Under the pieces are notes generated by a model, which had not been told where the DNA came from, did no database searches, and saw only the letters and a program-made list of their open reading frames with translations. From NCBI RefSeq assembly GCF_030691015.1, contig NZ_JAUYFF010000010.1, positions 124,001-188,000 of the forward strand: a stretch of DNA of 64,000 bases, written 5' to 3'. The translations under genes and the position numbers were made by a program. Origin of the DNA: Sulfuricurvum sp. GTDB lineage: Bacteria > Campylobacterota > Campylobacteria > Campylobacterales > Sulfurimonadaceae. Of this stretch, positions 1 through 64,000 are shown one piece after another; position 1 is the stretch's first letter; each line of letters starts with the position of its first letter.

Positions 1-1
1 G

Positions 2-337
2 CCTTTACTCATTGTATTTTATGGAATCATTACCCTCAAAGTACCTGCTGATGAAATATCAGATTGGATATATGAAAATATTCACAGTGTTACATTTGAG
101 CATGCTGTCTATATGTTAGTCGGAACACCTATTGTTCTCTTTATATTGTCAAGACTAAACAGACACCGAGCGCCAAGTGAGCATTTGCTCTATAAATCCA
201 CCGATTACTCAAATTATTTTCACTTAGATGATGCCCAGTTGCATGAGTGTGCAAACAGTCAGTTTGTGACGGTTTACCACAATGAACTTGGTCATATTAT
301 TCGTCTTAATAATCACATTACAAAAAGCAACGAATAA
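2..337 (+). CDS. PgaD-like membrane protein, 5' end missing
   Basis: The frame is open from the left edge, so only the C-terminal part (about 111 residues) is present. It shows two hydrophobic stretches and then a soluble tail containing a basic SRLNRHR segment, a YKSTDYSNYF-like segment and a final VTVYHNELGHIIRL strand. Length, membrane topology and tail pattern resemble PgaD, the small inner-membrane partner of the poly-N-acetylglucosamine synthase PgaC. That assignment is by eye, and the rest of any pga operon would lie left of the window. An unrelated small two-TM protein remains possible. Confidence 0.5.
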   Translation, partial: PLLIVFYGIITLKVPADEISDWIYENIHSVTFEHAVYMLVGTPIVLFILSRLNRHRAPSEHLLYKSTDYSNYFHLDDAQLHECANSQFVTVYHNELGHIIRLNNHITKSNE

Positions 338-349
338 AAAAGGGATTTT

Positions 350-799
350 ATGCTCCTCTCTGATCTTATCGGTACATTACAATTGGCAGTTGGCCCTGTC
401 ATCCTTATTTCGGGAATCGGTTTAATCCTTTTAAGTCTAACCAACCGTTTCGGGCGGATAGTTGATAGGACTCGTCAACTCTCGGTTGAGTACCGTAATA
501 CTTCGGAGGCAGATCAAGAGCGTATTTTACAAGAACTCGAAATACTCACAGTAAGAGCAAAAGTGATTAGAAGCAGTAATTTTTTAGCCGTACTAAGCGT
601 TTTACTGGTTTCATTTATTATTATCGGTCTATTCGGGTCTGCACTGTATCATTTTACTATGACCTATATCCTCAGTATCTTGTTTATTTCCAGTATCATC
701 AGCTTGATCCTTTCGCTTTTTTTGTTTATCTACGATCTCGATCTCTCATTAAAAGCCCTTTGGATCGAACTTCCAAAAGGATTAGCCAAATCTGTTTGA
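350..799 (+). CDS. DUF2721 family membrane protein
   Basis: This 149-residue protein has an N-terminal membrane helix (about residues 10-30), a basic amphipathic cytoplasmic stretch with NRFGRIVDRTRQL, and two further membrane helices (about 78-100 and 105-130). The NRFGR..DR.R signature after the first helix is typical of DUF2721, whose function is unknown. The start is supported by an AAGGGA-type ribosome binding site just upstream. It begins 12 bases after the previous stop, so the two genes may be co-transcribed. Confidence 0.8.
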   Translation: MLLSDLIGTLQLAVGPVILISGIGLILLSLTNRFGRIVDRTRQLSVEYRNTSEADQERILQELEILTVRAKVIRSSNFLAVLSVLLVSFIIIGLFGSALYHFTMTYILSILFISSIISLILSLFLFIYDLDLSLKALWIELPKGLAKSV

Positions 800-879
800 G
801 ATGCTACTACCTTTTAAGTATAAGTCGTATACTATCTGTAAAGAGTTATACGATTAACACATCCAAAGAAAGGGATATT

Positions 880-975
880 ATGGCAAAAGGTCAAGATTCA
901 AAAAAAGCAGTTAAAAAAGCACCGACTAAAACGTTAAAAGAAAAACGCAACGACAAAAATTCGAAAAAAAGTTAA
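880..975 (+). CDS. 31-residue lysine-rich small protein
   Basis: A very short frame encodes a highly basic peptide beginning MAKGQDSKKA, with 12 lysines in 31 residues and no hydrophobic segment. A good ribosome binding site (AAGAAAGGGA) lies just before the ATG. A longer in-frame start at 760 exists, but it overlaps the preceding gene and would read through what looks like an intergenic spacer, so I chose 880. The composition suggests a nucleic-acid or ribosome-associated peptide. I recall similar short peptides in related genomes but cannot confirm this here; the function is unknown. Confidence 0.6.
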   Translation: MAKGQDSKKAVKKAPTKTLKEKRNDKNSKKS

Positions 976-1054
976 GCATTAGGGATAATTCAAAAACTCA
1001 CCTTAACTCAGTAGTCTACAGGCAGTCATCCATAATGAAAAACAGCATTTGCGG

Positions 1055-1060
1055 TATAAT
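1055..1060 (+). promoter_or_regulatory. Candidate -10 element for uvrB
   Basis: A perfect TATAAT lies 27 bases before the uvrB start, in an AT-rich spacer. No convincing -35 box precedes it, which is common for Campylobacterota sigma70 promoters. Confidence 0.4.
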
Positions 1061-1087
1061 TTCATAATTTATTCCTAGGGTCACTCA

Positions 1088-3061
1088 TTGCCGATTTTTA
1101 AAGTCCATACACCCTATCAACCTGCCGGTGATCAGCCCGTTGCTATCGATGCTCTCGCATCAGGCATTAAAAACGGAGAGCGCTATGTATCCCTCGAAGG
1201 GGTCACGGGTAGCGGTAAAACCTACACAATGGCGAAGGTGATCGAGAGCGTTCAGCTGCCGACGATTATCATGACCCACAACAAAACATTAGCGGCACAA
1301 CTCTACAGCGAATTTAGAAGTTTCTTTCCCGAAAACCATGTCGAGTATTTTATTTCTTATTACGATTACTATCAACCCGAAGCCTACATCCCCCGCCAAG
1401 ATTTGTTTATCGAAAAAGATAGCTCTATCAACGATGAACTGGAACGGCTTCGCCTCTCTGCCACCGCCAATCTCCTCAGTTACGACGACGTCATCGTGGT
1501 CGCTTCCGTCTCTGCTAACTACGGGCTCGGTGACCCTGAAGAGTATGAAAAGATGGTACAGGTCATCGCCATCAGAGATGAAATCAACCAAAAAAAGCTC
1601 CTCCTTCGCCTCGTAGAGATGGGATACGCCCGAAACGACACCTATTTTGAGGGTGGGCACTTTCGGGTGAATGGGGAAGTCGTCGACATCTATCCCCCTT
1701 ACTGGCAGGATCAGGCGGTACGGATCGAATTTTTCGGGGATGAAGTGGAACGTCTGACATTTTTTGAACCCCTGAGTAACACAATGACCGAAAAGCAAGA
1801 AACGGTCACGATCTACGCTACCAGCCAGTTTGCCGTGGGGCAGGAGAAACTCTCCCGCGCGATCAAGCGGATCGAGGATGAACTCGGAGAACGGCTGAAC
1901 GAGCTCGATAAACAAGGGAAAATCGTCGAAGCACAGCGCCTCAAACAGCGTTGTGAATTTGACCTCGAAATGCTTCAGGCAACAGGGATGTGTAAAGGGG
2001 TCGAAAATTACTCCCGTCATCTCACCGATAAACTTCCCGGTGAAGCCCCTTATACATTGCTCGATTATTTCACCCTCCATCACGATAAATTTTTGATTAT
2101 CGTCGATGAGAGTCATGTGAGTCTTCCACAGTTTCGGGGGATGTTTGCGGGGGATAGAAGCCGTAAAGAGGTCCTTGTCGATTACGGATTTCGCCTCCCG
2201 AGTGCCCTTGATAACCGCCCCCTTATGATCGATGAGTTTATGAACAAAGCGCCTCACTATATGTTCGTCTCCGCAACACCATCGGCGCAAGAACTCGATA
2301 TCAGTACCACGATCGCCCACCAAATCATCCGCCCTACAGGATTGCTTGACCCGATTATCACGATCAAACCAAGCACCAATCAAGTCGAAGACTTACACGA
2401 TGAGATTAAAAAAACTGTCGCCCTTGGGGATCGTGTCCTCGTGACGGTACTCACCAAGAAAATGGCGGAAGCCCTCACAAAATACCTCGCCGATTTGGGG
2501 ATAAAGGTGCAGTATATGCACTCCGAAATCGATGCCATCGAACGTAATCAGATTATCCGTGGTCTACGGGTCGGGGATTTTGATGTTTTGATCGGGATCA
2601 ATCTCCTGCGTGAGGGGCTTGACCTTCCCGAAGTGAGTCTCGTAGCGATTTTAGATGCCGACAAAGAGGGATTTCTACGCTCTGAAACCGCTCTCGTTCA
2701 AACCATCGGACGTGCGGCACGGAATGAACACGGACGGGTTATTTTGTACGCGCAAAAGATTACCGGATCGATGGAACGCGCCATTGCCAAAACGACGGCA
2801 AGACGAGAAACCCAAGAGGCGTATAACACCGAACACGGCATTACCCCCACCACCACCAAACGCTCGCTTGATGAGAATCTCAAACTCGAAGATGTTGGCG
2901 ATTTATACAACCGTTCTAAAAAAGCGAAAACGCTCCCTGCCGCTGAGCGGAAAAAACTGATCGAGGAGCTGAATCTCAAAATGAGAGAGGCCGCCAAAAA
3001 ACTCGAATTCGAAGAAGCCGCCCGTTTACGCGATGAAATAGCCAAAATAAGGAAGTTATAA
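1088..3061 (+). CDS. uvrB: Excinuclease ABC subunit B
   Basis: UvrB is the helicase-like damage-verification subunit of UvrABC nucleotide excision repair. The 657-residue product has the usual length. Visible motifs are the Walker A GVTGSGKT (38-45), the damage-clamping beta-hairpin region [12 protein letters not shown] (about 92-103), helicase motifs including the VDESH and SATP regions, the motif VI segment QTIGRAARN, and a C-terminal UVR domain (about 620-657) that contacts UvrC. The start codon is TTG, preceded by an AGGG ribosome binding site; translation from it gives the expected N-terminus [17 protein letters not shown]. The DedA gene follows after 4 bases. Confidence 0.98.
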
Positions 3062-3065
3062 CGTT

Positions 3066-3626
3066 ATGGATGACATGCTCACTAATTTATCAACCTATGG
3101 ATATATTGTTTTATTTCTCTACTCATTGGGTGGGGGATTTGTTGCCCTTTTGGGTGCGGGAGTTCTCAGTTTTATGGGGAAAATGGATATATCACTCTCC
3201 ATTACCATCGCTATGATTGCCAATTTCATCGGGGATTCGTTGATGTTTTATATGTCTCGATACCATAAGCGTGAAATGATGGAGTACTTTAAAAAGCACC
3301 GTCGAAAACTCGCCTTTTCCCACCTCCTGCTCAAACGAAACGGGTCATGGATCATCGTCGTTAAAAAGTTCATCTATGGCCTTAAAACACTCGTCCCTTT
3401 AGCCATCGGATTAACCAAGTACGATTTTTGGAAATTCAGTGCCTATAATGCCATCGGCGCGGTTATATGGGCAGTCGTCGTCGGGGGGGGAAGTTATCTT
3501 TTCGGAGGAGCGCTTATCAAAGGGTACGACATGATAGCCGACAAGCCCTATCTCGCTCCCGTTATGCTCCTTGTTATCGGAGGAACCGTATGGCTTTACC
3601 TCTCATCAGCAACCAAAAAGAAATAA
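3066..3626 (+). CDS. DedA family membrane protein
   Basis: The 186-residue integral membrane protein has the DedA layout: an amphipathic N-terminus, a re-entrant region with GAGVLSFMGKM, the conserved FIGDSLMFYMSRY segment, a FIYGLKTLVPLAIGL segment where family members carry the key F.R...P motif (here KFIYGLKTLVP), and C-terminal helices. DedA proteins act in envelope homeostasis and have been linked to polyprenyl-phosphate or phospholipid translocation. It lies 4 bases after uvrB and is probably co-transcribed with it. Codons 140-142 are formed by an uninterrupted run of eight G, which could be prone to slippage. Confidence 0.85.
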   Translation: MDDMLTNLSTYGYIVLFLYSLGGGFVALLGAGVLSFMGKMDISLSITIAMIANFIGDSLMFYMSRYHKREMMEYFKKHRRKLAFSHLLLKRNGSWIIVVKKFIYGLKTLVPLAIGLTKYDFWKFSAYNAIGAVIWAVVVGGGSYLFGGALIKGYDMIADKPYLAPVMLLVIGGTVWLYLSSATKKK

Positions 3627-3678
3627 AAATCGTATGCGATTTTGAGCCTACTGCTGAAGTAAACTTAGCGTTAGCGTA

Positions 3679-3703
3679 GCCAAAGGGATTTTATTCCTTT
3701 GGC
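3679..3703. terminator. Hairpin between convergent dedA and PBP1A gene
   Basis: GCCAAAGG (3679-3686) and CCTTTGGC (3696-3703) form a perfect 8-bp stem with a 9-base AT-rich loop in the short convergent spacer. No strong T tract follows on either side, so it is a weak or bidirectional candidate. A second short palindrome (AAAATCG/CGATTTT) lies at 3626-3643. Confidence 0.45.
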
Positions 3704-3717
3704 GTTCAAATTTACAA

Positions 3718-5721
3718 TTAAAAGAGTAGTTTTTCTTCCGTTTTCGGTGCCTCATCCTGCGTTGCATCCGGAGCTAACGACGTATCGGTAAACGTTTCAC
3801 TCCCGTTTTGCTCATCCGTAGGAGCTCGGTATACTCCCGCAGGAAGATCAAAATAGCGTTTGGTATTCGGATAAATGCGTAACATATCTTCGTAATAATA
3901 ACGAAAAACCGGTGCTGCGGCACGTCCGCCCGTTTCACTGCGGCGCATTGGGGTGTTGTTATCATGTCCGAACCATACGACCGTCTCTACGGTTGGAGAA
4001 TAGCCGACAAACCATGCATCGACATTTTTATTGGTTGTTCCCGTTTTACCGGCAATCTCTATCCCGCCCACACGTGCCCCTGTTCCGGTTCCGTGGCTCA
4101 CGACATCTTTCAAAATTGAGGTCATGAGATAGATCTGCTGAGGGGTATTGACTTGACGACTTTTGTTTTCATACTGAATCGTCTCCCCTTTTGGGGTGAT
4201 CACTTGTCGTACCAGCATTGGATTCGTCAAGGCTCCGCCGCTGGCAAACATCGTATAATATTTTGCTATATCGATCGGAGAGATCATAATCGTTCCCAAA
4301 GCGATAGAAAGGTCAGGTGGAAGATTTTCAACAATTCCGTAACGTCTCAGTCCATCGGTAATCTTCCCAAATCCCATATCACTGACCATGTTGATCGTCG
4401 CAAGGTTGCGCGAGTGGGTCAGTGCATCTCGGATCGTAACCATCCCTTTGTATTCATTTTTATAGTTTTTCGGCTGCCATGTCTTTTCTTCACCGTCATC
4501 TCCCGCATAAGTATACGTACGGGCTATATCCGGAACAAGTGAGGAGGGTGACATACCGCTATCGAGTGCTACTTGATAGATAAACGGTTTAAAGGCCGAT
4601 CCGGGTTGTCGTTTCGCCTGTGTCACGCGGTTGTAAGGGCTGAGGGCATAATCATACCCCCCGACCATCGCCAGAATTTCTCCCGTATGAGGGTTCAGAC
4701 TGATAAGGGCGCCGTTGAGCTGACGCTGCATGTTCTCATCCAAATCACCCGCTTCCTGAGCACGCTTCAAAATCTCATCACGACCCGACTGAAGCGCCTT
4801 ATATCCCGCTTCTTGCAATCGCATATCGATTGTGGTGTAAATCTTATACCCGCCGCTGCGAATATCGGGGAACGCATCGCCGAGCTGACGCATTACCTCA
4901 TCGATAATATAGGGACCCGAATTTTTGCTGAGGGTGTCATTGTAAACTTTCGGCCGCTCTTGGGTCGCTTTTTCATAGGTTGCCTGATCGATCCATCCCA
5001 GCTCATACATCCGTCCGATAACACGATTCGCCCGTCCCAGACAGAGTTCATAATTTCGAGTCGGAGAATAAAAGTTAGGGGCTTTCGGAAGACCGACAAG
5101 CATCGCAATCTCTTTGAGGCTCAACTCTTTGAGAGGTTTACGAAAATAACCGTCCGATGCCGTTTTGATCCCATAGTATCCGTGTCCCAAATAGATTTCG
5201 TTGAAATAACGTTCTAAAATCTGCTCTTTGGAGAGTTCTTGCTCAATACGGATAGCGTAGAGCACCTCTTTAAATTTACGGGAGAATTTTTTCTCACGAT
5301 TGAGAAGAGTATTTTTAACAAGCTGCTGAGTAATCGTACTCGCACCCTCTTTGAGTTTCCCCGCACTGACGTCTTTGATGATCGCCCGCATAATCGCATC
5401 GGGATTAACCCCGCCGTGTTCAAAAAACATCGTATCTTCAATCGCCAAAAGGGCTTCAATCAAGCGTGGAGGGATGTTTTCATACGAAACGTAATATCGG
5501 TGTTCGTCACTAAAAAGGTTGGCAATTTTGTTCCCGTTACGATCGTAGACTTCCGTCGTCAAACGGGGCTGATATTTGATCAGTTTTTGGGTTTCATATT
5601 CAAAAGAGTAAATAAGATACCCTAAAAAAACGACGGGAATCATCACGATAATTCCGAGCCCTATGAGCATATATTTTCTCATTTTTGTCCGTAGCGGTAC
5701 TTCGTCATAGGAGTTGATCAA
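3718..5721 (-). CDS. Penicillin-binding protein 1A (bifunctional)
   Basis: A class A PBP that polymerises and cross-links peptidoglycan in the periplasm. The 667-residue protein has one N-terminal membrane helix (about 17-38). A GT51 transglycosylase domain follows, with the catalytic glutamate in AIEDTMFFEHGG (Glu95) and the conserved GASTITQQLVKN motif. The C-terminal transpeptidase domain shows SAFK (375-378), SRN (437-439) and KTGTT (559-563). The tail after about 625 is acidic and low complexity. Its start overlaps the stop of the ABC ATPase gene by 4 bases, so it is translated as the last gene of a compact operon. Confidence 0.95.
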   Translation of the reverse strand: MINSYDEVPLRTKMRKYMLIGLGIIVMIPVVFLGYLIYSFEYETQKLIKYQPRLTTEVYDRNGNKIANLFSDEHRYYVSYENIPPRLIEALLAIEDTMFFEHGGVNPDAIMRAIIKDVSAGKLKEGASTITQQLVKNTLLNREKKFSRKFKEVLYAIRIEQELSKEQILERYFNEIYLGHGYYGIKTASDGYFRKPLKELSLKEIAMLVGLPKAPNFYSPTRNYELCLGRANRVIGRMYELGWIDQATYEKATQERPKVYNDTLSKNSGPYIIDEVMRQLGDAFPDIRSGGYKIYTTIDMRLQEAGYKALQSGRDEILKRAQEAGDLDENMQRQLNGALISLNPHTGEILAMVGGYDYALSPYNRVTQAKRQPGSAFKPFIYQVALDSGMSPSSLVPDIARTYTYAGDDGEEKTWQPKNYKNEYKGMVTIRDALTHSRNLATINMVSDMGFGKITDGLRRYGIVENLPPDLSIALGTIMISPIDIAKYYTMFASGGALTNPMLVRQVITPKGETIQYENKSRQVNTPQQIYLMTSILKDVVSHGTGTGARVGGIEIAGKTGTTNKNVDAWFVGYSPTVETVVWFGHDNNTPMRRSETGGRAAAPVFRYYYEDMLRIYPNTKRYFDLPAGVYRAPTDEQNGSETFTDTSLAPDATQDEAPKTEEKLLF

Positions 5722-6416
5722 TTTCTAAATCCTCTGGTTTTAAATTCAGCGTCTATCAGCGCTTGAGTATACCCCTCTTGGGGGTGAGCGATAACATCAG
5801 TCGTTTCTCCCGCTTCGATCACACGACCCTCACGGAGAATACAAATATCTTCACATAATGCCGATGCCACACTCATATCATGGGTAACAAACAACATGGA
5901 AAAGCCCATTCTCTCCTGCAGTGTTTTTAACAATGCAATCATAGCCTCTTTTGAGGCGGGATCAAGTGCCGTAGTCGGCTCATCGAGTAATAAAAGCTTC
6001 GGGTTTGATCCCAAAGCAATCGCGACTACAACCCTCTGAAGCTGCCCCCCTGAGAGCTCGGGAGGAAACCGTTCTAAGAGCGATTCATCCAAACCCAACA
6101 GAGCAAACAGGTCACTTTGTCTCTCACGCGTCAAAAACATTTGCTCTTTAATCCGTGTGAGCGGAGAGAGTGCCGTAAACGGATTTTGAGGAACTAACGA
6201 GAGCGATACTCCCCGCTTCCACTCAAAATCGGATCGTTTCTCGATACTTATCTCTAATGACGGCTCCAAAAGCCCCAAAAGGGCTTTAAGGGTAAGCGAT
6301 TTACCGCTCCCGCTTTGTCCGACCAATGCCAATGAACGCCGAATATCAAAAGAGATATCCACCAGCACTCTATCTCCGTGGGCGATTTTGAGCCGATCGA
6401 TATGAATCGTATTCAT
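5718..6416 (-). CDS. Orphan ABC transporter ATPase, DppD/OppD-like
   Basis: The 232-residue nucleotide-binding protein carries Walker A GQSGSGKS, a Q-loop in VPQNPFTALSP, the signature LSGGQLQR, Walker B LLLLDEPTTALDP and the H-loop histidine in FVTHDMS. The NPFTALSP and DEPTTALD wording is typical of the peptide/nickel (Dpp/Opp/Nik) subfamily. It is short and lacks the usual C-terminal oligopeptide extension. No permease or substrate-binding protein is adjacent; neighbours are a BioF-type enzyme and PBP1A. The transported substrate cannot be told from the sequence. Confidence 0.85.
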   Translation of the reverse strand: MNTIHIDRLKIAHGDRVLVDISFDIRRSLALVGQSGSGKSLTLKALLGLLEPSLEISIEKRSDFEWKRGVSLSLVPQNPFTALSPLTRIKEQMFLTRERQSDLFALLGLDESLLERFPPELSGGQLQRVVVAIALGSNPKLLLLDEPTTALDPASKEAMIALLKTLQERMGFSMLFVTHDMSVASALCEDICILREGRVIEAGETTDVIAHPQEGYTQALIDAEFKTRGFRN

Positions 6417-6420
6417 AGTA

Positions 6421-7527
6421 CTATTTTACCCAAATCTGTGTTAAACGCTCACACACCCGAGCCAAACGTACCTCATCAATCTCCAACCTCGCAATGAGAC
6501 GGAGGATCGCTTTTTTCACCGTCGGCTGGCGAATCGCTCCGACATGGACTCCCATCTCATTTTTAAGCTGCTCCTGCAACCGCATCACCTCGCGATTATC
6601 CCCGATTTCTATCGGAACAATCAATCCCGCACAGGTGATTCCCAGTATCTCTTTCACGATTTTCTGTCGTGCCACTATCTCTTCACGCAACACTATCGCA
6701 TGGGTTTGAATATAGATCAATGCGTGATGCGCTAATGCCGTATCATACAGCGAAGGGGCAGTTGCATAAATGACGTTTTTAGCACGATTGATCAAATACT
6801 CGCTGATATGGGTAGAGGAGAGGACATACGCACCGAAACTCCCGTACGCTTTCCCCAGCGTCCCCATTTTAATCATCAGAGGAGTCGGTACAATGGCATA
6901 ATAATCAAGAATCCCCATCAAATGCTCACCGATCACACCGCTGCTATGCGCTTCATCCAAAATCAAAATTGCCTCATGCTCTATGGCAAGTTCGATAATC
7001 TCTCGAGGAACAAGATCACCCCCCATCGAGTATATCCCCTCTACCGCGACAATAACCCGTTTTCCCTGCGCCCGTTCAAGCTCTGTTTTCAAAGCGGATG
7101 GATCATTATGGGGGAAAAAGATCACTTCCCCCTCACACATACGAGCCCCAGCTACACCGCTAGCATGGTACTCCTCATCCATCAGGAGAACATCTCCCTT
7201 GCGGACAAGGGCTTCGATAAGACCGATATTAGCATTAAATCCGCTCCCCATCACGATCCCCGCCTCAAAGCCGTTAGCGTCGCACAATGCCTCTTCAAAC
7301 GCCGCATGGATTGGATGGTAGCCGTTGACCAGCATCGATGCTTTCGGAGCATGATCAGGGTATCGATTGAGTGTCTCGCACGCTTTTAGATGGAGCTCTT
7401 TATTCTCAGCCAGTCCCAAATAATCATTCGAGGCGGCATCAAACAGGGATTCATCACGAATACGACGTTCACGATAGCGACCTGAGCGCTTTAGTGCGTT
7501 TAACTCGCTTGTGTAGGGATTATTCAT
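6421..7527 (-). CDS. bioF: 8-amino-7-oxononanoate synthase family enzyme
   Basis: A PLP-dependent alpha-oxoamine synthase of 368 residues. BioF condenses pimeloyl-ACP or pimeloyl-CoA with L-alanine in biotin synthesis. Visible features are the ASNDYLGLA N-terminal motif, the EGIYSMGGD segment, DEAHSSG, and the PLP lysine in GTLGKAYGS (K226). It is close in sequence to glycine C-acetyltransferase (Kbl) and other AOS enzymes, so the exact substrate is inferred. No other bio genes are adjacent. Its start overlaps the stop of the upstream M48 peptidase gene by 4 bases. Confidence 0.82.
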   Translation of the reverse strand: MNNPYTSELNALKRSGRYRERRIRDESLFDAASNDYLGLAENKELHLKACETLNRYPDHAPKASMLVNGYHPIHAAFEEALCDANGFEAGIVMGSGFNANIGLIEALVRKGDVLLMDEEYHASGVAGARMCEGEVIFFPHNDPSALKTELERAQGKRVIVAVEGIYSMGGDLVPREIIELAIEHEAILILDEAHSSGVIGEHLMGILDYYAIVPTPLMIKMGTLGKAYGSFGAYVLSSTHISEYLINRAKNVIYATAPSLYDTALAHHALIYIQTHAIVLREEIVARQKIVKEILGITCAGLIVPIEIGDNREVMRLQEQLKNEMGVHVGAIRQPTVKKAILRLIARLEIDEVRLARVCERLTQIWVK

Positions 7528-8276
7528 CGTTGAGAGGGGAGCTGTGCTATGTAATTACGGATCTCTCGAATCCGTTCATCATCGGCAGGATGGGTCGATA
7601 AAAACGGAGGTGTCTTTTTGGAATCTTTCGACAAACGTCCCATATTTTCCCAAAATTTGAGGGCTTGCGAAGGGTTATATCCCGCCCTCCACATCAAATA
7701 AACACCTATTTGATCCGCTTCATGCTCAAACTTTCGGCTGTATGGGAGGATAAGACCGACTTGCGATGTTACCCCATACGCCTGCGCATAAAGATTTTGG
7801 TACTCCGGAGGGACATTTAATGCCGCGGATAAAACCTGAGCACCCAAATTGCTAACCGTTTGCATCGACATCCTCTCTGCCCCGTGACGTGCCAAAGCGT
7901 GAGCAATCTCATGCCCCATCACCGTAGCGATCTGATCATCATTTTCGGTAATTTTCAAAATCCCCGTGTAAAAAAAGACTTTTCCCCCCGGCAAACAAAA
8001 GGCATTGGGAGTTGCGTCATCAATCACCGTAAATTCCCACGCAAAATCGCTTCGCCCGCTCACTGCCGCAATCCGTTCACCAATCCGTTTAATTCGATCT
8101 TGAAGCGCTTTATCGGTGCTTATTTTTGATCCTTTGACTACTTTTTGAGCTTCACTGACGCCTAATGCCATCTCTTGGTCGGGTGAAATCATCATAAACT
8201 GTGTACGGTTTGTGACCGGTGTCGTTGTACATCCGACAAACAGTAATCCGATTAATACGATGCATCTAAACTTCAT
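7524..8276 (-). CDS. M48 family metallopeptidase, lipoprotein
   Basis: A periplasmic or outer-membrane-anchored zinc peptidase of the BepA/LoiP type. The N-terminus is a lipoprotein signal ending in a LFVGC lipobox. The zinc site is HEIAH with the third ligand in HEADQIG further on. The spacing and the IVxD..NAFCLPGG segment are typical of M48 peptidases that act in outer-membrane protein quality control. An AGGAGG ribosome binding site sits 5 bases before the ATG at 8276. The in-frame ATG one codon earlier (8279) is too close to it, so 8276 is preferred. Confidence 0.88.
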   Translation of the reverse strand: MKFRCIVLIGLLFVGCTTTPVTNRTQFMMISPDQEMALGVSEAQKVVKGSKISTDKALQDRIKRIGERIAAVSGRSDFAWEFTVIDDATPNAFCLPGGKVFFYTGILKITENDDQIATVMGHEIAHALARHGAERMSMQTVSNLGAQVLSAALNVPPEYQNLYAQAYGVTSQVGLILPYSRKFEHEADQIGVYLMWRAGYNPSQALKFWENMGRLSKDSKKTPPFLSTHPADDERIREIRNYIAQLPSQR

Positions 8277-8285
8277 CATAGCCTC

Positions 8286-8831
8286 CTAAAGAAACGGTTT
8301 GAGCATTTCGACACAAAGCCCCATTGCTGTGCTCTCATATCCGCGCACTTCACGAATATAAGGTTTGCAAAATCCCTCTACCATACAGGCTCCCGCTTTG
8401 CCTCGCCACTCACCGCTTTGAAGATAGTTCTCAACGTCCCTCGGATCAAACTGATCGAAAAAATAGTGGGTCGAAGAGATGTCTATTAATTCCAAACGAG
8501 GAGTCTTGTAAATCATACAAGTTATAATAGCCACTTCCGAGCCGCTTTGTGTCTCCAAAATGATCCGTGCATCTGCTTCATCTTTGGCTTTTCGCAAAAT
8601 CTTTCCCTGTGCAGTGACAACCGTATCGGCAACAAGAAGGGGATAATCGTTGCAGCCGAATTTTTCTAAATTGACTTTGTATTTTCCGAGTGTCGCTTGA
8701 TAGACGAAATTTTTGGGTGACGATGCGAGTATGGAATCTTCATCGAAATCGATAGATTCTTGGATAAAAGAGATACCCGCCGCTTTGAGGAGTTCGGCGC
8801 GGGTGATGGAGGAGGACGCTAAGCGTATCAT
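8286..8831 (-). CDS. maf: Maf family nucleotide pyrophosphatase
   Basis: The 181-residue protein begins with LASSSITRAELL, the Maf phosphate-binding signature, and contains VADTVV, which carries a catalytic aspartate. Maf enzymes hydrolyse non-canonical or modified NTPs; whether this copy prefers dTTP/UTP or m7GTP cannot be decided here. It sits 3 bases after the CopD-like gene in the alaS-to-PBP1A gene run. Confidence 0.88.
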   Translation of the reverse strand: MIRLASSSITRAELLKAAGISFIQESIDFDEDSILASSPKNFVYQATLGKYKVNLEKFGCNDYPLLVADTVVTAQGKILRKAKDEADARIILETQSGSEVAIITCMIYKTPRLELIDISSTHYFFDQFDPRDVENYLQSGEWRGKAGACMVEGFCKPYIREVRGYESTAMGLCVEMLKPFL

Positions 8832-8834
8832 GGT

Positions 8835-9371
8835 TTAATAAGCGTTTCGGAGTACCACACCGATAAAAATAGCGGTAACACCCAACACGATATTCACGGG
8901 AACCATGGTTTTCGCGATAAGGCCGAGCATCTCTTTGGCTTTTTCAAGATTTCCCACTTTTAGTGCTTGCTCTGCTTTTGCACGACGCCACATCATAGCG
9001 CCTAAATTCAATGCCATAATGAGCCAAATTGCCTCTTTGATATGAACGGTGTTGTAGATACTCATCGCATACTCATCGATTACATTACCCATGGGATCCA
9101 TCGCCGCCGCGCGGAATCCAAGACCGACCGCCATCAAAACCGCTGTAATAATAAGAATGATAACAAACGGCATTACGATAGCGAAAAGACGTTTGAGAGT
9201 ATGCGCCGCACGCTCTAGTCGTAGTTTCGGATCACTGATGAGTGCTAATGACTGATGGGTTGCAAATCGGATGGCAATCATCCCTCCAACCCAGATAACA
9301 GCACTTATAACATGTAAAAAAACGATCAATGTACGATGATGGGCAAACGTTTCGACTAAAAATTCTTTCAT
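8835..9371 (-). CDS. CopD-like four-helix membrane protein
   Basis: The 178-residue protein has four predicted membrane helices (about 14-35, 62-88, 108-127 and 150-175). A conserved-looking FLHVISAVIWVGGMIAIRF segment resembles the histidine-bearing first helix of CopD/DUF2269-type proteins. Histidines at HVI, in HTLKR and in HIKEAIW could bind metal or haem. The function is uncertain. Its ATG overlaps the alaS stop by one base (TAATG), indicating translational coupling. Confidence 0.6.
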   Translation of the reverse strand: MKEFLVETFAHHRTLIVFLHVISAVIWVGGMIAIRFATHQSLALISDPKLRLERAAHTLKRLFAIVMPFVIILIITAVLMAVGLGFRAAAMDPMGNVIDEYAMSIYNTVHIKEAIWLIMALNLGAMMWRRAKAEQALKVGNLEKAKEMLGLIAKTMVPVNIVLGVTAIFIGVVLRNAY

Positions 9372-11923
9372 TACGAGAGTTCCTTCGTCACATACGCCAA
9401 GGCCGCCTCTTTGGCTTCACCTAATTTGCTCGCATCTTTTCCCCCCGCTTGAGCGAAGTCAGGACGTCCGCCGCCCCCGCCGCCGAGGATCGGAGCGATT
9501 GCTTTGATCCAATCCCCCGCTTTAACATTAGTGTTTTTAGCACCCGCCGCGAGGAGTACTTTATCCTCTTTGATTTGGAATAAAATCACCGCAACCGAGT
9601 CATGTTGATTTTTAAGCTCATCGATACGCTCTTTGATATCGCCCGCCGTGAGTTCGCTGACAACGACCGCCGTATTCCCTATCATCGTGACGGAAAGTTC
9701 CTCTTTAGCTGAAGAAGCCAATGTGCTCATTTCAGTTTTTAGGGTTTTTACTTGCTCTTTAAGACGCTCGATTCCCGCCAATACATCTCGATTTTTAACC
9801 GATGCTTCCACCTCTTCGAGAAGGTGACGCTGTTGTTTAAAGAGGTTGTAGGCGGCATTACCGCACACCGCTTCGATACGTCGAACTCCCGCACTGACCC
9901 CGCTCTCTTTGACGATGACAAACGTCCCGATGGTTGCCGTATTATCGACGTGGATACCGCCGCAGAACTCGACTGAAGCCGTTCCGAAATTGACGACGCG
10001 TACCGTATCGCCGTATTTCTCACCGAATTGTGCTTTCGCCCCGCTTTTTTTCGCTTCGTCGATGCTCATTTCACGCGTCATCCCCTCAAGTGCATGGAAG
10101 ACATGATAATTCACTCTCTCTTCTACGAGAGCGATCTCTTCGTGAGACATCGCTTTAGGATGTGAAAAGTCAAAACGGAGACGGTTGTGTTCGACCAATG
10201 ACCCAGCTTGGGAAATATGTTCGCCCAGTTGCTCATACAACGCTGCGTGCAACAAGTGGGTTGCCGAGTGGTGTTTCGCAACCTCGTTACGTGATGGATC
10301 GACAATCGCCTCTACCGTATCGCCAACGCTCAATGTCGCTTTGGTTTCAATGTGGGAAAGATTCAACCCATGGAATTTTTTCGTTTCGGTTACAACCGCT
10401 CTCTCTCCAAGAGTTCCGATATCGCCACATTGTCCGCCGCTCTCCGCATAAAACGGAGTCTCTTCCAAAAGAACCCATCCGCTCTGGTGAGCGTGCAACT
10501 GATCAACGCGCTCAAAATTCTCACCCAAAAGGGCTTGGATTTTGACCGGAGCTTTCGTATACGCGTATCCGATAAAGGAGTTGACACCGAACGTCTCAAG
10601 AAGGGTTTTAAAATCCCCCTCAACATGGGCATCACCTGAGCCTTTCCACGCCGCTTTCGCCCGTTTTCGCTGCTCTGACATCAATGTCTCAAACGTCTCT
10701 ACATCGAGGGAAAGATGTTTCTCTTTCAACATATCTTCGGTCAAATCAAGAGGGAATCCGAAGGTATCGTAAAGTTTAAACGCCACTTCGCCGCTAAAGG
10801 TCTCTTTGGTGTTTTTCAACTCTTCGTTAAAGAGTTCAATCCCCGATGCAATCGTTTTGAAAAAGCGTTCCTCTTCGAGCATAATCTGTTCTTTTAATAC
10901 GCTCAGTTTTTCCACGATGTACGGGTATTGTTTCCCCATCAGTTCAACGACGGTATCGGCAACCTCAAACATAAACGGTTTGGTAAATCCGAGCAAGTAA
11001 CCGTGACGAACCGCACGACGCAAGATTCGGCGAAGAACGTATCCGCGCCCTTCGTTGGAGAAGTTTGTCCCCTGTGCGAGGAGGAACGTAACGGTGCGAA
11101 TATGGTCAGCGATAACACGATACGACGCTCCGCTCGCGTATACATACGGTTGTCCGATAAGGGCTTCGACTTTACGGATGATCGGCATAAAGAGGGTTGA
11201 ATCGTAGTTGCTCAATGCCCCCTCTAATACTGCGGTTGCGCGCTCTAATCCCATCCCCGTATCGATGGACGGTTTCGGAAGCGGTTTCAACTCACCCTTG
11301 GCATTACGCTCATATTGCATAAATACGAGGTTCCAGATTTCGAGGAATCGATCCCCGTCTCCCCCCATATAATCCTCAGGGCCGTTGAAATGTTCCGCAC
11401 CCTGATCGACGAAGATTTCCGAACACGGTCCGCACGGTCCGGTATCTCCCATCTGCCAAAAATTGTCTTTATCTCCCAAACGCATAATGCGATCCGCCGA
11501 AATATGCTTTTTCCAAATCTCTTCGGCTTCATCATCGCTCTCATGGACGGTTACCCAGAGTTTATCGACAGGGAGTTTCATCACTTCCGTGACAAACTCC
11601 CACGCATGGGCGATCGCTTCCTCTTTGAAATAATCCCCGAAACTAAAGTTCCCGAGCATCTCGAAAAACGTGTGGTGACGCGCCGTATGACCGACGTTCT
11701 CCAAGTCATTGTGTTTCCCACCCGCACGAATACACGTCTGTGCACTGGTCGCACGAGGATTTGAGGGGATAGGGATATCGCCCGTAAAAATTGACTTAAA
11801 CGGAACCATACCGGCATTGGTGAAAAGGAGGGTTGCATCATCAGGGACGAGAGGAGAACTCGGAACCCGAGCGTGTTGTTTTGATTCAAAAAAGGCCAAA
11901 AAGGCTTCGCGGACATCCATCAT
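9371..11923 (-). CDS. alaS: Alanyl-tRNA synthetase
   Basis: A class II aminoacyl-tRNA synthetase charging tRNA-Ala, about 850 residues. It has an N-terminal catalytic domain (motif 2 region with [18 protein letters not shown]), an editing domain with the zinc-type motif HHSATHLLH and the CGGIHV cysteine/histidine site, and a C-terminal oligomerisation/C-Ala domain ending in [15 protein letters not shown]. Three closely spaced ATG codons lie at 11929, 11923 and 11920. The GAGAG ribosome binding site fits 11923 best (7-base spacing); 11929 is too close to it. Confidence 0.96.
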
Positions 11924-12081
11924 AGTCATACTCTCATATTGGATAAAATTGCGCGATTATAGCGAAGAAGGAGTTAAATAAAGAATAAGGGGTTTATTTG
12001 CGAGTGATTAATATCTATTCAGCCTCGTTTTGTCACTTTTTTACTAAACTTTTTAGATTAGATTTCTCGGTATATTGCTTC

Positions 12082-12110
12082 CGTTCGTGGTGAGCCTGTC
12101 GAACCATGAA
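12082..12110. repeat. REP-like repeat, left half-copy
   Basis: The segment GTGAGCCTGTCGAACCATGA matches, with few changes, the palindromic repeat on the other side of the PH-domain gene (12667-12724). Only one arm is present here. It has the GAGC(C/T)TGTCGAA core seen in many dispersed bacterial REP-type elements. Confidence 0.6.
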
Positions 12111-12125
12111 TCTAAAAGCGAAAAG

Positions 12126-12611
12126 TCAGCTTTTACTTTTTTTTACAATATCCTCAATACGAAGCTTAATATTCTGTGCATCTTTAACATTAGGAATTGT
12201 TACCCAAGCACCATATGCGAAAACTCTTATGGTCGCATAATTTCGATACTTTCCTAACAAAGTTGTCGTCACTTCAATGTTTTCAACCGTTTTTAAACTA
12301 AGGCTATCTTCGAAAGTTGTAAGAATACCTTGTTTGACAGATAACGTCTCATTGTTTAGAGAAACTGCCACAAAGTATGGTTCGAGAATTTTTCCGCAAC
12401 TTTTGAGTACTAAAATAGCTGGTAAAACAACTAAGCTAAGAAGCATATCTGGAGTAAATTTACTACCTATCAAGTATTTTCCAATTTCATTAAATATAAG
12501 ATACATCAAAGACAAACCAAATAATTGAAGTAAAATATCTACTATTGCTTCAATTGCACATGGATGTGTAGCTACATCTAATTTATTTTCTGAATTTGAA
12601 TAATTTACCAA
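12126..12611 (-). CDS. PH-domain (bPH2/DUF304-like) membrane protein
   Basis: The 161-residue protein has two hydrophobic segments (about 22-42 and 55-72), followed by a small beta-rich domain with VSLNNETLSVKQGILTTFEDSLSLKTVENIEV. This is the pattern of membrane-flanked bacterial PH domains (YdbS/DUF304). The role is unknown. The gene is visibly richer in A+T than alaS and leuA, stands alone with its own spacers, and is bracketed by REP-like palindromes, which suggests an accessory insertion between two housekeeping genes. Confidence 0.65.
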   Translation of the reverse strand: MVNYSNSENKLDVATHPCAIEAIVDILLQLFGLSLMYLIFNEIGKYLIGSKFTPDMLLSLVVLPAILVLKSCGKILEPYFVAVSLNNETLSVKQGILTTFEDSLSLKTVENIEVTTTLLGKYRNYATIRVFAYGAWVTIPNVKDAQNIKLRIEDIVKKSKS

Positions 12612-12666
12612 TGTGACTCCTTATAACTATCAATATGCATAAAAGAGAATAGATTTATCATTAATT

Positions 12667-12724
12667 CGTTTGTGGCGAGCTTGTCGAACCATGAACACCT
12701 TCGACAAGCTCAGGGCGAACGGGG
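12667..12724. repeat. REP-like imperfect palindrome, right copy
   Basis: One arm, CGTTTGTGGCGAGCTTGTCG (12667 onward), is followed after a short loop by its inverted partner, TTCGACAAGCTCAGGGCGAA. The inner GAGCTTGTCGAA/TTCGACAAGCTC pairing is perfect over 12 bp; the outer part is imperfect. It shares its core with the half-copy at 12082-12110. Confidence 0.65.
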
Positions 12725-12728
12725 ATAG

Positions 12729-12749
12729 ATTCCGTGTCGAGCACGGAAT
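12729..12749. repeat. Short perfect palindrome downstream of leuA
   Basis: ATTCCGTG (12729-12736) and CACGGAAT (12742-12749) form an 8-bp stem with a TCGAG loop, 10 bases beyond the leuA stop. It could act as a weak leuA terminator or belong to the adjacent REP-like element. No T tract follows on the minus strand. Confidence 0.5.
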
Positions 12750-12759
12750 GACTGGAGAG

Positions 12760-14427
12760 TTACGAAAATGCTCGATTCAATGCACTAAACATCGCTTTGA
12801 TCGATGCTACGGTAATATCATTATCGCATCCGACACCGAAAAATTTCTCCAAACTCTCTGTCTGAATCTCGATATAGGCGACCGCTTCGGCGCTGGAAAG
12901 CTCTCCGCGTGAATGTTCCGAGTAGGAGAGGATTTTAAAGCTGTGGGAATACTCCACCATCAATGCATTTTTGCACGCATCGATCGGGCCATTCCCCTGC
13001 CCTTCGCTTCGGATCGCTTTGCCGTTGTGGGTGTATTCCAACACACATTTGGCGGAGTGCTCTTTTGCACTCTCGGAGATCACCGAATAATCGACGAACT
13101 CGATGTCATGCGGTTCACCGAAATAGGTTTTCTCGAAAATGTCTAAAATCTCTTCGGAGGTGAGCTCACGTCCCGCTTCATCGGTAATTTTTTGAACGAT
13201 GGTTCCGATTTCAGGATGCATTTTCTTCGGCAATGAGTAGCCGAATTTATCTTCGAGGACGTAGGCTACCCCCCCTTTACCCGATTGGGAGTTGATACGA
13301 ATAATCCCCTCGTAATTACGTCCCACATCCTGCGGATCGATAGGGAGATACGGTACTTCCCAAAACGCATCGTCTTTGGCGCGCTGATACGCCAGCCCTT
13401 TGTTGATCGCATCTTGGTGGGAACCTGAAAACGCCGTATAAACAAGCTCACCCACATACGGATGACGCTCATGGGTTTTCATATCGGTACACTCTTCGAC
13501 GACACGAACGACACTCTCCAAATCGCTGAAATCGAGTTCAGGATCGACCCCTTGGGTGTACATGTTGAGCGCTAGGGTGATGATATCGACATTTCCGGTA
13601 CGTTCGCCGTTAGAGAGAAGCGTCCCCTCGACACGATCCGCTCCCGCGAGCAATGCCAACTCTGTCGCGGCAACCGATGTTCCACGGTCATTGTGGGTAT
13701 GGGTCGAGATCAACACGTGTTCACGGTTGGTGAGATGACCGGCCATCCACTCGATCTGATCGGCATAGACGTTCGGTGTCGCCATCTCGACGGTAGCGGG
13801 GAGGTTAATCACAACCTTGCGATTCGCGCTAATTTCCCAACGATCGGTTACGGCGTTACAGATACGGGCGGCAAATTCGAGCTCTGTCCCCGTAAAACTC
13901 TCAGGAGAATATTCGAGCATGATCTCGCCATCGTGTTTAGCGGCGCGGGCTTTGACCATATCGACACCCTCTAACGCCAACGCGATAATCTCATCTTGCT
14001 CTTTGCCGAAGACGATTTTACGTTGGGCTACCGAGGTAGAGTTATACAAATGGACAATCGCTTTTTTCACCCCTGCTAATGCCTCGAACGTTTTGTCTAT
14101 CAAATGTTCTCGCGCTTGGACGAGGACTTGTACCGTGACATCATCGGGAATCAATTTTTGCTCTACAAGAGTGCGTAAAAAATCGAACTCCACTTTCGAC
14201 GCGGAGGGGAATCCCACCTCGATATTTTTAAATCCGAGTTTCAGCAAGAGGGTGAAGAGAGAGAGTTTTTGATCCAAATTCATCGGGGTGATCAACGCTT
14301 GGTTTCCGTCGCGAAGATCGACACTGCACCAGATAGGTGCGTGCGTGATGGTTTTAGATGGCCAAATACGATTTGGCAAATCAACTTGAGGATACGGGCG
14401 GTATTTGCCTGCGAATGCGTGTTTCAT
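12760..14427 (-). CDS. leuA: 2-isopropylmalate synthase (long type)
   Basis: This enzyme catalyses the first committed step of leucine synthesis, condensing 2-oxoisovalerate with acetyl-CoA. The 555-residue protein shows the DLRDGNQ metal/substrate motif (37-43) and HTHNDRG (243-249) of the HMGL-like TIM barrel, then a C-terminal LeuA allosteric domain (about 430-550) for leucine feedback. The PYPQVDLPNRIWPSK N-terminus and length match the LeuA2 type typical of actinobacteria and fungi, rather than the shorter E. coli form. No leuB, leuC or leuD is nearby. Confidence 0.93.
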   Translation of the reverse strand: MKHAFAGKYRPYPQVDLPNRIWPSKTITHAPIWCSVDLRDGNQALITPMNLDQKLSLFTLLLKLGFKNIEVGFPSASKVEFDFLRTLVEQKLIPDDVTVQVLVQAREHLIDKTFEALAGVKKAIVHLYNSTSVAQRKIVFGKEQDEIIALALEGVDMVKARAAKHDGEIMLEYSPESFTGTELEFAARICNAVTDRWEISANRKVVINLPATVEMATPNVYADQIEWMAGHLTNREHVLISTHTHNDRGTSVAATELALLAGADRVEGTLLSNGERTGNVDIITLALNMYTQGVDPELDFSDLESVVRVVEECTDMKTHERHPYVGELVYTAFSGSHQDAINKGLAYQRAKDDAFWEVPYLPIDPQDVGRNYEGIIRINSQSGKGGVAYVLEDKFGYSLPKKMHPEIGTIVQKITDEAGRELTSEEILDIFEKTYFGEPHDIEFVDYSVISESAKEHSAKCVLEYTHNGKAIRSEGQGNGPIDACKNALMVEYSHSFKILSYSEHSRGELSSAEAVAYIEIQTESLEKFFGVGCDNDITVASIKAMFSALNRAFS

Positions 14428-14528
14428 AACGAAACTCCTTTTAAAATTCTCTCCTCACTGCCCTTGCTGGTGGCAATAAGTGGGCGAATTATAGCAAAAA
14501 GGGGAGCAAACGCGGATGAAGCAAATTT

Positions 14529-15542
14529 TTATCGTTTTTCGATCTTTTCAATAATATGCGCTGCTCCGTTCGGGGCAATCAGTTTTTCCAATGCTTTACT
14601 TTTGACACCGATATCACTCTCGATCGCTTCTTGCAGTTTAAGGGCTAATCCGTCGCTTTGTCTCTCGCACCATCCCGCATTATGATCAATGATATAGCGG
14701 GCATTATGGTACTGATGATCGGCCGCCGCATACGGAAACGGTATATAAAAAGCGGGGATTTTCGCCGCGCAGAGTTCCCAAAGTGTACTGGCTCCCGAAC
14801 GGCTCACCGCAAAATCACTCCGCTCGCACAACTCCGCAATCTGCGTCGTAAACCCGTACACTTCCGCCGGTATCCCAAGATCATGGTACGCGGCACGTAC
14901 CCGCTCTTCTTCTTTTAGACCGCACTGATGAATGATATGTATCCCTTTATCACGAAGCCACGGAGCGATTTCAAGTGCCAAATCGTTAATAAATTTAGCC
15001 CCCTGCGATCCCCCTAAAAAGATAACCGTCTTAATAGAATCACGAATGCGGGAGTTCTCAAAGTAGCGGGAATTAACGGGATAATCGCAATGATTTTCCC
15101 CCTCTTCATAAGAACTGAAAAAGCGTTTCGCATACGGACGGAGCAATCGATTGAGTTTTCCCGTCACCGCATTTTGTTCGTGTATGTAGAGCGGTGTGCC
15201 CGTCGCAACCGCCGCCATAGCAGCGGGTGCCGCCGAAAAGCCGCCGACACTCACAACGGCGTCAGCTTTAAAAGTACGAATCAACGTACGTGATTGTAAC
15301 AGTGCTTTAAACACTTTCCACAAAGCGACGAGTTTTCCAAATCCCGATTTATTGACCACACCCGTCGTATCCAAAAAGTGAACCTCATCAAAAAGGGTGC
15401 TGTTTCCGAACCACTGACGATCCTGTCCCGATGTTGAACCGATAAACATCACTTTATGCCCTTGCTCACGCGCTTTTTCTGCCAAAGAGAGCGCGATCAC
15501 CAAATGTCCTCCGGTTCCGCCGCCGGTAAAGATGAGATTCAC
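14529..15542 (-). CDS. murG: UDP-GlcNAc:lipid I GlcNAc transferase
   Basis: MurG converts lipid I to lipid II on the inner face of the cytoplasmic membrane. The 337-residue GT28 enzyme has the N-terminal GGGTGGH loop (7-13), the central ILGGSQGAKFIN-type segment, and a C-terminal UDP-GlcNAc site with SRSGASTLWELCAAKIPAFYIPFPYAAADHQ. Its start overlaps the ftsW stop by 4 bases, so lipid II synthesis and polymerisation genes are translationally coupled. Confidence 0.96.
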   Translation of the reverse strand: MNLIFTGGGTGGHLVIALSLAEKAREQGHKVMFIGSTSGQDRQWFGNSTLFDEVHFLDTTGVVNKSGFGKLVALWKVFKALLQSRTLIRTFKADAVVSVGGFSAAPAAMAAVATGTPLYIHEQNAVTGKLNRLLRPYAKRFFSSYEEGENHCDYPVNSRYFENSRIRDSIKTVIFLGGSQGAKFINDLALEIAPWLRDKGIHIIHQCGLKEEERVRAAYHDLGIPAEVYGFTTQIAELCERSDFAVSRSGASTLWELCAAKIPAFYIPFPYAAADHQYHNARYIIDHNAGWCERQSDGLALKLQEAIESDIGVKSKALEKLIAPNGAAHIIEKIEKR

Positions 15543-16717
15543 TTTTTATCCCCCGATTTGTATTCAATCTTTTTAGAGACCATCAACACCATCCCTATCC
15601 CCATCGCCGAAGCCAACATGGCCGAACCTCCGTAACTCAAAAATGGGACAGAGATCCCTTTAATAGGGGTTAATCCGCTGATACCATAGGCATTGATCAT
15701 AAATGCGAAGGTGATCAAAAGCCCAACACCCAAACTAAAAAGATAGGCCGTATCGTTATGAGAGCGATTGGCAATTTTAAAGAGACGGTGCAACAGCATA
15801 ATAAAAAGGAGAGCCACTCCGAAAACCCCGATAAATCCGAACTCTTCGGCTATCCCCGCTAATACGAAGTCGGTATGAACCTCACTCAAAAAGCCGAGTT
15901 TGAACGTTCCGCCCCCTAGTCCCGCACCGAAAATCCCTCCGTTATGAATCGCATTGAGAGAATGTCCGATTTGATACGCCTCTTCGGCATTTTCGATCCG
16001 TAAATGGCGTGCAATCGGTTCAGGGAAAAAAGCCAATACGGTACTTTGTGCCGATCCCCACCATGACAAGATACGGTTTATACGGTGCTCCGAGGTAAAA
16101 ATGAAAAAGAGGAAGAAACCTACGGCACTCCCAACCAAGGTCATAAAAAAGCGAAAACTGCTCCCTGCAAAAAAGAGCATAAACGCCAATGTCAACGCCA
16201 AAACGACAACCTGCCCCAAGTCGTTTTGCATGAAGGCGATCAAAAACATGACAATGATAAAAATAGCCGCGTAGGGGGCAAACCGTTTAAACTCTTCCGT
16301 CACCCCCATATCAGCGTGGTGACCGAGTTTACGGGAGAAACTCCACGCCAGAAAGTAGACAAAACCGATTTTAAAAAACTCGACAGGGGCGAGTGAAAAT
16401 CCAAATAATTTTATCCACCGTTTTGCACCGCCGACTTCACTCACCAGCGATGCTGGGAGAAATGGCATCACAATCATCAAAAGCATCCCTCCGAAAAAGA
16501 GGCCAAGCCCTAAACGATGAAGCCAAATATCGGGGTCTAACTGAGCAAGCGTCCACATAATTAAAATCGAGATAACCGCAACAACCAACTCACGTGCAAC
16601 GAAATGAAAGTCGTTATATTCGAATAAAATAACCGTATATGCGGAAAGGGTATAAGAGCATATAACCCCTAAGGTAATCAGCATTGTCGTCAATATAAAT
16701 AGTTTTTTATCAGGCAT
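15539..16717 (-). CDS. ftsW: SEDS-family glycosyltransferase FtsW
   Basis: A 392-residue polytopic protein with about ten membrane helices. It carries SEDS hallmarks: a GAKRWI segment after helix 3, QNDLGQV with the catalytic-type aspartate, and the C-terminal GLTPIKGISVPFLSYGGSAM loop. SEDS proteins polymerise lipid II with a partner class B PBP. FtsW (division) is favoured over RodA because the gene is coupled to murG. The cognate-type PBP gene ftsI lies just across the divergent spacer. Confidence 0.9.
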   Translation of the reverse strand: MPDKKLFILTTMLITLGVICSYTLSAYTVILFEYNDFHFVARELVVAVISILIMWTLAQLDPDIWLHRLGLGLFFGGMLLMIVMPFLPASLVSEVGGAKRWIKLFGFSLAPVEFFKIGFVYFLAWSFSRKLGHHADMGVTEEFKRFAPYAAIFIIVMFLIAFMQNDLGQVVVLALTLAFMLFFAGSSFRFFMTLVGSAVGFFLFFIFTSEHRINRILSWWGSAQSTVLAFFPEPIARHLRIENAEEAYQIGHSLNAIHNGGIFGAGLGGGTFKLGFLSEVHTDFVLAGIAEEFGFIGVFGVALLFIMLLHRLFKIANRSHNDTAYLFSLGVGLLITFAFMINAYGISGLTPIKGISVPFLSYGGSAMLASAMGIGMVLMVSKKIEYKSGDKK

Positions 16718-16798
16718 TTTAGGACTTATTTAATGTATAATTTATGCAAGTATATCGCTCTTTATACTAGAGTTCGATAAAAGCAGTTTGTTAGAATA

Positions 16799-16814
16799 TG
16801 GAATGTTTTTTGCT
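16799..16814 (+). promoter_or_regulatory. Sigma54 (RpoN) -24/-12 promoter for flgB operon
   Basis: TGGAATGTTTTTTGCT has the invariant GG and GC dinucleotides exactly 10 bases apart and the TTGC(T) -12 box, as in the RpoN consensus. The predicted start (about 16825) gives a leader of about 30 bases before flgB. flgB operons are RpoN-controlled in Campylobacter, which supports the call. Confidence 0.7.
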
Positions 16815-16853
16815 TTTGTATTCCAAACAAATTGAGAGAAAGGGGAAAAAGCA

Positions 16854-17282
16854 ATGGGACTCACTATTTCACGTTCACATGATCTGATGAAAAGCGCCAT
16901 GGATTACCGTGCTGCACGACAAGATATTATTGCCGGAAACATTGCCAATGCCGACACCCCTTTCTATCGCCCTAAAGATATCAGCTTCGAAGATACATTG
17001 GCTCAAAAGAGTGCTCAAATTTTTGCCGATAAATCTCAAACCCTTCAAATGGCGCACACTAACGGTGCCCATTTGGGACCGATAGATTCGGGTTCTTCAA
17101 AACCGACTACCTTTTTTCGAGACGGCCACATGGCGCGTAACGATGGAAACAGTGTCGATTTGGATGTCGAAACAACGGAAATGGCAAAAAACTCGACAAT
17201 GTTTAATGCCCTCACCGCTGCACTCAAAAAAGATTCCGCTTTGTTCAAAAGTGTCATAGACGCTTCGGGCAAAACAGCGTAA
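16854..17282 (+). CDS. flgB: Flagellar basal-body rod protein FlgB
   Basis: A proximal rod protein of the flagellar basal body, exported by the flagellar type III system. The 142-residue product has the N-terminal rod motif RQDIIAGNIANADTPFYRP and a C-terminal VDLDVETTEMAKNSTMFNALTAAL-type helix used in rod assembly. It has an AAAGGGGAAAAA ribosome binding region. It is the first gene of flgB-flgC-fliE-ftsI behind a sigma54-type promoter. Confidence 0.95.
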   Translation: MGLTISRSHDLMKSAMDYRAARQDIIAGNIANADTPFYRPKDISFEDTLAQKSAQIFADKSQTLQMAHTNGAHLGPIDSGSSKPTTFFRDGHMARNDGNSVDLDVETTEMAKNSTMFNALTAALKKDSALFKSVIDASGKTA

Positions 17283-17292
17283 GGATTAGATT

Positions 17293-17787
17293 ATGGCTTT
17301 TTTAAATAGCTTTGACATCAGCGGTTACGGGCTCTCTGCTCAGCGTGTTCGTGTCAACACCATCAGTTCGAACATTGCCAATGCACAAACAACCCGCACC
17401 GATGAGGGTGGACCTTACCGCCGTCAAGAGGTTATTTTTAAAGCAATCGATTTTAACCAACTCTATAACAAAGCATTGGAAAACGAAACGTCGGCACTCG
17501 GCTACAGCGACCCGCTCAAAGAGGGATTGGCAGGTTTAAAACCAAATCCTGCTATTATGAGTGTTATTGTTGATAAAATCAGTCGAGATGACAGCGCACC
17601 GAAAATGAAATACGACCCTTCACACCCCGATGCAGACGCAAAAGGGTATGTTGCTTACCCAAATATTAATCCTGTCGTCGAAATGGCCGATTTAGTCGAA
17701 GCAACACGTTCGTATCAAGCGAACGTCGCCGCATTCGAAAGTGCAAAAAATATGGCCGGCAGTGCCATTAGTATATTACAAGGATAA
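17293..17787 (+). CDS. flgC: Flagellar basal-body rod protein FlgC
   Basis: The 164-residue second rod protein has the N-terminal motif QRVRVNTISSNIANAQTTRT and the C-terminal segment NINPVVEMADLVEATRSYQANVAAF, the classic rod/hook heptad region. It starts 10 bases after flgB. Confidence 0.96.
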   Translation: MAFLNSFDISGYGLSAQRVRVNTISSNIANAQTTRTDEGGPYRRQEVIFKAIDFNQLYNKALENETSALGYSDPLKEGLAGLKPNPAIMSVIVDKISRDDSAPKMKYDPSHPDADAKGYVAYPNINPVVEMADLVEATRSYQANVAAFESAKNMAGSAISILQG

Positions 17788-17795
17788 CAGAGTAA

Positions 17796-18098
17796 ATGGC
17801 TAATATTCAATCGATAAAATCTCTCTCTACTGCCGATTTACTGGCGAACAAAAGCGGTAATACCGTCGAAGCAAGCAGTACCGATTTCGCACAAGAGCTC
17901 AAAAATGCCCTCGGCAACGTCAACCAAATGCAAGTTGACGGCGAAAGAGCTATGAGCGATATCGCGACAGGCTCAGTCAAAGATCTTCACCAAGCCGCCA
18001 TTGCCATCGATAAAGCCGAAATCAGTATGAAATTAATGCTAGAAGTACGAAACAAGGCACTCAATGCCTATAAAGAAATTACTCGAACGCAAATGTGA
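17796..18098 (+). CDS. fliE: Flagellar hook-basal body protein FliE
   Basis: A 100-residue MS-ring/rod junction protein. It has the family pattern of a variable N-terminus, then FAQELKNALGNVNQMQVDGE, and the conserved C-terminus IAIDKAEISMKLMLEVRNKALNAYKEI. It follows flgC by 8 bases and precedes ftsI by 14. Confidence 0.95.
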   Translation: MANIQSIKSLSTADLLANKSGNTVEASSTDFAQELKNALGNVNQMQVDGERAMSDIATGSVKDLHQAAIAIDKAEISMKLMLEVRNKALNAYKEITRTQM

Positions 18099-18112
18099 TT
18101 TAATCTTTTCAC

Positions 18113-19909
18113 ATGCGCCATTCCAATAAATCAAAAAAAATCCTTGCCCTTTTCCTCGTTCTCATGTTCGGTTTCGTCATTTTTTTGGCGGTTATGCTCT
18201 ATACGGCACTCCATGAACGGGATATCCCCTCTATTTACTCTGAAGACAGTGCCAAAGCCCAACGCGGATCGATTATCAGCGCAGACGGCTATCATCTCGC
18301 TACGACCCAAAAACTCTATAAAGCAGTCGTCAATACCCGCAATATCGATCCGGGAAAAGAGGAACTTTTTATCCAGCTCTTCAGTATCTACAGCGGAACC
18401 GAGCCGAGCGAAATTCGAGAACGTCTCCATACCCGTAAAGGCTCCGTGACACTCAGCTACCATATCAGTCCAAAAGAGGCAATGTATCTTAAAACTCTTG
18501 CCTTTGAATTGCGCCGTTTGGGGGTATTTATCGAGTACGAAACCCCATCGGGTGAGCGTATTTTGCAAGGGTTGAATATCTTAGAGAGCGGCGAAGCGCG
18601 TCAATACCCTTACGGAAAACTCCTCACTCCCCTCTTGGGCTATCCTCGTAAAATCGAAGAAGAGGGGTATACTCGCGTTTACGGAATCAAAGGGTTGGAG
18701 AAATTTTTTGATGAAGAGCTGAACCCTCAACAAAACAAAACCCAAAAAGCGCTGCGTGATGTCAACGGCTATTTGATTTTAAATAAACAAAGCCAAGCCA
18801 AACGTCAGATCAACGGTCTAACCGTGAAACTCAATATCCCCATTATGCTCCAATCTCGCGTCGAAACGATCACCGACCAAATCAAAGAACAGCTTCAAGC
18901 CGATGAGATCATCGCCACCGTGATGGAGTCCAAAAGCGGAAAAATTATTGCCCTTGCCAGCTCAAACCGATTTGACCCGAGCCGTATCCGAACCGAAGAC
19001 TACCCTTCACTCAATGCCAATGCCATAGAATACAGCTATGAGCCGGGATCGGTTATCAAGCCGATTATTTTTTCCCTTCTCCTCGATCGAGGACTTATCA
19101 ACCCCTATGATATGGTCAACGGTCATAACGGACGCTTCACTATGGGACGCAAAACCATTGTCGATGAGCATGCCTTCAGTATGATCAGCGCCGAAGACGT
19201 CCTTGTCCACTCTTCCAACATCGGTATCGCCCAACTGGCGCAGAAACTCAACGGTGCTGAATATACCGAAGGGCTGAAACGATTCGGATTCACCCACTTT
19301 AGCGGTATTGACCTGCCGTATGAAAAACGGGGATCAATCCCCAGTTCTGCACAGTTAAACAATTACCTCTACAAAGCAATCACCTCGTACGGGTACGGAA
19401 TGCGTGCCAATCCGATGCAGCTGGTCAAAGCGTTCAATGTCTTTAACAACGGGGGGAGACTGATCAATCCGATGGTGGTCGAGGCCCTCTATGATGACAA
19501 CGGCCGTACCATTCCGATGCAGATACAACCGCCTGTTCAGGTAATTTCTCCCGCTACCGCAGAGCGGATGAAACAAATTCTCATCAAAACCGTCAATGAG
19601 GGGACGGGAACCGTTGCCAAAACAGCGGGAATTCAAGTGGGAGGAAAAACGGGAACGGCGCATATCGCCAAAAACGGTGCCTATGTTAACAGCTACCACA
19701 CCTCGTTTATCGGTTTTGCCAATGATGCGACACACAACTATACGATCGGAATTACGGTGATCGAGCCGCGTACCGTCTACTTTGCCTCTATTACCGCCGT
19801 ACCGGTGTTTAAAGCCATTGTCGATCTGATGGTAGAGGAAAAATACCTTATCCCCGATCCCTCAGCCGTAGCGGCCGCTGTTTCACCGGTAGTCACTACG
19901 CACCCGTAA
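18113..19909 (+). CDS. ftsI: Class B penicillin-binding protein FtsI (PBP3)
   Basis: The septal peptidoglycan transpeptidase, 598 residues. It has an N-terminal membrane anchor (about 10-32), a pedestal/dimerisation domain with RGSIISADG (51-59), and a transpeptidase domain with SVIK (313-316), SSN (367-369) and KTGTA (512-516). Placement directly after fliE in a flagellar operon matches the flgB-flgC-fliE-ftsI order I know from Helicobacter pylori. Its last 14 bases overlap the end of the opposite-strand lipoprotein gene. Confidence 0.92.
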   Translation: MRHSNKSKKILALFLVLMFGFVIFLAVMLYTALHERDIPSIYSEDSAKAQRGSIISADGYHLATTQKLYKAVVNTRNIDPGKEELFIQLFSIYSGTEPSEIRERLHTRKGSVTLSYHISPKEAMYLKTLAFELRRLGVFIEYETPSGERILQGLNILESGEARQYPYGKLLTPLLGYPRKIEEEGYTRVYGIKGLEKFFDEELNPQQNKTQKALRDVNGYLILNKQSQAKRQINGLTVKLNIPIMLQSRVETITDQIKEQLQADEIIATVMESKSGKIIALASSNRFDPSRIRTEDYPSLNANAIEYSYEPGSVIKPIIFSLLLDRGLINPYDMVNGHNGRFTMGRKTIVDEHAFSMISAEDVLVHSSNIGIAQLAQKLNGAEYTEGLKRFGFTHFSGIDLPYEKRGSIPSSAQLNNYLYKAITSYGYGMRANPMQLVKAFNVFNNGGRLINPMVVEALYDDNGRTIPMQIQPPVQVISPATAERMKQILIKTVNEGTGTVAKTAGIQVGGKTGTAHIAKNGAYVNSYHTSFIGFANDATHNYTIGITVIEPRTVYFASITAVPVFKAIVDLMVEEKYLIPDPSAVAAAVSPVVTTHP

Positions 19910-20420
19910 GAGCTTTTTGAATAACACTCGTCACCTCTTTCTCAAAAAGGTGACGTTTCTGTATTCCCCATACTTCAATGACCGCTTCCCCTCTCACGTA
20001 AAGCTTACGCTTCGATTGCACAATAGCGAGAACACGGTTGCTGTTCAGATGTTTCGTATCGACACGAAACTCCAAAGGGATCACTTTTTCGCCGCCGGAA
20101 GGGATGATAAAAGAGTATGCTCCCCCCGATTTTGCTTCTCCTCGTGCAATCACCTCTTTTGTATCAATTAGGGTATAGGTGAGCGATACAATAGTAATAT
20201 CGCTGTGCCATTTATTCACCACTTTTAAATCACTCCCCAAACGGAGTTCTCCGCTCTTCGTCGACATTCCTAAGAGCGACAATACCCCCAATACCATTTC
20301 AGCTTGGGTATTTTCCCAACGTAAATTTCCTTGCGGCTCAATGAAAATATCTTTCCCTATTTTCGGAGCACATCCAGCTAGGAGGATAACAATAAGAACA
20401 CTCGATAGATACTTTTTCAT
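19896..20420 (-). CDS. LEA14/WHy-like lipoprotein
   Basis: The protein starts MKKYLSSVLIVILLAGC, a lipoprotein signal with LLAGC lipobox. A beta-rich domain follows with LKVVNKWHSDITIVSLTYTLI and IPLEFRVDTKHL, the alternating pattern of LEA14/WHy domains. The function is unknown. An in-frame ATG 15 bases earlier (20435) lies inside panC and would spoil the signal peptide, so 20420 is preferred. It starts one base after the panC stop and its 3' end overlaps ftsI by 14 bases. Confidence 0.65.
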   Translation of the reverse strand: MKKYLSSVLIVILLAGCAPKIGKDIFIEPQGNLRWENTQAEMVLGVLSLLGMSTKSGELRLGSDLKVVNKWHSDITIVSLTYTLIDTKEVIARGEAKSGGAYSFIIPSGGEKVIPLEFRVDTKHLNSNRVLAIVQSKRKLYVRGEAVIEVWGIQKRHLFEKEVTSVIQKALTGA

Positions 20421-20421
20421 A

Positions 20422-21243
20422 TTACATCCACACATTATCGATTAGACGGGTCGTTCCGACACGTGCCGCAACCAGTACGATGGTATTGCCGATTTCAACT
20501 TCATCGATCGACTCAAACGCTCTATTGACGATCGCCACATACTCAACATCCAAAGGCTCAAGGATAACTTCCATAGCCCCTTTGATCTCAGCACTTTTGG
20601 TATTTCCCTGCATAAGCATCTTCGTTGCCCGTTTGAGTGCGGCTGAGAGTTTTAACGCCTCTTGACGCTCAGCGCTGTTCAAATAAACATTACGACTCGA
20701 GAGCGCCAAGCCATCCGCTTCGCGAACCGTCTCCATAGGGACAATCTCGATGTTCATAAAAAAATTGTGACACATTTGGGTAATAAGGGCGAGTTGCTGG
20801 GCATCTTTTTTCCCGAAATAGACACGAGTGGGGCGTACCATATTTAGCAGTTTCATGACAACCGTCAACACTCCGTCAAAATGTCCGGGACGGGAAGCCC
20901 CTTCGAGAATAAATCCTCTCACATCAGGGGCACATATCCGCACCTCATCTTCGCCGTACATCGTCCTTACATCGGGGTAAAAAAGAATATCGACACCGCT
21001 CAGCTCACAAATTTTAAAATCGGCCTCTTCGCGACGGGGATATTTACTCAAATCCTCACCTGGCAAAAACTGGGTCGGATTGACAAAAATCGAAACAACC
21101 ACACAATCGTTCTCTTTGCGCGCCGCTTCGATCAGGCTGCGATGGCCGATATGGAGAGCCCCCATGGTCGGAACAAACCCGATACTCCCCTTAAGAGTAT
21201 CCAGTGCACTACGAAGTTCAGATACAGAACGGGCGATAATCAT
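20422..21243 (-). CDS. panC: Pantothenate synthetase
   Basis: PanC ligates pantoate and beta-alanine using ATP. The 273-residue protein has the nucleotidyltransferase motifs [16 protein letters not shown] and FVNPTQF, the [10 protein letters not shown] segment, and the ALSSRN stretch near KMSKS-like positions. panD, which supplies beta-alanine, is also in the window but 31 kb away. A short AT-rich divergent spacer with two TATAAT boxes (21263-21268 and 21275-21280) separates it from prfB. Confidence 0.95.
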
Positions 21244-21302
21244 TGTTTTAGCCTCTATAGAATATAATTGGCATTATAATATATCAGAAGGTATTCCTAC
21301 TT

Positions 21303-22412
21303 ATGGATCATTACGAATATACCGAATTACTTAAAACATTGACGATTAAAATGCAAAACGTCACCGATGTTGTCCGTCCTCAAGATATTAATAGTCGTTT
21401 GAGCGAAATTGAAGCACTTGAAAACACGGACGGCTTTTGGAACGATGCGGCTGCCGCCGGCGTTATCCAAAAAGAGAAAACCCAGTTGGAACGCCGTTTA
21501 GCCAAATATTCCAAAACCTTTCATACCCTCGGTGATGCCGTCGATTTGTACGATATGGCAAAAGAAGAGGGGGATGAAGAGACGATCGAATCCCTTTTCG
21601 CCGATGCGGGGGCACTGGAAAACAATGTCAAATCGATGGAAGTCGAAGTCCTTCTATCGGGTGAGCACGACAGTCATAATGCCATCGTCACCATCCATCC
21701 GGGTGCGGGGGGAACCGAATCCCAAGACTGGGCATCGATGCTGTTACGTATGTACACCCGTTGGGCGGAGCGACATGACTTTAGCGTAGAGATACTCGAT
21801 TATCAAGCCGGAGAAGAGGCGGGAATCAAAGATGCGGCACTTCTGATCAAAGGGGTCAATGTCTACGGTTATCTCAAAAACGAAAACGGTATCCACCGCC
21901 TTGTTCGTATCAGCCCGTACGACTCTGCGGCGAAACGTCACACCAGTTTTACCTCCGTTATGGTCTCTCCCGAACTCGACGATGATATCGATATCGAGAT
22001 CGAAGACCGTGATATCCGTATCGACACCTACCGTGCTTCCGGCGCAGGGGGTCAGCACGTCAATAAAACCGAATCGGCAATCCGTATCACCCACATCCCG
22101 AGCGGGATCGTTGTACAGTGTCAAAATGACCGTTCTCAACACAAAAACAAAGCGACTGCCTTTAAAATGCTCAAATCCCGTCTTTATGAACTTGAAATGG
22201 AGAAAAAGCAAGCGGCGGTTGATGGAATAGAGAAAAGTGAAAACGGCTGGGGCCATCAGATCCGTTCCTACGTCCTCGCTCCGTATCAGCAAGTAAAAGA
22301 TACCCGTTCAGGTATCCCCTATTCGAACATCAGTACTATTCTCGATGGAGATATTGATGAGATGATCGAAGGGGTACTCATCTCCCTTAGCCGCAAAGAT
22401 GACGACGAATAA
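21303..22412 (+). CDS. prfB: Peptide chain release factor 2
   Basis: RF2 releases peptides at UGA and UAA codons. The 369-residue protein has GGQ (249-251) in [18 protein letters not shown]. The stop-codon recognition tripeptide position reads SPY (204-206) instead of the textbook SPF. The frame is continuous: there is no in-frame TGA or CTTTGA slippery site near codon 25, so the programmed +1 frameshift is absent. The bpt gene overlaps its 3' end by 14 bases. Confidence 0.95.
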
Positions 22413-23157
22413 TCCAAACACCATTCTCAAAGAGTGCGCGCTCCATGAGCCGTGCTCCTATATTTCGGGGAATACCCAAAGCATCCATTATAAAGTGATC
22501 CAAGAGTGCTCAAAAGAGCAATGTGAAGCCCTCATACTGCGAGGATGGCGACGATTCGGATCAATGTATTTCCGTCCTATTTGTCAGGAGTGTCGTGCCT
22601 GCGAAAGTCTAAAAATTGATGTTGAACGCTATCCGCTGAGAAAATCGGATCGTCGAATCTTGCGTAAAAACGCCCATCTAAGCACCGTTATACGCCACCC
22701 TACCCTGACGCGTGAACACCTAAGCCTTTTTGAGCGTTACCACCGATACAAGCACCATACCCGCGATTGGGATGCACCTAAAAGCGACCCGAAAAACTAC
22801 TACGCCTCATTTGTTCAGGGGCATGGCGACTTTGGTTTTGAGGTTCTCTATTTTGACGGAGATACACTCATAGCTGTCGATCTCATCGATATTTTAGAAG
22901 AGGGGATCAGTGCTCTGTATTGCTACTACGATCCCGACTACAACCACCAATCTCTCGGACGCTATACTCTGTTGCAGCAAATCGAATTTGCCCGCCGTTT
23001 GGGGCTTAAATGGATCTATCTGGGCTACTACGTCGAAGGGTGTCAAAGTTTGGAGTACAAAGCACATTACACCCCCTCGCTCGAACTCGTAGGGAGACCC
23101 GAAGAGGATGAGATACCGATATGGAAAGAGATAACCGATGAACTCTCTACTCTTTAA
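22399..23157 (+). CDS. bpt: Aspartate/glutamate leucyl-tRNA-protein transferase
   Basis: A Bpt-type aminoacyltransferase that adds leucine to proteins with N-terminal Asp or Glu, feeding the bacterial N-degron pathway. The 252-residue product has the N-terminal cysteine clusters CALHEPC and CQECRAC, the [12 protein letters not shown] motif, and the C-terminal [14 protein letters not shown] segment of the ATE fold. It overlaps prfB by 14 bases and the FAH gene by 20 bases, indicating a tight translation-linked operon. Confidence 0.9.
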
Positions 23158-23752
23158 CGACACCCCGATAACCCCGTCCAAAGTGATCTGTATCGGGCGT
23201 AACTACGTCGAACATATTTATGAGTTGAATAATGAGATTCCCTCCTCTATGGTCGTCTTTAACAAACCCAACTCCGCTATCACGGACTCTCTTTGTTTCA
23301 TTTCGCCTGACACCCGCTTCGAGGGAGAAATCTGTTTTCTAATGATGGACGGAGCAATAGCGGGGGTGGGATTCGGACTCGATCTCACCAAAGGTGAACT
23401 CCAAAATTATCTTAAATCCAAAGCTCTTCCGTGGGAGCGGGCTAAAGGATTTGACGGTTCTGCCGTTTTAGGTGATTTTGTCCCTCTGAGGGTACCCCTC
23501 GAATCACTTCGGATGACGCTCCATATCAACGGTACTTTAGTGCAAGAAGCGACGTATGCGCTGATGATCTACAAACCCTCAGAAATGGTAGAGGAGATAG
23601 CAAGCTTTATGCGCTTTGAAGATGGGGATATCATCATGAGCGGAACCCCTAAAGGGGTCAATACCTATACTGTCGGTGATGAATTTATCGGAAGAATTTA
23701 TAGTGGGGATATATTAGTGGTTGAGAATCAATGGAGTGTTATTCAGTCATAA
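23138..23752 (+). CDS. Fumarylacetoacetate hydrolase (FAH) family protein
   Basis: The 204-residue protein shows FAH family features: CIGRNYVEH near the N-terminus, the metal-binding FEGEICF segment, KGFDGSAVLGDF, and the C-terminal IIMSGTPKGV motif. Members act as acylpyruvases, oxaloacetate decarboxylases or 2-keto-4-pentenoate hydratases; which one cannot be told here. Its end overlaps the opposite-strand sensor gene by 14 bases. Confidence 0.82.
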   Translation: MNSLLFNDTPITPSKVICIGRNYVEHIYELNNEIPSSMVVFNKPNSAITDSLCFISPDTRFEGEICFLMMDGAIAGVGFGLDLTKGELQNYLKSKALPWERAKGFDGSAVLGDFVPLRVPLESLRMTLHINGTLVQEATYALMIYKPSEMVEEIASFMRFEDGDIIMSGTPKGVNTYTVGDEFIGRIYSGDILVVENQWSVIQS

Positions 23753-26360
23753 GCTCTTCTAGGTTATCGGGAATATTCACAATCTCTTTTGTTTTTGTCC
23801 CAACACCCCTTGAAGAGAGCGACGACTCTGATATCAAAGCTTCGATATCTCCTTCAAAATCGGCTAGTACAAAGCGATCGCCCCATATTCTAAAAATCAG
23901 ATATTCCGGCAATCTCATCGCTAAATAGTCGGCAAATTCTGAAATAAGTTCATTTCCCCCTTCCCAACCATGTGCTTTATTATAATGATGAAAATCTACC
24001 AATGAAATAATCCAAAGTTTATCCGGTTTCGGATGACGGGAACGTCCGTTAAACGTCATCATAAAATAATCTTCATTGTAAAGTTTCGTCAATCGGTCCT
24101 TGAAAAAATAGCTCATACGCTCTTCTTCGAGAGCAGTGGAACCCATCTGCGTAATCGATGTATCGATAGTAACATCGGCAAGAACTTTTGATGCGGCATT
24201 GACGACGGCCGGATGGTACCATTTACCGCTCAACTCATTCAACTCGTTCAGTGATTCCTCGATCTCTTTTCGGGGTTTATAAATACGGTTGGTGGTCATC
24301 GCGTCAAATGAATCGGCAACCGCCATAATATATCCCAGTAACGATATCTCTCCCCCTTTTTTACCATAGGGGTATCCGCTGCCATCATAGCGTTCATGGT
24401 GATCAATCATAATCTCCGCCAATTCTTTATACAAATGGACGGTAGAGAGAACCTCATATCCCGCTTTGGCATGTTCTTTAATTAGCTCATATTCAAGTTT
24501 AGTCAATTTTCCGGGTTTAAGCAATATTGAATCAGGGGTTACAACCTTGCCGATGTCATGCAATTTTGCAGACTCTACCAATTTTTGGATCTCCTTCTCG
24601 GGGAGCTCCATCTCTCGGGCAATCAGCTCCGCATAATGGGCTACTCTCACCGTATGTCCTGCGGTATAGGTATCACGCTGCTCGATCATATTAACCATGG
24701 CATCGATAAAATTTTGGTAACTTTTCAACCGCTCTTCGTGAAGCGTATCAATCTGCTGCTGTTGTGTAAACGAATAGAGGGCGAATCCTATATCACCGGA
24801 GAGCTCTTCAATCATTTTCTGCTCTTCCACACTAAACCCGTTTTCACGTCCCGTACAGATACTCAGTACTCCGATCACCTCTTCGCTAAAGGTGCTGCTT
24901 TTGAGAGGTAGTGCATAAATCCCTTTTATGCCGTGTTTCAGAGCGTTCTCTTTACACATTTCGCTCATGATCTCATCATCCATATCGGTGATCATAAGAT
25001 TTTTTCCCTCTTCAAATGCCTTTTTATCAATCGGGGTAATATTTTTATCCTCTCCTACACCGTAGGCTGCCACAACACTCAGCTTGCCATCTTTTACAAG
25101 AGAAATTTTTGCACTTTTAAACGATTCGTTTGAGCTGAGACAGAGGGTTGCTTTATCTATCAATTCATCCACCGACCTCGTTGTAATCAACATTTGATTA
25201 ACATCCGCAACCGTACGCAAAATACTTCGGAGGTATTTTTCGTTTAAATACGCTTCTTCAAGTCGTATACTTTTATCAAACAAATGCTGCGTTTTCTCTC
25301 GAACATGCTCCTCCAACGAAGCATTCATCACTTCGAGTTCTCCCCTGGTCTCCCGCAACCGCATATTAATCTTAAGTATATAAAGCGTCACAACGATCGA
25401 GAGAATTAAAAGGAGAAAAGAGATGAGAAGATACTCTCCATATTGTTCTAAAAAATAAGCGAAAGCGTCCTTCTTCCGATATTTATACGGCCCTAAATCA
25501 AGCTCTTTAAGACATTCGTGAATACTTTGATAATCAAGCGGTATCGTCCAGCCCAAAGCTTTAGAAGCTCGTGCCGCTTCTGAAGCCGAGGACATTGATA
25601 TGAGAGCAACCGCTACTTTCTCCGCCAGCTCATCGGTGGTATGCTTGGAAGTAGCAATAGGCCACTCCGGATAGAGTCTCGTACTTGCCTGATAATAGAA
25701 ATCGGGATAATTTTGGGGATTGATAATCACAAAATCATTAATATTGATTTTTCCCTCTGACGCCATCCTCTCGAGTGTATCGGTTCGAACCGTTCCCGCT
25801 TCTGCCTTCCCCTTCAAAACCGCGTTTACGACGGCTTCATGTGTTCCGTAAAACGTTACTTTCATCTTATCCGGGGGTATATGATACGCTTTGAACTCTC
25901 TCAAAGCCATGATCCAACCTCCGAAAGAATCACGATCGACTGCCGCGAAGGGACGATTTTTAATGTCTCCTAGTTTTTGGATCGTTTTATTAGAAGCGAG
26001 GGTAAAAATAACCCCTCCGAATTGGGTTTGGGCACGACCGTTTAAATCCATATTTTTAAGGGTAGCGATTCTAGAGATGCCGTAACGGTTTTCCAAATCG
26101 ACATAATAAGCAGAGTTGGTAATGACAAAATCAATTTTCTTATCGCGCAGGTAGGGTGGAAATTCTTCAAATCGCAACGGAACTATTTCAAATTCGTAAC
26201 GTGGAATTTTTTCGTTTAAATATTCAGCTGTAGGGTTCCACATTATGTGTGTTGATTCATAATTCTTATGCGCCAATACTCCGATAGAAACTCTCTCTTT
26301 TGCCTCTAATAGCAGAGTGAACAACACTAAAAAGGAAATAATACGTACTAACGTCTTCAT
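23739..26360 (-). CDS. PhnD-like/GAF/HD-GYP/degenerate-GGDEF sensor
   Basis: An 873-residue signalling protein with five parts. A signal peptide (1-20) leads a PhnD/phosphonate-binding-like periplasmic domain (about 22-290). A membrane helix (about 308-330) and coiled coil (about 333-375) follow. A GAF domain lies at about 380-530. The HD-GYP domain (about 550-730) has intact HDIGK (601-605) and HHERYDGSGYP (654-664), so it is probably an active cyclic-di-GMP phosphodiesterase. The C-terminus (about 750-850) resembles a GGDEF domain (DRLTKLYN start), but WGDRF (826-830) replaces GGDEF, so cyclase activity is unlikely. The ligand is unknown. Confidence 0.85.
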   Translation of the reverse strand: MKTLVRIISFLVLFTLLLEAKERVSIGVLAHKNYESTHIMWNPTAEYLNEKIPRYEFEIVPLRFEEFPPYLRDKKIDFVITNSAYYVDLENRYGISRIATLKNMDLNGRAQTQFGGVIFTLASNKTIQKLGDIKNRPFAAVDRDSFGGWIMALREFKAYHIPPDKMKVTFYGTHEAVVNAVLKGKAEAGTVRTDTLERMASEGKININDFVIINPQNYPDFYYQASTRLYPEWPIATSKHTTDELAEKVAVALISMSSASEAARASKALGWTIPLDYQSIHECLKELDLGPYKYRKKDAFAYFLEQYGEYLLISFLLLILSIVVTLYILKINMRLRETRGELEVMNASLEEHVREKTQHLFDKSIRLEEAYLNEKYLRSILRTVADVNQMLITTRSVDELIDKATLCLSSNESFKSAKISLVKDGKLSVVAAYGVGEDKNITPIDKKAFEEGKNLMITDMDDEIMSEMCKENALKHGIKGIYALPLKSSTFSEEVIGVLSICTGRENGFSVEEQKMIEELSGDIGFALYSFTQQQQIDTLHEERLKSYQNFIDAMVNMIEQRDTYTAGHTVRVAHYAELIAREMELPEKEIQKLVESAKLHDIGKVVTPDSILLKPGKLTKLEYELIKEHAKAGYEVLSTVHLYKELAEIMIDHHERYDGSGYPYGKKGGEISLLGYIMAVADSFDAMTTNRIYKPRKEIEESLNELNELSGKWYHPAVVNAASKVLADVTIDTSITQMGSTALEEERMSYFFKDRLTKLYNEDYFMMTFNGRSRHPKPDKLWIISLVDFHHYNKAHGWEGGNELISEFADYLAMRLPEYLIFRIWGDRFVLADFEGDIEALISESSLSSRGVGTKTKEIVNIPDNLEELMTE

Positions 26361-26443
26361 CGTTTCATTATAGCAAATCCTCCAAATAAATCTACTTTTT
26401 TTATTAGATTAAAAATTTAGCATCTCATAAGGTTATTTTGTCC

Positions 26444-26449
26444 TATAAT
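26444..26449 (+). promoter_or_regulatory. Candidate -10 element for sodB
   Basis: TATAAT lies 28 bases before the sodB ATG, upstream of an AAGGAG ribosome binding site (26466-26471). I see no clear -35 box. Confidence 0.45.
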
Positions 26450-26477
26450 AATCTCCTATCCAAATAAGGAGTTTATT

Positions 26478-27074
26478 ATGGCAATCATTTTACCCCCATT
26501 ACCGTTTGAAAAAAATGCGTTGGAACCTTATATCGGTTCTATGACACTAGAATACCACTACGGTAAACATCACAATACCTATGTCGTCAACACCAATAAT
26601 CTGATAATTGATGCAGAACTCGATACTCTATCTCTCGAAGAGATTATTCTTCAAACCGCTAATGATCCGACAAAAACTTCCCTCTTTAACAATGCCGCAC
26701 AAGTGTGGAACCACACCTTCTATTGGAACTCCCTCAAACCAAACGGCGGCGGTCTTCCAACAGGTGAAATGGCTAAAAAAATAGATAGTGATTTTGGAAA
26801 TTATGAAAATTTTGCCAAAGCACTCAAAGAGGCGGCATTGGGACAATTCGGAAGCGGATGGGCCTGGCTTGTTCTAAAAAACGGGAAATTGAGTATTACT
26901 AAAACCTCTAACGCCGATACCCCGATAGCGCATGGCGTAAAACCGCTTTTATGTATCGATGTCTGGGAACATGCCTATTATCTGGATTACAAAAACGGCC
27001 GTGCCGACTATGCCGATGCAGTGATCAAAAATTTATTAAATTGGGATTTTGCGAATAAAAATTTAGAAGGATAG
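26478..27074 (+). CDS. sodB: Iron superoxide dismutase
   Basis: The enzyme dismutates superoxide in the cytoplasm. The 198-residue protein has all four metal ligands: H27 (EYHYGKHH), H79 (VWNHTFYW), D161 and H165 (CIDVWEHAYY). The AAQVWNH sequence, with glutamine ahead of the second histidine, is characteristic of the iron form. It stands alone in its own transcription unit, with a strong AAGGAG ribosome binding site, and converges with fusA. Confidence 0.95.
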   Translation: MAIILPPLPFEKNALEPYIGSMTLEYHYGKHHNTYVVNTNNLIIDAELDTLSLEEIILQTANDPTKTSLFNNAAQVWNHTFYWNSLKPNGGGLPTGEMAKKIDSDFGNYENFAKALKEAALGQFGSGWAWLVLKNGKLSITKTSNADTPIAHGVKPLLCIDVWEHAYYLDYKNGRADYADAVIKNLLNWDFANKNLEG

Positions 27075-27078
27075 AGTC

Positions 27079-27094
27079 TGCCCCGAACGGGGCA
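27079..27094. terminator. Shared hairpin between sodB and fusA
   Basis: TGCCCC (27079-27084) and GGGGCA (27089-27094) form a GC-rich 6-bp stem around GAAC, in the 39-base convergent spacer. Neither side has a good T tract, so it may act as a bidirectional stabilising or pausing hairpin rather than a textbook terminator. Confidence 0.5.
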
Positions 27095-27113
27095 AGAGGA
27101 GAAAGAGAGTTGC

Positions 27114-29198
27114 TTAGCTGTTACGCTTTTTGATAATCTCTTCGGCAACGTTACGCGGAACTTCTTCGTAGTGATCGAATTCCATAGAGTAACTTGCACG
27201 TCCTTGTGTCGCTGAACGAAGGTCAGTTGAGTAACCGAACATTTCAGACAACGGTACGAACGCATCAACAATTTTGTTACCAGAACGGTCACCCATGTTG
27301 TTAACTTGTCCGCGACGACGGTTAAGGTCACCGATAACGTCACCCATGAAGTTCTCAGGAACTTCAACTTCAACTTTCATCATAGGCTCTAAGATTGCTG
27401 GGTTAGCTTTACGACAACCCTCTTTGAATCCCATAGAAGCAGCGAGTTTAAACGCCATCTCATTCGAGTCAACCTCATGGTATGAACCATCGTACAATGC
27501 AACTTCAACATCCTCAATCGGATAACCGGCAAGGATACCTTTTTGCATAGCTTCTTTACACCCTTTTTCAACGGCAGGAACGTATTCTTTAGGAATAACC
27601 CCACCTTTGATTTCGTTGTGGAAGATATAACCAGTACCAGGTACGCCCGGCTTGATACGGAGATATACGTGACCGAATTGTCCACGTCCACCTGATTGTT
27701 TCGCGTATTTGTACTCTTGGTTAACTTCTGAACGGATTGATTCACGGTAAGCAACTTGAGGTGCACCGACTTCCGCTTCAACTTTGAACTCACGGAACAT
27801 ACGGTCAACAAGGATTTCAAGGTGAAGCTCACCCATACCGCTGATGATCGTTTGTCCTGTCTCTTCGTCAGTGTGAACACGGAAAGATGGATCTTCCGCA
27901 GCTAGTTTAGCTAACGCGATACCCATTTTTTCTTGGTCTACTTTTGTTTTAGGCTCAACCGCAACCGAGATAACCGGCTCAGGGAAGTGCATACGCTCAA
28001 GTACAAGACGTTCGCGCTCATCACAAAGTGTATCACCGGTAGTTGTGTCTTTAAGACCTACAACCGCACCGATTTCACCCGCGTAGAGAGATTTGATCTC
28101 TTCACGTTTGTTAGCGTGCATTTTAACGATACGTCCGATACGCTCTTTTTTACCTTTGATGGTGTTATAAGCATACGTACCTGATTCAAGAACACCACGG
28201 TAAACACGTACGAAAGTAAGCTGTCCAACAAACGGGTCAGTCATAATTTTGAACGCAAGACCGGCGAATGGAGCATCGTCTGTTGATTCAACATCAACTT
28301 CAATCTCTTCATCGTCTTCCATAGTCCCTTTGATAGCCGCAACTTCCAAAGGTGATGGTAGGTAATCAACAACCGCGTCAAGAAGAGTCTGAACCCCTTT
28401 ATTTTTAAACGCAGTTCCACATGTCATAGGAATGATTTCCATTTTAAGACATCCGGCTTTAATCCCGCGCATAATCTCTTCGTTGCTAAGTTCACCCTCT
28501 TCGAAGAATTTCTCCATCAAAGTATCGTCACCCTCAGCCGCCGCTTCCATTAGTTGCGCACGGTATTGGTTCGCTTTTTCAACCATATCGGCAGGAATTT
28601 CTGCTTCATGATAGTTTGAACCCATCGCAGCATCTTCATCCCAAAGGATTGCTTTCATTTTAACGAGATCGATGATCCCTTTAAACTGATCTTCAGCACC
28701 GATTGGAAGTTGAATCGCGATTGGATTCGCTTTAAGACGTGCACGGATTTGCTCTTCTACGTTGTAGAAATCAGCCCCTGTACGGTCCATTTTGTTGACG
28801 AAAACCATACGAGGAACCCCGTAACGGTTTGCTTGACGCCATACAGTCTCTGATTGTGGTTGAACCCCACCAACAGCACAGAATACCGCTACAGCACCAT
28901 CAAGTACACGCATAGAACGCTCAACTTCAATGGTGAAGTCAACGTGGCCCGGAGTGTCGATGATATTGATTTGTTTGCCGTTCCATTCACATGTTGTCGC
29001 CGCAGAGGTGATCGTGATACCACGCTCTTGCTCTTGCTCCATCCAGTCCATAGTTGCAGCACCTTCGTGAACTTCACCGATTTTGTGTGATACACCGGTG
29101 TAGAACAAGATACGCTCAGTTGTTGTCGTTTTACCCGCGTCAATGTGAGCGGCGATACCGATGTTTCTTACGTCTTCAAGTTTATGGGATCTTGCCAT
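27114..29198 (-). CDS. fusA: Elongation factor G
   Basis: The translocation GTPase, 694 residues. G motifs are [12 protein letters not shown] (G1), DTPGHVDF (G3) and NKMDRTGAD (G4), followed by the EF-G domains II-V. It is the last gene of the rpsL-rpsG-fusA string; tuf is not downstream as in the E. coli str operon but sits upstream of rpmG in this window. Confidence 0.98.
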
Positions 29199-29238
29199 GA
29201 TAATAGCCCTTAATAGAGTTTATAGTGGATAGGGGAAT

Positions 29239-29258
29239 GATAACCCGAGAGGGTCATC
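29239..29258. other. Hairpin in rpsG-fusA spacer
   Basis: GATAACCC and GGGTCATC pair over 8 positions (one G-U type pair on the transcript) with a GAGA loop on the plus strand, in the 77-base spacer. Its role, perhaps processing or translational control, is unknown. Confidence 0.35.
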
Positions 29259-29275
29259 AAAAGGTTACGTATATC

Positions 29276-29764
<489 letters not shown>

Positions 29765-29816
29765 TCATTTACTCAAAAAACGGTCATCAAAAACCGAATC
29801 TTGTCAGACTAGTTGG

Positions 29817-30197
29817 TTATTTTTTAACCTTAGCTTTTTTCGTTCCGTATTTAGAACGAGATACTTTACGGTCTTTAACACCCGCGGTATCGAGAGCACC
29901 ACGTACGATATGGTATTTTACCCCTGGTAAGTCTTTTACACGACCGCCACGAACAAGAACGATAGAGTGCTCTTGCAAGTTGTGACCCTCACCACCGATA
30001 TAACTAATAACTTCAAACCCTGAAGTCAAACGAACTTTAGCAACTTTACGAAGCGCCGAGTTCGGTTTTTTAGGGGTTGTAGTATATACACGAGTACATA
30101 CACCACGACGTTGTGGGCATGACACCAAAGCGGGTGATTTTGATTTTTTCACTACCGCTTGTCGCTCTTTACGAATAAGTTGGTTGATTGTTGGCAC
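29817..30197 (-). CDS. rpsL: 30S ribosomal protein S12
   Basis: The 126-residue S12 of the decoding centre begins [13 protein letters not shown] and has the [15 protein letters not shown] and [13 protein letters not shown] loops, the classic streptomycin-resistance positions. It has an AAAGGAG ribosome binding site. It is separated from rpoC by a 173-base spacer that includes a UUCG-loop hairpin. Confidence 0.98.
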
Positions 30198-30338
30198 ACA
30201 ATCTCCTTTGTTGAAATGTTCCAGTAGAATTTTAATCCGCTACTTAAAGGGGACTAATAAACGCGCAATAATAGCTAATTTTTGATTAATTTGAGCTTAT
30301 TTTAAGGAATTTGTAAGAGAGGAAGAGGAAATAGGATT

Positions 30339-30352
30339 CCCGCCGAAGCGAG
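30339..30352 (-). terminator. UUCG-tetraloop hairpin after rpoC
   Basis: On the minus strand CTCGC-TTCG-GCGGG forms a 5-bp stem (one G-U) with the very stable cUUCGg loop, 18 bases past the rpoC stop. What follows is a pyrimidine-rich stretch, not a pure T tract. It may end or attenuate rpoBC transcription before rpsL. Confidence 0.45.
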
Positions 30353-30370
30353 AAAGAGACAAAGGTGAAC

Positions 30371-39020
<8,650 letters not shown>

Positions 39021-39069
39021 CTACCTCAATCGAAGTTTTTGATCCCATAGGGATAAGTGCAAAGTCTAT

Positions 39070-39089
39070 GACTCAAGCGTCCTTGAGTC
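39070..39089. other. rplL-rpoB spacer hairpin 3
   Basis: GACTCAAG (39070-39077) and CTTGAGTC (39082-39089) form a perfect 8-bp stem with a 4-base loop. It is the last of three hairpins met by polymerase between rplL and rpoB. Confidence 0.55.
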
Positions 39090-39102
39090 TATAACGACGT
39101 AT

Positions 39103-39146
39103 GGGCACTTTACGAAAGGGTTAAAAACCCGCTTCGTAAAGTGCCC
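39103..39146. promoter_or_regulatory. Long nested hairpin (attenuator or processing site)
   Basis: GGGCACTTTACGAA (39103-39116) and TTCGTAAAGTGCCC (39133-39146) form a perfect 14-bp stem. Inside its loop GGGTT/AACCC can pair again. Its position between rplL and rpoB matches where E. coli has an attenuator and RNase III site that set the ribosomal protein to polymerase ratio. By analogy it may do the same here. Confidence 0.6.
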
Positions 39147-39156
39147 TGTGGGAGGT

Positions 39157-39174
39157 GGAGGCACGGATGCCTCC
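39157..39174. other. rplL-rpoB spacer hairpin 1
   Basis: GGAGGCA (39157-39163) and TGCCTCC (39168-39174) form a 7-bp stem with a 4-base loop, 8 bases beyond the rplL stop. It may be a stand-alone terminator-like element or part of the three-hairpin array. Confidence 0.5.
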
Positions 39175-39182
39175 GATCAAAT

Positions 39183-39551
39183 TTATTTGATTTCGACGGC
39201 AGCGCCAGCTTCTTCAAGCTCTTTTTTCGCTGCTTCAGCATCTTGTTTAGAGATACCTTCTTTGATAGTTGTAGGAGCGCCTTCAACTGCATCTTTAGCC
39301 TCTTTAAGACCAAGACCTGTCATCGCACGTACTACTTTAATAACGTTGATTTTTTTGTCACCACCGTCTTTCAAGATAACATCGAATTCAGTTTTTTCTT
39401 CTGCAGCTTCTGCAACAACAGCAGCACCAGCAACCGCTACCGGTTGAGCAGATACTCCGAATTTTTCTTCGAATTCTTTTACAAGCTCAGAAAGCTCGAG
39501 GACAGAAAGGTTTGAGATAAACTCAAGAACGTCTTGTTTTGTAACAGCCAT
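39183..39551 (-). CDS. rplL: 50S ribosomal protein L7/L12
   Basis: The 122-residue stalk protein has an N-terminal dimerisation helix, an Ala/Val-rich hinge ([19 protein letters not shown]) and the C-terminal GTPase-factor-binding domain [24 protein letters not shown]. Confidence 0.98.
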
Positions 39552-39616
39552 AGTAATTCTCCTATAAGTATTTTTTTTATGCCGATAATAAAATCAGCGG
39601 TTTTTCAAAGCAGCGA

Positions 39617-40102
39617 TTATGCTGCTTCTTCTTCTTTTTTGCGTTTAAGCGCATCGAGTCCGATTGTGAAGTTGCGAACTGGTCCCATCCATACAGATGC
39701 GAGCATTCCGAGCAACTCTTCGCGTCCCGGTAGAGTAGCGAATGCACGTACTTTTTTCTCATCAGCCGCTTCACCGTCGATGTATGCTTGACGAATAACA
39801 AATTTATCATTCGCTTTTGCAAAATCAACAACAGTTTTTGAAGCAGCGATAGCATCAGCGCCCCATACAAAAATGTTAGTATCAACGATATCAATACCGG
39901 ACATTTCAGCGTTGTTAAGAGCGATAGTCGCAAGTGTATTTTTTACAACTTGAACTTTCGAATCTTTTTCACGTGCAATTTTACGAAGTGCTTCGAGTTC
40001 AGACACTGCTAAACCGCGATAATCACACATGATAACTGCTGCAGAAGATTTAAACTCTGAGGTCAATGTATTAACAATCTCAGATTTCTGTGATTTATTC
40101 AT
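39617..40102 (-). CDS. rplJ: 50S ribosomal protein L10
   Basis: The stalk base protein, 161 residues, with the N-terminal segment VIMCDYRGLAVSELEALRKIAR and the VVKNTLATIAL rRNA-binding region. The frame is open upstream to 40132, but the ATG at 40102 has a strong AAAGGAG site just before it and gives the standard MNKSQKSEIV N-terminus. Confidence 0.97.
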   Translation of the reverse strand: MNKSQKSEIVNTLTSEFKSSAAVIMCDYRGLAVSELEALRKIAREKDSKVQVVKNTLATIALNNAEMSGIDIVDTNIFVWGADAIAASKTVVDFAKANDKFVIRQAYIDGEAADEKKVRAFATLPGREELLGMLASVWMGPVRNFTIGLDALKRKKEEEAA

Positions 40103-40226
40103 AGTTTCTCCTTTCCAGACATACAACTTCAAGCGGGGCAGAGTTTTTCTGATTAAGGCCTAAGCCCCCTACTGTCTTCAGTCCATAAGATAAAGACGAA
40201 GCATTACTTCGTCCGTTAGCCACTCA
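40103..40226 (-). promoter_or_regulatory. Candidate L10 leader between rplA and rplJ
   Basis: The 124-base spacer contains a perfect 7-bp hairpin (40195-40201 with 40207-40213), a GAAGACAGTAGG stretch (complement of 40168-40180) and a GGGGC/GCCCC long-range pairing (40135-40139 with 40164-40168) ending near the rplJ ribosome binding site. These resemble the autoregulatory L10-L12 binding leader found before rplJ in many bacteria. The motif match is from memory. Confidence 0.5.
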
Positions 40227-40922
40227 TTAACGAATGTCTAAAAGCTCTTGTGTTTCAAATTTAATAGCCGGACTCATAGTTAATGAAAGAGCGGCATTTT
40301 TGATGTAACGACCTTTAGCCGTTGATGGTTTTGCACGGTTGATAGCACCGACAAACGCTTTAATATTTTCTTCAATTTTATCTGTATCGAAACTCACTTT
40401 ACCGATACCGGCATGGATGTTCCCTTTTTTGTCAACACGGAAATTTACTTGTCCGCCTTTAACATTGCTTACCGCTTTAGCGATATCCGCTGTAACAGTT
40501 CCTGTTTTAGGATTCGGCATCATCCCTTTTGGCCCGAGGATACGTCCTACTTGACCAACAAGTCCCATACAATCAGGTGCAGCAACAACGATATCGAAGT
40601 TGATGTTACCCGCTTTGATTTGCTCAACCAAATCATCGCTTCCGACGATATCAGCACCGGCAGCTTTTGCTTCATCCGCTTTTGCACCTTTTGCGAAAAC
40701 CGCAACACGAACCACTTTTCCTGTGCCGTGAGGAAGTACAACAGCACCACGGATCATTTGGTCAGCGTGACGTGGGTCAACACCAAGATTAAGTGCAATT
40801 TCAACGGTTTCGTCAAATTTTGCAGATTTAAGCTCTTTTACGAATGCCGCAGCGTCCGCAACAGAATAGCTTTTAGCCATATCTATTTTTTCACTAAGTT
40901 GTTTGTAGCGTTTTCCAGCCAT
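40227..40922 (-). CDS. rplA: 50S ribosomal protein L1
   Basis: The 231-residue L1 stalk protein has [26 protein letters not shown] and the [18 protein letters not shown] signature. L1 is often an autogenous repressor of the rplK-rplA mRNA. It lies between rplK and the L10 leader. Confidence 0.98.
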
Positions 40923-40990
40923 TTGAATTCTCCAATATTAGAATCTGCCGCAAGATTTAGCCTCTTTGCGGTCGAAGAGTAGTGTAGAAA

Positions 40991-41416
40991 TTAATCTACG
41001 ATATCAACACCCATTGAACGTGCAGAACCGGCGATTGTAGCAGCTGCTGCATCGATGTCATCTGTGTTCATATCTTGAATCTTTTGCTTAACGATTTCCA
41101 TCAATTGAGCTTTAGTGATTTTACCCACTTTGTTTTTCATCGGATTATCAGTCCCTTTTTTAAGACCAGCCGCTTTCATGATGAGAGCAGATGCCGGAGG
41201 CTGTTTTGTGATGAATGAAAACGTTTTGTCCGCATATACAGTAATAACAACAGGGAGTTTAAAACCTGCCTTATCTTTTGTACGCTCGTTGAACGCCTTA
41301 CAAAATTCCATGATGTTAACACCACGTTGACCGAGTGCTGGTCCAACCGGAGGGGCTGGATTAGCAGCGCCGGCTTGTACTTGCAACTTGATGTAGCCCG
41401 TAATTTTCTTTGCCAT
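40991..41416 (-). CDS. rplK: 50S ribosomal protein L11
   Basis: The 141-residue L11 binds the GTPase-associated centre of 23S rRNA. It has the [27 protein letters not shown] core and the C-terminal RNA-binding domain ending [10 protein letters not shown]. Confidence 0.98.
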
Positions 41417-41437
41417 TTGTGCTTCCTTTTTTTGAGA

Positions 41438-41968
41438 TTAAATTATTTTTTCGACTTGAGTGTACGAAATATCAACCGGAGTACTACGTCCGAAGATAGA
41501 GACATTGAGTTTCAACGTGCCGTGTTCGAGATCATACTCATCCACTGTTCCCGTAAAGTTCGCAAACGGACCGTCTACGATACGAACCATCTCTCCGTTA
41601 TCGAAGAATACTTTCGGTTTCGGAGCGGAACGATTCGTAACACGATCCAAGATCACGGCGATGTCATTCTCGCTAAGAGGCGTCGGCTTATTGGATTCAC
41701 CGATAAAGCCCGCTACACGCGGAAGCGATTGGATACGGTGCTGAAGATCAATAGAGAGATCCATGTTCGCGAATACGTACCCTGAATACAATGAACGTTC
41801 CGTAATTTTCTTCTTACCGTTTTTTACTTCGATAACATCTTCCGTCGGAACGATTACTTCCGTAATAACATCTTCAAGATGATTTTCAGCAATGATATTT
41901 TCGATAGCGGCTTTAACACTGCGCTCGCTACCTGCATACGTTTGAATCGAGTACCAACGATGTGCCAT
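41438..41968 (-). CDS. nusG: Transcription antitermination factor NusG
   Basis: The 176-residue factor has the NGN domain (RWYSIQTYAGSERSVKAAIE start, YVFANMDLS) and the KOW domain (VRIVDGPFANFTGTVDEYD). It bridges RNA polymerase to Rho or the ribosome. It lies directly after secE. Confidence 0.97.
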   Translation of the reverse strand: MAHRWYSIQTYAGSERSVKAAIENIIAENHLEDVITEVIVPTEDVIEVKNGKKKITERSLYSGYVFANMDLSIDLQHRIQSLPRVAGFIGESNKPTPLSENDIAVILDRVTNRSAPKPKVFFDNGEMVRIVDGPFANFTGTVDEYDLEHGTLKLNVSIFGRSTPVDISYTQVEKII

Positions 41969-41977
41969 GTATTTTCC

Positions 41978-42163
41978 TTAACTCAAAATTGCCGAAACGG
42001 TTGAAGACATGATAAAATCTACCAATGCTAAAAACAATACTACAAACGTAACCACAGCGATAACAGCAATAAATGCTTGTTTAACTTGCGGTTTTGTCGG
42101 GAAAATAACTTTTGCAAGTTCCATTTTCGCATTATGAATGGTTTGACTTAATGTGTTTTTCAT
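41978..42163 (-). CDS. secE: Preprotein translocase subunit SecE
   Basis: The 61-residue minimal SecE has a short amphipathic cytoplasmic helix (KMELAKVIFPTKPQVKQAF) and a single C-terminal membrane helix. It is a single-span form, as usual outside enterobacteria. It lies between tRNA-Trp and nusG. Confidence 0.93.
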   Translation of the reverse strand: MKNTLSQTIHNAKMELAKVIFPTKPQVKQAFIAVIAVVTFVVLFLALVDFIMSSTVSAILS

Positions 42164-42226
42164 CTATTTCATCCTCAGGACATTTCCAACGAATAAAGCC
42201 CGTAAGCATCATTAGTTGAAGATGGG

Positions 42227-42302
42227 TGGCAGGCCAGGAGGGATTCGAACCCCCAACAATCGGATTTGGAATCCGGCGCTCTACCATTGGAACTACTGAC
42301 CT
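42227..42302 (-). tRNA. tRNA-Trp (anticodon CCA)
   Basis: A full cloverleaf can be drawn: acceptor AGGTCAG with CTGGCCT, anticodon loop TTCCAAA, T-loop GGTTCGAATCC, and an encoded 3' CCA. It sits between rpmG and secE, an order common in bacteria. Confidence 0.96.
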
Positions 42303-42335
42303 ATATATCTATTAGAATCCCCGAGGGGAAACGAC

Positions 42336-42488
42336 TTAAAGTTTTGCTTCTTTATGAACCGTGTGCTCACGGCAAAATTTACAAAACTTACGTACTGAGA
42401 ATTTCTCAGTGTGAGTTTTTTTGTTTTTAGTAGTGTGATAGTTACGTCTCGTACACTTCTCACACGCTAAATGGATATTTTCACGCAT
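42336..42488 (-). CDS. rpmG: 50S ribosomal protein L33
   Basis: A 50-residue protein reading MRENIHLACEKCTRRNYHTT at its start and ending HTVHKEAKL. It carries two CxxC pairs (CEKC and CKFC), so it is the zinc-binding form. It lies between tuf and tRNA-Trp. Confidence 0.96.
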   Translation of the reverse strand: MRENIHLACEKCTRRNYHTTKNKKTHTEKFSVRKFCKFCREHTVHKEAKL

Positions 42489-42526
42489 GTTTTACCTTAT
42501 GATTCCAACCCGAAGGTTGGGGGAAA

Positions 42527-43726
42527 TTATGCAAGGATTTTAGAAACAACCCCAGCGCCGACAGTACGTCCGCCTTCACGGATAGCAAAACGAGTACCCT
42601 CTTCCATAGCGATCGGGTGAATCAATTCAGCATTGATTTTCACGTTATCACCAGGCATAACCATTTCAGTACCTTCTTGCAAGGTGATAGCACCTGTACA
42701 GTCAGTTGTACGAACATAGAATTGTGGGCGGTAACCGTTGAAGAATGGAGTATGACGTCCACCCTCTTCTTTGCTCAATACATAAATCTCTGCCTCAAAT
42801 TTTGTGTGAGGAGTGATTGATTTTGGTTTACAAAGAACTTGTCCACGCTCAACATCTTCTTTCTTAGTACCACGGAGAAGAAGACCACAGTTGTCACCCG
42901 CTTCACCCATTTCCATCTCTTTACGGAACATCTCAACACCTGTTACAGTTGTTGTTTGAGTGTCACGGATACCAACGATCTCGATAGTTTCACCGATTTT
43001 GATTGTACCACGCTCGATACGACCAGTAACAACAGTTCCACGACCAGAGATAGAGAAAACGTCCTCTACCGGCATCAAGAAATCTTTATCTGTTTCACGG
43101 ATTGGTTGTGGGATATAAGCATCTACCTCAGCCATAAGCTTTTGGATTTTTGCTGACCACTCACCAAGAGTACCAGTTTTTGCTTCTTCAAGTGCACGAA
43201 GAGCTGAACCAGCAACGATTGGAGTATCATCACCCGGGAAATCATACATATCAAGAAGTTCACGAATTTCCATCTCAACGAGTTCAAGAAGTTCTTCGTC
43301 ATCAACCATATCTTCTTTGTTCATGAAAACAACGATGTATGGAACACCGACTTGTTTAGAAAGAAGGATGTGCTCACGTGTTTGTGGCATTGGGCCATCC
43401 GCTGCAGAAACAACAAGAATAGCGCCGTCCATTTGAGCAGCACCGGTAATCATGTTTTTAACATAGTCGGCATGTCCAGGACAGTCAACGTGTGCATAGT
43501 GACGATTGTTTGTTTCGTACTCAACGTGTGAAGTAGCGATCGTAATACCGCGCTCACGCTCTTCTGGTGCATTATCGATAGCATCGTAATCCATCATTTT
43601 TGCGCCGTTTGTTACCGCAAGTACAGCTGTAATTGCTGCAGTCAACGTAGTTTTACCGTGGTCGACGTGACCGATTGTACCGATGTTACAATGTGGTTTT
43701 GTACGTTCAAATTTCTCTTTTGCCAT
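42527..43726 (-). CDS. tuf: Elongation factor Tu
   Basis: The 399-residue GTPase delivers aminoacyl-tRNA to the ribosome. It has [11 protein letters not shown] (G1), the [13 protein letters not shown]3 region, MNKEDMVDD (G4) and SALRAL (G5), and domains II/III with the kirromycin-site region near the C-terminus. It lies behind four tRNA genes, as in the E. coli tufB operon; no second tuf copy is in the window. Confidence 0.98.
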
Positions 43727-43823
43727 AGTGTCCTCCGACTGAATGTGTAAATGAATTTGGAATTATACCAAAAAACAGCTGAAATAGCTTTCAAGCTTTC
43801 AAAAAAAATTACAATATTATTAC

Positions 43824-43898
<75 letters not shown>

Positions 43899-43999
43899 AT
43901 AAAACAATGATAAATATGTATTTTGGAAGCTTAAAAACTATTTTACGTTTTAAGGTAATGATGAAGTAGTAATTATGAAATGTATACTTCAGCTCCCAG

Positions 44000-44076
<77 letters not shown>

Positions 44077-44079
44077 AGA

Positions 44080-44165
<86 letters not shown>

Positions 44166-44221
44166 ACGGCCATAATCTGGTCTAACACTGATAAATGTAA
44201 TGCGTTTCCGATTTCATTCAA

Positions 44222-44298
44222 TGGTGCCGGCACGAGGATTTGAACCCCGGGCCTATTGATTACAAATCAATTGCTCTAGCCAACTGAGCTATGCCGGC
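44222..44298 (-). tRNA. tRNA-Thr (anticodon TGT)
   Basis: Acceptor GCCGGCA pairs with TGCCGGC. The anticodon loop is TTTGTAA, and CCA is encoded. It is the first gene after the consensus promoter at 44319-44347. Confidence 0.96.
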
Positions 44299-44318
44299 AT
44301 TGGTGAAATGGAGCCGAA

Positions 44319-44347
44319 ATTATATACACTCTTTCCTAAAATGTCAA
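44319..44347 (-). promoter_or_regulatory. Consensus sigma70 promoter of the tRNA-tuf operon
   Basis: On the minus strand TTGACA (44342-44347) and TATAAT (44319-44324) are separated by exactly 17 bases, a perfect match to the sigma70 consensus. The predicted start is about 13 bases before tRNA-Thr(TGT). Such a promoter is expected for stable RNA and translation-factor genes. Confidence 0.88.
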
Positions 44348-44364
44348 GCGTATTTTAGAGAAAC

Positions 44365-45102
44365 TCATACGATTGTATAAATAACCTCTTTTTTCTTTTT
44401 CGTCTCAACAATTTCACTTAAAAATAACCCCTCTATATTCAAGGCCAAGAGTTCTTGAATTGATCGGACTTGATGGATAGCAGCTTCACGCAAAAGGGTT
44501 CCGCGATATGCTTTTGCCCAGTGACTTACCACTTTCCCCCCTCTGAGAAATTTCAGAGTGACACTCGGTTTGCTTGGGATATAAAATTTGTCGTAATATC
44601 CTGCACGCAAATCTAAAATCTCTTCCTCACCGATCATCTCATTCAATGCGGTACTAAAACCCTCTTTATAATGTTTATCGGGTAGAAACGATCCGATTGA
44701 AGCACCTTGCTTAAGTTTGTAATCGGGAATAGAATCGCCCGCACGGATCGGTCCAAAAAGATTGGAGAAAATAATCGTCTGAGTATCAATGTAGTGTTGA
44801 GCATCCGATGTTAGCAGCGTATAGGTGAGATAATCATACGCAACCCCATCGTAGCGCTCAATCGCTTTCATAGTGGGTACTGTTGCAAAAGGGTATTTAT
44901 ACCGTCCGTACTCTTTAGCGTCTTTGATCCCGAAGAGTTCATACAACTCCTCTTCAGTCCCTTGTTGTGTCAAGGTCTGATACTGTTCAATGACTGCGAG
45001 ACGTTTCGGATAGAGCTCAGGAAAAAGGAGGCTTTGTTGAGTGAGCGGAGGAAGTATTCCCCCCTCCCGTTTCCCTTCGCTCGGTGAAAAAAGGATTATC
45101 AT
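44365..45102 (-). CDS. yaaA: YaaA family peroxide-stress protein
   Basis: The 245-residue DUF328 protein begins with IILFSPSEGKR, and includes YDGVAYDYL, the FGPIRAGDSIPDYKLK segment and the late KVVSHWAKAYRG. E. coli YaaA limits free iron and damage during peroxide stress; the molecular activity is not settled. It overlaps the stop of the antiporter gene by one base. Confidence 0.85.
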   Translation of the reverse strand: MIILFSPSEGKREGGILPPLTQQSLLFPELYPKRLAVIEQYQTLTQQGTEEELYELFGIKDAKEYGRYKYPFATVPTMKAIERYDGVAYDYLTYTLLTSDAQHYIDTQTIIFSNLFGPIRAGDSIPDYKLKQGASIGSFLPDKHYKEGFSTALNEMIGEEEILDLRAGYYDKFYIPSKPSVTLKFLRGGKVVSHWAKAYRGTLLREAAIHQVRSIQELLALNIEGLFLSEIVETKKKKEVIYTIV

Positions 45103-46253
45103 CAGTAATACGCAGCGATAATGGCATAGCTGAGGAAGAACATCATGTGCGATGCCCCCTCAAAATAGTTGGTTTCCCCCTCATCGGTCGTTTTCCATAC
45201 CAAAAGAATCGTCAGCAGCAATGCTCCGATTTGAAGCGGATTAAAATCGAGGGTAAGATTGATCCCTGAGAAGTAGGCTAGCATCATCAAAATCGGTACT
45301 GTCAGGATAATAGATACAGTAGAAGCCCCCATAGCAATGTTAACGACACGCTGAATCTGATCATTGCGCGCGGCACGAACTGCCGTAAAGATTTCGGGAG
45401 AGACACTGATGATCGCAATAACCAATCCGGCTAATCCGGCAGAAATACCATACTCTTTGGCGATATGAACCCCTTCGCCTGCAAAGATTTCCGCCCCGAA
45501 AGCAATAATAGCGATAAAAAAGAAAATTACCCCGAAATTAAACGCTGTACTGAGATGTTCAAAAATATAATCACTCGTCTCATTTTCATCGATCTCCGCG
45601 TCTTCCTCCTCTTGAAGCTTTCGTTTTAAACGGAAAAAGCGGCTGCGAGCCGTTGCCTTAAAAAAATGGGTATGGGTACGGGTTTGAAAAATAAAAATGA
45701 TGATATAGAAAAATAGCAATACCCCTGCGATCAAATGGCTGACTTGGGTTAATGATTCACTTCCATGTTCAGTATGGCTCAACAGCCCCGGTACCAACAA
45801 TGCGCTCGATGCAACAAACAATACGGTACTGTAGGCACTGGAGGTCTCTTTGTTATGCTGCTGTTGTGTATAGGCCAATCCTCCTAAAAACACCGCAAGC
45901 CCTAGAAGCACGTTCAAATCGACGATAACCGCCGAAATGATCCCCCCTTTGACCGTCTCCAAGACTTCGGGAGAGTGTTTAACTTCGAGTAAAATAATAT
46001 AAAGTAAGATAATTTCAACCGCAACGGCACTGAAAGTGAGAACAAAACTGCCATAAGGCTCTTGAAGGCGCTCAGAGAGGATATCAGCCACTTCGGCAAC
46101 GGTCAGTGAAAGAGCGGCAATACCAACGGCGGCAAACAGTGTCGCCATAAGAGAATCATGCTGAGCATGGAAGATAAAAGCAAGAGCAATAGAGGTGATA
46201 CCGATAAAGATATCCCAATAGTCTTCAATAAAATAGCGTATCCGCCTGTCCAA
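45102..46253 (-). CDS. Ca2+/H+ antiporter, ChaA/CaCA superfamily
   Basis: A 383-residue protein with about eleven membrane helices in two halves. The repeated acidic motifs are EPYGSFVLTFSAVAVEI and ISVSPEIFTAVRAARND, the alpha-repeat glutamates of the CaCA superfamily. An acidic/basic cytoplasmic loop (around RLKRKLQEEEDAEIDENE) separates the halves. It exchanges cations for protons; calcium, sodium or potassium specificity is not readable. Confidence 0.83.
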   Translation of the reverse strand: MDRRIRYFIEDYWDIFIGITSIALAFIFHAQHDSLMATLFAAVGIAALSLTVAEVADILSERLQEPYGSFVLTFSAVAVEIILLYIILLEVKHSPEVLETVKGGIISAVIVDLNVLLGLAVFLGGLAYTQQQHNKETSSAYSTVLFVASSALLVPGLLSHTEHGSESLTQVSHLIAGVLLFFYIIIFIFQTRTHTHFFKATARSRFFRLKRKLQEEEDAEIDENETSDYIFEHLSTAFNFGVIFFFIAIIAFGAEIFAGEGVHIAKEYGISAGLAGLVIAIISVSPEIFTAVRAARNDQIQRVVNIAMGASTVSIILTVPILMMLAYFSGINLTLDFNPLQIGALLLTILLVWKTTDEGETNYFEGASHMMFFLSYAIIAAYY

Positions 46254-46307
46254 GTCTTTATCCTTTAAAAAGAGTAATTTAGAATCATACCATAATCGAC
46301 AGTATGA

Positions 46308-47261
46308 TTAAATCCACCCTTTTCGTTTAAAAATATATACCGGTAAAATCGATGAAATAATCATCATAAATACGGACACTAAGTAACCGTATTTCCAATG
46401 AAGCTCAGGCAAAATATCAAAATTCATTCCGTAAATACTCGCAATCAAGGTTGGAGGGAGGAAAACAACATTGACGATCGTAAACATTTTAATAACTTTG
46501 TTTTGTTCAATGCTCAAAACACCTACGAAAATATTTTGGAGATAATCAAGCCGCTCAAAATTAAAATCGGTATAATCGATCAACGATTTGATATCTTTTA
46601 ACATAACGGTAACATCGTGTTTTAATGCGTGTTTGTATTTACTTGATTTTAAAAATGCACTCAAAATCCTCTGTTTATCATTCAGATTCTCACGAAGCTG
46701 CATATTCAAATCTTCTAACGAAGAAATACGTTCCAATATCTCTTCATCCTCATTGGAATAATCGGTCAAAACATGTTTTCGGACACGCGTGATATCTTTT
46801 GAGAGTTTTTCAATAATATCCGCATCCGCATCAATCCTGATATCCAAAAGTTGACAAAAAATATCATACCCCGTCTCAAACTGTTTCGGAGTAGCAAAAA
46901 ACTTTCGATTAAATTCATCAAAAGTATATAAGGTAGTATAACGAATAGAAATTAGCAGATCACGATAAAGGATAAAAGATACGGTCTCATTGTGAGAACT
47001 ATCAGGTTTAGTTACTAAGAAATAACTATTAATTTCAATTCTATCAGACTCTTCCCAATACCGTGAACTGATTTCAATCTCTTCCGTCTCCTGTTTGGTT
47101 GGAAACTTGATATTGAACGTATTTTCGATAAAAATAATCTCATCATACGTCGGTATCAACATATCGATCCATATCACTTTATCGATTACATCACCATCAA
47201 GTTCCGACATCGTATCGATAAAAGCTATCGCATTTTCATTACGGACGTAACATTTAATCAT
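46308..47261 (-). CDS. CorA family divalent-cation transporter
   Basis: The 317-residue protein has a large acidic N-terminal cytoplasmic domain, a long stalk helix with LEDLNMQLRENLNDKQRIL, and two C-terminal membrane helices. The YGMN signature (277-280) follows the first. CorA proteins form pentameric Mg2+, Ni2+ or Co2+ channels. The frame is open to 47309, but the ATG at 47261 overlaps the upstream stop as ATGA and yields the natural start MIKCYVRNE. It is coupled to the radical SAM gene. Confidence 0.9.
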   Translation of the reverse strand: MIKCYVRNENAIAFIDTMSELDGDVIDKVIWIDMLIPTYDEIIFIENTFNIKFPTKQETEEIEISSRYWEESDRIEINSYFLVTKPDSSHNETVSFILYRDLLISIRYTTLYTFDEFNRKFFATPKQFETGYDIFCQLLDIRIDADADIIEKLSKDITRVRKHVLTDYSNEDEEILERISSLEDLNMQLRENLNDKQRILSAFLKSSKYKHALKHDVTVMLKDIKSLIDYTDFNFERLDYLQNIFVGVLSIEQNKVIKMFTIVNVVFLPPTLIASIYGMNFDILPELHWKYGYLVSVFMMIISSILPVYIFKRKGWI

Positions 47262-48142
47262 TGTATCCCTCCTTTCACAAATCGCTCTTTGTAGGAGCAC
47301 TTTTGGCATAACTCTTCACTGCAGATCCCCTTGGAAAAACCGTCGGTTATCGCGGAAGAGCGTTTTGATGTCAGAATTTTACCCAAATTTGTCTCTCTAA
47401 GGTTACCCAGTTCCATAATCCCCTCTGAGTCCAAGCAACACGGCACTACACGGCCATCTGATAAAATCCCGATTTGTTTACTCAACCCTTGACAATAGCC
47501 ATCACCAACAATCACATTCTCCAGATTCGGCCATTCAAAATAGCGATCAAAATGGAGCAGTATTTTGGAGGCCAAACGTATTGATTGGCGCTCTCCGCTA
47601 ATCAAAGAGGCAATCATCCCCTCAGCCAAATCAAAATGACTCTCCAAAAGTTCAAACAATCGTTCATTAAAAGCACTCTCACTTCTCTCATCATCCAAAT
47701 TCCAAAGTCTCAAATTGATAAAGAAATCGCTATTTGTAGAAAGTTTCTCATCACACAGCTCTAAAATAGGCTCCATATAGTTTTCAAAGGTTCTTGAAAC
47801 ACTATTTTTATTGAAACTGTTGAGCGAAATATTGATCTGCCGAAGAGAAGGGTGAAAAAGGGGTTTGCGACGGATGGAATCGAGATAAAATCCGCTGGTG
47901 GTAATCATCACTTTTAATCCGCTGCTTTGTGCAATATCCAAATACTCATTAAGAGTACTCAGCACCATTGGATCACCCATCACATGGAGCGCAATTTCAT
48001 CCGTATAAGGGGATAACTCTTCGACTACTTTTTTAAAAAATGGGAGTTCCATCGTTGTGGACGGTTTTGTTTTCGGAGGACAAAAACTGCATGAGAGTCC
48101 GCAAACATTGGTTATTTCAACATAAGCACGACTGAATTTCAT
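47258..48142 (-). CDS. Radical SAM/SPASM domain protein
   Basis: A 294-residue protein with the radical SAM cluster motif CGLSCSFC (C14, C18, C21) and a C-terminal SPASM-like cysteine set (GDGYCQGL, VVPCCLDSEG, CSEELCQKC) that would hold extra Fe-S clusters. SPASM proteins often modify peptides or anaerobically activate enzymes. No peptide substrate gene is evident, so the target is unknown. The ATG at 48142 has an AAAAGGATT ribosome binding site; an in-frame ATG at 48160 would run into the divergent thioredoxin-like gene. Confidence 0.82.
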   Translation of the reverse strand: MKFSRAYVEITNVCGLSCSFCPPKTKPSTTMELPFFKKVVEELSPYTDEIALHVMGDPMVLSTLNEYLDIAQSSGLKVMITTSGFYLDSIRRKPLFHPSLRQINISLNSFNKNSVSRTFENYMEPILELCDEKLSTNSDFFINLRLWNLDDERSESAFNERLFELLESHFDLAEGMIASLISGERQSIRLASKILLHFDRYFEWPNLENVIVGDGYCQGLSKQIGILSDGRVVPCCLDSEGIMELGNLRETNLGKILTSKRSSAITDGFSKGICSEELCQKCSYKERFVKGGIQ

Positions 48143-48148
48143 TATAAT
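48143..48148 (+). promoter_or_regulatory. TATAAT directly before the thioredoxin-like start
   Basis: A perfect -10 hexamer ends 6 bases before the ATG at 48155, so transcription should begin at or next to the A of the start codon. No ribosome binding site is present, which fits a leaderless mRNA. No -35 match is visible. Confidence 0.45.
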
Positions 48149-48154
48149 CCTTTT

Positions 48155-48478
48155 ATGCAAACCTTAGAATTACTCAACCTCACCCTAAACACGAATGATG
48201 CGGTCATGCTCTATTTTAGCGCACCCACTTGTAACGTCTGCCATGCCCTAAAACCCAAACTGACCGAAGCCATTATGGAGAATTTTCCCTCTTTTGTCAT
48301 TGAGAGTATCGACATCTCAGAAACCCCTGAAATTGCATCCCATTTTACCGTTTTTACTATTCCGACAGTGCTAATATTTTTTCAGGGGCGAGAATTTTTG
48401 CGGAAAAGCCGACACATGAGTGTCGGAGAAGTTATTTCTGATATCCGCCGACCTTATACCCTTATGGCAGAAAGCTGA
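48155..48478 (+). CDS. Thioredoxin-like protein with CNVC active site
   Basis: A 107-residue thioredoxin-fold protein without a signal peptide. The active site reads PTCNVCH (C26, C29) rather than the usual WCGPC. The cis-proline loop is FTIPTVLIFF. It is likely cytoplasmic, with altered redox potential. There is no Shine-Dalgarno sequence before the ATG, and its start is 12 bases from the divergent radical SAM start. Its 3' end overlaps the SPOUT methyltransferase gene by 17 bases. Confidence 0.8.
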   Translation: MQTLELLNLTLNTNDAVMLYFSAPTCNVCHALKPKLTEAIMENFPSFVIESIDISETPEIASHFTVFTIPTVLIFFQGREFLRKSRHMSVGEVISDIRRPYTLMAES

Positions 48479-49214
48479 CAATCCCTGCCGTTACGGCAAC
48501 ATTGAGGGACTCCACTCCGCGATGCATTTCTATCGATACGCTGTGAGTAGAAGCACGCATCACAGCATCGCTGACCCCTTCGGATTCATTACCCAAGACA
48601 AAAATAGCGCGAGACGGAATTTTCAGTGTATGAATATCTTCTGTGGCATGCGATGAGAGGGTAATAATTGCCGTATCTCTCAGTCCCAATATCTCAGACA
48701 AATCTTCACAATAATAGATCGGTATTTTAAACAGTGTCCCCGCAGACGCTTTCATCACCAGTGGAGAGAGTTTCGTGCTGTTACGGCGAGGCAGTACGAT
48801 CCCGTCGATCTTACTCGCCGCGGCAGAGCGGACAATCATCCCAAGATTTTGGGGATTGTTAATCCCATCGAGGGCTAAAAGACGAAAGGAGGAGGGGAGA
48901 TCCGTTTCGATGTTGGTAGCGCTTCGATAATTGCGGGATACCACATCGATAGCAACCCCTTGATCTTGTGCACTGTTTTTAGAGATACGGGATAATGATT
49001 CTTTTGTATGGTATTTGATCTCCACACCGCGCATCTCGGCTAACGCCATAATCTCTTCAATCGTCTCATCGGTGCGGTTGCTTTTGGAGAGATGAAGCTT
49101 ATGGATCTGTACCGCATTATCACGCAACACTTCGACTGCGACGTTGCGACCGTACAGAGTAATCAGCGAATCAAAGAAACGCTTTTTTTCTAAATATTCA
49201 GGAGAGTCCTGCAT
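48462..49214 (-). CDS. TrmH/SpoU-family RNA 2'-O-methyltransferase
   Basis: The 250-residue SPOUT enzyme has an N-terminal substrate-binding domain and the knot motifs LALDGINNPQNLGMIVRSA (motif 1), FVLGNESEGVS (motif 2) and VSIEMHRGVESLNVAVTAGI (motif 3). It 2'-O-methylates a ribose in rRNA or tRNA; the exact site is not known. It is distinct from the RlmB-like copy at 62331. It starts within the tkt stop (1-base overlap). Confidence 0.88.
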   Translation of the reverse strand: MQDSPEYLEKKRFFDSLITLYGRNVAVEVLRDNAVQIHKLHLSKSNRTDETIEEIMALAEMRGVEIKYHTKESLSRISKNSAQDQGVAIDVVSRNYRSATNIETDLPSSFRLLALDGINNPQNLGMIVRSAAASKIDGIVLPRRNSTKLSPLVMKASAGTLFKIPIYYCEDLSEILGLRDTAIITLSSHATEDIHTLKIPSRAIFVLGNESEGVSDAVMRASTHSVSIEMHRGVESLNVAVTAGIVSFLP

Positions 49215-51130
49215 TAGATTTTTGCCGCAACGGCTTCCGCAGTAAATCCGAATTTCTCAAACAGCTTATCGGCCGGTGCACTGGCACCGAATCCCTCCAT
49301 CGCGACTACCGTATCGGCAAAACGGTACCATTCAAGACCTCTTGCCGCTTCAATAGCAATACGTTTTGTTCCCGTTTTGATAATAGTGTCGATGTAGCTT
49401 TGCGGCTGTTCCAACAATAAGTCAAAACAAGGGACGCTCACAACGTTAGCGGCAATTCCACGTGATAAGAGGAGTTCGGCAGATTCAATTGCCAAACCAA
49501 CTTCAGAACCCGATGCCATCAAGGTCACGGTTGCATCATTACGTTCTACCAATAGGTATCCGCCGTTTTCCACATCTCCGTGAACCGCAGTGGGGAGCAA
49601 CGGAAGATTTTGGCGTGAACAGACAAAAGCAGATGGTGAGTGTTTCATCGAAAGGGCTTTTTGCCAAGATTTGACATTTTCCACACCATCCGCCGGACGG
49701 TAGACGTAGAAATTCGGTAATGCTCTAAACTGACTCAAATGCTCGATCGGCTGATGAGTAGGGCCGTCTTCACCGACACCGATACTGTCATGCGTCCAAA
49801 TAAAGAAATGCTGAATACCGCTCAACGCCGCAATACGGGCGGATGGTTTAAGATAATCGCTGAAAACAAAGAAGGTTGCACTGAACGGCATAATCGGACC
49901 GTATAACGCCATCGCATTCGTAATTGAGGCCATCGCGTGCTCACGGATACCGAAATGGATGTTTTTACCCTTAGGGAAATCACCCATATTGGCAAGTTCC
50001 GTTTTATTAGAGGGTCCGAGGTCAGCCGATCCGCCTAAGAATCCCGGAATTGCTTTTGCAATTGCGTTCAGAATAATTCCGTTCGTATTGCGGGTCGCAT
50101 CCGCTTTTTCGAAACTAGGCCATTGAATACGACTGAAATCAGGGTTCATTAACTGCTCATACGCTTCGTTTTGTTCGACCAACGGAAGCTCTTTGATCCG
50201 ATGATTCCACTCACGTTCTGCCAAGTCCCCTTTTTCGATCGCGCATCGGAAACGCTCTAGTACATCCGCATCGACAGCAAATGTCGCTTCAGGATCAAAT
50301 CCTGCGTGCGCTTTAGCGGTTTTAATCACATCATGACCCAACGGTGCACCGTGTGCATGGTGAGATCCTTCCATTTTACCGCCCCCTTTGGCGATAACGG
50401 TGTTGGCGATAATAAGTACCGGACGGTTAATCGTTTTGGCTTGCGTCAATGCACTGTCGATTTCATCAAAGTTGTGTCCGTCAATCTCCAAGACTGCCCA
50501 GTTTTGAGACTCGAAACGATCCCGCATATTTTCACTGAGACTAAGTTCGGTAGACCCCTCGATCGTAATGCGGTTAGAATCGTAAATCAATACCAGATTA
50601 TCCAACCCCATATGACCTGCGATGGAGCACGCTTCATAGCTGATCCCCTCTTCCAAGTCACCGTCACCGCACAGACAATAGACATTATGATCGATCAATT
50701 CGGCCGTTTCCGAGTTGACTTTGTTTCCGACATACGCAGACGCCATCGCAAAACCGACGGCATTAGCAATCCCCTGCCCTAGCGGTCCTGTTGTGATCTC
50801 AATCCCTGCCGTGTGGCCAAACTCAGGGTGTCCCGGAGTTTTGGAATCTAGTTGGCGGAAATTTTTAAGATCATCGATCTCCAACCCGTACCCCCAAAGA
50901 TAATAAAGGGAATAAATAAGCCCTGTTCCATGACCGCCTGAAAAAACAAGACGATCACGGTTCAGCCATTCCGGATTTTTCGGATTGTGGTTCATGTGCT
51001 CTGAGAGAACTACGGCGATATCCGCTAATCCCATCGGTGCGCCCGGATGTCCTGAATTGGCTTGCTGAACCATATCTGCCGCTAAAAAGCGGATTGTATC
51101 TGCCATTTTTTGGCGCATTGCATTACTCAT
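49214..51130 (-). CDS. tkt: Transketolase
   Basis: The 638-residue thiamine-diphosphate enzyme moves two-carbon units in the pentose phosphate or Calvin pathways. It shows QQANSGHPGAPMGLADIA, the ThDP motif CGDGDLEEGISYEA, HFGIREHAMASI, and the WTHDSIGVGEDGPTHQPIEH pyrimidine-domain segment. It lies 3 bases after the prenyltransferase gene. Confidence 0.96.
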   Translation of the reverse strand: MSNAMRQKMADTIRFLAADMVQQANSGHPGAPMGLADIAVVLSEHMNHNPKNPEWLNRDRLVFSGGHGTGLIYSLYYLWGYGLEIDDLKNFRQLDSKTPGHPEFGHTAGIEITTGPLGQGIANAVGFAMASAYVGNKVNSETAELIDHNVYCLCGDGDLEEGISYEACSIAGHMGLDNLVLIYDSNRITIEGSTELSLSENMRDRFESQNWAVLEIDGHNFDEIDSALTQAKTINRPVLIIANTVIAKGGGKMEGSHHAHGAPLGHDVIKTAKAHAGFDPEATFAVDADVLERFRCAIEKGDLAEREWNHRIKELPLVEQNEAYEQLMNPDFSRIQWPSFEKADATRNTNGIILNAIAKAIPGFLGGSADLGPSNKTELANMGDFPKGKNIHFGIREHAMASITNAMALYGPIMPFSATFFVFSDYLKPSARIAALSGIQHFFIWTHDSIGVGEDGPTHQPIEHLSQFRALPNFYVYRPADGVENVKSWQKALSMKHSPSAFVCSRQNLPLLPTAVHGDVENGGYLLVERNDATVTLMASGSEVGLAIESAELLLSRGIAANVVSVPCFDLLLEQPQSYIDTIIKTGTKRIAIEAARGLEWYRFADTVVAMEGFGASAPADKLFEKFGFTAEAVAAKI

Positions 51131-51133
51131 TAT

Positions 51134-51982
51134 TTAGTCCTTGTGTCGGTTAATGTAGTGGTTAAGTGTTGGTGACAATTCACGCTGCAAATTCTCATCA
51201 AAACTTTCCATTCTTTGTGTTATTTTATCCGCTAGAGTATTCGCTTCTTCCATTGCCGTGTCGTATCCGAGCAACGTAACAAAGCTGTTTTTCGCTTCAT
51301 CATTATTGGTTGTTTTGCCCGCTTCTTCATCATCTTGCGTCACATCCAAAATGTCATCTTGGATTTGGAACAATAATCCCAAATCTATTCCGAAATCATA
51401 CAATTCGCTCGCAATGTCATCACGTCCGACAATGAACGCGCCCATTTGAAGAGATGCAGCGATCAGTTTCCCCGTTTTATGAATATGGAGCATCTTCACT
51501 TGATCCAATTCGAGGCGGTGATTCTCAAAATGGCAATCAATCGCCTGACCCAAAACCATCCCCGCTACACCGCCGTTATGAGCGAGAGAGCGAACCAATT
51601 TGACAATCACACGATCGGAGAGCGGGGCATTGGAGAGTACCTCAAATGCGTAGGTATTAAGAGCATCCCCTGCTAAAATAGCACTCACTTCATCATAGGT
51701 TTTATGCAGTGTCGGAATACCGCGCCGTAAATCGGCATTATCCATTGCGGGGAGATCATCATGAATCAAGGAATAGGTATGAAGCAATTCGATTGCCAAT
51801 GCGACATGGTAAGCACTTTGGGTTAAGAGAGGGTTGTAGGCTCGAACAACCCCTAAAAGGAGAGCCGGACGGAACCGTTTCCCGCCTCCGGTGAGCATTT
51901 GACGCAACGATGACTCATAATGGGGATGAAAGCAGGGAACAGTGGGAAGATGTAACCCTAAAAATGCTTCAAACTGCTCCAT
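51134..51982 (-). CDS. ispA: Short-chain polyprenyl diphosphate synthase
   Basis: The 282-residue trans-prenyltransferase condenses IPP with allylic diphosphates to FPP or GGPP. Both aspartate-rich motifs are present: DDLPAMDNAD (75-84) and DDILD (209-213). Two small residues follow DD in the first motif as in FPP synthases; product length is inferred. It feeds undecaprenyl-phosphate and quinone synthesis. Confidence 0.9.
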   Translation of the reverse strand: MEQFEAFLGLHLPTVPCFHPHYESSLRQMLTGGGKRFRPALLLGVVRAYNPLLTQSAYHVALAIELLHTYSLIHDDLPAMDNADLRRGIPTLHKTYDEVSAILAGDALNTYAFEVLSNAPLSDRVIVKLVRSLAHNGGVAGMVLGQAIDCHFENHRLELDQVKMLHIHKTGKLIAASLQMGAFIVGRDDIASELYDFGIDLGLLFQIQDDILDVTQDDEEAGKTTNNDEAKNSFVTLLGYDTAMEEANTLADKITQRMESFDENLQRELSPTLNHYINRHKD

Positions 51983-52026
51983 CTATATCCTACTATTTTT
52001 TTAGCGAAATAGTATCATGTGCGAGC

Positions 52027-52392
52027 TTATATCTTCTCGATTATATCGGTGATAGCGTTCTCATCATCGACCAAAACAACAGTCGGCTTATAGTTCTCAA
52101 GTTCTTGATCATTGTAGGTTGCATACGCAACGATAATAATTTTATCGCCTTTATGTACTTTTCGCGCCGCAGCACCGTTAAGACAAATATCGCGTTGCCC
52201 CCGTTCACCGAGTATAATGTAGGTTGAAAATCGCTCACCGTTATTAATGTTCAAAATTTCCACTTTTTGCCCTACTCGCATTTTGGAAGCTTCCAAAAGC
52301 TCTTCGTCAACCGTAATAGAACCCACATAATTGAGGTTGGCATCGGTGACCGTAGCGCGGTGTATTTTACTGTAAAGCATTTCGATCAACAT
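52027..52392 (-). CDS. panD: Aspartate 1-decarboxylase proenzyme
   Basis: PanD makes beta-alanine for pantothenate and is a pyruvoyl enzyme. The 121-residue precursor has the self-cleavage site between G24 and S25 in [15 protein letters not shown], and the [14 protein letters not shown] lead segment. It follows the ferredoxin gene by 3 bases and is unlinked to panC. Confidence 0.95.
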
Positions 52393-52395
52393 GAT

Positions 52396-52770
52396 TTATC
52401 TACCCATCTGCTTCATCATATCAGCCGGTGTGATCGCTGCATCCCATAATTCTTGCGGGATAACATACTCTTGAACCACTTCACCGCCTATAATATGACG
52501 ATCGATAATTTCATTGATTTTCTCTTTAGTAAGACCTGCATACATCACATGCCCAGGCTCTACAAGCATAATAGGTCCCACATTACAGCGGTTCATGCAC
52601 GATGTACGAATCGGTTGTACGGTTGCGATCAAACCTTTTTGCATCAAGGTTTGTGCTAAATGCTGAAATAGATCCTGAGTTTGCGGATTGACACAACTCG
52701 GTTTTGGCATCCCAGGAGGGGAACTTTGTTCACACTTGAAAATATAAAACGCCGGTTGTGGAAGACCCAT
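52396..52770 (-). CDS. Thioredoxin-fold [2Fe-2S] ferredoxin
   Basis: A 124-residue protein with four cysteines in the Shethna/thioredoxin-like ferredoxin pattern: C13 and C26 around EQSSPPGMPKPS, and C58 and C62 in SCMNRCNVGP. It is likely an electron carrier with one [2Fe-2S] cluster. An AAGGAG ribosome binding site precedes the ATG, and a 6-bp hairpin (CGGTGA/TCACCG, 52790-52807) stands just upstream in the leader. It heads the run ferredoxin-panD-ispA-tkt-methyltransferase. Confidence 0.85.
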   Translation of the reverse strand: MGLPQPAFYIFKCEQSSPPGMPKPSCVNPQTQDLFQHLAQTLMQKGLIATVQPIRTSCMNRCNVGPIMLVEPGHVMYAGLTKEKINEIIDRHIIGGEVVQEYVIPQELWDAAITPADMMKQMGR

Positions 52771-52822
52771 CAGCTGCTCCTTATGGATTCGGTGAGTTCA
52801 TTCACCGGAAAATAATTACGGC

Positions 52823-52828
52823 ATTATA
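52823..52828 (-). promoter_or_regulatory. Candidate -10 for the ferredoxin-panD-ispA-tkt run
   Basis: TATAAT on the minus strand, 53 bases before the ferredoxin ATG and just beyond the murE hairpin. No -35 match is seen. Confidence 0.45.
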
Positions 52829-52835
52829 GCCAAAT

Positions 52836-52864
52836 CTTACGAGTGCATATTAAGCTCCCGTAAG
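52836..52864 (-). terminator. Hairpin downstream of murE
   Basis: CTTACG (52836-52841) and CGTAAG (52859-52864) pair, extended by two more pairs, 13 bases past the murE stop. ATTTGG follows rather than a T run. It may separate murE from the next promoter. Confidence 0.4.
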
Positions 52865-52876
52865 CAACTTGTTGGT

Positions 52877-54172
52877 TTAAATCTCTTTTAACAACTCACG
52901 AGCTACAACACGATCATCGAAAGGGAGATGCTGATCATAGATGATCTGGGACGTCTCATCCCCTTTGCCTAGGATCAAAACGACTTCATCACCGCTCCGC
53001 TCACGAAGCGCTTGTGCTATTGCACTGCGGCGATTAACATCAACATAAACATTACTTTTGTCTTCAATTCCCGCCAAAATATCTTCGATAATACTATCCG
53101 GATCTTCAAAACGGGGATTATCACTAGTAACATAGACTTTTTTGGCATAAGCACTGGCGACTCTCCCCATCATCGGTCGTTTGGTTCGATCACGATCCCC
53201 ACCCGCACCGAATACCACAAGGACCTCTTTCTCTTTGAGGGCATTAAGGACTTGTTCCATTCCATCGGGAGTATGGGCAAAATCGACAATGACAAGAGGA
53301 TTTTCACTCACCACTTCCATCCGTCCGCTAACACCGCCAAAGTTCTCAACCGCATCGGCGATTTTCTCTAAACTCTCATTACTGACCAAATGCACAGCAG
53401 CCATAGCCGCCGTTATATTGTACAAATTAAAGAAACCGTGCAAGGAGGAGACAAACGGAACATGATCTTCAAAATGTTTTAGAACACCGCTGACTCCGTT
53501 ATTCAACGAATAGGCTATGATTTTGTAAGTAGCGGGATTTTCCACTCCATACGTAAAAGCGTTTTTGATATTGAACTGTGCTTTGGCCTCATCTTTATTG
53601 ATAAGTTTCTTTGTCTCATCTTGAAAAAAGAGATTCTTGATACGGGTGTACTCTTCGATGCTCTCGTGATAATCAAGGTGATCTTGGGTGATATTGGTCA
53701 AAATTTTAAGACCGAACGTGATTCCAGCAATCCGCTCTTGCTCTATTGCGTGAGAGCTTACTTCCATAATAAAATATTCGCATCCTGCCGCAATCGCGTG
53801 AGCCATATGGCGATAGGTGTTAAGTACGCTCGGAGTGGTCAACGTTTTACCCTCTACAGGTGTATCATTCATAAAGAATCCGCGTGTCCCCTGCATCGCC
53901 GACTTGTGGCCCAAATCGAGCAGTAAAGAGTAAATAGCACTTGCGGTTGTCGTTTTACCGTTTGTTCCGGTAATTCCGATAACGCATAGTCGGTCCAATC
54001 CAAAAATACTCCAGCACTCACTCGGAGTTATAATCGAGTGTGCACCGCGTTCAATCGCATCCTCTTTGTATTTCTCATTTTGCTTCGTCAGTAAAAAAGC
54101 GCATTCACTGCCGCAATCACTAGAATTTTCACTAATGTATCGATAAGGCTGGGCTTCAATCTCAATTTTCAA
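52877..54172 (-). CDS. murE: UDP-MurNAc-tripeptide synthetase MurE
   Basis: MurE adds the third residue of the peptidoglycan stem peptide. The 431-residue Mur ligase has the ATP loop GTNGKTT (69-75), TNITQDHLDYH, and the DNPR motif (351-354) that selects meso-diaminopimelate. It is shorter than the E. coli enzyme (495) because the N-terminal domain is reduced. Its start overlaps the TPR-like gene by 11 bases. Confidence 0.95.
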   Translation of the reverse strand: MKIEIEAQPYRYISENSSDCGSECAFLLTKQNEKYKEDAIERGAHSIITPSECWSIFGLDRLCVIGITGTNGKTTTASAIYSLLLDLGHKSAMQGTRGFFMNDTPVEGKTLTTPSVLNTYRHMAHAIAAGCEYFIMEVSSHAIEQERIAGITFGLKILTNITQDHLDYHESIEEYTRIKNLFFQDETKKLINKDEAKAQFNIKNAFTYGVENPATYKIIAYSLNNGVSGVLKHFEDHVPFVSSLHGFFNLYNITAAMAAVHLVSNESLEKIADAVENFGGVSGRMEVVSENPLVIVDFAHTPDGMEQVLNALKEKEVLVVFGAGGDRDRTKRPMMGRVASAYAKKVYVTSDNPRFEDPDSIIEDILAGIEDKSNVYVDVNRRSAIAQALRERSGDEVVLILGKGDETSQIIYDQHLPFDDRVVARELLKEI

Positions 54173-54755
54173 TGCTTTTCCCCTTGGCTAAACGTCGTAA
54201 TAAATTGCGAAGCTGTCGGTCATTCGGATAGACACCGAGGGCACTCTCTAAATAGCTCAGTGCCATCTCTTTGTATCCATGATCGATCAAATTGTCCAGA
54301 AAATCGACAAAATCCTCTTTTTCCGTGATAATAACCCGAGTTGAAAACATAATATTTTCAAAAATTCGGTTGAAATCGTTATCATTTTCTACCAACTCTT
54401 TGAATTCGGTATACATAATTCCGTCTTCATACGCCAAACGCTGCTTCACGGTCTCATCGAACAGTCCCGAAAGCTGCTCCATTGTCCCATCCATTGTCTC
54501 CAAAATCTCAGAGATAATGATGTCCGCCGATTCAGTATCTTCACTTCGTAATATTGTATAGTAATCGAAAAGTGCTTCACCGGCACTCTCGCCGCTCATT
54601 GCCATATCTGAGAGGATCGCACCGTTATAGGCTTCTTTAGACTCCGGATAATCTTTAAGCGCTAAAGAATAATCACGCAAAGCCTCAGTATATTGACCCG
54701 CCAAAAAATGTTCGTTTGCTTGTTTGAGGGTTTTGGTTAAATTGATTGTTTTCAT
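54162..54755 (-). CDS. TPR-like protein of unknown function
   Basis: The 197-residue soluble protein begins with one clear TPR-like helical pair (ANEHFLAGQYTEALRDYSLALKDYPESKEAYN). A long acidic helical centre follows, and a second TPR-like end (GYKEMALSYLESALGVYPNDRQLRNLLRRLAKG). There is no signal peptide. It is coupled to murE by an 11-base overlap, suggesting an envelope-related or assembly role, but that is inference. Confidence 0.7.
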   Translation of the reverse strand: MKTINLTKTLKQANEHFLAGQYTEALRDYSLALKDYPESKEAYNGAILSDMAMSGESAGEALFDYYTILRSEDTESADIIISEILETMDGTMEQLSGLFDETVKQRLAYEDGIMYTEFKELVENDNDFNRIFENIMFSTRVIITEKEDFVDFLDNLIDHGYKEMALSYLESALGVYPNDRQLRNLLRRLAKGKSIEN

Positions 54756-54801
54756 TCTTACTCCCTCCGCTTTTTATTAATATCGGCACATTCAGACTAA
54801 A

Positions 54802-55077
54802 TTATAGTGCGTCGATTTGATGTTCCATACCGTGCGGTACATTGATTACGAGTAATTCCGGATGAATATCCATACGCAACTGACGTTCAACACCGTATTT
54901 CAAAGTATTCCCACTGCTTGAGCATCCAATACACGCACCTTGTAGCTGTACATATACTGTACCATTCTTTACACCTAAAAATGCTATATCTCCACCGTCT
55001 AATGCAAGACTTGGACGTATTTTATCAATTACATTCCGAACTGGTTGCATCAATTCTTCATCACTAAATGGAATCAT
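54802..55077 (-). CDS. NifU C-terminal-domain Fe-S protein
   Basis: The 91-residue protein is a stand-alone NifU-like domain with the cluster-binding CIGC pair (C49, C52) in LQGACIGCSSSGNTLKYGVE. Such proteins (NfuA/Nfu type) carry and transfer [4Fe-4S] or [2Fe-2S] clusters. It lies 46 bases before the TPR-like gene. Confidence 0.88.
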   Translation of the reverse strand: MIPFSDEELMQPVRNVIDKIRPSLALDGGDIAFLGVKNGTVYVQLQGACIGCSSSGNTLKYGVERQLRMDIHPELLVINVPHGMEHQIDAL

Positions 55078-55196
55078 GGTTATCGTACCTTTTAAAGCTC
55101 AAATATGGCGTTATAGTATAAGAAGTGGACTAAACATGTACTAATGCGAAAAGGGTAGTTTTCGAGTGAAGCTCGATTTAAGGGGTTGATGGGTTA

Positions 55197-55219
55197 TTGA
55201 ACTCGTTAAACGAGTTCAA
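55197..55219. terminator. Palindrome spanning the rplQ stop codon
   Basis: TTGAACTCG (55197-55205) and CGAGTTCAA (55211-55219) form a perfect 9-bp stem whose loop contains the rplQ stop. It could terminate the alpha operon. No T tract follows. Confidence 0.45.
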
Positions 55220-55556
55220 TGTATGCCATTGGTGTAGCATCACCACGGCGAATACGAGTTTTAACGATACGGGTATACCCGCCGTTACGCTCGGTGTATT
55301 TAGGGGCAACTTCGTTAAGAAGCAACTTAGTCGCTTCTTTGTTTTGCAATACAGCAAACACTGCACGGTGAGCATTAGCGTCACCAGCACGTGCAGTTGT
55401 AATCAATTTTTCAGCAAATGAACGAAGTTCTTTTGCTTTAATCAACGTAGTTTCGATTTTACCGTGTTCAATCAACGCAATGCTAAGGTTGGTCAACAAA
55501 GCTTCACGATGTGCGCTCGTTCGACCTAGCTTGCGGTATCCGTGACGATGTCTCAT
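55206..55556 (-). CDS. rplQ: 50S ribosomal protein L17
   Basis: The 116-residue L17 starts [21 protein letters not shown] and ends with [25 protein letters not shown], both typical. It is the last gene of the alpha operon, and a 9-bp palindrome overlaps its stop codon. Confidence 0.98.
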
Positions 55557-55580
55557 GATACTTCCTCTTTTATAGTAAGC

Positions 55581-56573
55581 TTATTCAGCTTCGATTTTCT
55601 TTTTGATTGCACCGATGAGATCATCAGCCAAATCTTGCCCGACAGCGTAACCGTATTCAGTGATTTTTTCTAAAATCTCTTCAAACGATTTTTTGCCGAG
55701 GTTTTTAACCTCTTTCAAATCATTTTGGCTCATCATAACGATTTCACCGATGTATTTGATGTTTGAGCGATCCAAACAGTTGAAGCTACGTGCGCTTAAA
55801 CCAAGGTCTTCAATACGTGCACCCAAACGTTTAAGTTCAGGATGTTCATCGCCACGCTCAGTTGCAGCAGGAGCTTTGATACTCACTTCGCTGTTAAATA
55901 CAGCCATTTGAGCATACATTACTTCCAATGCATTTTTAAACGCGTCTACCGGAGAAATTTGTCCGTCAGTAACGATATTAATAACGACTTTTTCAAAATT
56001 CGGGTTGTCTTCAACAAGAACGTTTTCAATTGCATATGTTGCACGGCGAACCGGTGTAAAATACGCATCTAACGCAATGTATCCATCACCCAAGATATCC
56101 CGTACATCTTCGCTCGGAGCATATCCGATTCCTTGATGAATTTTAATGCTAAACGTTAACGTCGCATCTTCATTCAATGTTGCCAAGAACGAATTTGGGG
56201 TTACCACTTCGACATCGTCATTATCCAAATCACTTCCATTAATTTCACAAGGGCCTGCAAAACTGTAAGTGATCTCTTTCTCTTTAAGACCGTTTTTCAA
56301 TTTGAAACGGATCCCTTTGAGGTTAATGATGAAATCCGAAATGTCTTCGAGCATACCGCGCACTGAGTCAAACTCATGCTTAGCACCCTCAATTTTAATA
56401 CCGATCGGTGCGAATCCAACCGAGCTGCTTAGCAAAAAGCGGCGGATCGGATGGGCGAGTGAAACCGCAAATCCGGTTTCAAACGGATAAGCAATTATGT
56501 TCGCTTCATTCGCGCTGATTTGCTCGACGACAAACTCTTTCGGAAGAAGCGGTGATGTCTTAATTTTTTTCAT
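55581..56573 (-). CDS. rpoA: RNA polymerase subunit alpha
   Basis: The 330-residue subunit has the N-terminal assembly domain ([17 protein letters not shown]) and the C-terminal domain ([23 protein letters not shown]) that contacts UP elements and activators. It lies between rpsD and rplQ. Confidence 0.98.
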
Positions 56574-56596
56574 GCTGAACGCCCTTTCTTTAATGA

Positions 56597-57223
56597 TTAT
56601 TTCGAGTAAAGCTCGACGATTAGACGTTCTTCAACAGGAATAACAACCTCTTCACGCTCTGGAAGACGTGTGAAAATACCGAACGCTTTATCTTGATCGA
56701 TGTCAACCCATGCCGCAAGACCGGTTTGGTTGGTCAACTCAATCGCGCGAACGATTTGGTTGTTCTTTTTACTTTTTTCATGAATTTCCACTTTTTGACC
56801 CGGTTTTACACGGTAAGATGGAATATCTACACGTTTTCCGTCAACTAATACGTGACCGTGGTTTACCAATTGGCGTGCAAAACGACGAGTCGTTGCAAAT
56901 CCCATACGGTAAACAACGTTGTCAAGACGTTGCTCAAGAAGCATTACCAAATTCGTACCGGTGTTACCTGTACGACGTTTTGCTTCACCGAACAATGAAC
57001 GCATTTGTTTTTCGCTCAAACCGTACATAAACTTCGCTTTTTGTTTTTCACGAAGCTGTGTACCGTATTCAGAAATTTTTGTACGGCGTTGACCGTGTTG
57101 GCCAGGTCCATATGGACGTTTGTCAAGGGCACTTTTACCTGCAAGACGACGCTCACCTTTTAGTCCAAGGCTTACACCGAATCTTCTTTCGATTTTTTCT
57201 ACGGGTCCTCTATATCTTGCCAT
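56597..57223 (-). CDS. rpsD: 30S ribosomal protein S4
   Basis: The 208-residue S4 has [16 protein letters not shown] and the S4 RNA-binding domain [30 protein letters not shown]. No N-terminal zinc cysteines are present (C-minus form). S4 is the usual autoregulator of alpha operons. Confidence 0.98.
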
Positions 57224-57234
57224 TGCTAAACTCC

Positions 57235-57627
57235 TTAGACTCGTCGGCGCTTAGGCGCACGACATCCATTGTGTGGTAGTGGAGTAACGTCTTTCATGAA
57301 AGAGACACGTAAACCTTCAATCGCACCAACACTTTTAACTGCTGTTTCACGGCCAGAACCTGGACCTTGAACTTTAATTCCCACTTCTTTAATACCGTGG
57401 ACCATTGCTTTTTCGAGCGCAGATTCTACTGCTTGTTGCGCAGCAAACGGAGTTGACTTTTTAGAACCTTTGAAACCAAGGGCACCAGCCGAACTCCATG
57501 CGATCATATTACCCATTTCATCTGTTACCGTTACAAGGGTATTGTTGAATGAAGCCAAGATATGTACGATACCTCGAGCAATATTCTTCTTTACAATTTT
57601 TTTACGGGTTGCTTTTCTTTTTGCCAT
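57235..57627 (-). CDS. rpsK: 30S ribosomal protein S11
   Basis: The 130-residue S11 has [39 protein letters not shown] and the C-terminal [20 protein letters not shown] end. Confidence 0.98.
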
Positions 57628-57638
57628 ACTCTAATCCC

Positions 57639-58010
57639 TTACTTTGTGGCTGAGCCGACGGTTTTCTTTTTACCTTTGCGTGTACGAGCATTGGTTTTGG
57701 TTTTTTGACCACGGCATGGGAGACCTTTACGGTGACGAAGACCACGGTAAGAACCAAGATCCATCAACGCTTTAATATCCATAGCAACTTGTTTACGAAG
57801 GTCACCCTCTACAGCAATACCGCTGCTTCGGATCTCTTTAGCTAGCGTTGCCGCTTCATCTTCGCTGAGTTCGAATACACGCTTGTTGTAATCGAGCCCT
57901 GTAGCATCCAAAATTTTGCGTGAAGTATGTAAACCGATACCATAGATATAAGTTAATGCATACTCCAAACGTTTTTTCTTAGGTAAGTCCACACCAGCAA
58001 TACGTGCCAT
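57639..58010 (-). CDS. rpsM: 30S ribosomal protein S13
   Basis: The 123-residue S13 starts [20 protein letters not shown] and ends with [21 protein letters not shown]. It begins 2 bases after rpmJ. Confidence 0.98.
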
Positions 58011-58012
58011 GC

Positions 58013-58126
58013 TTATCCTTGTCTTTGTTTATGTTTTGGGGTTTTGCAGATTACGCGAACAATCCCTTTACGTTTGATGACTTTACAATCATCGCACATT
58101 TTCTTCACTGAAGAACGTACTTTCAT
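58013..58126 (-). CDS. rpmJ: 50S ribosomal protein L36
   Basis: The 37-residue protein [19 protein letters not shown]... has the zinc-ribbon set CDDC, C and H. The frame is open further upstream, but the ATG at 58126 with its GGAG site gives the standard product. infA is not found upstream as it often is; the gene follows a spacer of about 200 bases. Confidence 0.97.
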
Positions 58127-58256
58127 CGGTAGGCTCCGTTGATTTAAATCACTTGCTTTTCGTAGGTGGGATTGATCACACCAATACTTGTAACTACGAT
58201 TGAACGCAGTTAGAAACATTCAATTCTATTTGTCCGAAAGGGCAAAGTGGACGCGT

Positions 58257-58262
58257 ATAATA
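58257..58262 (-). promoter_or_regulatory. Candidate -10 for the alpha operon
   Basis: TATTAT on the minus strand, within an AT-rich stretch about 130 bases before rpmJ. A start here would give a leader of over 100 bases, long enough for S4-type translational control. Confidence 0.35.
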
Positions 58263-58324
58263 CAGTAAATAAGGTTAAATTTTTATTAAGGTGTTAAATA
58301 GGAAGTAAGAGGGACGAACCGCAA

Positions 58325-59584
58325 CTATACGATTCGTATCATAAACGGAGACTCTAGCACAGCATCTAATGCTTCAAGTTTGTCCATTAATGCATGGAGT
58401 GAACGCTCTGTAGCTTCATGCGTTGCAAACAACAAATGAGCACACTCGGTTTCGGAAGGGCGTTGAATAACCGCTTCAATCGAAATAGATTCATCCGCAA
58501 AAAGACTTGTAATTTGTGCCAGAATTCCCGGTTTATCGGAAACACGGAGACGAAGATAGTATTTAGAACGGATATCATCACTATTTTTAAGACGAAGTCC
58601 CTCCTCAAGCGGATGATTAAATCCGAGCATCGGAGAGCGTTTTCCCGAGCGGACGATGTCGATAATATTAGCGACTACCGCACTTGCAGTTGCATTGCCG
58701 CCTGCTCCCGGTCCGTAATAGAGGGTTTCTCCGACACGATCACCGACAACGCTGATACCGTTCATAACTCCGTCAATTTTAGCGATCATGGCATCTTCAT
58801 CGACCAATGCGGCATGAACACGAAGTTCTACTTCATCACCCTCGCGTTTTGCAATTCCCAAAAGCTTAATCGTATAACCGAACTCTTTGGCAAAAGCGAT
58901 ATCCGCAGGGGTAATCCCCTCTATCCCCTCAATCAAAATCTCTTCGGGTTTCGCATCAATTCCGTATGCAATGGATGCTAAGATAAGAAGCTTATGCGCC
59001 GCATCAAAGCCGCCGATATCAAATGTCGGATCGGCTTCAGCGTACCCTAGAGCCTGTGCTTCGGCCAAAACCTCCTCAAAAGCTACCCCCTCATCCATCA
59101 TTTTGGTGAGCATAAAGTTACAGGTTCCGTTCATTATCCCCATAATACTCAGGATATGATTTGCGGATAGCCCATCACGCAATGCGGTAATAATCGGAAT
59201 CCCCCCCGCAACACTCGCTTCAAATTCAAAAGGGATATCTCCGGCAATCTCTTGAAGTTCATAACGGTGGTATGCTAAAAGAGCTTTATTCGCCGTAACT
59301 ACTGCTTTACCGTTTTGCAGAGCTTTTTTGACAATAGCAAGAGGAAGTTCGACTCCCCCCATCAACTCGACGACAATATCAATTTCGGGATCATCTACGA
59401 CATCATACGGATTTTGAGAAAGGGAGATGGAGAGATCCGATACTTTTGAAAGATCACGCACTACGGCGCTTTTCACGATGATCTCATCACCCGAACGTGC
59501 CGTAATAATGGCTTTATTCTCTTCCAATATCTGTACGACGGCACGACCTACCGTACCGACACCGATTACACCGATACGTGTCAC
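58325..59584 (-). CDS. hom: Homoserine dehydrogenase
   Basis: The enzyme reduces aspartate semialdehyde to homoserine on the path to threonine and methionine. The 419-residue protein has the N-terminal GVIGVGTVGRAV Rossmann loop, VELMGGVELP, the catalytic region GIMNGTCNFML, and a C-terminal ACT domain (about 340-418) for feedback control. It overlaps the aminotransferase stop by 4 bases. Confidence 0.95.
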   Translation of the reverse strand: MTRIGVIGVGTVGRAVVQILEENKAIITARSGDEIIVKSAVVRDLSKVSDLSISLSQNPYDVVDDPEIDIVVELMGGVELPLAIVKKALQNGKAVVTANKALLAYHRYELQEIAGDIPFEFEASVAGGIPIITALRDGLSANHILSIMGIMNGTCNFMLTKMMDEGVAFEEVLAEAQALGYAEADPTFDIGGFDAAHKLLILASIAYGIDAKPEEILIEGIEGITPADIAFAKEFGYTIKLLGIAKREGDEVELRVHAALVDEDAMIAKIDGVMNGISVVGDRVGETLYYGPGAGGNATASAVVANIIDIVRSGKRSPMLGFNHPLEEGLRLKNSDDIRSKYYLRLRVSDKPGILAQITSLFADESISIEAVIQRPSETECAHLLFATHEATERSLHALMDKLEALDAVLESPFMIRIV

Positions 59585-60804
59585 TCGGCGCCCTTGCAGT
59601 TGAGCGTACTCAAAAATTGTTTGATATTTTTAGCCGCTTGTCGGATCCGCTTATCATTTTCGATCAGTGCGATACGGACATACTCATCACCGTAATCGCC
59701 GAAACCAATCCCCGGAGCAACCGCAACATTCGCTTCGACTAACAAACGTTTTGAAAATTCCAAACTTCCCATATGAATGGCACACTCAGGAATTTTAGCC
59801 CAGACAAACATCGATGCTTGATTTCGTCGAATCGGCCATCCGGCACGATTAAAAGCTTCCAAAAGAACATTTTGACGGTGATCGTATTTATCGGTAATCT
59901 CTTGGACACACGATTGATCGCCGGTAAGCGCTACGGTAGCAGCAACTTGAATCGGGGTAAACATCCCGTAATCCAACCAGCTTTTGATTTTTTGCAATGC
60001 ACCGATGAGTTTCGCATTTCCGACAAAGAAACCGACACGCCATCCCGCCATGTTATAACTTTTAGAGAGGGTGAATGCTTCAACCGCAACATCTTTTGCT
60101 CCCGGAACCGAGAGGATAGATGGGGTTTTGTATCCGTCAAACGTCAAATCCCCATAGGCAATATCACTGATAATGTAAAAACGCTCACGCTTAGCCATCT
60201 CGACAAGACGGACATAAAACTCCGGTGTTACCGTCGCCGTAGTCGGATTATGAGGAAAATTTACGACTACATATTTAGGCTTTGGAAAAGAGACATGAAA
60301 GGCTTCTTCCAAACGCTCGAAAAAGAGGTCTTCATCGACTTTGTAATCTTCATCAAACGGAAGTTTCATTTTCTGAACATTCCCGCCCGCTAAAATAAAC
60401 CCGTATGAATGGATCGGATAGGTAGGATCAGGGACAACGACGACATCACCCGGATTGGTGATGGCATAAGCTAGATGAGCATACCCCTCTTTAGAACCCA
60501 TGGTGGCTACCGCTTCGGTATCGGGATCAAGATCAACGTCATAACGGCGTTTATACCAATCACAAATCGCTTGGCGAAGTTTCGGGATCCCTTTTGAGAC
60601 CGAATATCCGTGGGTTTTGGTTTTTTCTGCCGATTCAACCAGTTTTTTTCGGATATGTTCAGGGGTATCACCGTCAGGATTTCCCATGCTGAAATCGATA
60701 ACATCTGCACCTGAGCGTCTACGTGCCATTTTCAGTTCATTTACTTCGGCAAATACATATTTTGGAAGGCGTTTAATCCGGTCAAATTGGATTTCATCAA
60801 ACAT
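59581..60804 (-). CDS. AlaC-type PLP aminotransferase
   Basis: A 407-residue class I aminotransferase. Motifs include DFSMGNPDGDTP, NFPHNPTTATV, SDIAYGDLTFDG and the PLP lysine in TLSKSYNMAGWRVGF (K248). The sequence style is that of AlaC/AspC-like enzymes often annotated as LL-diaminopimelate or aspartate aminotransferase. Coupling with hom suggests aspartate-family metabolism. The exact substrate is uncertain. Confidence 0.85.
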   Translation of the reverse strand: MFDEIQFDRIKRLPKYVFAEVNELKMARRRSGADVIDFSMGNPDGDTPEHIRKKLVESAEKTKTHGYSVSKGIPKLRQAICDWYKRRYDVDLDPDTEAVATMGSKEGYAHLAYAITNPGDVVVVPDPTYPIHSYGFILAGGNVQKMKLPFDEDYKVDEDLFFERLEEAFHVSFPKPKYVVVNFPHNPTTATVTPEFYVRLVEMAKRERFYIISDIAYGDLTFDGYKTPSILSVPGAKDVAVEAFTLSKSYNMAGWRVGFFVGNAKLIGALQKIKSWLDYGMFTPIQVAATVALTGDQSCVQEITDKYDHRQNVLLEAFNRAGWPIRRNQASMFVWAKIPECAIHMGSLEFSKRLLVEANVAVAPGIGFGDYGDEYVRIALIENDKRIRQAAKNIKQFLSTLNCKGAE

Positions 60805-60875
60805 GGCTACAACCTGTGATTAAAAAATTGCGCCATTTTAACATAAGAGGCTTAGTTTAACTATAATACGCTCAC

Positions 60876-61505
60876 TTATCGTCCGGGGCTCATCGACTCA
60901 ATCCACATCCCCTCTTTTAAAACTTTCATCCCTTGCGCGTTGGAAATTTTAAGATAATAGGCACCTTTGGGAAGTTCAAACTCCAGCTCCTCTTTGGCCT
61001 CTAAGGAGCGAAAGGAGGACAAAAGAGACATGGAGACATCCAAAACGCACACATCCGGATACCATTTTCCGGCATAGGGGGGTTCAATACGGATGTGTTG
61101 TCCCTCTTCGACACGAAACCACTGGGCAACATTCACCCTCTTCAACTCTACCCCCTCATCGCTCCCCAGCAATGGAATATTCCAACGTGCACTTTGGGTA
61201 TCCAATACCATCACCAGAATATTTTTCTCCAAATGTGCTTTCTCAATCCGTATCCCTTGCTCTTTTAAATTTTCACTTAAGGCAGCGGGATTAAATATTT
61301 TGTTACCGATTGCGGAACCACTCAGCTCACCTCTATTTTTTTGAACATCCAGCGTATCAATTTCCAATTTATACCCTATTGCATTAAATGCCTGAGTTAT
61401 GGTTCGTACGCTTACCGTAGGCTCGCCTGTAAAAGAGATATGTGAGTTAATAGATACCCCAAAAAGGAGAAGTGGGGTACAAAAAAGAGAGAAAATATGT
61501 TTCAT
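60876..61505 (-). CDS. Exported protein of unknown function
   Basis: The 209-residue protein has a signal peptide (MKHIFSLFCTPLLLFGVSINS) and a mixed alpha/beta mature part with no recognised motif. It contains ITQAFNAIGYKLEIDTLDV and VMVLDTQSARWNIPLL. The start at 61505 lies 10 bases past the RodZ-like stop; an in-frame ATG at 61544 overlaps that gene and would mask the signal peptide. Co-location suggests the two act together, which is inference. Confidence 0.6.
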   Translation of the reverse strand: MKHIFSLFCTPLLLFGVSINSHISFTGEPTVSVRTITQAFNAIGYKLEIDTLDVQKNRGELSGSAIGNKIFNPAALSENLKEQGIRIEKAHLEKNILVMVLDTQSARWNIPLLGSDEGVELKRVNVAQWFRVEEGQHIRIEPPYAGKWYPDVCVLDVSMSLLSSFRSLEAKEELEFELPKGAYYLKISNAQGMKVLKEGMWIESMSPGR

Positions 61506-61515
61506 TCTAACTGGA

Positions 61516-62334
61516 TTACCAGTTTTTTCCGCCGTTTCGTTCAATAAATTCTTGTTGGGTAATTTGTTTCAAAGCCCCTTTTTCACACACAAAGTGGACG
61601 GTATTTTTATCATTAAGAAGTGTTTTGCCCTCAAGAAATTCAATCTCGATTCTTCCGTGTCCCAATACAATCAGCCAACTTTTTGTACTATCGATGATAA
61701 TAGGGTCTCCCGTAATCTTTTGAACTCTTGCGCCGCTTGAGAGATCGATCATCCCGTACCATACTTTATACTTCGGATGGATAATAAGCTGCTTCGACGA
61801 AGCGACAGACTGTGCAGGTATAAGTGCAGGAACGACACTACTTTGGTTTGCTTCCGGACTTACTACTGTAGCGGTTGCATTTGTCTCATTGTTTTCTGTT
61901 CCATTGATATCTTTAATCTCATCCGCAACTTCTACCGCCGATGTTGTAAGATTCATAACCTCTTCACTCGGTTCCGTTGACATTTTGCCTTGTAAAAAAT
62001 ATCCGCCTGCCATCAAAATAATGATTAAAATCATCCCTGCCAGCACCCATTTAGGCTTTGAATTGGATGGTGATTGTAATATTACCGATTGCTTTGGAAC
62101 AAGCATCTCCGCATTATTTCGACAAAAGTCCGTGTATTCTTCTTTAATACCGCTAAGATCAATGTCGTATTCACGCTCTAAGATTGATATGTAGCCCATG
62201 AACTGGACACGCCCTATTTCACTGTAAGATTTGGTCATGACCAACTCTACTTTATCACGAGAAATATGGGTTCGCTCATGAATTTTCTCTGTCCCCAGAG
62301 CCTGTAAATCTTCGAACGTGTTACATTGTTTCAT
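61516..62334 (-). CDS. RodZ-like single-span membrane protein
   Basis: The 272-residue protein has a short N-terminal cytoplasmic helical domain (about 1-75), one membrane helix (about 95-114), a Thr/Asn/Glu-rich linker, and a C-terminal periplasmic beta domain with KSWLIVLGHGRIEIEFLEGKTL. This is the layout of RodZ-type cell-shape proteins, although the N-terminal HTH is not a canonical Xre motif. Its start overlaps the rlmB stop by 4 bases. Confidence 0.6.
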   Translation of the reverse strand: MKQCNTFEDLQALGTEKIHERTHISRDKVELVMTKSYSEIGRVQFMGYISILEREYDIDLSGIKEEYTDFCRNNAEMLVPKQSVILQSPSNSKPKWVLAGMILIIILMAGGYFLQGKMSTEPSEEVMNLTTSAVEVADEIKDINGTENNETNATATVVSPEANQSSVVPALIPAQSVASSKQLIIHPKYKVWYGMIDLSSGARVQKITGDPIIIDSTKSWLIVLGHGRIEIEFLEGKTLLNDKNTVHFVCEKGALKQITQQEFIERNGGKNW

Positions 62335-63008
62335 CTCATTCTCTCCATTAATATTGCGCCGGCAACACCGACATTTAAAGAATCAAAATCATGTGCCATA
62401 GGGATAGAAACACCGACATCGAGGCTCTTTTGCACTCTGCCGCTAAGCCCCTCTCCCTCATTACCCAAAACTAAAACCCGCTTTGCGGCAAAAGTTGTTT
62501 CACGCACATCTACTCCGTCCATAACAGCACCGTACACCTGAAATCCTGATTGCTTCAGTTCATGTAGCACATCATGGATATTATGAACGATGACCAACGG
62601 CATATCAAGTGCGGCACCGCTACTGGTTCGGATCATTGCCTCTAAATTCGGCTCTTTAATACCGCTGATAACCAGCGCCTGAACCCCTAGAGCATACGCA
62701 CTACGAATAAGTGATCCGATATTTCCCATATCGGTAATAGAGCTCAGCACCACGATAAAATCACATTTTTTGAGAAAAGGAGAGGCATACGGGACTACCT
62801 GTGAAATCTCGGCAATAAAACCTTGATGATTCCCCCCCTTGACCATCGATTGTGCCGCTATTTCAGGGATACGTTTAATCTCAAATCCCATTTTCATGAG
62901 GGCTGAGTACTCTTTTTTATCGACCTCTTTTGCCAAATAAAGAACTTTGATACGTTCTCTGTGACGTTCTATTGCGTAATAAACCGGTTGTTTTCCATAA
63001 ATAAGCAT
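62331..63008 (-). CDS. rlmB: 23S rRNA 2'-O-methyltransferase, RlmB-like
   Basis: The 225-residue SPOUT enzyme has an N-terminal L30e-like domain (YGKQPVYYAIERH) and knot motifs VVLSSITDMGNIGSLIRSA, LVLGNEGEGLSG and VSIPMAHDFDSLNVGVAGAI. RlmB methylates G2251 in the 23S P loop; that substrate is assigned by similarity. It sits 13 bases after rsmI. Confidence 0.85.
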   Translation of the reverse strand: MLIYGKQPVYYAIERHRERIKVLYLAKEVDKKEYSALMKMGFEIKRIPEIAAQSMVKGGNHQGFIAEISQVVPYASPFLKKCDFIVVLSSITDMGNIGSLIRSAYALGVQALVISGIKEPNLEAMIRTSSGAALDMPLVIVHNIHDVLHELKQSGFQVYGAVMDGVDVRETTFAAKRVLVLGNEGEGLSGRVQKSLDVGVSIPMAHDFDSLNVGVAGAILMERMR

Positions 63009-63021
63009 GAAGTATTATATC

Positions 63022-63831
63022 CTAAGATTGTAAGAGGCGCGTATAGCACTCTTTGGGATTTTCGCCGGTAATCTTGGCGATCAGTTTGGAGGCCACTTTT
63101 TTTGGGATATCGAGGGAGAGGATATCTTGTTCGCTCAACGATGAACCTTTGGTCTCAGAGGCTTCGATCACCACAACCCACTCTCCTCGTATCTCTTTTT
63201 CCATTTGAGGAATCAGTTCGGAGGCAACGCCGCGAAAAAATCGCTGATACCGCTTCGTCAGCTCTTTGGCCAAAAAGATTTGACGTTGTGGAACCGCAAC
63301 GGAGAGTTCCGAGAGTAATTTATCAAGACGTTTCGGTGACTCATACAGTATCGTTGTGTATCCGTTAAAGAGTGCTTCTTGAAGCGCCGATGCTCTGTCA
63401 TTCCCCTTATGGGGCAAAAAGCCGAAGAAAAGCATTTTTGTCTCCACAAATCCGCTGGCGACAAAAGCGGTCAATGCCGCATTTGCCCCCGGCAAAATAT
63501 CATAAGCAATACCCTGATTCAAACAATAGCGTACCAGCATCTGCCCCGGATCGCTAATCCCCGGCATTCCTGCATCACTCACATAGACTACATTAGCATT
63601 AAAAAATTCTGGGGTGAGTTTAGCAATAAATTCAGCCTCATTGTGTGAATGAAGACTCAAAAACTGGGGCTCGGTAGTCGTAAGATTATGACGCTCTTTG
63701 AGCAAATGGATCAGTTTTTTGGTGACACGGGTATCTTCGCATAGGATAATATCGGCAGTGGATAAAACATCAAGAGAACGGAGTGAGATATCAGAAATAT
63801 TTCCGATAGGAGTGGGGACGAGGCTTAGCAT
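63022..63831 (-). CDS. rsmI: 16S rRNA 2'-O-ribose methyltransferase RsmI
   Basis: RsmI methylates C1402 of 16S rRNA. The product starts LSLVPTPIGNISDISLRSL and has IILCEDTRVT, FLSLHSHNEAE and VSDAGMPGISDPG, all family signatures. The ATG at 63831 gives the standard N-terminus MLSLVPTPIGN; an upstream in-frame ATG at 63864 adds residues not seen in the family. Confidence 0.93.
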   Translation of the reverse strand: MLSLVPTPIGNISDISLRSLDVLSTADIILCEDTRVTKKLIHLLKERHNLTTTEPQFLSLHSHNEAEFIAKLTPEFFNANVVYVSDAGMPGISDPGQMLVRYCLNQGIAYDILPGANAALTAFVASGFVETKMLFFGFLPHKGNDRASALQEALFNGYTTILYESPKRLDKLLSELSVAVPQRQIFLAKELTKRYQRFFRGVASELIPQMEKEIRGEWVVVIEASETKGSSLSEQDILSLDIPKKVASKLIAKITGENPKECYTRLLQS

Positions 63832-63873
63832 AAGAGTGCTCGGTTTCTGCCCCCAAAGAGGCAAAGGTTTAGA

Positions 63874-64000
63874 TTACGAATTAAGTGCGTAACGTTTTTT
63901 GAATTTATCGATACGTCCTGCAGTATCTACTTGACGCTCAGAACCGGTATAAAACGGATGACATGCGCTGCAGATATCAACACGGATTGTATCTTTAATG
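63874..64000 (-). CDS. rpmE: 50S ribosomal protein L31, N-terminus outside window
   Basis: The frame is open to the right edge; 41 C-terminal residues are visible. They include the [12 protein letters not shown] segment with cysteines of the zinc form and the [13 protein letters not shown] end. The window edge cuts off the first part. Confidence 0.92.

Follow-up and report, generated by a model that had tools for sequence, protein, structure and literature searches.

The alaS-leuA interval and its palindromes

The window, meaning the whole stretch of 64,000 nucleotides that was analysed, is part of a 2.33-Mb Sulfuricurvum genome in 19 contigs (G000). Three genes of its minus strand form the locus: leuA (2-isopropylmalate synthase; 12760-14427, a 555-aa ORF), an AT-rich gene (12126-12611) and alaS (alanyl-tRNA synthetase; 9371-11929, an 852-aa ORF). 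The names alaS and leuA were taken from a preliminary description made from the sequence only; tblastn placed alaS next to leuA across the genus, and the C-terminal 246 aa of LeuA found a match in 39 of the 41 genus genomes, some of these matches being partial and at contig ends. The AT-rich gene (31% GC vs 44% for the window) comprises 161 codons with a TTG start, and a ribosome-binding site, AAGGAG, was read from the sequence upstream of it at 12617-12622. Inspection by eye of its product revealed two hydrophobic segments followed by a bPH_2-like domain. The bPH_2 profile (PF03703) matched the C-terminal half with 21.7 bits (E 2.4e-4); since this score is just below the gathering cut-off of 22, the product is termed PH-like. 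A single-sequence AlphaFold model gave no usable fold (mean pLDDT 45.6).

The preliminary description had reported repeats with a common core around this gene in the alaS-leuA interval, and both the repeats and the core common to the units were recovered. A single unit lies on the plus strand at 12081-12111, 14 nt downstream of the stop codon of the PH-like gene, with a TGGT/ACCA stem and the loop GAGCCTGTCGA at 12092-12102. The repeat had been described as a half-copy (12082-12110), but it is by itself a complete hairpin unit; the consensus of the family folds with a 9-bp stem and an 11-nt loop. Likewise, the supposed full palindrome at 12667-12724, which begins 35 nt past the leuA stop codon, is a repeat, but it consists of two slightly decayed units placed face to face with overlapping arms: a TGGC/ACCA unit on the plus strand (loop 12677-12687) and a CCCT unit on the minus strand (loop 12701-12711). 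Computed repeats comprised a direct repeat of 29 nt (12082-12110 and 12667-12695, 90% identical) and an inverted repeat of 12 nt (12677-12688 and 12700-12711, 100% identical). The inverted pair folds as DNA at -15.0 kcal/mol (z -3.8), and none of 200 shuffled sequences folded as well. A second small palindrome, ATTCCGTG-CTCGA-CACGGAAT at 12729-12749 on the minus strand, is present as claimed, 10 nt past the leuA stop codon (8-bp stem, 5-nt loop, z -4.5), but belongs to another repeat type, which resembles the CGTC/dRS3 kind.

With at most one mismatch, the core GAGCYTGTCGAA occurs four times in the window, whereas 0.58 occurrences are expected and four were reached in 1 of 100 shuffles. All three exact copies in the window are at the alaS-leuA locus. 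The preliminary description had proposed a genome-wide count and had taken a lack of further copies as grounds against its reading; the whole genome contained four exact cores, the three at the locus and one on another contig (reversed control, one).

Anatomy, spread and placement of the repeat unit

The unit is a hairpin of non-coding DNA. CCGTTCG forms its 5' tag, the stem is self-complementary but varies in sequence, and the loop, GAGC-YT-GTCGA, is constant; GAGC and GTCGA presumably may form G.A pairs with an extrahelical T. The core was found in 39 of the 41 genus genomes, with 0-62 copies in each against 0-6 in reversed controls. Stem pairing was scored in the 146 units with a YT loop among 167 units from 248 genus loci that had not been fetched by stem; units with other loops were left out. 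Stem positions 2, 3 and 4 formed Watson-Crick pairs in 93, 91 and 93% of these 146 units, whereas the shuffled maxima were 61, 60 and 62%. Since nearly all genus units are of two types (CCCT/AGGG 67, TGGT/ACCA 55), two fixed palindromes explain this matching as well as covariation does. That the stems are exchangeable is suggested by other genomes and by a designed test on viral contigs in which stem halves were swapped. The former set comprised 236 YT units of 273 at loci carrying an exact 24-mer; although it is biased to TGGT, because these loci were fetched with a TGGT stem, it contained the further matched stems TCCT/AGGA (21), CACT/AGTG (3), TGCT/AGCA (3) and CCGT/ACGG (2). In the viral contigs, the matched stems CCCT/AGGG and TGGT/ACCA were found in at least 120 and in 97 stretches, respectively, whereas the swapped combinations were found in 1 and 7. 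Swapping the stem halves thus provides a test by which the family can be defined and searched for. A search of Rfam returned one match of 17.7 bits, which was taken as chance in view of the gathering threshold of 97.

The columns of CCGTTCG are conserved at 0.76-1.0 in both main genus types, as expected for a tag. The 3' side is less conserved, chiefly in CCCT units, and CCGTTCG is kept in these units even where the 3' side is unpaired. In the two main types of viral-contig units the tag is weak (0.37-0.64 per column). Instead of the two bases between GAGC and GTCGA, three may be present, or longer stretches able to fold again. At sites with three free bases, the stems paired at all four positions in 27 of 68 cases, counted over all loci then collected, and the reversed control motif, with all loop lengths taken together, gave 7 fully paired stems in 2,227 sites. 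An earlier scan with three free loop bases, a length unsuited to this family, had yielded 20 distinct sites, mostly unpaired, and was replaced by a two-base scan. A closely similar insert of 38 nt, which occupies exactly the GAGC-GTCGA interval, was observed in G000, in G023 and four times in G003, in both stem types. The copy in G000 lies on contig C2 (locus L001, 1422-1522) and the others are at L027, L496, L499, L522 and L524.

Units frequently form pairs, and these join unlike partners. All 51 distinct inward pairs in the genus combine two different stems, 46 of them CCCT with TGGT, and only one of the 52 adjacent pairs is tandem. Among the loci fetched by the 24-mer, and hence with a TGGT stem, 4 of 56 inward pairs were equal-stemmed and 33 of 89 adjacent pairs were not inward.

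The family extends beyond the genus and the phylum. A longer pattern was detected in 13 of 397 phylum genomes, which belong to 4 of 68 genera; the control pattern matched nowhere. The exact 24-mer occurred in at least 120 stretches of the genome collection. Among the 80 matches listed, the titles named about eight phyla (Proteobacteria, Deltaproteobacteria, Sulfuricurvum, Nitrospira, Chloroflexi, Fibrobacteres, Tectomicrobia and one Chitinophaga), and every title outside Proteobacteria, including both of Sulfuricurvum, was a metagenome-assembled genome, so that misbinning could inflate this list of phyla. Plasmid matches comprised 28 records, including Sphingobium, Moraxella and Polaromonas. 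Units were also common in IMG/VR contigs (L278-L484), where many neighbours look like prophage genes. A phage origin was considered and rejected, as nothing in the named phage collection matched, although units are numerous in IMG/VR contigs. Text searches of an open-access library gave no paper that was recognisable as a description of the repeat.

Placement was mapped in one genome, G003, with genes called simply as ORFs. Of its 40 clusters in 37 loci, 23 were located in codirectional, 10 in convergent and 2 in divergent gaps and 5 within an ORF; thus, 35 of 40 lay outside called ORFs. Distances and orientations were taken from 32 of these 35 rows, two divergent and one convergent being left out. 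The median distance from the unit edge to a stop codon was 16 nt (41 distances) and that to the next start 68 nt (23 distances). At codirectional sites, the unit was closer to the stop codon in 17 of 23 cases, and convergent and divergent gaps with and without units differed in their proportions (Fisher p 0.008). In codirectional pairs the TGGT unit came first after the stop codon in 10 of 14 cases, which leaves room for an effect of orientation; single units at such sites lay on the strand of the gene in 4 of 9. The units at alaS-leuA agree with this placement, lying 14 nt past the stop codon of the PH-like gene and 35 nt past that of leuA. Since units in G003 generally occur 3' of genes, the bracketing of a single gene is expected whenever both genes concerned carry one, and no insertion is needed. 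The bracketing of the PH-like gene is thus mainly a consequence of this preference for 3' ends.

Gain and loss at single sites were evaluated by comparing 17 of 30 loci fetched per site. At the first site of G003, the pair was present in G003 and G027, with the two units in opposite order, and absent from the other 15 loci; G000 and G002 have a gap of 2 nt there. At the second site, the pair was present in G003 only. The term REP-like, used in the preliminary description, is appropriate in that the repeats are hairpins and a given site may carry them in one relative and lack them in another. In relatives, other repeat types were observed at a G003 intergenic site compared here (L534 and L535), so certain junctions between genes seem to draw several families of hairpins.

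A hot-spot spacer with small genes

The alaS-leuA spacer of Sulfuricurvum, which spans 11930-12759 in the window, is a hot spot that acquires small gene cassettes. It was surveyed in 35 of the 41 genus genomes and resolved in 32, and its length ranged from 89 to 3481 nt. Several of the shortest alleles contain little besides a hairpin near the leuA stop codon; by a simple test, a hairpin of the general form of 12729-12749 lies within 60 nt of that stop codon in 14 of the 32 resolved genomes. Hairpins of the form ATTCCCGCnnnnGCGGGAAT numbered 0-147 matches per genus genome (for example in G034, G013, G019 and G023) when counted by strand, so that most palindromes were scored on both strands. 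Their number was not clearly correlated with that of the core (rho 0.23, p 0.14). The long spacer alleles contain what we take, from translations read by eye, to be pairs of the BrnT/BrnA and DUF4160/DUF2442 kinds, along with further small ORFs. The preliminary description had suggested a comparison of this spacing in close relatives, and the spacers of relatives indeed differ, most of them being without the PH-like gene. A unit was present in 8 of 11 spacers of at least 600 nt but in only 1 of 21 shorter ones (Fisher p 0.0001). This excess may indicate a link, but more 3' ends are available in a long spacer, and kinship among the 32 species makes the p value too favourable. Cargo-size spacers without a unit occur in G021, G025 and G029, and one short spacer carries a unit; repeats without cargo and cargo without repeats are thus both seen.

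The PH-like gene was correctly called accessory. Of the 41 genus genomes, two carry it, namely G000 and G017, both in this spacer, and in the phylum sample any match was limited to 3 of 397 genomes including G000 itself; the other two were a match with 40% identity in G410 and a weak, partial match in G185. The gene is therefore not present in all relatives; had gene and repeats been common to all of them at this locus, this would have spoken against the preliminary reading. Between G000 and G017, the gene shows a dS of 0.19 and a dN of 0.061. For the adjoining stretches of leuA and alaS, dS is higher, at 0.50 and 0.52. Synonymous differences amounted to about 17 in 101 sites in the PH-like gene and 91 in 247 in the flanks (Fisher p 0.0002). 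In a leuA tree of 30 of the 41 genus genomes, G017 groups with G022 and G023 (support 88), and G000 stands apart with weak support. Vertical inheritance, considered in view of a flank-like nucleotide identity of 92%, was dropped because of the difference in dS between 0.19 and 0.50-0.52. Since the dS of the gene is below that of its flanks, these substitution rates indicate that it most likely moved between the lineages after their split, although the AT-rich nature of the gene may, through its codons or its base composition, account for part of the low dS. Thus, the PH-like membrane gene was probably acquired horizontally.

In G000 and G017 the homologous block is delimited by a unit at either end, and the sequence outside is unlike; the left unit, on the side of the PH-like gene, has the inverted orientation in G017. 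No target-site duplication and no second locus for the gene were found. The association of the gene with the units rests on these two genomes, and carriage of the gene into the spacer by REPs is possible.

Mobilising enzyme and alternative explanations

The usual explanation of REPs is a dedicated transposase of the same genome, and the preliminary description proposed a search for a REP-associated Y1 transposase. A profile search for Y1_Tnp detected none in G000. Y1 matches were found in 19 of the 41 genus genomes (in 14 at E<1e-10), but none of 30 Y1 loci, each of about 3 kb or less, contained the core, and the copy number of the core was not correlated with the Y1 count in the genus (rho 0.20, p 0.21). 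G014 carries 56 cores and has no Y1 match in a genome that is 93% complete and fragmented. Many of the Y1 genes (L037-L047, L055-L059, L065) have on both sides, by eye, terminal repeats of the kind of GGTGTCAGGCACC or GGGTCAGGCG in place of REPs, and many of the 21 Y1 loci inspected out of the 30 have terminal repeats with GTCAG or its complement, also by eye. They resemble the Y1 genes flanked by terminal inverted repeats of PMC3733652. The NHYH and YIExNP motifs of the genus Y1 proteins make them look like subclass 2.1, a subclass with which PMC6006769 reported finding no REPs. A gene recurring beside the units was sought in 365 loci. Protein families numbered 42 in the vicinity of units and 44 at a distance, and 12 of each were judged by eye; the 12 largest unit-near families included no recognisable transposase, and many of those judged look like prophage genes. 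Units lay inside ORFs of at least 80 aa in 341 of 723 cases, a count that is uninformative because spurious ORFs in GC-rich DNA are included. Several findings speak against the view that the gene was inserted by the mediation of REP-type elements: G000 has no Y1 match, the 30 Y1 loci of the genus lack the core, repeats and cargo are separable, and units in G003 lie 3' of genes generally. In favour of this view are the unit-to-unit block of G000 and G017, which is younger than the flanking genes, and the excess of units in long spacers, and the preliminary reading is partly supported.

Chance or base composition as the source of the repeats is refuted and keeps a negligible probability; the small number of exact cores in G000 would suit it, but not the genus counts of up to 62, far above the reversed controls, the identity of the 24-mer across phyla or the matching stems. 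It is improbable that the hairpins are RNA-level elements, namely 3'-UTR stabilisers or terminators selected for the preceding genes. The short median distance past stop codons, the strong folding of the pair as DNA and the frequent leading position of the TGGT unit would agree with this function, whereas no terminator-like site was found in 11900-12800, the pair at the site shared by G003 and G027 has opposite orders in the two genomes, single units are on the strand of the gene in fewer than half of the codirectional sites, and occupancy is patchy among relatives. The classical explanation, in which a Y1 transposase (RAYT) since lost from G000 moved the units as its REPs, has about as small a chance of being correct and is in part refuted. 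The size of the unit, its hairpin, the inverted pairs and the 3' placement are REP-like and clear Y1 matches occur in a third of the genus genomes (14/41), but the GTAG-type tag is absent, the Y1 loci have other terminal repeats instead of the core, G014 combines many cores with no Y1 match, and the motifs of the genus Y1 proteins point to the subclass without REPs.

It is unlikely, with a chance somewhat above that of the classical explanation, that the two units are the ends of a mobile cassette that brought the PH-like gene into the spacer as a REP-bounded composite insertion. This would account for a homologous block that spans from unit to unit, for a gene younger than its flanks and for the excess of units in long spacers. 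Against it are the long spacers without units and the short one with a unit, the lack of a target-site duplication or a second locus in what was searched, the inverted left unit, and the inflation of the spacer statistics by additional 3' ends and by kinship. We regard it as probable, though by no means certain, that two things coincide in one hot spot, the uptake of cassettes and the presence of REP-like elements at the 3' ends of leuA and the PH-like gene. In this coincidence of cassette uptake and 3'-end elements, the units would move as folded single strands and be read by a trans-acting enzyme that recognises the constant loop, similarly to what is described for TnpA-REP and IS200/IS605; they would persist where they are least harmful, just past stop codons, and recombination between scattered units may exchange cassettes such as the PH-like gene across lineages. 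The failure to find a mobilising enzyme in G000, at the 30 Y1 loci or among the neighbour families speaks against this explanation, as does the fact that the units in G000 are few and partly decayed, their current activity being unproved. A fixed loop, matching stem halves and identical 24-mers in genomes assigned to distant phyla with no linked transposase raise the question of what copies the unit and how it travels.

Comparison with known repeat families

As a REP-like family, the repeats are unusual in both their design and their reach. They fit the broad sense of a REP as a short extragenic palindrome, often in inverted pairs. With the GTAG REPs, REPINs and BIMEs associated with RAYTs, as presented in PMC3733652, PMC2817692 and PMC8266576, they share imperfect palindromes of 20-40 nt, a one-sided tag, an extragenic position mostly 3' of genes, and inverted pairs often made of unlike units. 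Unlike those REPs, the Sulfuricurvum units have no GTAG or GTGG-like tag but the flank consensus CCGTTCG. Their loop is constant while their stems are exchangeable, their copy number is low to moderate, and identical 24-mers occur in several phyla. A RAYT flanked by two units was found neither in G000 nor at the 30 genus Y1 loci. The copy number of REPs is usually above 100 per genome according to PMC2817692, whereas the exact cores number 4 in G000 and 0-62 in the genus, decayed copies being uncounted. A composite transposon would have defined ends with a target duplication and would move to several loci; the block observed here ends at units in two genomes, but at one locus and with no duplication seen.

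The hairpins of TnpA-REP and IS200/IS605, according to PMC8266576, are recognised as single strands via the loop, a bulge or unpaired bases. The units differ from the subterminal hairpins of IS200/IS605 in having no element ends and no linked tnpA. The CGTC REPs (dRS3, RPE) occur, according to PMC3733652, in several phyla as outside-tagged dimers, some of them heterodimers, with no dedicated transposase known. The Sulfuricurvum units share these traits but differ from CGTC REPs in loop and tag, the CGTC tag being absent. In that source, CGTC REPs are defined by a CGTC, TGTC or CCTC tag, an 8-9 bp stem starting with A/T pairs and a 4-5 nt loop. The 8-bp stem and 5-nt loop of the hairpin at 12729-12749 fit this definition, and its tag is AGTC here and CGTC in G017. 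We tentatively suggest, at slightly less than even confidence, that the units may represent a third large REP superfamily, with an internal GAGC ... GTCGA motif, freely exchangeable stems, optional second hairpins in the loop and horizontal spread across phyla, moved by a putative enzyme for which the loop of the single-stranded DNA would be the recognition site.
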